From a virus: a stretch of DNA of 28,865 nt. The first letter of the stretch is position 1; each line of letters starts with the position of its first letter. The stretch spans positions 1-28,865 of the IMG/VR virus record IMGVR_UViG_3300039136_000093. One strand, given 5' to 3'. A model generated the notes under the pieces. It was not told the DNA's origin. It saw nothing but the letters and a program-made list of their open reading frames with translations, and made no database searches. Position numbers and translations under genes: made by a program. Positions 1 through 28,865 of this stretch are shown one piece after another.

Positions 1-692
1 ACCTGGTCCATTTCAATTTGTGCCTTGATGTCATTAGCCCCATATTCATTAAATATAATCTTTGCAACATTAGATGAGTGCTCTAATTGTAGTTGTTTAT
101 AAACTCGTGTAAGACCATCACCACGAATATCAAATATATCACCTACACCAGTACTATCAATGTGTAAGATCTCCGAGTCTGTTCTACTACTTCCACCGTG
201 AAGGTGAAGAACATTACCATCACCACCATTCGAATTTGGATCAGTATCAAACTTGACCATCGCGGTAGCAATATTTCCATACCGAGATCTAACTACAAGT
301 CCTTGTTCGGTGTGGGGATGACTAATATCTAATCTTGCTGTTGCTGCATTTGTATTAATGCCAACTTTACCATCAGAAGTTATGCGAAGTCTTTCTGTTA
401 GACCACCACCAGATGATTGAGTGGCAAATTGGAAATATGCATCATCTGCGGCAGACTCACGTTTTACGGCAAGTAATGCTACACTATCTGTAGCATTTTC
501 AAACATAAACTCACCAATAACACCATCATTAGTGCTTTGAACTGGTTGTCTATTGAATGTGACTGTTGCTTCTTTACTACTCTCACCCTTTATTTCAAGA
601 AGAGTTCCTGGATTATCTGTTCCGATGCCAATATTACCGCCATTGTATCCAACGACGTTTGCAAATTGGGACAACTCTCTATTATTTGCCAT
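1..692 (-). CDS. Tail-fibre-like virion structural protein (C-terminus cut by window edge)
   Basis: An open frame runs from an ATG at 692 to the left edge with no stop, giving 230 codons. The protein starts MANNRELSQF and contains the NIGIGTDNP and KVGINTN motifs. These 'GIGT.NP' motifs recur in phage fibre proteins with stacked beta modules, and often precede a C-terminal intramolecular chaperone; that end is not in view. It lies directly after the 201-residue oxygenase gene. A late-promoter-like GATAAATA (718..711) sits 18 bases before the ATG, so it may be transcribed separately. No strong Shine-Dalgarno sequence is visible. Structural role is inferred from motifs and context; the exact fibre is unknown. 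Confidence 0.7.
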   Translation of the reverse strand, partial: MANNRELSQFANVVGYNGGNIGIGTDNPGTLLEIKGESSKEATVTFNRQPVQSTNDGVIGEFMFENATDSVALLAVKRESAADDAYFQFATQSSGGGLTERLRITSDGKVGINTNAATARLDISHPHTEQGLVVRSRYGNIATAMVKFDTDPNSNGGDGNVLHLHGGSSRTDSEILHIDSTGVGDIFDIRGDGLTRVYKQLQLEHSSNVAKIIFNEYGANDIKAQIEMDQ

Positions 693-710
693 TACTCACG
701 GTTTTTTGAG

Positions 711-718
711 TATTTATC
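711..718 (-). promoter_or_regulatory. T4-late-type promoter motif GATAAATA
   Basis: Minus-strand GATAAATA, one mismatch from the T4 late consensus TATAAATA, ends 18 bases before the ATG at 692. It overlaps the stop codon of the upstream oxygenase gene. The same octamer type recurs before other minus-strand genes here. Confidence 0.55.
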
Positions 719-1322
719 AGACTAGATGGTCCTTACAATAATACCAAGTGACTGCTACTCTTTTCTTTCCAGACTCTACTGGTGTTGAACAGTGTGGGAA
801 GCACCAATTTGATGGGAAAAATAATGCTCTACCCGCCTCTGGTCTGAAGTCAAACTCAGGAAGCATCTTGAATTTAGTTGCTCCACCCTCAAAATCATCC
901 TTTAAATACAATACAACAGATACTTGACGGTGATAAAAATCACTCTTTGGATCTGTGCAAGCATCAAAGTGATAATTATATTTTTGTTCTTTCGTATATT
1001 CTAAAACTTGAATACCTTCTCTATGAGAACTAGTTTCTCTGCCACCAGGGATTGGGTATCCATCAAGAGCAATATCAGATTTGAAAAGTCTATTTCTATA
1101 TTCTAATAACGCAGTATTCATTTTCTCATGAAGTATCTGTGTCGCAAGAGTGCCATCCTCCATGACGGTTCCTGTGCTTGAACGAACACTAGTATCTTCT
1201 CTTTCATTTCCGTCAGCATCAAAGACGGTGTTTGCCTTGAAAGTTAAATTATCAATATACTCGTTGACAATTTTCAACTGCTCTACATCAAGGACGCGAA
1301 TGTCCTGAATAAATTGTTTCAT
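717..1322 (-). CDS. 2OG-Fe(II) oxygenase, prolyl 4-hydroxylase type
   Basis: This 201-residue protein has the double-stranded beta-helix signature of Fe(II)/2-oxoglutarate dioxygenases. The metal triad is visible as H118-x-D120 (YHFDACTD) and H177 (FPHCSTP). A basic residue follows at R188 (KKRVAVTWYY), in the position that binds the 2OG carboxylate. Length and motif spacing fit the prolyl-4-hydroxylase alpha-subunit-like family. The expected reaction is hydroxylation of a side chain with O2 and 2OG, giving succinate and CO2. The gene lies in a tail-fibre cluster, and two neighbouring proteins carry long Gly-X-Y collagen-like tracts, so a virion fibre is a plausible substrate; this is inference. 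It has its own AATAAATA motif 17 bases upstream. Confidence 0.85.
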   Translation of the reverse strand: MKQFIQDIRVLDVEQLKIVNEYIDNLTFKANTVFDADGNEREDTSVRSSTGTVMEDGTLATQILHEKMNTALLEYRNRLFKSDIALDGYPIPGGRETSSHREGIQVLEYTKEQKYNYHFDACTDPKSDFYHRQVSVVLYLKDDFEGGATKFKMLPEFDFRPEAGRALFFPSNWCFPHCSTPVESGKKRVAVTWYYCKDHLV

Positions 1323-1339
1323 AACAAAGGTGTTTTCAG

Positions 1340-1347
1340 TATTTATT
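1340..1347 (-). promoter_or_regulatory. T4-late-type promoter motif AATAAATA
   Basis: Minus-strand AATAAATA ends 17 bases before the ATG of the oxygenase gene at 1322, the spacing seen for other copies of this motif in the window. Confidence 0.5.
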
Positions 1348-1351
1348 GCGA

Positions 1352-1822
1352 TTATCCAGAGACTTCCATAAGAGTGATGCTTGATTCTCCCATGGTGTCA
1401 ACGTTGTTCCTTCTGTTAATAAATATCTCATTGGTTTCTACGTTGCCTTGCACCTTGTATGTAGTCGCTGATGTAGTGCTTGGCGAATCTAAAATTTCAA
1501 TCACATATGTTTCAGTTTCACTGATAGAGGCATTTCTAACAAAAACATCATTTGTCGTAATAACTGTGCTGCCGCGCAAAACCCGAATTTTATTGTCGGA
1601 ACCTGACTGACCATTGCCAGCACATACAACTGCCCGCACGAGAACCTTGTTCGAACTGCTGGTCGGAGTAATAGATGCAGACAGGCCCACATCTACAAAG
1701 CTAGTGCTAGTTGTTGCAAAGGCATCAGTTTTGATTGTCTGTACCATCTGAATAATACCACCACTTGCACCAGAGGGTAATCCATCTCTTGGGACAATTC
1801 TATTTGTTCTTAATTCTGACAT
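1352..1822 (-). CDS. Small fibre-module structural protein (paralogue A1)
   Basis: This 156-residue protein starts MSELRTNRIVPRDG and continues LPSGASGGIIQ. That N-terminal module is shared with the genes at 1822..2370 and 3167..3652. The body is rich in Ser, Thr and Val (ASITPTSSSNKVLVRA; DSPSTTSATTYK), as expected of a beta-sandwich fibre or decoration domain. The same phrases (SITP, SPSTT) recur in the paralogues. The start overlaps the stop of the upstream gene as TAATG, implying translational coupling. No enzymatic motif is seen. A virion fibre or tail-tip role is inferred from composition and neighbours. Confidence 0.7.
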   Translation of the reverse strand: MSELRTNRIVPRDGLPSGASGGIIQMVQTIKTDAFATTSTSFVDVGLSASITPTSSSNKVLVRAVVCAGNGQSGSDNKIRVLRGSTVITTNDVFVRNASISETETYVIEILDSPSTTSATTYKVQGNVETNEIFINRRNNVDTMGESSITLMEVSG

Positions 1823-2370
1823 TATGCTGATACCTCTAACAGTATTATACTTGTTCCAGGAGAATTTTGGTAGTTATATAGAGTGCCAGGTCCATCATTG
1901 TAACTACGACCAACCCCGTAAGTTATAGATTCTCCACCCTGTAAACAGAGATTGTAAGTTATGGAATTTGTAGTTGATGGACTATCAAGATAAAAGAAAG
2001 TGCCTGTTGAAGCACTCTCAGGAGCATTAACTCCTGAAAAAAGAACATTAGTTCCTTTAAATTGAGTGGGTTGGGTATTTCCACCAATTAATGAATTTCC
2101 TCTTTTAAGATGAAGTGAAAATTCATAATTCTGTGCAGTCTGACCATTAGCAAAGACGCCTGCACTACAGTACACTAAAATTTTATTCGTAATGCTTCTT
2201 GGTGTTATGGATGCAGAGCAAACTGTTTGTGGAGAAAAATTTTGATTATTGAATGCAAATGATTGTATTGTGTTATTCTCTGCAAAGATGGTTTGAACAA
2301 TACCACCACCACCAGCAGTAGGAACACCAGTCGTTGGAATTATTCTATCTACTCTTAATTCAGATGTCAT
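1822..2370 (-). CDS. Small fibre-module structural protein (paralogue A2)
   Basis: This 182-residue protein begins MTSELRVDRIIPTTGVP and then GGGGIVQT, the same N-terminal module as paralogues A1 and A3. It also shares the internal ASITPRS and LDSPSTTNSITYNL segments with them. It is longest of the three because of insertions in the middle. It ends IILLEVSA, like the VSG and LSA ends of its paralogues. The N-terminal module may be an attachment segment and the rest an exposed domain; this is inference. It is followed by A1 with a one-base TAATG overlap and preceded by the chaperone-like gene one base away. Confidence 0.7.
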   Translation of the reverse strand: MTSELRVDRIIPTTGVPTAGGGGIVQTIFAENNTIQSFAFNNQNFSPQTVCSASITPRSITNKILVYCSAGVFANGQTAQNYEFSLHLKRGNSLIGGNTQPTQFKGTNVLFSGVNAPESASTGTFFYLDSPSTTNSITYNLCLQGGESITYGVGRSYNDGPGTLYNYQNSPGTSIILLEVSA

Positions 2371-2371
2371 A

Positions 2372-2749
2372 TCAAGAAGGTTCGGTAGGCCAGGTTACAG
2401 AAGTCATATCCAACTTATATTTAGAATCAAGAGTTGGGGTTGCTGTAGAGGGGAGATCTCTAAGTGCCTGACGATAAGTCTTGAAAGCAGCAGAGAGATT
2501 TGATCCAGTCTCTTTTGCTTTTACAACTTTCCAATCATCTTTTACAAGTCTTTTATCTCTCTCAATACGTAGAAGTTTCATTGCTTCTGCACCATCAAGT
2601 TCGGCAATTTTTGCGTTGATTGCTGCCTCTGTTGGTTTGTCCTGTCCGTGTCCGTCTATCCACTCCAAACCAGAATACTCATTACCACGGAGAACCCATT
2701 CTGCTCCTGGTGTAAGTGCTTGTAATGCTGATGTAATATCGTATTTCAT
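2372..2749 (-). CDS. Tail fibre assembly chaperone-like protein
   Basis: This 125-residue protein has an N-terminal region containing GAEWVLRGNEYSGLEW. A helical segment follows with the pattern LRIERDKRLVKDDW, then YRQALRDLPS and a Trp-containing C-terminus (TSVTWPTEPS). The 'R..RD.LL...DW ... YRQALRDLP' pattern is typical of the phage tail assembly chaperone or fibre-assembly domains encoded beside tail-fibre genes in many tailed phages. In those systems the domain aids folding or attachment of the adjacent fibre. Its position among short fibre modules agrees. A GATAAATA motif precedes it by 20 bases. Family membership is by pattern recognition only. Confidence 0.65.
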   Translation of the reverse strand: MKYDITSALQALTPGAEWVLRGNEYSGLEWIDGHGQDKPTEAAINAKIAELDGAEAMKLLRIERDKRLVKDDWKVVKAKETGSNLSAAFKTYRQALRDLPSTATPTLDSKYKLDMTSVTWPTEPS

Positions 2750-2769
2750 GGTGATATGTTATATGTGTT

Positions 2770-2777
2770 TATTTATC
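2770..2777 (-). promoter_or_regulatory. T4-late-type promoter motif GATAAATA
   Basis: Minus-strand GATAAATA lies 20 bases before the ATG at 2749 and overlaps the stop of the 123-residue gene upstream. Same octamer as at 711..718. Confidence 0.5.
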
Positions 2778-3147
2778 AGAGAATTACAAAGGCACCATCA
2801 ACGGTCATCACACCATTTAAAGTAATCGGACCTGCAGCAAAACCATTGAACTGTGTTGATATGTAGTGATTACCAGTCATCACTTTATCAGTTAGAAATA
2901 CACCATTACTTACATACAGTCCATTAAATGAATTGCCAAGACCAACTAGAGTTTTTCTATCAACGTCATCAGTGTTAATACCAACAGAAGTGGTTGTAGA
3001 CAATCCGGATGTTTGTCTCGCAAATGCAACTGCTTGCGTTCCTTCTAGGTTCCAAACACCATCAGTAGAATCATACTTATACGTTAATCCGTTGGCGGTA
3101 TAAGTATCATTATTACTGGGACTTGCCGGAAAATTAAGAGCTGCCAT
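2776..3147 (-). CDS. Short structural protein sharing its N-terminus with the 1076-residue collagen-like protein
   Basis: This 123-residue protein starts MAALNFPASPSNNDTY, then a TYKYDSTDGVWN segment. The 1076-residue collagen-like protein starts in the same way ([15 protein letters not shown], then a WQWDGSSWV segment). The C-terminus (NGVMTVDGAFVIL) resembles that protein's end ([15 protein letters not shown]). It therefore looks like a short version with the collagen-like shaft absent. The centre carries SVGINTDDVDRKTLVGLGNSFNG, similar to other fibre beta modules. The leader DNA and a CATAAATA motif are also shared with the 1076-residue gene. A baseplate- or fibre-attached structural role is inferred. 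Confidence 0.65.
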   Translation of the reverse strand: MAALNFPASPSNNDTYTANGLTYKYDSTDGVWNLEGTQAVAFARQTSGLSTTTSVGINTDDVDRKTLVGLGNSFNGLYVSNGVFLTDKVMTGNHYISTQFNGFAAGPITLNGVMTVDGAFVIL

Positions 3148-3163
3148 TATCTACTTTTTTGAT

Positions 3164-3171
3164 TATTTATG
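3164..3171 (-). promoter_or_regulatory. T4-late-type promoter motif CATAAATA
   Basis: Minus-strand CATAAATA lies 16 bases before the ATG at 3147. The downstream leader, with a run of A followed by AGATAATGG, is nearly the same as that before the gene starting at 8166. Confidence 0.55.
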
Positions 3172-3652
3172 CTGATAGCTCCATCGCATAAAGTTCTGCG
3201 TTTCTCAATGAGTTATTATCAGTCTGACCATTATAGTTAAAGAAAAAAGTATTGTAAGAACTAGTTGCATAAATTTGCAGTTTATATGTCACTGCGGACG
3301 TAGTAGATGGTGAATCTATATGTTTTCCTGGTCCCTGAAATGGAGCATAGTAACCCACATTCATATATCCCCACCACTCTCTAATTGCTGTTGAACCTCT
3401 CAATAATTTGAATGCAACATAATTATTACTATTAGCGATACACATTACACTCGATTCTATCATAATTAAATGTGATGATGATGAAGGAGTGATCGTTACA
3501 GAAGGTCCTGCATCAGTCCAAGTGCTGTTACCGGATGGAGTTACATTTGCTGTGTTGGATGATGCTCTTACAACCTGAATGATACCACCACCAGTTGCAC
3601 CAGAAGGTACTCCACCTCTTGGAACAATACTGTCTACTTTAATTTGACTCAT
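3167..3652 (-). CDS. Small fibre-module structural protein (paralogue A3)
   Basis: This 161-residue protein starts MSQIKVDSIVPRGGVPSG and continues ATGGGIIQVV, matching the N-terminal module of the genes at 1352..1822 and 1822..2370. It also shares VTITPSSSSHLIMIES and DSPSTTSAVTYKL with them. The C-terminal half is rich in Tyr, Asn and Phe, which would suit an exposed beta domain that varies between paralogues. It is four bases downstream of the paralogue B1 gene. No catalytic motif is visible. Virion location is inferred. Confidence 0.7.
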   Translation of the reverse strand: MSQIKVDSIVPRGGVPSGATGGGIIQVVRASSNTANVTPSGNSTWTDAGPSVTITPSSSSHLIMIESSVMCIANSNNYVAFKLLRGSTAIREWWGYMNVGYYAPFQGPGKHIDSPSTTSAVTYKLQIYATSSYNTFFFNYNGQTDNNSLRNAELYAMELSA

Positions 3653-3655
3653 GGG

Positions 3656-4018
3656 TTAGACTCCGAAAAAAGCAATGTCGTTGTAGTCGAAATCATTATT
3701 TCCTCCGGTCGGCGTGGAATATGTGACAACTTTGAAGGCACTTGTACTATAAGGCGTTGATCCGTGCTGAGACATACCATAATGACTCATGCCAACCGCT
3801 GCATAATTAATGGTCGAAAATGGGTTGGTGAAATTAATTGTAAATAGTCCCGTCCCAGTATCAGTGAGAGAACTGACGTTGAAGTCATCTCTAATAGTGG
3901 CAGTGCCAGTGCCATCAAAGTTGACCCATGCTTTTGCTCTACCTTGAAAAATTTCTTCACTAGTGCTTTGATTACCACCAGAAGTGTCTTGTAAATTAGT
4001 AACTTTTATGGTACTCAT
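3656..4018 (-). CDS. Small fibre-module structural protein (paralogue B1)
   Basis: This 120-residue protein has the core motif AKAWVNFDGTGTATIRDDFN, then VSSLTDTGTGLFTINFTNPF. This 'AW(V/I)NFDG...IRDDFNVSSL.D..TG.(F/Y)TINFT' domain recurs in phage tail-fibre proteins. Here it is shared with the next gene upstream (4022..4405). The N-terminus MSTIKVTNLQDTSGG resembles the start of paralogue set A, suggesting a common attachment module. The C-terminus (DFDYNDIAFFGV) is close to the NNVVIFGA end of B2. Tandem duplication is the simplest explanation. No enzymatic residues are seen. Confidence 0.7.
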   Translation of the reverse strand: MSTIKVTNLQDTSGGNQSTSEEIFQGRAKAWVNFDGTGTATIRDDFNVSSLTDTGTGLFTINFTNPFSTINYAAVGMSHYGMSQHGSTPYSTSAFKVVTYSTPTGGNNDFDYNDIAFFGV

Positions 4019-4021
4019 GGA

Positions 4022-4405
4022 TCAAGCTCCGAAAATAACGACATTGTTTATCTGCTCATCTTGATTATTAAATGCAGAATACCCAGTTTCAACTCTAACA
4101 CTAGAAGTCGAATAAGCGATAGCACCGATAATTCTTGGTTCATGATTAAATTCATATGCAGTAGTTCCTGCAACAACGAAATTTGCATTAGCTAACGCAT
4201 TAGTGAAATTGATTGTATAATCTCCAGTTGCATTGTCTACAAGTGAACTGACATTAAAGTCATCTCTAATTGAAACCGTGAACTGACCATCAAAGTTGAT
4301 CCAAGCTTTAGCAAGTTGACCAATCTCCGTGCCAGCATTATTTTTGAACAGTGGAGCACCTGTTCCAGTGTTGTTTTGAACTGTTCCGGTCTTAAGCGTA
4401 CTCAT
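4022..4405 (-). CDS. Small fibre-module structural protein (paralogue B2)
   Basis: This 127-residue protein is the paralogue of the adjacent B1 gene. It has AKAWINFDGQFTVSIRDDFN followed by VSSLVDNATGDYTINFTN, and ends VVIFGA. The N-terminus (MSTLKTGTVQNNTGTGAP) differs from B1 but keeps the same length. The gene is three bases downstream of the 91-residue gene and three bases upstream of B1, so the run is probably translated from one transcript. Likely a tail-fibre or baseplate-associated beta domain; the partner is unknown. Confidence 0.7.
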   Translation of the reverse strand: MSTLKTGTVQNNTGTGAPLFKNNAGTEIGQLAKAWINFDGQFTVSIRDDFNVSSLVDNATGDYTINFTNALANANFVVAGTTAYEFNHEPRIIGAIAYSTSSVRVETGYSAFNNQDEQINNVVIFGA

Positions 4406-4408
4406 AAA

Positions 4409-4684
4409 TTACCAAGGATTATCACCCAGAAGACTTGTGTCCCAAGATGCTTTAAGTTGATTAGTAACACTAGTAACACCTACAGTGTCAATAGTGATAT
4501 TAGCAAGATCAGTGGCATCACGAAGTGCTTGCTTGGTAGAAACAATACCTACAGTGCTTGCTCCTTCTTCTTGAGCTCTTTGAAAAGCAACGTCTTGTGC
4601 TGCTAAAAGAGGATTTCTCTTTTCACGAATGTGCTCTTTATGAATTTCTCTTGCTTTTGCCGTATTAATTCCAATATGTGCCAT
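4409..4684 (-). CDS. Conserved small protein of the fibre cluster, 91 residues
   Basis: I chose the ATG at 4684 (protein MAHIGINTAKAREIHKEHIR). A strong GAGGAGG lies about 7 bases before it, whereas an upstream in-frame ATG at 4708 would have to be read through that Shine-Dalgarno site. The N-terminal half is charged and helical (RAQEEGAS, KQALRDATDLANITIDT). The C-terminus is KASWDTSLLGDNPW. The KQALRD segment resembles the helical core of phage fibre-assembly proteins. Together with the overlapping 69-residue gene it may form a two-gene fibre-assembly unit; this is inference. The Shine-Dalgarno site is embedded in the last codons of that upstream gene, so translation is probably coupled. 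Confidence 0.65.
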   Translation of the reverse strand: MAHIGINTAKAREIHKEHIREKRNPLLAAQDVAFQRAQEEGASTVGIVSTKQALRDATDLANITIDTVGVTSVTNQLKASWDTSLLGDNPW

Positions 4685-4686
4685 GA

Positions 4687-4896
4687 TCAATCCTCCTCGT
4701 AAATCCAAGCGTTTCTAAAAGTTCTATCACTAGGAACCTCACTTACATCAATCACTTGATATGCTTTACCTGCAGGGACATCCTGAGCTAATCTATCAAG
4801 TGAGGGGCAATGTGTTGAAGGTACAAGGATAGATACACCACCTTCACCATTATCATAAATTATCCTCTTGTTATAGACTCCATCTACGCCAGGCAT
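4687..4896 (-). CDS. Small tail-associated protein, 69 residues
   Basis: The protein starts MPGVDGVYNKRIIYDNGEGG and has the segment SILVPSTHC. It continues with VPAGKAYQVIDVSEVPSDRT and ends FRNAWIYEED. The 'VP.G..Y.(I/V)(V/I)D.SE(I/V)PSDRTFRNAW' pattern occurs in small proteins encoded beside tail-fibre genes in many tailed phages. Their biochemical role is not established as far as I know. The last codons form GAGGAGG, the ribosome-binding site for the next gene. A perfect TATAAATA late-promoter motif lies 29 bases upstream. Confidence 0.6.
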   Translation of the reverse strand: MPGVDGVYNKRIIYDNGEGGVSILVPSTHCPSLDRLAQDVPAGKAYQVIDVSEVPSDRTFRNAWIYEED

Positions 4897-4925
4897 AATA
4901 ATTTAAAATCTGAACGACTTGAGAT

Positions 4926-4933
4926 TATTTATA
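4926..4933 (-). promoter_or_regulatory. T4-late promoter motif TATAAATA (perfect consensus)
   Basis: Minus-strand TATAAATA, identical to the T4 late promoter consensus, lies between the stop of the 1076-residue gene and the start at 4896. It is the best late-promoter match in the window and would drive the run of small fibre-module genes to its left. Confidence 0.65.
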
Positions 4934-4935
4934 CG

Positions 4936-7900
4936 TCACAGAACAGTAAATGTCGCACCACTAGAGATAGTGAGTGTTACTCCTGACGCAATCTCATAAG
5001 GTCCGAATACTCCACCATTAAGTGAACCAGATAAAGTTTTATTGGAGTTCAGTGCCTGATCGTTAGTATAGAAACCATCTGTCAACTGAATATTAGTTCC
5101 ACTTGGTGGGTTTGTAGCACCTGTGGCACCTTGAGGACCTGTGGGACCTACTGGACCCTGGTTGTTTGATACAACCCACTGATTCGTGGAATCACCATCA
5201 GTATAATAAACATACAACTTACCATTCTCACTGTTCCACCAAAGATCTCCACTAGATGCACTACCAGGAGCAGAAGTAGAGACCGTTACACTACCACCAT
5301 CAGCACCTTGAGGACCCGTAGATCCTGCAGGACCAGTAGAACCTGTGGCACCCTGAACACCCTGAGCACCTTGAGGACCAGTGGGTCCGGTAGGACCAGT
5401 AGATCCTGCAGAACCTGCTGCACCCTGAACACCCTGTGCACCTTGAGGTCCTGAACCAGCATCAACCCAATTGACTTGAGTTCCAGTAGAACTTAAGACC
5501 TGACCAGAAGTTCCAAGATCACCATCTTTATCCTCAAGTCCTTGAGGAATTTGCATACCATCAGTATTAAAGATCAGTTTATCCTGATTATTGGTGATAT
5601 CTCTAATTCCTAATAGTCCTGAGTTGAGCCTGATGCGGTAATCGGGATTATTGTCACTATCTGTAAATCTTAATTCTGGACTTACATCCCCAATAAAAAT
5701 ATCTTTAGCATAAATGTATCTACCTACAGTTAAATCATTTCCATCAAAAGTTAAGTTTGCTTCCGCGTTGATAGTTCCAGAAGTGGAGGTAGCGGTCAGT
5801 ATTCTATTATCTGCTTCATTCGTGATTGTTGCACTACCACCAGCACCTTGTGGTCCTGTAGAACCCGTAGCACCCTGAACACCTTGGGGACCTGTTGGTC
5901 CTGTTGGTCCTGTAGCACCATCATCACCTTGAGGACCAGTGGGTCCAGTGGGTCCTGTTGAACCACCAGAACCCGTAGCACCCTGAACACCTTGGGGACC
6001 TGTTGGTCCTGTTGGTCCTGTTGGTCCTGTAGAACCCGTAGCACCCTGAACACCTTGGGGACCTGTTGGTCCTGTTGGTCCTGTAGCACCTTGAACACCC
6101 TGATTACCTTGAGGACCAGTGGGTCCAGTGGGACCTGTGGAACCAGTAGCACCAGTAGCACCCTGGACACCTTGATTACCTTGAGGTCCTGTGGGACCAG
6201 TATCACCCTTATCACCAGTTCTAGCAAACGTTACGATAACATCTTCACTGTTACTGAAAGATGTAGATCCTGAAATGTATGAAGAAGGAACTTTAAAATA
6301 TCCAGTTGCTTCAGTTATTGATCCAGTAATCGTGAATAAGGCGAAGTCATCAGCGTTCAGGCGATTAGAAACTCTGTAATGACCCTTGATTGTAGAGGTA
6401 GAGTCATCAATAGTTCTTAAATAAGTTTGTATATCAGTGCCATTATCATCTGCATCATCAATGTAAAGTGTTAATGCACCAGAAAATGTTGATTCACTGA
6501 ATCTTAAAGTGCCCTGACCTGGGTCACTATCAGTCGTCGAAGTGCTGAATGTATAGTCAAAAGTAGCACCACCAAAGTTTCCATCAGCACCTTGTGGTCC
6601 TGTTGGACCCGTGCCACCTGTCGGACCACCAGCACCAGTAGCACCCTGAACACCTTGATTACCTTGAGGTCCGGTAGCACCCTGAACGCCTTGATTACCT
6701 TGAGGACCAGTGGGACCTGTAGCACCTTGACGACCCTGAGCGCCTTGTGGTCCCGTTGAACCACCAGAACCTGTAGCACCTTGAACGCCTTGAGCGCCCT
6801 GAACACCTTGATTACCTTGAGGACCAGTAGCACCCTGGACACCTTGAGGACCAGTAGAACCAGGAGAACCAGCACCTGTGGCACCCTGAACACCCTGAGC
6901 TCCTTGAGGTCCTGCAGATTCAAAGTAAAGAATATCTACAATATCCCCTACAGTAGCACCAGTGTCTAATACAACTGTACTTCCGTTAGATGCAGTGTAT
7001 TCTGCTGGTGTTAAACGGACACCGTTTACGAATACATCTACATCATCACCATTTACATATCCACCTGATACGGTAAAGGTAGTTTGATTGGCAGTAGCAG
7101 TGAAGTTAGACTCTGTTCTACTGAAGTTAGAACCCTGAGCACCTTGAACGCCCTGAGCTCCCTGAACACCTTGGTTACCTTGAGGTCCTGCTGAACCTGT
7201 GGCACCCTGAGCACCTTGAGGACCAGTACCGCCTGATGGACCACCAGCACCTGCAGCACCCTGAACGCCTTGAGCTCCTTGAACACCCTGAGCTCCTTGA
7301 ACGCCTTGTGCGCCCTGAACGCCTTGTGCTCCAGTATCACCTTTATCGCCAGTTCTAGCGAAAGTGACTATAATATCTTCACTATTACTAAAAGAAGTAG
7401 AACCAGAAATATAGGAGGAAGGAACTTTGAAATATCCAGTTGCTTCGGTTATAGATCCTGTGATCGTGAATAAAGCGAAATCGTCTGCATTAAGACGGTT
7501 AGAAACTCTATAATGACCTTTGATTGAAGAAGTGGAGTCATCAATAGTTCTCAAATAAGTTTGAATATCTGTCCCATTGTCATCTTCATCATCAATGAAA
7601 AGTGTTAATGCACCAGAGAATGTTGATTCACTAAACCTTAACGTGCCCTGACCAGGATCACTATCAGTGGTTGTAGTACTAAATGTGTAGTCGAACGTAG
7701 CGCCACCAAAGTTTCCATCAGCACCTTGTGGTCCTGTACCACCTGTTGCACCACCAGCACCTGCAGCACCTTGTACGCCCTGTGCTCCCTGAACACCCTG
7801 AGCACCCTGAACCCCTTGATTTCCTTGAGGTCCTGTAGGACCTGTGGCACCTTGAACGCCTTGATTACCTGTAGGTCCAGTAGATCCAGTGGCACCTTGA

Positions 7901-8166
7901 ACGCCTTGAGCGCCCTGAACACCTTGGTTACCTGTAGGTCCTGTAGGTCCTGCTACATTTGAATCTGCACCAGTGGCACCTTGAACACCCTGAGCACCCT
8001 GAACGCCTTGATTACCTTGAGGACCTGCTGCTCCAGTCGTTCCCTGAAAACCCTGATTACCTGCGCTAACTACGCGAACCCAAGAGGATCCATCCCACTG
8101 CCACTTAGTGCCACTTTCTTCGTGGATATCGTTTAGACTGGGACTATTAGGAAAATTTAGCGCCAT
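4936..8166 (-). CDS. Collagen-like virion fibre protein, 1076 residues
   Basis: A modular fibre protein. Residues 1-35 are an N-terminal module ([15 protein letters not shown]) shared with the 123-residue protein. Gly-X-Y collagen-like tracts ([26 protein letters not shown]) then alternate with globular domains. Domain A, about 130 residues ([12 protein letters not shown] to [11 protein letters not shown]), occurs at about 147-276 and again at 525-654. A domain with [15 protein letters not shown] lies at about 344-420, and a fibre module ending [15 protein letters not shown] at about 774-905. [19 protein letters not shown] module lies near 960-1000. The end ([15 protein letters not shown]) is beta-rich. 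The Gly-X-Y tracts should form trimeric triple-helical shafts. A host-contacting tail fibre is the likely role. A 2OG oxygenase is encoded just upstream. A CATAAATA motif precedes the gene; no strong ribosome-binding site is seen. Confidence 0.85.
6203..6590 (-). repeat. Domain A, copy 2 of 3 (interrupting globular module)
   Basis: Encodes about 130 residues beginning [14 protein letters not shown] and ending near [11 protein letters not shown]. The protein sequence is almost identical to the copy at 7338..7724, with scattered synonymous differences in DNA. Edges are approximate. Confidence 0.75.
7338..7724 (-). repeat. Domain A, copy 1 of 3 (interrupting globular module)
   Basis: The N-terminal-most copy of the [18 protein letters not shown] to [11 protein letters not shown] module in the 1076-residue protein. 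It is flanked on both sides by Gly-X-Y tracts. Edges are approximate. Confidence 0.75.
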
Positions 8167-8183
8167 TATCTATACTTTTTGAC

Positions 8184-8191
8184 TATTTATG
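8184..8191 (-). promoter_or_regulatory. T4-late-type promoter motif CATAAATA
   Basis: Minus-strand CATAAATA lies 17 bases before the ATG of the 1076-residue collagen-like gene at 8166. The leader from here to the ATG is a near copy of the leader at 3148..3171. Confidence 0.6.
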
Positions 8192-8202
8192 TCCTTATTC
8201 TC

Positions 8203-8721
8203 TTATCTAAAAATTATAGTCAAAGTAATTCTATACTTTGGTCCACTCACAGATTGTGGTCTGATGGCGTGTGGTGTTGAACCATCAAATAATATTATTC
8301 TGCCAGGTTTGTATAACGAAGTGAATGAAACTTTCTCTAGATCATTTGGATCATAAAACATTGTCTCACCATACCAACCATCTTCCCAGGTCAAGTTACA
8401 ATAATATAAAGCAACTTGTTTATTTGGATGTGAATGAATGAAGTGTACATCCGATGGACGTATCAAATTGAGAATAACAGATTCTATATTACGGCAAGTA
8501 AAAAAAGAAGTTTCGTCTATACATTCTGCAATGTATGGGAAAATTTTACTTTCATTCAAATTATTATTATCCCACGATGAATGAATATTGGGTATAGCTT
8601 TATCATTCTCAATCATGGGACGATCAACCCAACCCAAACTAAAGTTGGATCTAGTACAATAATCTAGTAATTTTTCTCTTACAGTAAAGGGTACTTTATT
8701 ATCAAATACTTGGAGATCCAT
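8203..8721 (-). CDS. 2OG-Fe(II) oxygenase-family protein with a variant HxH motif
   Basis: This 172-residue protein fits the small phage 2OG-oxygenase fold: an N-terminal helical part, then NLIRPSDVHFIHSHPN, ALYYCNLTWEDGWYGETMFY, KPGRIILFDGSTPH and KYRITLTIIF. The candidate metal ligands are H96 and H151, with R164 placed to bind 2OG. The usual HxD reads H96-S-H98, so the carboxylate ligand is replaced by His. The YYCNLTW..GW.GET.FYD segment is characteristic of the family. It lies nine bases after the 778-residue collagen-like gene and before the 1076-residue one, so fibre modification is plausible. Whether it is active as a hydroxylase without the Asp cannot be told from sequence. Confidence 0.75.
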   Translation of the reverse strand: MDLQVFDNKVPFTVREKLLDYCTRSNFSLGWVDRPMIENDKAIPNIHSSWDNNNLNESKIFPYIAECIDETSFFTCRNIESVILNLIRPSDVHFIHSHPNKQVALYYCNLTWEDGWYGETMFYDPNDLEKVSFTSLYKPGRIILFDGSTPHAIRPQSVSGPKYRITLTIIFR

Positions 8722-8730
8722 ACGTTATAA

Positions 8731-11067
8731 TCATGTCTTCATAATATAGCATAATGCGTAGTATGGTGGTCTGTTTTCGTGACTATTTCCTGATCCAGCG
8801 GAACCAGAACTGCCAGTGATACTGTGCGTATGACCTCCAGAACCTTCTGTTTGCTTGTTATCTCCCCTACAATCATTGTCGCCACCTTTCCACCAACGAT
8901 AACCTCCATTACCATCATTCACCTGATCAATATAAGTGTGAGTGTGATTACCAGGATTGCTAGTACCATAACTTCCAGCACCGTGAGTGTGAGAGGGCAA
9001 CTGTGCTGTCGTAAGAGTAACCGAGTCGGCACCACCAGTAGCATCAACGGCATAACTATCACCCGCGCCAACGACAAATCTATTTCTTAAGTCGGGTGTA
9101 CTATTCTGACCATCACATATCACCCATCCATTTGGAATAGCATTTGCTGCACCAGACCAAATAATAATTCCTCCTTGAGGAACTGCAAATGTTGATAATC
9201 CACCCTGAGCTCCCTGAACCCCTTGAGGTCCTGTTGAACCTGTAGCACCTTGGACGCCTTGATTTCCTGTAGGACCAGTGGGACCAGCAGGTCCTGTTGG
9301 TCCAGTAGAACCTGTAGCACCTTGGACGCCTTGATTTCCTGTAGGACCAGTAGGTCCTGTTGGTCCAGTAGAACCTGTAGCACCTTGGACGCCTTGATTT
9401 CCTGTAGGACCAGTGGGACCAGCAGCACCCTGAACACCCTGAGCACCCTGAACGCCTTGATTACCTTGAGGACCAGTAGGACCTGTAGCACCAGTGTCAC
9501 CTTTTGTACCAGTCCTAGCAAAAGTTGCAATTATATCTTCATCATTACTAAACGATGTGGCACCAGAAACGTATGAAACTGTTACCTTATGATAACCAGA
9601 TGCTTCTGTGTTTGTACCACTGATTGTAAACAGGGTGAAATCTGCTGCGTTAAGTCTATTAGATACTCTAACATGACCTTTAACCGTTGACGTTGAATCG
9701 TCGATTGTTCTTAAGAATGCTTGAATATCATTACCACCATCATCCTCATCATCAATATACATTAATGTTGCAGAGGATAAGTCTGCATTGTTGAATCTCA
9801 AATTCCCCTGACCAGGATCCGAATCTGCTGTTGAGGTATCAAAAGTATAATCAAAGGTCGCCCCACCAAAGTTTCCATCAGCACCTTGAACACCTTGAGG
9901 ACCTGTGGATCCACCAGAACCAGCAGCACCCTGAACACCCTGTGCACCTTGAACGCCCTGATTACCTTGAGGACCAGTGGCACCAGTGGCACCTTGAACT
10001 CCTTGATTACCTTGAGGACCCGTTGATCCAGTAGCACCTTGAACGCCCTGATTACCTTGAGGACCAGTGGCACCAGTGGCACCTTGGACGCCCTGAGCTC
10101 CTTGAACTCCTTGATTACCTTGAGGACCCGTTGATCCAGTAGCACCTTGAACTCCCTGAGAACCTTGAGGACCCGTTGATCCAGTAGCACCTTGAACTCC
10201 CTGAGAACCTTGAGGACCCGTATTTGTAGGAAGATTACTTAAATTAGATCCATCACCATAATAAAAATTAGCGGTGACAATACCAGCAGAAAGAACAGTG
10301 GTATTTGAAGAGTTGACAATACCAAGGGGATTAGTCGTTCCTATACCAACATTAGATAAAGTATGAATACCAGCGTTGGTTACTACAAATCTCCCTCCAA
10401 GTATTCCATCCGATATACCACTGCTTGCATCAACCCACTGTGCGCTATCACCATCGTTGTAATATATTTTGAGACGACCTGTGTCACTTTCCCACCATAA
10501 ATCACCACCATTTGGACTTGAAGGAGCGTCATCAGATATGGTTACAGTCTCACTACCACCAGAAGTTTCTACCCACTGAGCACTATCAGCGTCCACATAA
10601 TAAACATAAAGTTCACCAATATCTTTATCCCACCACAAATCACCATCTACCGGTGCTGGAGATGTTGGTGGATTACTAGAGACCTTTACTCTAGCACTAG
10701 AAGCATCAATTGTAATTGTAGAAATAGTGCCACTAGCGGTGGCAGTAACACCAGCACCAACAAAATTAAGTTTTGATATACTATTTGCAACACCAATTAG
10801 AGTGCTTTCATCAAAAACACTAATACCACCTGGTTGCAATCCAGGTTGTTGTTGCCAATATCTATCGTAAGTATCACCATTAGGAATGGTAATTAATTGA
10901 TAGTATTGATTTGATAGGGGTATACTTTTTTCTCCAGGATATCCTAGATTTGGTTCTACCTCACCTGGAGACACATAAAGATGTCGGTCAGTATGCAGAC
11001 CGGCATTATTAACAATCTTAACTCTACCACTGAGATATCGCTGCGTCGGTTTTCTTGCGTCTGCCAT
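8731..11067 (-). CDS. Collagen-like tail fibre with C-terminal tail-collar domain, 778 residues
   Basis: The N-terminus ([20 protein letters not shown]) leads into two copies of a DLWW...YY.D.DSAQWV module at about 128-210. Gly-X-Y tracts occupy about 284-393 and 522-624 ([16 protein letters not shown]). Between them lies a third copy of domain A ([19 protein letters not shown]). Residues from about 626 form a phage tail-collar-type tip: [38 protein letters not shown], then LPSHTHG, GNHTHTY and GGHTHSITG. The repeated HTH motifs match the metal-binding His motifs of T4 short tail fibre gp12 and its relatives. It is therefore probably the functional counterpart of a short tail or receptor-binding fibre. 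It follows the 322-residue gene by six bases. Confidence 0.85.
9239..9420. repeat. Tandem DNA repeats in a collagen-like tract
   Basis: A block beginning CCTGTAGCACCTTGGACGCC starts at 9239, 9311 and 9374, so spacings are 72 and 63 bases, both multiples of the 9-base Gly-X-Y unit length. Copies are nearly identical at DNA level, which suggests recent duplication or slippage within the shaft. Confidence 0.75.
9500..9887 (-). repeat. Domain A, copy 3 of 3 (interrupting globular module)
   Basis: Diverged copy of the module found twice in the 1076-residue protein: [18 protein letters not shown] to [16 protein letters not shown]..(T/N)[12 protein letters not shown] and RVSNRLNA are conserved across the three. 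Edges are approximate. Confidence 0.7.
10120..10219. repeat. 45-base tandem repeat in a collagen-like tract
   Basis: The string TTGAGGACCCG recurs at 10120, 10165 and 10210. The 45-base unit (five Gly-X-Y triplets) is almost perfectly repeated, pointing to recent expansion of the shaft. Confidence 0.8.
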
Positions 11068-11073
11068 CTCTTA

Positions 11074-12042
11074 TTATGTTGTAGAGTTTTCAAGAATACT
11101 TGCGAGGAATTCCATCTGTAGTGGCGCGACCAATCCACCAGCAGTTGAAACGCCGACATAAACAGTAATAGTGTTTACAGTCGTAGCGCCGATGCCAGTT
11201 TGAATACCAGCAACAGGATCTGTAGGTCTTGGGTATGCGTGCTCTGTGGAATTATTATCTTGAGTGCAAGTAAATATTAAAGAAGATGTGGCGATACTTA
11301 CAGTATTAGAAGTTGTAAGACCATGAGAGGGCATGGTAAGAACTAAATTGCCAGTCTTTCCACTATACGATGCTGTGGTTGGTGTATATTTTGTGCCGTT
11401 ATTATCTGTGATTGACTCTGCCTTAGAACGCACAAAGTAGTGAATAGCAGGATTAAAAATGTGAACGTACCCAAGAGAACCACCAACAAATGTGGTAAAA
11501 GTCTTTGAAGTTCCTACACTGCCAGTAATACTATCAACAGTATATGATTGTTGAGGATCTGGAAATATCGTTGTTGTAATACCTGTGCTTCCAAGACAGG
11601 TAAATGCAAGACCCGCAAGAGTAACCTGATCTCCTGCTTCAAATCCATGAGGGTCCATGGTTGTGACGGTTGCCACACCAGCAGGTTCATGGTATTTTAC
11701 ATCATAGACTGTACCTACACCAGTTTGTGTAGCAGTTATATACAACCTATCAAACGTAGTAGCAGTTTTTTCTAAAACTAATCTACCATCAATTAAGATA
11801 GCAGCATCATTAGGTGGAATCTCAATATCTTTAATTACTCTAATATCTCTTTGGTTACCAGTGCTTCTTGATTCTCTTCTGTGAATTAAAGTTGCTGTTG
11901 GATAAGTTCCAACTCCAACATTAGCAACCTGTGCATACAGCAAAATCGCAGAAGTTCCTGTAGGAACCTCGTAAAGTTTTTGCTCCCCTGGTGCGACAGG
12001 GACAGCAAGCGTAATAAACTTATTAACTGGTGCGACTGCCAT
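11074..12042 (-). CDS. Virion structural protein, 322 residues, fibre or baseplate region
   Basis: The N-terminus (MAVAPVNKFITLAVPVAPGE) leads into a beta-rich domain with ATLIHRRESRSTGNQRDIRV and IKDIEIPPNDAAILIDGRLV. Two related segments follow. The first is VATVTTMDPHGFEAGDQVTL with FTC and YTVDSI; the second is LVLTMPSHGLTTSNTVSI with FTC and HAYPRPTDPV. The '(H)G(F/L)..(G/S)(D/N).V.(L/I)' pattern suggests an internal duplication. It sits between the 1155- and 778-residue fibre genes, so a connector or baseplate-attached role is possible. I cannot assign a T4 equivalent. Its ribosome-binding site (GGGAGGA) is formed by the last codons of the upstream gene. Confidence 0.65.
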   Translation of the reverse strand: MAVAPVNKFITLAVPVAPGEQKLYEVPTGTSAILLYAQVANVGVGTYPTATLIHRRESRSTGNQRDIRVIKDIEIPPNDAAILIDGRLVLEKTATTFDRLYITATQTGVGTVYDVKYHEPAGVATVTTMDPHGFEAGDQVTLAGLAFTCLGSTGITTTIFPDPQQSYTVDSITGSVGTSKTFTTFVGGSLGYVHIFNPAIHYFVRSKAESITDNNGTKYTPTTASYSGKTGNLVLTMPSHGLTTSNTVSIATSSLIFTCTQDNNSTEHAYPRPTDPVAGIQTGIGATTVNTITVYVGVSTAGGLVAPLQMEFLASILENSTT

Positions 12043-12051
12043 CTTATCTTA

Positions 12052-15000
12052 TTATCCTCCCAGGGCAAGTATCAATGGTGTAAGGTTTGCTTGTATCGCT
12101 CTATTGAAATCTCTTCCAGCAATCGATGATGTTGTTTGGTCAATAACCAGTCCTGATCCGATTCTAAAGTTACCTTTTTGGTCGGTGCTTGTGAATGGAA
12201 TTTGTCCACCATTGATAGCGACAATTTCATTCTCAGGAATAGGTTCTCCACCCTGGAAGGGGTTTGCTCTATTTATGTCCGTACCCGCACCGACGTATTC
12301 AAAGGAGTGTGAACTGGTGATGATGCGACTGAGGCGACGGAAACTCATACTTACACCAGTTCCTACAGAATAAGGAACAAATTCATTGAAGGTAACAGTA
12401 GATAATCCAGTGTTAGTAGTAGGTTCAGTCGCCTTATCAACCGTGAATAAAATTGGGTCAGTAACTGCTTCTGCCGCTGCACCACCATTACCAGAGAATG
12501 TAATTGAAATGTTCTGCTGATTAGTGCCAGAACCAGCAGGTAAGAAGTTTCTACCACTAGCAACAACATCAATAGAACTTACAGTTCCAGCAGCACTAAC
12601 ATTAGCAGATAGTTCTGCTAAGATACCCTCAGGTCCAAATGGTTCAGAGACACTGACTGCTGGTGGTGCCGACTGACTGTATCCAGATCCACCGTTTGTA
12701 ATTTTAATAGTTCTGATAACTCTCAGAGGTTCAGTAACAATACCCGTCTTCGTTCCAGTATCAGTGTAATCATCAAGATTTATCTTGAAGAAAGCACCTT
12801 GACCATCAAATGGTTTTCTGACAGCAGCATCTTCATCACGAACACCAAATACTTGGAAGGTATCAACATCTGCCAGTTTAGCACCTGTGTTGATACCAGT
12901 AAATTCGTCGCCACTTGTACCATCAGCGAAAAGACCGAAGACACCGAAAGAAGAGTTGGAGTTTGTAAGGTCACACTGACCACCACTACCAGCGAAGATA
13001 GCAATCTTGGAGTTGATTGTGAAGATAGAAACCAACTGAGCGTATCCTTTGTTAGTCAGAGATACACCGATACCATTCTGGTTGTATTGAGTGTAAGAGT
13101 CAACAACCATACTCTTAAGGTCTTGACCCAGATTATTAGTACCACTGAATGCAGCATTAGCAAGGTTTCCATCAACTCTCATACCAACACTGTCAGTAGC
13201 AAAGTTAGTACAGTTACGGACATATGGTGATCTCCATCTGCCACTTGGACCTTCATTAGCAGGTCCTGGAGCAACATATCCACTATTCTGATTGGCAGTC
13301 AGTGGTGGGAAAGCAACCATGGCACCAGTATATCCGGTAGATACATTGTTACCAGCGAAGTTCATATTCTCAATCAGGCAACCACGTCTGACGTGAAATA
13401 GGTCTTCTGCAGGATTGTTAGGAACAACAGTTACAAGTCTCAAGTCCTGACCAGAGATAGAAACATCAGTTCTAAGTCCGATGGGATTATTTTCAAAATA
13501 TGTTCCGGGTCTTACATATATGGTGTCTCCATCTAGAGCGACTGCTGCTGCACCACCAATTGTAGCTTTAGCATCGCCCTCAAGTAATCCAGAGTTTGAA
13601 TCATTTCCGTCTTTGGTGACATATAAGATATTTGTCGTTTCAACACCAGGTGGTCTCCATGACACACCAGTTCCAACTGAAGATAATCTATAATCAGTCT
13701 TACCAGTGGCAACACTACCATTAATATCAATCAGAGTGCTATTAAGTTCTAATGAACCATCAAGGACAGTGTTTCCATCAACTTTGAGTGCATTGTGGAT
13801 TGTAGTAGCACCACCAACTGTTAATCCACCACCAACACTGGCATCTAAATCAACTGTTAATGTATTATTGATTGTTGTAGCACCAGCAACATCTAAAGTG
13901 CCATCAAGATCCGTATTAGAATCAACTTTTAGTGTATTGTGGATTGTAGTAGCACCACCAACTGTCAGACCACCACCAACAATAACATTATCTCTCGCTG
14001 GATTATATCTAATTCCACTGTCAACTCTTACAGTTTCAATACCAGTGGATACAGAGTTTTCAACAAAAGGAATGAAGAACTCTTGATCAGTGAGAGTTTG
14101 AACAGTCTCAATAAATGTTGCAATACCTGCTCTAGTAGCGTTTGTTGCTAATCCTGCTACCGTAGCAAAACCAGATTGTTTAGCAAAGGTGGAGAAACCA
14201 GCAATTCTTGCAAATGTAGCAGCACCTGAAACGGTAGAGAAACCAGATTGATTTGCAAAGGTAGCAATACCAGCGACGGTAGCAAATCCTGTCTGACTAG
14301 CAAAAGTAACAATACCTGCTCTTAAAGCGAAGGTAGCAGTTCCGGATACTGTAGAGAATCCTGACTGATTAGCGAAGGTGGCAATACCGGCGACTGTAGA
14401 GAACCCAGTCTGATTAGCAACGGTTGCAACACCAGCAGTCTGAGCGAATGTTGCAGCAAAAGCAATATTGGAAAACGTAGATAGACCAGCGACCTGTGCA
14501 AACGTAGCGGAAGCAGCAACAGTCGCAAATCCTGCTCTAATTGAAAACGTAGCGGCAGCAGCAACAGTCGCAAATCCTGTTCTAGTCGTGAATGTGGCAA
14601 TACCAGCATTATGTGCGTAGATTGCCGTTGTTGCAGTTCCAGTAATGTTGTTATTATGAACCCTCAGAGGGGCATCAATTCTTACAGTGCTGCCAAAGGT
14701 TGCAACACCAACTACTCCAATATTGCCTCTGAACAATGAAAATCCATCAACATCCAGTGGAACTTCTGGATTTAGTTTATTAATACCTACATTAACTGTT
14801 GTATGAATGCCAGAATTGTTTTTCTGCCAGTGATCTTTGATACGAATGTCAACGGTAGTTCCATTAGCAGTAGCATCAACTAAATCACCACCACTATCGG
14901 TTCCAATTAGGTTCATTGTGGTAAATGAACCAACACCAACTAAGACACCTTCGTTTTGAACAAAGAAACCATCAGTCTGAGCGTCTGGTGCAGCACTAAC

Positions 15001-15519
15001 CCAACGAATGCCATTTACGTCACGAGAGAGGAAGAAACCATTGGATCCTTGAGCATTAACAGAGTCAAAAATGTTTTGAGTGACCCTAAGATTATTAAGA
15101 TCAAGATCCCTTTCAGGAAGTGTGCTACCTATGCCTACTCTACCAGCACGAGGACCTGAAGCAAATCCTACAAGATGCTGTGTTCCATCATCATTAGTGA
15201 GTTCAAAACGTTCACGAACAGTCGCAATACCAACATCAATATTATCAACATCAAGGTTATCTGCTTCTACATCAGCAAATGTTGCAGTGGATGCTACAGA
15301 AACTGTGCCCTGGAATGCTGAAGGACCAACAAAGGTCGAAACACCTGAAACATACAGGTCAGCAATATTCGCCTGCTTCGTAATATTAATATCTTCTACA
15401 GTAAGATCCGTTCCGAATCCTACGAAATCATAGTAAAGCGTTCCGTAAATATATACGTCTTTTAGAAACTCAGCCTTCTGAGTAAATGTTGTCTCGTTAT
15501 TAAAAACTTGATCTGACAT
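12052..15519 (-). CDS. Large repeat-rich fibre or baseplate protein with beta-helix domain, 1155 residues
   Basis: The N-terminus (MSDQVFNNETTFTQKAEFLK) is followed by fibre modules with VGIGSTLPERDLDL and GINKLNP motifs. Residues about 300-470 form a run of alternating units of the type GFATVAGIATFANQS. Next come VGGGLTVGGATTIHNTLKVD repeats near 510-595. From about 625 there is a segment ILYVTKDGNDSNSGL, then DGDTIYVRPGTYFENNPIGL, typical of right-handed parallel beta-helix (pectate-lyase-like) tail spikes. The C-terminal part has a GGSGYSQSAPPAVSV module also seen in gp5, and ends LTPLILALGG. The position suggests a large baseplate-attached fibre or spike, perhaps the counterpart of a gp10-type component, but I cannot confirm a T4 name. 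The start overlaps the previous stop. Confidence 0.75.
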   Translation of the reverse strand: MSDQVFNNETTFTQKAEFLKDVYIYGTLYYDFVGFGTDLTVEDINITKQANIADLYVSGVSTFVGPSAFQGTVSVASTATFADVEADNLDVDNIDVGIATVRERFELTNDDGTQHLVGFASGPRAGRVGIGSTLPERDLDLNNLRVTQNIFDSVNAQGSNGFFLSRDVNGIRWVSAAPDAQTDGFFVQNEGVLVGVGSFTTMNLIGTDSGGDLVDATANGTTVDIRIKDHWQKNNSGIHTTVNVGINKLNPEVPLDVDGFSLFRGNIGVVGVATFGSTVRIDAPLRVHNNNITGTATTAIYAHNAGIATFTTRTGFATVAAAATFSIRAGFATVAASATFAQVAGLSTFSNIAFAATFAQTAGVATVANQTGFSTVAGIATFANQSGFSTVSGTATFALRAGIVTFASQTGFATVAGIATFANQSGFSTVSGAATFARIAGFSTFAKQSGFATVAGLATNATRAGIATFIETVQTLTDQEFFIPFVENSVSTGIETVRVDSGIRYNPARDNVIVGGGLTVGGATTIHNTLKVDSNTDLDGTLDVAGATTINNTLTVDLDASVGGGLTVGGATTIHNALKVDGNTVLDGSLELNSTLIDINGSVATGKTDYRLSSVGTGVSWRPPGVETTNILYVTKDGNDSNSGLLEGDAKATIGGAAAVALDGDTIYVRPGTYFENNPIGLRTDVSISGQDLRLVTVVPNNPAEDLFHVRRGCLIENMNFAGNNVSTGYTGAMVAFPPLTANQNSGYVAPGPANEGPSGRWRSPYVRNCTNFATDSVGMRVDGNLANAAFSGTNNLGQDLKSMVVDSYTQYNQNGIGVSLTNKGYAQLVSIFTINSKIAIFAGSGGQCDLTNSNSSFGVFGLFADGTSGDEFTGINTGAKLADVDTFQVFGVRDEDAAVRKPFDGQGAFFKINLDDYTDTGTKTGIVTEPLRVIRTIKITNGGSGYSQSAPPAVSVSEPFGPEGILAELSANVSAAGTVSSIDVVASGRNFLPAGSGTNQQNISITFSGNGGAAAEAVTDPILFTVDKATEPTTNTGLSTVTFNEFVPYSVGTGVSMSFRRLSRIITSSHSFEYVGAGTDINRANPFQGGEPIPENEIVAINGGQIPFTSTDQKGNFRIGSGLVIDQTTSSIAGRDFNRAIQANLTPLILALGG
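13780..13980 (-). repeat. Repeated GGGLTVGGATTIHN(T/A)LKVD blocks
   Basis: DNA at about 13780-13834 and 13926-13980 is nearly identical (both contain GTGGATTGTAGTAGCACCAC). A diverged middle copy encodes LDVAGATTINNTLTVD. Each unit is about 23 residues. Confidence 0.7.
14110..14612 (-). repeat. About 15-residue hydrophobic repeat array
   Basis: More than ten imperfect units of the pattern (A)G(F/I)(A/S)T(V/F)A.. alternate with .ATFA(N/R)(Q/x)(S/x). The period is about 45 bases, or two half-units of 7 to 8 residues. Edges are approximate. Confidence 0.75.
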
Positions 15520-16130
15520 TAGAAGAGACCACCTATTGCTCCACCAACGAAACCACCAACAGGACCACCGATGGCACCACCGACAGCATTGCCGATGAAT
15601 GAACCATCAATTCCTACTTCACCACTTAAGAAATCAGTTCCTATTTGTGTTCCTGTGTAAATTCTACCGATAAACTGTTCATTAAGTGGGACTGCGTTAC
15701 CACTTATACCTCTTGTAGAATAATAATTTGCTCTAACTTGAATATCATTTGATAATAAACGGATTCTTTTACCTGCAACTAAATCAAGATTCTTATCGGC
15801 GTTGACAATTATATTAGCACCAGATACAGTTACATTACCGTTTCTGTCTGCCTTGATATTAACATTACCTCTTCTTGCTTGGATGTTAATATCAACGCCC
15901 TTATCTTCATTATATTCACCGGCAGCGATTTCAATACTCTTATCACTATGAATTTTAAGAGCACCAGACTCACTGAATCTTATTGACGACTTAAGGTCCT
16001 GATCTGTTACACCATAAAGTTGATAGACTTGTCTTCCATCAATACCCATTTGCTGGTCATTGACGTAGATACCAAATTTTGGACCGTAGAGTTCGGCAAA
16101 TGATTGTGTGAATACTTTTGGTGCTGCCAT
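15519..16130 (-). CDS. Probable beta-helical tail spike/needle protein, separate from gp5
   Basis: This 203-residue protein has a central run of short alternating strands: GALKIHSDKSIEIAAGE, DINIQARRGNVNIKADRNG, VTVSGANIIVNADKNLDLVA and KRIRLLSNDIQVRA. This pattern is typical of the intertwined beta-helix of gp5- and VgrG-type spikes. The C-terminus is Gly-rich (GNAVGGAIGGPVGGFVGGAI), unusual for a needle and possibly membrane-active or a partner site. It directly follows gp5 by one base. In T4 the beta-helix is the C-terminal domain of gp5; here gp5 lacks it, so a split spike is inferred. The Gly-rich tail has no counterpart I recognise. Confidence 0.65.
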   Translation of the reverse strand: MAAPKVFTQSFAELYGPKFGIYVNDQQMGIDGRQVYQLYGVTDQDLKSSIRFSESGALKIHSDKSIEIAAGEYNEDKGVDINIQARRGNVNIKADRNGNVTVSGANIIVNADKNLDLVAGKRIRLLSNDIQVRANYYSTRGISGNAVPLNEQFIGRIYTGTQIGTDFLSGEVGIDGSFIGNAVGGAIGGPVGGFVGGAIGGLF

Positions 16131-16131
16131 C

Positions 16132-18201
16132 TTATACGATACAATCTATGACTTGAGTTACTTCTTCCTGTGGTGGTCTCTTTCCAAGTTTAGGAATAAG
16201 AACAGCACCACTACCACTTACACTTGTAATAGTAATCCTTGGTAGTTCAGTTATATCTACAGTATTTATGGGAGTTACCCGAATGATTGATCCACCAACT
16301 ATATCTGCTTCATATACATTTCCAAGATTATCGAATATAATGTCATCGCCAGTAAATCCAGAACCTGGATTGATAACATCAACCTTAGTTACAACCAGAG
16401 GTTCTACTTCCTCTACTGGATAATTTTCACCAACAGATGACAAATAGATCTTATCTACCTTACCATCCTTGACTGTTGCTCTGGCAATAGCACCATAACC
16501 CTGATTACAACTATCCACGATCTGAACGAACGGTGGGTATGTGTATCCGTTTCCAGGATTTGTTAATTCAATATCAATGATGCTTGCTGTTCCAGTCCCA
16601 AAGTCTGGGAACCCGAAGAGTGGAGCGGCAGCAGCACCGTCTCCCCCACCACCAAAGATGTTGATTGTAGGAGGTTTGCAGAGTTGTGGTGGTCCAGTAT
16701 AGCATCCACCCAGATCACTAGCAAATCCAGGTTTTTTGGAATCTGGATTGAATACATCAAAAGCACCAACCACACCCTTGACACCTTCAGCAACATCCTG
16801 AACACCCTCAAAGTCAAGTCCTGCAACATTAGCGATATTGGTAGCAGCTTTGGCAATATTGGCATTATCAATAATTCCCTTTAAATCACTTGGTTCATTA
16901 AATGCCGGTCCAACACCCAGAATAGTTTTGCATGGACCCATTGCATCCTTTTCTTTTTCATCATTACAACCAGCGACACCAATCAGACCAAGCAAACCGC
17001 CGATGGTATTTCTCATTAAGTTCTCAACAAAAGCTCCAGGACTGCCAAACGAATTGATGAACTGCATAATCTTATCAAGTCCACCAAGGGCAGCACTCAA
17101 TCCGTCTGCTGCCTGACCTATAATATCATTAGCGAGAACTCCAATCGTCTGATCAGCAACACACTGGACAAAGTTGGTAACATTATCAACAATAGATCCA
17201 AGTAAACTTTCTACAGTATTTCCAATCTTACCCAAAATTGAATTGACAATACAAGGCAATTGATCCTGTAAAAATTTAATTGGTATTGCCATCGCCTGTT
17301 GTGCGGCGAGACCTGCTGCCCTGGCGACAGGATACAATCCTGTTGCTGCCAGCACTAAACCAAATACTTTTTGGTAAAGCATCTCAAGTCCCTGCTTCAT
17401 CAAAGGAATTGCTTGCTCAGCAAAGTCAGAAATCATACCATTAACAAAACCAGATGCTTTTCCAACTATTTCTTCCTTTCTAACCTTAATCTCCTGTTTA
17501 ATCCAATCTCTTACAAATTCCGAACCTTCATCAAAGTCTGCTTTTATTCTCTTTACCGAATCACTAAATTGCTCAACAGCATTTTTTATGTCTGTAAGAT
17601 GTTGACTACCTTTAGCATCTTTAGGACTATCATTACCACCGCAAGGATTTGTAATTTTTATTCCATCAGCAGATGAAATTCTTGCGGGATTATCAGAGTT
17701 TACAGTCCTTTCTGGAATATTTGTTTGTGGAGATGGTTGTTGTTGAATATCTGACGATTCTGATTGCGTTCTCACCTTTGCCGAAGGTGGTTCCATCACT
17801 TTATTGTATCCAGTGAAATCTCCAAAAGGAACGATTTCGCCATTTTTTGCAGCGTATGCAGTATTACCCAACGCACCCATGATAATAGGTTGCTGAGCGT
17901 TTTCACCATCTAAGAAGAAACCAATTACAGTATCACCCTGATTATAATGAATGGTTTTAGACATACCACCAGAACCAGTACCAGTTCCAGGTGGACGCAT
18001 TACTATCGCCCAGGGCAGTTCAGCATCAGCAAGTTCAATTAAATTATATGGGTGATATCCCATAATACGAACTTTGTATCTACACCCCCAACCATTTTCT
18101 CCATCTTGAGCTTCGTTTGCAGAGAAGGGTGCGATTTGTCCTATCCACCAGACAAAACCATCTCTTCCTAAAAAATTAGTGTTTATTGAAAAATCGTCCA
18201 T
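16132..18201 (-). CDS. 5: gp5 baseplate hub OB-fold protein without visible lysozyme domain
   Basis: Residues 16-112 match the OB-fold domain of T4 gp5: FVWWIGQIA, GWGCRYKVRIMGYHP, ELPWAIVMRPPGTGTGSGG and TVIGFFLDGENAQQPIIMG. This domain sits on the gp27 torus at the tail tip. T4 gp5 is 575 residues with a lysozyme next; this 689-residue protein instead has a linker, a long helical hydrophobic middle (about 200-460, with ATGLYPVARAAGLAAQQAMA) and a C-terminal beta part with two GxGY-type units (NPGNGYTYPPFVQI; NPGSGFTGDD). I see no catalytic E/D/T lysozyme pattern. It overlaps the gp27-like stop as TAATG and precedes the beta-helix gene, as expected for a hub cluster. Confidence 0.85.
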   Translation of the reverse strand: MDDFSINTNFLGRDGFVWWIGQIAPFSANEAQDGENGWGCRYKVRIMGYHPYNLIELADAELPWAIVMRPPGTGTGSGGMSKTIHYNQGDTVIGFFLDGENAQQPIIMGALGNTAYAAKNGEIVPFGDFTGYNKVMEPPSAKVRTQSESSDIQQQPSPQTNIPERTVNSDNPARISSADGIKITNPCGGNDSPKDAKGSQHLTDIKNAVEQFSDSVKRIKADFDEGSEFVRDWIKQEIKVRKEEIVGKASGFVNGMISDFAEQAIPLMKQGLEMLYQKVFGLVLAATGLYPVARAAGLAAQQAMAIPIKFLQDQLPCIVNSILGKIGNTVESLLGSIVDNVTNFVQCVADQTIGVLANDIIGQAADGLSAALGGLDKIMQFINSFGSPGAFVENLMRNTIGGLLGLIGVAGCNDEKEKDAMGPCKTILGVGPAFNEPSDLKGIIDNANIAKAATNIANVAGLDFEGVQDVAEGVKGVVGAFDVFNPDSKKPGFASDLGGCYTGPPQLCKPPTINIFGGGGDGAAAAPLFGFPDFGTGTASIIDIELTNPGNGYTYPPFVQIVDSCNQGYGAIARATVKDGKVDKIYLSSVGENYPVEEVEPLVVTKVDVINPGSGFTGDDIIFDNLGNVYEADIVGGSIIRVTPINTVDITELPRITITSVSGSGAVLIPKLGKRPPQEEVTQVIDCIV

Positions 18202-19508
18202 TATGTTCCCGTGTCTGGTTTTCCGTAAGTATCTCTGACAAGTTTCATTGATGTTATTGACTGATCAACTTCAAAATGATGACACAATTCCTTAATCATA
18301 TATAGACCGCTTAAGTCAGGGTCAACTCCCTTATTAGTTTTATCAGAGGATGTTTTTACAAAATCACAACGAATCATATCACCAGCTCTCAGACTACTAT
18401 TCATCGGAACCTGAATTTCTAATATCTGCATAAACAGCAAATTATATCTCAAAATAGATTCTCGTTGTCTATTAAAAATATCAGCATTTTGTTGAATTGA
18501 TATTCCATTATCAATGGTTCCAACATCATCAACCATTGTCATGATTCTTGATGGCAGGTCAGGAATGTCTCTACCACCAAGCAATTTAGGTATTCTAAAT
18601 TCATCACCCATAGTAACACTTGGTTTATTATCATTAATATTAGTCACCCCATCTTGAGGCAGTGTAAATGCTCCAAATAATGGATTGAATGATGCCGAAA
18701 AACTTGAATACATACCTCTTCTAAGCTTTTCAATTAGATTATGATTTGTTGTCACATTGTAATTTAATATAATGTCATCAGTATAGGTTAAAGGACTCTG
18801 AGGAATTTCATGATTTTTGTAAACAAATTTTGGTCCGTTTTTTCCTGCATTAATTAATTTACTAATAGATTTGAATTTGAATCCATCATGAGTTTGAAAA
18901 AAGAAAAATCCACTATTATTTTGATTATCAACTGCCTTTGATGCCAACCAAATCAAAAGCGAGAATGGTTTCTTCATATTCCCAATGAAACCATAGGTGT
19001 TTGATGTATCATCAATCTCACTGAATTTTGATCCCAATCTCTCTAGTATAGTAATAGCAGAATTTGATATGCCATTACCCATCGCAAATCTATTAGAAAT
19101 CCTGGTGATTTCATTTCCAATTGATTCTCTTGAGGTCAAATCAAGAACTAAAAGTTCTCTCTGACCTTCTTTGACAACCGAAGAAATTTTAGAAACATAA
19201 AGATATCTCTCTGGAGAATTGAATAACAATCCAGGACTATTTGCTTGTCCTTCAGGTTTAATGTGAATAGAGACTCTCTCACCACCTCTGATTGGTAGAC
19301 CCGAATAAAGAGATTCAAGTTTACCATTCTGTCCAACGACAGTATTACCACCATCAATAACAACTAATCTAGCAGTTATTGTTGGTGAAAGAAGATCCTC
19401 ATAATAATCAAATGAAACTACACCAAGTCTAAGATCAACTGTTTTTTCTGAAAAGGAGGATTCAATTGTAATCTCCTCATATGATGCCGTATTTCTTGCG
19501 CTTCCCAT
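18201..19508 (-). CDS. gp27-like baseplate hub protein
   Basis: This 435-residue protein is close in length to T4 gp27 (391). It lies immediately before gp5, its binding partner in T4. It has a beta-rich N-terminus (SYEEITIESSFSEKTVDLRL), then VVSFDYYEDLLSPTITARLV. A ISNSAITILERLGSKFSEID helix follows, and FSLLIWLASKA. The C-terminal segments SLRAGDMIRCDFVKTS and LSGLYMIKELCHHFEVDQ resemble the second barrel of tail-hub proteins. Together these fit the trimeric torus at the end of the tail tube. Start and stop overlap both neighbours by one base (TAATG), indicating tight coupling. Identification rests on order and fold-like motifs more than on direct identity. Confidence 0.65.
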   Translation of the reverse strand: MGSARNTASYEEITIESSFSEKTVDLRLGVVSFDYYEDLLSPTITARLVVIDGGNTVVGQNGKLESLYSGLPIRGGERVSIHIKPEGQANSPGLLFNSPERYLYVSKISSVVKEGQRELLVLDLTSRESIGNEITRISNRFAMGNGISNSAITILERLGSKFSEIDDTSNTYGFIGNMKKPFSLLIWLASKAVDNQNNSGFFFFQTHDGFKFKSISKLINAGKNGPKFVYKNHEIPQSPLTYTDDIILNYNVTTNHNLIEKLRRGMYSSFSASFNPLFGAFTLPQDGVTNINDNKPSVTMGDEFRIPKLLGGRDIPDLPSRIMTMVDDVGTIDNGISIQQNADIFNRQRESILRYNLLFMQILEIQVPMNSSLRAGDMIRCDFVKTSSDKTNKGVDPDLSGLYMIKELCHHFEVDQSITSMKLVRDTYGKPDTGT

Positions 19509-21007
19509 TAGGTTGTCATTGTTTTGTAGTTATACAGATCATCTAGCAGTTGACCTCTAGATCTCCCACTAGTATTTAACATAGGAGGAGCAGAAGCAAC
19601 AGTTTGCTGTTGAATCATAGGAGCAGGAGGAGGACTATTAGGTTCAATAATGACTGTAGTATTTGATTGTGACGACGGAGGTGCCATCGCAATCGTGTTT
19701 GTACGCAAAGAATTTGGATTACTACTAATATTTCCTTGCTTTAGTACTTTATCAAGGGTTTCTTCAAGTCTCTCTGGAGTAGCATTTGCCTTATTATTAG
19801 GATCCCCAGCGTAAAAACTCTGCCCTCTCTGCACTTGCTGACTTTGACCTTGAGTTGGTGCTAAAACAGGACTTCCCGCAAACTCTTGTGCTAGACGACG
19901 AGCTGCTTCATTACGATTATTCCTAATCATGTCAAGAGTAATTCCTCTCTTCACAGTAATCAAATAAAGTGCCATTTGATCCTGCACTGCAGCAGAAAAT
20001 TTAGTTGTTAAAGGAATTTTAAGTTCCTTAGCAACTTGATCTGGATATAATATTTGATAAGCGCCAACAGCAGCACTTCTAGCATTTTCAGGAACGCCTT
20101 TCGCTGCCTGATGAGCGAGGTAATCTTTTTGATATTGAACTAGTTCAGCGATCGTCATTTCGGTGATATCTTCACCTTTTCTGTTAAAATCACTCAGAGA
20201 ACCGCCATCAAAAGTAGAACCGTAATTGCCCTCTACTGACCTGACAAAATTCAAAAGGGGTCCACTCTGTGCGGATGGTATTGATTGTCCTTGCTGTTGT
20301 CCCCCTCCCTGTGTTTGTTGGCGCGTTTGATTATTTCTTGGATCTAAGAAACTTAAAAAGTCTGGGAAATCAAATCCGATCGACTTCATCAATTGAGAGG
20401 CATCTTGACGAAGTAAATCAACACCCTGTTCAGTAGACCTTGACATCTCCTGGAATCCAGCAATCAATCTATTCATGCCAGCGTCAAACTCTTTTCTGAA
20501 TAATTCAATATTGAATGTAGATATTCCTGTGAAGACTGCACCGATTGAATCTCTAAATCCTGCCAACATTTCTGTTGTTCCACCAAAGAATCCATTAAGA
20601 GTGCTAAAATATTTCTGAAGTCTCTTGTATAAATTATCTGCCGTCGCTGCAATTCTAGGAAGATTTAATACTGCCCAACCAACCAATACAGTTCCGACAA
20701 AATCCATAATTCTACCAAGAAATCCCTTGGTGCTTCTTGAAGCGATTTTACCGACTCTCTTAAAAGATCCGGTCATTTGACTCGCTTCAATTAGATCTTC
20801 TTTTTCTCTTCTCCTTACAGACTCTCTTCTTAAACGAAACGTTCTGTTACTGGTGGATATTGCATCCTGCCTTCTTTCGTTAGATTCTCTTAGAGATTTT
20901 GAAATATTATTAGCAGATTTTTGTGTTTGGAAGACGGTTTTAGAAAGTCTATTCATAGACTCTCGGATACCACTTATACTTCTAGCAGAGTTATATGCGT
21001 ATGCCAT
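19508..21007 (-). CDS. Tail hub/tape-measure-type protein with lysozyme-like domain
   Basis: Residues 1-90 are charged and helical (RRESVRRREKEDLIEASQ). A hydrophobic segment (FLGRIMDFVGTVLVGWAVLN) lies near 96-115. A Gln/Gly-rich linker follows at about 226-250. Residues about 250-382 look like a lysozyme or lytic transglycosylase domain: LLNFVRSVEGNYG with candidate catalytic E259, AAVGAYQILYP (compare GRYQ in lambda-R-type enzymes), then FSAAVQDQMALYLI and RRLAQEFAGSP. This could cut peptidoglycan during entry, replacing the lysozyme absent from gp5. The C-terminus has SNTTVIIEPNSPPP. The start overlaps the 434-residue gene as TGATG. The domain call is by pattern; enzyme activity is untested. 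Confidence 0.65.
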   Translation of the reverse strand: MAYAYNSARSISGIRESMNRLSKTVFQTQKSANNISKSLRESNERRQDAISTSNRTFRLRRESVRRREKEDLIEASQMTGSFKRVGKIASRSTKGFLGRIMDFVGTVLVGWAVLNLPRIAATADNLYKRLQKYFSTLNGFFGGTTEMLAGFRDSIGAVFTGISTFNIELFRKEFDAGMNRLIAGFQEMSRSTEQGVDLLRQDASQLMKSIGFDFPDFLSFLDPRNNQTRQQTQGGGQQQGQSIPSAQSGPLLNFVRSVEGNYGSTFDGGSLSDFNRKGEDITEMTIAELVQYQKDYLAHQAAKGVPENARSAAVGAYQILYPDQVAKELKIPLTTKFSAAVQDQMALYLITVKRGITLDMIRNNRNEAARRLAQEFAGSPVLAPTQGQSQQVQRGQSFYAGDPNNKANATPERLEETLDKVLKQGNISSNPNSLRTNTIAMAPPSSQSNTTVIIEPNSPPPAPMIQQQTVASAPPMLNTSGRSRGQLLDDLYNYKTMTT

Positions 21008-22311
21008 CAGAGACCTACCCCACCAATATTATACTGAATAGCAGAATATAAAACATAAGGATTGGATGGATTTGAACTACCCACAGGAGGAGCATAGTTA
21101 CCAACACCACTGGCAGATTCTGTTTCTATTGGGGCATTTTCCCCTCCTTGTCCTGGAATAATAACTGTGTTATTATTAACCCTATTAGAATCTTGCTGCA
21201 AATCAGATTCTTTTTTAGTTCTGCCTTGGAACAGATCAAGAATGTCTGATGGACGTTGCTGCAATTCTGGGATTTGATTTAATCCACTTCTTTGAAATAC
21301 TTCAGGTCCAAGAAATGTACCCACTAATGATAAACCAAAACCATAGGGATTAGTACCACCAATAATAATTGGCAATGCAGACAGAACAGCACTAGTTCCA
21401 ATTTCACCAATTGGTCTATTCTGTATGACTCCAAATAATGCGTTTAATGCTGCTGTGCTTAGACCTGCTCCATATCTTCTACCAGCAGGTCTTACGACTC
21501 CTGGTGGCGGTGTGTTTCTATTTCCTGGTTGAGATCTTGGTGGTTGTTGAGTAGGTGGTGCAGGCGCTCCTCCCGGTGGGACGGCAGGAACACCTCTTAG
21601 TCCTGCTAATGTCGCTACGGCAACCGCTCTTGCTAATTGGAAAGCAAATTGAATTGGTCTTAGTATGAGAAGTCTCAGTGCTGGTGCAGCAATAGTCGAA
21701 CCAAGTCTTCCTAGAATATTCAGAAGAATTCCAAATCCACCATTCAATCCACCATATAGTAAGGCAGCAATCGCCAAGTCACCTTTAATCTTATCAAAGA
21801 CTTGACCTAATCCCTCTTTTCCATCAGAGGATAATGAAGATATAACACTTATAATTCTACTGACTAATATTCCACCTAATAAAGTATTGAAGAATTTTCC
21901 AAGATTAAACAAAGACCCTTGTACTTTTGCTCCAACAACTCTCAGTGGTTTTATCAAAGCACTCTGTATCCTTCTCTCAATCAGAGATTCTTTTCCCTCT
22001 CTTATTTGTTGTTCTGCTAAAGTTCTTTCCTGTCTATTTTTTTGCTGATCTCTCGCCTGTTCTATTAAGGAAGATCTTTGGATTTGTTGAGAAATACCTT
22101 GAAGTGATGCACTAAGCACTCCAATCTGAGAAGTCACACCTGCTAGAGTATTATTCATACTCTGCAGAGCAAGTTGATTTCTCTGTAAAGCAATCGCCGT
22201 CTGTGGATCTTGTTGAGGAGCTTGCTGTACTGGACGACCAATTACAGCAGCAGAAGGAATAACGTTCCTTCTAACTCTCATACCCAATATTGGCGATGAA
22301 AATTCAGCCAT
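21007..22311 (-). CDS. Hydrophobic tape-measure/hub-type tail protein
   Basis: This 434-residue protein has an N-terminal Gln-rich coiled-coil-like part (LQSMNNTLAGVTSQIGVLSA, QQIQRSSLIEQARDQQKNRQ). Several hydrophobic stretches follow at about 140-245 (FNTLLGGILVSRIISVISSL; LAIAALLYGGLNGGFGILLN). Next is a Pro-rich linker (GGAPAPPTQQPPRSQPG) and a second hydrophobic part near 300-335. Near the C-terminus is NNNTVIIPGQGG, echoing NTTVII in the next gene. Coiled coil plus membrane segments plus a position after the chaperone-like pair suggests a tape measure or hub, the place of T4 gp29. The T4 protein is longer (590), so the role may be split with the 499-residue neighbour; this is inference. 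Confidence 0.55.
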   Translation of the reverse strand: MAEFSSPILGMRVRRNVIPSAAVIGRPVQQAPQQDPQTAIALQRNQLALQSMNNTLAGVTSQIGVLSASLQGISQQIQRSSLIEQARDQQKNRQERTLAEQQIREGKESLIERRIQSALIKPLRVVGAKVQGSLFNLGKFFNTLLGGILVSRIISVISSLSSDGKEGLGQVFDKIKGDLAIAALLYGGLNGGFGILLNILGRLGSTIAAPALRLLILRPIQFAFQLARAVAVATLAGLRGVPAVPPGGAPAPPTQQPPRSQPGNRNTPPPGVVRPAGRRYGAGLSTAALNALFGVIQNRPIGEIGTSAVLSALPIIIGGTNPYGFGLSLVGTFLGPEVFQRSGLNQIPELQQRPSDILDLFQGRTKKESDLQQDSNRVNNNTVIIPGQGGENAPIETESASGVGNYAPPVGSSNPSNPYVLYSAIQYNIGGVGL

Positions 22312-22495
22312 TTAGTCCAGATTGCTGCTGTGCTTTGAGATTTTCTTCCTCAATATATTGTTGTAGGAAACTGAGATATACTTCTCTTTCCCACGGTATC
22401 ATGTTTTCAATCTCTGTTAATGAGTATTTATGATGCTGAATCAAGGCAAAATTTGTTTTGAAGTATGACTCAAGGTCTTCATGAGCCATACTCAC
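22304..22495 (-). CDS. Small tail-assembly chaperone extension (63 residues, -1 frame of gp26-like gene)
   Basis: The frame opens at a GTG (22495) overlapping the gp26-like stop as GTGA; an ATG follows at 22489. The protein contains HEDLESYFKTNFALIQHHKY, then SLTEIENMIPWEREVYLSFL and QQYIEEENLKAQQQ, a short helical protein with a central PWERE(V)Y motif. No well-placed Shine-Dalgarno site precedes either start; the nearest GGAGG is 19 bases before the GTG. A -1 slippery heptamer lies just upstream, so this may be made mainly as a C-terminal extension of the gp26-like protein (about 301 residues in all). Size and place fit the T part of a G/GT tail chaperone, or a remnant of T4 gp51 function. 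Confidence 0.65.
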   Translation of the reverse strand: MSMAHEDLESYFKTNFALIQHHKYSLTEIENMIPWEREVYLSFLQQYIEEENLKAQQQSGLNG

Positions 22496-23208
22496 GCGAA
22501 AAAAGCGTTAAGTCCCTCCAAAACAATTTCACTCTCTACACCAGTGTTAGGATTTTTAACCGTAACTGTGTGAGATAGTTTAGGCATAGTTTCAAAAAAG
22601 TTTTCAATCTCTTTGAATTGTTTTGAACTTAACTGCTCTAGAAATTCGTTTAGTTCTTTCTTCGTACAGTCCGAAGTAGACCAAGATTCTTCCTCATTAA
22701 ACACCTGCTCAATGCAAGAAGAGATAACTTCAAAAGTGCTTTCTACAGTAAGTTCAGTAGCACCAAAATTGTTTTTAATGAATTGTTCCATAGAAGGATA
22801 CTTCATTCTCATAGTCAGAGCATCATCAAGGACAATATCTCTTGAGTGCCCCTTTCCCTTTTGAACTTTTATTTCATCCAGGTTAATAACTGTTGGAACT
22901 TGTGTTTCACCATCATCAGGACAAGTTACAAGAACCTCAACATCTTCACCAACAGACTTACCTCTAATGTTTAGGAAAAGATATTCAATGTCAAACGTAG
23001 ACAATTCATCTACCTTGACATTTCTTGTGATAATGCAGTTACTGATAACATCTTTGACTGCTTCAGCAATTTGCTTCTCATCTTCACTTTCCATAGCGAT
23101 GATAAGAACTTTTTCTTCACGAACTAAAAAAGGTCTGTATTTTATTTTCTTTCCAGTTGATGGTAATGCCAACTCATATGTTGGAGTAGAAATCTTTGGT
23201 AAAGGCAT
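22492..23208 (-). CDS. 26: gp26-like baseplate hub/tail assembly protein
   Basis: This 238-residue protein is comparable to T4 gp26 (208). It has the family features KKIKYRPFLVREEKVLIIAM near the N-terminus, NCIITRNVKVDELSTFDIEY and LFLNIRGKSVGE in the middle, a CPDDGE segment, and an acidic C-terminal half (TMPKLSHTVTVKNP). In T4, gp26 takes part in hub assembly. The gene is followed in the -1 frame by a 63-residue ORF and then by tape-measure-type genes, the order of tail assembly chaperones in other tailed phages. The last codons are GCT TTT TTC GCG TGA and contain a slippery heptamer. A GATAAATA motif lies 20 bases upstream of the ATG. Confidence 0.8.
   Translation of the reverse strand: MPLPKISTPTYELALPSTGKKIKYRPFLVREEKVLIIAMESEDEKQIAEAVKDVISNCIITRNVKVDELSTFDIEYLFLNIRGKSVGEDVEVLVTCPDDGETQVPTVINLDEIKVQKGKGHSRDIVLDDALTMRMKYPSMEQFIKNNFGATELTVESTFEVISSCIEQVFNEEESWSTSDCTKKELNEFLEQLSSKQFKEIENFFETMPKLSHTVTVKNPNTGVESEIVLEGLNAFFA
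22498..22519 (-). promoter_or_regulatory. Candidate programmed -1 ribosomal frameshift signal
   Basis: On the minus strand, T TTT TTC (22504..22498) is in the X XXY YYZ register of the gp26-like frame, two codons before its TGA. GGAGG (22519..22515) lies 10 bases upstream, the arrangement of the stimulatory Shine-Dalgarno element in E. coli dnaX. Slippage enters the frame of the 63-residue ORF. Confidence 0.55.
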
Positions 23209-23228
23209 AATAATCTATTCAGTACACT

Positions 23229-23236
23229 TATTTATC
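23229..23236 (-). promoter_or_regulatory. T4-late-type promoter motif GATAAATA
   Basis: Minus-strand GATAAATA lies 20 bases before the ATG of the gp26-like gene at 23208, within the end of the gp54-like coding sequence. It would drive the long hub and fibre operon. Confidence 0.55.
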
Positions 23237-24044
23237 TGGGGGGATACATCCTTTCAAGAACGTCAATTGAATAATCAGTGACACTATCATAACCAGCTTC
23301 TTCAGCAGATAACCGAAGATCTTCATCATTGTATCTTCCTGCATTCTCAAGTATTTCATCACTAATACCTGCTCCATCTATTCTATTAATTTTACCGTTA
23401 CCATAAGTAATATTATTAGATCTTCCTCTTGCAACAGAGAGACTATCAAATTTACCCATTAGATATCTATCAAAACTAAATGTGGCAGTTGCCTTCAGAA
23501 CTTCCGACTGCTCATATTTTACTGGTGTAGAACTTAAATCAATTGGGAACAATCCAATAAATCTATATTCCAGTTCTTCCTTGTAGTCTCTATCAAATTT
23601 GATAATCGTGCTCTGATCACACTTATAACTATGGGGATACTCCATTCTATGGAAGTAATTGTTATTACTCACTCTGTTCTTACTGGTGGTTGCTCCATTA
23701 GCGATAAATTCCATCCAGTGCTCTAGGAACTTCAAAGTTTTGTATTCATTGTCAACGTAGAATTCTAATTGAATCTGTGTGAATAATCTTGTGTGTGCCA
23801 TTTTTTCAGACACACCCATATGATTTCCAATAATGTCTGATGTTGCAAGTCTACTACCTGGCAAAACTGCATTATAGCAAAGGAGTCCAGATGTTTCTGA
23901 TATAAACCTATTATTAACACCTCTAATCTGCAGATGCTGTCTTAAATTAAGTGGTAATCCAGCAAAGAACACTTGATAGTGAGAACTCTGTGCGAGATTG
24001 GTGAAGGTTGGTTTAAAGTCTGATATTCTGCGAGGTTTTACCAC
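23232..24044 (-). CDS. gp54-like baseplate tail tube initiator (tube-fold protein)
   Basis: This 270-residue protein opens with a GTG codon (MVKPRRISDFKPTFTNLAQS). It shows the tail-tube fold pattern: SHYQVFFAGLPL, CYNAVLPGSRLATSDI, FTQIQLEFYVDNEYKTLKFL with EHWMEFI, then YCHRMEYPHSYK-like aromatic strands, IIKFDRDYKEELEYRFIGLF with PIDLSSTP, and ATATFSFDRYLMGKF. T4 gp19, gp48 and gp54 share this fold. Because gp48 is identified on the other strand and this gene lies beside the hub operon, gp54-like is the best fit; a tail tube relative is the alternative. It lies 37 bases from the divergent gp4 gene. The GTG start has only a weak Shine-Dalgarno. Confidence 0.6.
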   Translation of the reverse strand: MVKPRRISDFKPTFTNLAQSSHYQVFFAGLPLNLRQHLQIRGVNNRFISETSGLLCYNAVLPGSRLATSDIIGNHMGVSEKMAHTRLFTQIQLEFYVDNEYKTLKFLEHWMEFIANGATTSKNRVSNNNYFHRMEYPHSYKCDQSTIIKFDRDYKEELEYRFIGLFPIDLSSTPVKYEQSEVLKATATFSFDRYLMGKFDSLSVARGRSNNITYGNGKINRIDGAGISDEILENAGRYNDEDLRLSAEEAGYDSVTDYSIDVLERMYPPR

Positions 24045-24052
24045 TCTAAATA
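24045..24052 (+). promoter_or_regulatory. Late-type promoter motif TCTAAATA for the gp4 operon
   Basis: Plus-strand TCTAAATA ends 29 bases before the gp4 ATG. It deviates from TATAAATA by one base and lies in the 37-base divergent gap. Confidence 0.45.
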
Positions 24053-24073
24053 CCTAATATGATTCTGTTATTA

Positions 24074-24081
24074 TTATTTAG
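24074..24081 (-). promoter_or_regulatory. Late-type promoter motif CTAAATAA for the gp54-like gene
   Basis: Minus-strand CTAAATAA lies 29 bases before the GTG start at 24044, a mirror image of the plus-strand motif at 24045..24052. Confidence 0.4.
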
Positions 24082-24519
24082 ATGGCATATAAGGGTAAAT
24101 ATTCACCGTCGTATCCTAGAAAGTATAAGGGAGACCCCACAAACATTGTATATCGTTCCCTCTGGGAGCGCAAGTTCATGGTTTACTGTGATTTGAATGA
24201 GAATATTCTTGAGTGGGGTAGTGAAGAAATAGTCTTACCCTACAGATCACCTGTTGATGGCAGAGTGCATCGTTACTTCCCAGACTTTTACATCAAGGTA
24301 AAAGAATCTACGGGCAGAATCAAGAAGATGATTATTGAAATCAAACCTAAGAGGCAGTGCTCCCCACCATCAAAACCTAAGAAGCAAACAAAAGGATATC
24401 TTCGTGAGGCATATGAATATGCTAAGAATCAAGCAAAGTGGGAAGCAGCATCAGAGTGGTGTAAAGACAGGGGATATATCTTTAAGGTCTTCACTGAAAA
24501 AGAACTAGGTATCAAGTAA
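24082..24519 (+). CDS. 4: gp4 head completion protein (TnsA/PD-(D/E)xK-like fold)
   Basis: This 145-residue protein is close in length to T4 gp4 (about 150). It has NIVYRSLWERKFMVYCDLNE, then ILEWGSEEIVLPYRSPVDGR, HRYFPDFYIK and KKMIIEIKPKRQ. These contain a nuclease-like constellation: E29, P67-D68 and E86-x-K88. T4 gp4 is a head completion protein needed to finish DNA-filled heads before tail joining. The C-terminal half is basic (KPKKQTKGYLREAYEYAKNQ). It is first in a plus-strand operon; the next gene overlaps its stop (TAATG). No clear Shine-Dalgarno precedes the ATG. Confidence 0.85.
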   Translation: MAYKGKYSPSYPRKYKGDPTNIVYRSLWERKFMVYCDLNENILEWGSEEIVLPYRSPVDGRVHRYFPDFYIKVKESTGRIKKMIIEIKPKRQCSPPSKPKKQTKGYLREAYEYAKNQAKWEAASEWCKDRGYIFKVFTEKELGIK

Positions 24520-25055
24520 TGGCAAGGAACATCAAATCTGGTGGACGACTTGGTAAAAAGTATTTCTACGTCTATGAGACTGGTGAAGTAACTTCTAGTA
24601 ATGATCCAGATATTGAAGTAGGTTCTAATGTTTATGACGATGGTGTCAGGAAAGACATCCGTGAGGAGGAAGACAGACCGACAGATACTGATGAAAATGT
24701 CAACAGGATTCGTGGAGTTGTTGACAGTTTAGGAAGAAGAAATAGAAGGATGCATCCCACTGATATAATGCAGGCACTTATCATGGCATTAGACCCTGTT
24801 GAAGGTATGCCTCAACCTGATAAATACTACACATACATATATAACGCAAAGACTCCTGGCATTCGTTATGATCAGCATCCGTTGGTGCTTGTATCCAGTG
24901 TAGGACTTGAAGGGTTCACCGCCTTTAGTTTACACTGGAGGATGATGAGAAAATACACTTATCCAGAAATCGCGAGTAGTCTTTACGAAATTTATCCCTC
25001 GGAAGTAAGTGATGCCTTGAGACTTCCAACCGCTTATTACCTGACAAATAACTAG
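24519..25055 (+). CDS. Conserved protein of the gp4-gp48-gp53 operon, function unassigned
   Basis: This 178-residue protein has a polar, charged N-terminus (MARNIKSGGRLGKKYFYVYE; DIREEEDRPTDTDENVNRIR). A more ordered C-terminal half contains YYTYIYNAKTPGIRYDQHPL, then VLVSSVGLEGFTAFSLHWRM and MRKYTYPEIASSLYEIY. The 'Y(N)A..P.I.YD..PLV.V..V...GF...(L)HW' pattern resembles a domain I have seen in other myovirus structural-region genes, but I cannot name it. It lies between gp4 and gp48 with a one-base overlap to gp4, so a head-finishing or tail-joining role is possible. The start is fixed by the TAATG overlap. Confidence 0.6.
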   Translation: MARNIKSGGRLGKKYFYVYETGEVTSSNDPDIEVGSNVYDDGVRKDIREEEDRPTDTDENVNRIRGVVDSLGRRNRRMHPTDIMQALIMALDPVEGMPQPDKYYTYIYNAKTPGIRYDQHPLVLVSSVGLEGFTAFSLHWRMMRKYTYPEIASSLYEIYPSEVSDALRLPTAYYLTNN

Positions 25056-25063
25056 AGTATCTG

Positions 25064-26227
25064 ATGCCAGATAATACCAAATCTACGAATGGTGCAAAAA
25101 ACACCATAACACCTCGTCGCAGAAAAAACGGTAGACCTATTCTTGAAGAAGAGAGGTTATTGAGATATCCATATGAATCAATTGGTGATGAGATGGATAC
25201 TTTAAGGATATCTATTGCGGAATATGTTCCACCTTTTGCAGGTGTTGATGACTTTTTCTCCCAACAAGTAGATGGAAAAGATAATCCTAATAGATTAGTG
25301 AGTCCACTGAAGGATGGCAAAGGTAACTTAACTGGTGGTATTGAAGTTGAAAAGGGAGCTGTAAAAAAATTATCAGATCTGGCAAATAGAACTGGAACAA
25401 GATCAAATAGGGAAGGATTGAAAAATCCCCTTCACACTTTATATCTTCCAATTCCTCAACAACTTTCTGACATCGCTGCAGTTGACTGGACAGATGGTGG
25501 AATGAATCCCATTGAGGCATTTGGATTAGCGGCAGGAGCAAGTATACTTAAAGCAGGTGAAGGAGGGTTTGTAGATGCTATTCAATCCTCTGGAGCAATT
25601 GTTAATTCTCTTGTAGCAAACGCCGGAGAAGCTCTTCAAAATTCAAATGTGAAGAGTGCCATCATGGCAGCACTCTCAGGAAAGTTAGTGGGATCTTTAG
25701 GTGGTCAGGTTACTGGGAGATCTATTGTATCTAGAGCAACTGGTCAGGTTTTTCAACCAAACCTTGAACTTCTTTTCAATGGTGTTGGTCTTAGGGTGTT
25801 CCCATTCAGTTTTACCTTCTTCCCAAGAAATCGTAGAGAAGGTCAAGAAGTAATGCGAATAATTAGAGTATTGAAAAGAACCATGGCACCTAAAAAAGGT
25901 AATGATGGTTTGTTTATTTCTGCTCCTGATATTTTTCAACTAACTTATATGAAAGGAAAGAATCCACATCCTTTCTTAAATAAATTCAAACCAATGGCAT
26001 TAACAAACATTGCCTTGAATTATACTGGAGCTAACACTTATTCAACCTTCTATGATGGAACACCTACTCAGATAAAGGTTGACTGCACATTCAAAGAACT
26101 CAACCCAATTTATCATGAAGATTACTATGAAAATGACACGGGACATTTTGTAAGTGCTGGTGACTTCCGTGATAGTCTTGACTTCGCATATGGTGATGCT
26201 AATACTTATAGAGGAGTTGGATACTAA
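25064..26227 (+). CDS. 48: gp48 baseplate tail tube cap protein
   Basis: This 387-residue protein is close to T4 gp48 (364). Recognisable segments are LHTLYLPIPQQLSDIAAVDW with GMNPIEAFGL, an Ala/Gly-rich helical middle, NLELLFNGVGLRVFPFSFTF with FPRNRREGQEVMRIIR, DIFQLTYMKGKNPHPFLNKF, and TQIKVDCTFKELNPIYHEDY. The last segments are the tail-tube-like fold shared by gp19, gp48 and gp54. gp48 sits on the baseplate and starts tube growth with gp54. It begins nine bases after the 178-residue gene and overlaps gp53 as TAATG. Confidence 0.85.
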   Translation: MPDNTKSTNGAKNTITPRRRKNGRPILEEERLLRYPYESIGDEMDTLRISIAEYVPPFAGVDDFFSQQVDGKDNPNRLVSPLKDGKGNLTGGIEVEKGAVKKLSDLANRTGTRSNREGLKNPLHTLYLPIPQQLSDIAAVDWTDGGMNPIEAFGLAAGASILKAGEGGFVDAIQSSGAIVNSLVANAGEALQNSNVKSAIMAALSGKLVGSLGGQVTGRSIVSRATGQVFQPNLELLFNGVGLRVFPFSFTFFPRNRREGQEVMRIIRVLKRTMAPKKGNDGLFISAPDIFQLTYMKGKNPHPFLNKFKPMALTNIALNYTGANTYSTFYDGTPTQIKVDCTFKELNPIYHEDYYENDTGHFVSAGDFRDSLDFAYGDANTYRGVGY

Positions 26228-26877
26228 TGGGTTACTTTAGAGAACTACCAAACTTATTCTATCAATCACAATCAAAAGATAGAAATTCTTCAACTGATTA
26301 CGTTTTAGTTAAAAATTTATTCAGAAGAAATAAATTACGTGATGATCTTCTTGGTGCTACCACCACTTTCAATAAGTATCAAATTTCTGATGGAGAAAGA
26401 CCTGATACAATAGCACAAGATCTGTATGGAGATCCTCAGTTAGACTGGGTTGTCATGATGGTGGCAAACATCGTCAATGTAAGAGATCAATGGCCGTTAT
26501 CCGACAATGAACTGTATAAATTTGCTGAAGAGAAGTATGGAACAAAATTGAATGATGTTCGTTTTCATGAGACTACCCAGGTAAAAGATTCTTCAGGAAG
26601 ACTTATTTTACCAAAAGGAAAGATTGTTGACTCTGATTTTACTATTCCAAAACCAGGAACTGATACTGCAACACTCAATCCAGTTGTATCAGTTAGTAAT
26701 TATGATTATGAAATAAGAGAGAATGATAAAAAGAGAAATATTAATGTATTAAAAGCAGACTACTTAGGAATGTTATTAGATGATATGAGAACTATCATGA
26801 GATATGATAGATCTTCAAGATTTATTGATAGTCAGACAGTATTTACAGAAAACACCAGAAATACATCTGCAGAATAA
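26227..26877 (+). CDS. 53: gp53 baseplate wedge protein
   Basis: This 216-residue protein is close to T4 gp53 (196). The diagnostic segment is RPDTIAQDLYGDPQLDWVVM followed by MVAN (about 59-81). It corresponds to 'EELANAIYGNPQLYWVLLMCN' in T4 in pattern. An N-terminal FRELPNLFY and C-terminal INVLKADYLGMLLDDMRTIM follow the same layout as T4 gp53, where it joins wedges in the baseplate and contains a LysM-like fold. It is last in the plus-strand operon and ends three bases before a strong hairpin. The start overlaps the gp48 stop. Confidence 0.88.
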   Translation: MGYFRELPNLFYQSQSKDRNSSTDYVLVKNLFRRNKLRDDLLGATTTFNKYQISDGERPDTIAQDLYGDPQLDWVVMMVANIVNVRDQWPLSDNELYKFAEEKYGTKLNDVRFHETTQVKDSSGRLILPKGKIVDSDFTIPKPGTDTATLNPVVSVSNYDYEIRENDKKRNINVLKADYLGMLLDDMRTIMRYDRSSRFIDSQTVFTENTRNTSAE

Positions 26878-26879
26878 AA

Positions 26880-26901
26880 AAGGGGGTCGTTAGACCCCCT
26901 T
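26880..26901. terminator. Intrinsic terminator between converging operons
   Basis: Perfect 9-bp stem (AAGGGGGTC / GACCCCCTT) with a four-base loop. On the minus strand it is followed by TTTTTT, making a strong terminator for gp32. On the plus strand the tail (CTCTG) is poor in T, so termination of the gp53 operon may be weaker. Confidence 0.85.
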
Positions 26902-26908
26902 CTCTGTA

Positions 26909-27835
26909 TCAGTCTTCTGCCAGTTTGGCGAAGTATGACAGAGCATCGTCGTCATCTTCTGTTTTGTTTGACGACAGAGTGATGTCAGGATCGTTGAATC
27001 CAGCATCAGTTGTGGTGGTTGTAGTTTCACCACGATTAGCAGCGCGGAACTCTTCTTCCTCTTGAACAGTCTCTTGGTCTTGGAAACGAGGGGTGCCCTT
27101 GTTACCCAGAACGTAGTCAAGACGCTTCTTCAGAGTGTCATAGTCCTTGAACTGGTCTGCAGCGACGAGTTCTGCCAGGGAGTATTCTTTCTTCCAGATT
27201 GCTTCCATAGCATCATCATCGTCCAGCAGAGCAGACTGTGCAGCAAACTCAGAGGAGTCATAGTTGCGATAACCAGCAACGTTCTTTGCCTTCAGTTTGA
27301 AGTTGGCACCTTGCCAGAAGTCAAAGGGATCAATTGCTTCCTCATCTTCAAACTCGGGTTGCATGGCAGCAGTGAGTTTGTCAAAGATCTTCTTACCGAA
27401 CTTATAGAGGAACACACCACCTTCGTTAGCAGGGTTGGCAGGATCCTTGACGACGTAGATGTTTGCCATGTAAGTCAGCTTACGCTTCTGCTTACGTGCC
27501 AGTTCCTTACCTGCATCGGTGCCGTTGTTCCACAGCATCGTGTTGTATTCTGACACAGGATCCTTCTGACCCAGAGTGGTCAGAGAGTTTTCGATGTACC
27601 AACCGCCAGGACCCTGGAAGGCGTGAGAGTACAGTTTGACGAAGGGCAGATCTTCTCCATTGGGAGCAGGAAGGAAACGGATAACAGCATAACCGTTGCC
27701 GCTCTTATCACACTCAAGTTTCCAGAGACGCTCGTCTCCAGAACTACCTGCTTTGTTCATCTTGTCAACTTCTTTGACCAGTTTGGCGGTCAGAGAACCC
27801 AGTTTGGATTGCTTCTTAAGATCAGCGAAAGACAT
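26909..27835 (-). CDS. 32: gp32 single-stranded DNA-binding protein
   Basis: This 308-residue protein matches T4 gp32 (301). The N-terminus has the basic LAST-type segment LKKQSKLGSL for cooperative binding. The OB-fold core includes GYAVIRFLPAPNGEDLPFVK with LYSHAF, KRKLTYMANIYVVKDP and GGVFLYKFGKKIFDKL. The C-terminus is acidic (EDDDDALSYFAKLAED) for partner binding. The protein has one Cys (C42); the three Cys of the T4 zinc site are absent. Codons are richer in C and G at third positions than in neighbours (CTG, AAC, GAC, TTC), as expected of a highly expressed gene. It has its own sigma70-type promoter, the ribosome-binding site CGAGGT and a strong terminator. Confidence 0.93.
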   Translation of the reverse strand: MSFADLKKQSKLGSLTAKLVKEVDKMNKAGSSGDERLWKLECDKSGNGYAVIRFLPAPNGEDLPFVKLYSHAFQGPGGWYIENSLTTLGQKDPVSEYNTMLWNNGTDAGKELARKQKRKLTYMANIYVVKDPANPANEGGVFLYKFGKKIFDKLTAAMQPEFEDEEAIDPFDFWQGANFKLKAKNVAGYRNYDSSEFAAQSALLDDDDAMEAIWKKEYSLAELVAADQFKDYDTLKKRLDYVLGNKGTPRFQDQETVQEEEEFRAANRGETTTTTTDAGFNDPDITLSSNKTEDDDDALSYFAKLAED

Positions 27836-27880
27836 TCGGATTACCTCGGATTTGTTTGGATTTGGGAGATTTACTTGGAT

Positions 27881-27909
27881 AGTATAACGAAGTTTTGCTC
27901 AGGTGTCAA
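27881..27909 (-). promoter_or_regulatory. Consensus sigma70 promoter for gp32
   Basis: Minus strand: TTGACA (27909..27904), a 17-base spacer, then TATACT (27886..27881). The -35 box overlaps the last codons and stop of the upstream 110-residue gene. Transcription would start near 27874, giving a leader of about 40 bases. Confidence 0.85.
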
Positions 27910-28231
27910 TGTAGTCTTTGAGCGATTCAATGGTCTTTGTCATGCTATCAAACAAAGTCTTGATGTCTGTGGATGGAGGGAACCCCATCATCAGAACAGA
28001 CTTCTGCAAGTTCTCTTTCATCTCAATCGCTTTAGGATCGTCTGAAAGAGAGACTCTAGTATACATCACTTGCTGCTTTTCTAGCAAGCCCTGTAACATT
28101 TCAATGTGTTCAATTTTTTCATCACGAGTCATAGTACCAAAAGACATTGCATTTGTATAGATCTGCTCCTGCAGATCATTAATATCTTCCAGTTCGTTCT
28201 TGATAATATCAGACTCAAAAAAATCACTCAT
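27899..28231 (-). CDS. DUF1825-like small protein in the gp33 position
   Basis: This 110-residue helical protein aligns well in pattern with the cyanobacterial DUF1825 family, as I remember it. It has FFESDIIKNEL at the start, FGTMTRDEKIEHIEMLQGLL, then a R.SLSDDPKAIEM segment, and GFPPSTDIKTLFDSMTKTIE to LKDYI. DUF1825 proteins are about 100 residues and widely conserved in cyanobacteria; I know of no firm function. In T4, gp33 (late transcription co-activator, 112 residues) is encoded beside gp59 and gp32, so this gene may be labelled gp33 in relatives, but I see no clear similarity to T4 gp33. It overlaps the gp59 stop by eight bases. Confidence 0.65.
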   Translation of the reverse strand: MSDFFESDIIKNELEDINDLQEQIYTNAMSFGTMTRDEKIEHIEMLQGLLEKQQVMYTRVSLSDDPKAIEMKENLQKSVLMMGFPPSTDIKTLFDSMTKTIESLKDYIDT

Positions 28232-28820
28232 TTACTATTTCCCTTAATAACTTCTTGTAGTTGAACACATCAATATTTATGAAGGGTGCATATTTTTTGA
28301 TTTTCAAACTGACGGTTTCCCACACTGGATCAGTAAGTTTCTTGTCAAAGTCTTCACGAAAATGGAAGATTTTTTCGTAGATCACGAAGTTTTCTAGCGA
28401 CAATCTCCCGCTTAGATACTCCTTGAGAATTTTTGGATGTCCTTTGGAGCAGTCGAATAGACTCTCCAATCCGTTCTCCGAGAGTAATTCGTTGCTTTGT
28501 TCTTTGAACAAGTAGGTTGAACTCTGCCGTCGTTTCATCCACTCGGCGTATGTCCTTTCTCCAGAATTGATAATTTCTCCAATCCATAGGTTCTGTGGGT
28601 TGTCAGCAGCGGAAAAGTTAGATACTAGAAAGTCAACGACTTCACTGTCGTCATACTTACGGGACGTTTTCTCAAACCAATACTTATCTTTCCTCTTATT
28701 AAAAGACGCCATGGATGCCCGTGATTTGGCACCATAGCGAAAGAAATCGTACTTTGGATTTGTGAAATGATTTTTTAGTGACAAATAATGTTTATAAGTT
28801 TCAAAGGGCGTCACGGTCAT
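28224..28820 (-). CDS. 59: gp59 helicase loader
   Basis: This 198-residue protein (T4 gp59 is 217) aligns with gp59 along its length: YKHYLSLKNHFTNPKYDFFR, SFNKRKDKYWFEKTSRKY, DDSEVVDFLVSNF, NLWIGEI, YAEWMKRRQ, HPKILKEYLSGRLSLENFVI and DPVWETVSLKIKKYAPFINI. In T4 gp59 binds gp32-coated DNA and loads the gp41 helicase, which fits the adjacent gp32. The ATG at 28820 overlaps a candidate upstream stop (ATGA), supporting this start, although the frame stays open to the window edge. Confidence 0.88.
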   Translation of the reverse strand: MTVTPFETYKHYLSLKNHFTNPKYDFFRYGAKSRASMASFNKRKDKYWFEKTSRKYDDSEVVDFLVSNFSAADNPQNLWIGEIINSGERTYAEWMKRRQSSTYLFKEQSNELLSENGLESLFDCSKGHPKILKEYLSGRLSLENFVIYEKIFHFREDFDKKLTDPVWETVSLKIKKYAPFINIDVFNYKKLLREIVNE

Positions 28821-28865
28821 AGAGGAAGTTTTGCTCGCGATGTTTTCTTCATGAAGTTGAGGCGA
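28817..28865 (-). CDS. Possible C-terminal end of the upstream gene
   Basis: In the frame that ends with TGA (28819..28817) the visible peptide is RLNFMKKTSRAKLPL. The TGA overlaps the gp59 ATG as ATGA, the junction style of coupled phage genes. Only 15 codons are visible, so the gene cannot be named, and it may be chance. Confidence 0.35.
   Translation of the reverse strand, partial: RLNFMKKTSRAKLPL

Follow-up and report, generated by a model that had tools for sequence, protein, structure and literature searches.

A probable programmed −1 ribosomal frameshift in the tail assembly chaperone gene of a T4-like cyanophage

Two overlapping frames at the end of a gp26-like gene

Does a small open reading frame (ORF) that overlaps the 3′ end of a T4-type gp26-like gene represent a gene of its own, or the C-terminal part of a second product of that gene? 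The locus in question lies on IMG/VR virus record IMGVR_UViG_3300039136_000093, whose 28,865 bases were analyzed as a whole (the window). The minus strand of this record encodes tail genes of the T4 type, and the source is an uncultured T4-like cyanophage. The gp26-like protein matched PF12322 (T4_baseplate, gp26/gp51) over positions 2 to 219 of 219 (E = 1.2e-76; 257.7 bits against a cut-off of 24.5) and the baseplate hub family phrog_150 over positions 5 to 232 of 282 (E = 5.7e-83). Its gene ends in GCT TTT TTC GCG TGA, and the 63-residue ORF (22304-22495, minus strand) is in the −1 frame relative to it. This ORF matched phrog_634 (baseplate hub assembly catalyst; E = 4.9e-28) as well as positions 238 to 278 of phrog_150. 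Since the two ORFs match successive segments of phrog_150, they appear as consecutive parts of one protein model. The heptamer T_TTT_TTC stands in a register that suits simultaneous −1 slippage, and the product of such a slip would consist of residues 1 to 237, an arginine and the 63 residues of the extension, 301 residues in all. The initial annotation had proposed such a fusion of about this length, and what it had read from the letters (the heptamer, its register, the spacings of GGAGG and the −1-frame ORF) held in every point on re-reading.

From the comparisons described below, we consider it highly probable that this T4-like cyanophage obtains two isoforms from a single tail assembly chaperone gene through programmed −1 ribosomal frameshifting. 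At TGA, most ribosomes would stop and release the 238-residue short form (gp26-like, TAC-N), and some would slip back by one base on T_TTT_TTC to produce the 301-residue long form with a gp51-like C-terminal domain (TAC-NC). An upstream Shine-Dalgarno (SD)-like GGAGG and a hairpin beginning 4-5 nt past the heptamer would aid the slippage. By analogy with lambda gpG/gpGT, both forms would cover the tape-measure protein while the tail is assembled and bring in the tail-tube subunits. The features of the locus are compiled in Table 1.

Table 1. Positions of the putative frameshift elements and neighboring genes in the window
Feature	Position	Strand	Basis or remark
Tail-tube-like protein, directly upstream of the gp26-like gene	23232..24044	-	PF23849 Phage_TTP_2, E = 6e-17; phrog_45 tail tube, E = 8e-41
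gp26-like gene, short isoform (TAC-N), 238 aa; stop TGA 22492-22494	22492..23208	-	PF12322, phrog_150
GGAGG, SD-like upstream element	22515..22519	-	Sequence; 10 bases upstream of heptamer
Slippery heptamer T_TTT_TTC, zero-frame codons GCT TTT TTC	22498..22504	-	Sequence and relatives
−1-frame extension (TAC-C, "gp51" of cyanophages), R + 63 residues, including stop	22304..22498	-	phrog_634, phrog_150
GTG of the 63-residue ORF	22493..22495	-	Sequence
Downstream hairpin, 12-bp stem GAGTATGGCTCA/TGAGTCATACTT, 9-nt loop	22461..22493	-	MFE −15.7 kcal/mol
In-frame ATG in the 5′ arm of the hairpin; possible independent start of the small ORF	22487..22489	-	Without properly spaced SD
Two ORFs (434 and 499 aa) directly downstream, candidate tape-measure region	19508..22311	-	Position

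The order of genes on the minus strand is tail tube-like gene, gp26-like gene and large ORFs. The latter had been called tape-measure-type in the initial annotation, which is likely, although the support from profiles is weak: tape-measure profiles matched only weakly to the equivalent downstream genes of relatives (approximately 500 to 1170 aa). The two downstream ORFs, which overlap by one base at 21007, are a candidate for a tape measure split between two genes. The matching region holds a single 1167-aa ORF in S-PM2 and two ORFs (529 and 516 aa) in P-SSM2. Elsewhere in the window, the head-closure (gp4-like) protein at 24082-24519 showed a Pfam match to a TnsA-like endonuclease N-terminal domain (E = 1.1e-24).

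Conservation of the slippery site and its flanking elements

Motifs of the type TTTTTTY are not rare, with 17 occurrences in the window compared to 22 expected from shuffles. As they are common in the AT-rich DNA of this stretch, the question of chance had to be decided by comparison. The heptamer was unchanged in all 80 close IMG/VR loci (approximately 70-85% protein identity), where it is followed by one codon, the stop, two bases and an ATG. Among 52 non-redundant close sequences, just 4 of 238 codon columns had a degenerate codon whose third base never changed, namely, residue 226 and the three heptamer codons. The residue before the heptamer phenylalanines varies (S, A, N or D), while its third base is T throughout. 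The alignment of the junction was extended to 93 relatives (non-redundant at <90% identity), a check that the initial annotation had suggested. Heptamer and phase were kept in 91 of them (77 TTTTTTC, 13 TTTTTTT and 1 TTTTTTG). The distant set included Kyanoviridae, Straboviridae (Aeromonas PX29 and Ah1; Vibrio schizo-T4), Pootjesviridae (OLIVR5, RHph_I9), Chakrabartyvirus pf16, Menderavirus Marzo, Methylophilales phage Melnitz-3 and many marine contigs. Codon usage would predict T_TTT_TTY in about 38 non-redundant genes, compared to the 90 that carry it (log10 P of −38, which does not represent a true probability, the sequences being related and not independent). Rhizobium phage RHph_I9 shows an F-to-L change and still keeps a slippery site, TTTTTTG. 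A chance heptamer would fit the raw frequency, which is at background, yet it is ruled out by phase and conservation. IMG/VR scans for relatives of OLIVR5, PX29 and Marzo returned few, and those for relatives of Vibrio K444 and D527 returned none.

The two of the 93 genes that are without the heptamer belong to Vibrio K444 and K357. Loss of the heptamer next to an intact small ORF, which the initial annotation had named as a sign against frameshifting, was confined to two groups, the Ackermannviridae and the Vibrio K444 phages, and a related NTT TTY stands there in the same place (loci L190 [Salmonella phage GOT, 2307], L191, L193, L084, L182 and L192). Ackermannviridae (Salmonella GOT, Dickeya phiD3 and Klebsiella Bestiario) have ATT TTC and a conserved −1 extension; no start codon precedes the conserved beginning of this extension in Kuttervirus GOT or Taipeivirus Bestiario, where it has been left unannotated. 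CTT TTY is found in the Vibrio K444 group, together with an ATG overlapping the stop (TAATG) and a retained −1 ORF. Both groups may use a relaxed slip site. For Vibrio K357 and K446 (L182 4697-4801, L192 2335-2439), the annotated small ORF begins too late and trims the conserved first part.

The region upstream of the heptamer was found to be conserved as well. A duplex with the anti-SD of −4 kcal/mol or lower lies about 12 nt upstream of the heptamer in 88% of 90 relatives, compared to 4% elsewhere in the gene, and glutamate codons at this site show a GAG:GAA ratio of 51:8, compared to 413:1038 elsewhere in the same genes. What is conserved is an SD-like element; the GGAGG highlighted in the initial annotation is not strict, as GAGGG, GGAAGG and AAGGG were also seen. 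The downstream hairpin, which that annotation did not mention, is reflected in a mean folding z of −2.5 for the 60 nt downstream of the heptamer in 90 relatives (mononucleotide shuffles). Standard pairs made up 91.5% of the pair cells of the stem in the 52 close sequences, compared to 29-41% when the arms were slid. One stem pair displayed a compensatory double change from U-A to G-C in these sequences, a switch that requires at least 3 changes (5 by parsimony) on the gp26 tree. In another clade, an unrelated stem (GCCTC/GAGGC) takes this place and shows a switch from C-G to G-C. Downstream folding gave no clear hairpin in some distant lineages.

A run of 6-7 T is conserved, as a change of frame by transcriptional rather than ribosomal slippage would predict. 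The run is short, however, and mostly ended by C (by G in RHph_I9), and the codon phase, the SD-like element and the spacing of the hairpin suit slippage of the ribosome; transcriptional slippage is therefore most improbable. What the comparison shows is a real and strongly conserved signal that very probably functions in −1 frameshifting; slippage itself, its efficiency and the chaperone role are inferred.

Start codons and routes to the extension

The 63-residue ORF might instead be a gene in its own right, with ribosomes reinitiating after termination at the ATG that follows the gp26 stop by two bases; the heptamer would then be incidental. Public cyanophage records do annotate gp26 followed by a distinct gp51, the spacing of 2 nt between stop and start would suit reinitiation, and the ATG is present in 80 of 80 close relatives. 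We therefore followed the start codons of the extension across the relatives, scanning the first seven −1-frame codons after the slip and the upstream sequence in frame to the last stop. ATG, GTG or TTG was absent before the conserved N-terminus of the −1 ORF in 28 of the 91 non-redundant heptamer genes, Melnitz-3 being an example, while the isolates P-SSM2 and S-PM2 have the same cassette as this cyanophage. A change of frame is therefore the only way for the start-less lineages to make this conserved part of the extension (LSHxxLExYY) whole. One marine clade (e.g., L118, L148 and L156) has its zero-frame stop 31 nt past the start of the heptamer, so that both frames overlap through the conserved region. 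Because of the start-less lineages, an independent gene is rejected as the sole route. It is also opposed by the third bases of the heptamer, which are invariant beyond coding need, by the position of the ATG within a stable stem, and by T4 gp51, in which the same tail is fused to a gp26 domain. The distance of the GGAGG from the ATG, 25 bases, is a further point against it; the GTG is 19 bases away from the GGAGG. Taken together, a separate gene as the explanation of this locus appears very unlikely.

As the ATG is always present in the clade of this cyanophage, the start-less lineages are not decisive for this gene alone, and a free small protein of 61 aa could be made from the conserved ATG in the close relatives. 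Both routes might thus operate in the marine cyanophage clade, with frameshifting giving the long form and reinitiation at the ATG a free TAC-C fragment. This possibility overlaps with frameshifting as the best explanation and adds a third product to it. The conservation of the ATG speaks for it, since the frameshift model needs no start codon there. However, the pairing of the hairpin stem also accounts for the ATG bases (columns 17-19 pair with 39-41), and the equivalent of the ATG is missing in many other lineages; we regard the use of both routes as rather unlikely. We would likewise give only a small chance to a broader scheme, in which marine T4-like phages possess a cassette with three outputs (short form, −1 fusion and free TAC-C from the hairpin ATG), the hairpin balances slippage against reinitiation, and a relaxed NTT TTY replaces the canonical heptamer as slip site of the Ackermannviridae and of the Vibrio K444 group.

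Relation to T4 and to known chaperone systems

T4 distributes the two products over two genes, a short gp26 and a full-length gp51, in contrast to the one gene of this cyanophage. T4 gp26 (208 aa) has neither the heptamer nor the extension, and gene 25 is next to it. T4 as a phage sharing this frameshift was ruled out, since T4-type gp26 genes (L087 and L090) are without the heptamer and are followed by gene 25. Residues 1-201 of T4 gp51 (249 aa) matched PF12322 (E = 7.7e-55), and the protein covered positions 13-280 of 282 of phrog_150 in addition to positions 2-103 of phrog_634. T4 gp51 thus comprises a gp26-like domain and the extension in one frame, which means that the fusion occurs naturally as a single ORF. 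In the cyanophage, the two parts are in different frames, and only the frameshift product would match T4 gp51. On a midpoint-rooted gp26/gp51 tree of 38 sequences, all T4-type gp26 and gp51 proteins fell on one side of a branch with 98/95 support and the frameshift-type proteins on the other; the gp51 proteins grouped at 99/98. This topology fits a duplication that would have replaced frameshifting within part of the Straboviridae.

A 233,234-bp Aeromonas phage contig (L093) has the TTTTTTC heptamer, and its −1 extension lacks a start codon; we take this contig to be Aeh1. Phage Ah1 (L186) has no annotated gp51; the extension is encoded in its −1 frame, and no ATG precedes the conserved part. 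The gp51 proteins of cyanophages and marine vibriophages have been described as lacking the N-terminal ~200 residues, and Aeh1 was scored as having no gp51 (PMC3037559). The ~200 absent residues would be gp26, supplied by frameshifting, which would account for this old oddity.

Tail assembly chaperone genes of T4-like phages, with gp26 as TAC-N and gp51 as TAC-NC, are reportedly the subject of a study by Vladimirov, Gautam & Davidson (Virology 2022, 566:9-15). The passage of the PRFect paper that cites this study describes T4-like phages that, instead of frameshifting, encode the short form and the fused long form in separate genes (PMC10885494), and the passage citing it in the phage Adele paper refers to poly-T −1 frameshift signals in T4-like TAC-N genes (PMC12846349). 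The initial annotation knew of no such frameshift for the T4 gp26 group. As the two papers credit chaperone genes of T4-like phages, and the Adele paper also their poly-T sites, to the 2022 work, that claim of novelty was wrong in kind. On their account, this kind of T4-like chaperone frameshift was already reported in 2022, and the member in this cyanophage is unannotated; as far as can be judged from them, the protein families are the same, with the present gene being of the frameshifting type. Recognizing it would correct the annotation in hundreds of cyanophage genomes, which break up the fusion and, for some lineages, carry no annotation of the −1 part. Frameshifting and gene duplication would also offer a natural comparison of routes to the same two chaperones, and the cassette represents a compact slippery element that is directly testable with reporters.

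The gene order and the isoform design suggest by analogy a chaperone of the gpG/gpGT type. This G/GT-type reading, together with the −1 frameshift and the dnaX-like upstream element, had been put forward in the initial annotation and stood up in the comparative tests. An AlphaFold2 model of the 238-aa short form (pLDDT of 87) matched other phage baseplate-hub chaperones in a viral structure library with E values down to 1.7e-19. Its Foldseek match in the PDB to the HK97 tail assembly chaperone (gp13, 2OB9) was weak (probability of 0.54/0.44, E of 2.2, target TM of 0.43-0.50, with E above 2), and a sequence search of the PDB found no relative. Publicly, gp26, gp51 and gp28 of Acinetobacter phage Apostate are annotated as tape measure protein assembly chaperones.

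Lambda gpG/gpGT and P2 E/E+E′ likewise consist of a short and a C-terminally extended isoform, produced by a −1 frameshift near the 3′ end. Their genes lie between the tail tube and the tape-measure region, and the placement would be the same here, with the tape measure as a candidate; the tail-tube-like gene occupies the place of lambda gpV before gpG. Sequence homology of the lambda and P2 chaperones to this protein was not detectable in the searches made. The slippery site of lambda is GGGAAAG and that of P2 is TTTTTTG, which is also the heptamer of RHph_I9. The E. coli dnaX cassette likewise combines an SD-like sequence about 10 nt upstream, a slippery heptamer and a downstream hairpin; dnaX is unrelated to this chaperone gene, and its frameshift leads to a shorter product. 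In the chaperone genes of Vandenendeviridae and Andersonviridae, which are other phage families with the motif GTTTTT, a −1 slip close to the TAC-N end is likewise conserved, and the −1 frame stays open downstream (PMC12846349).
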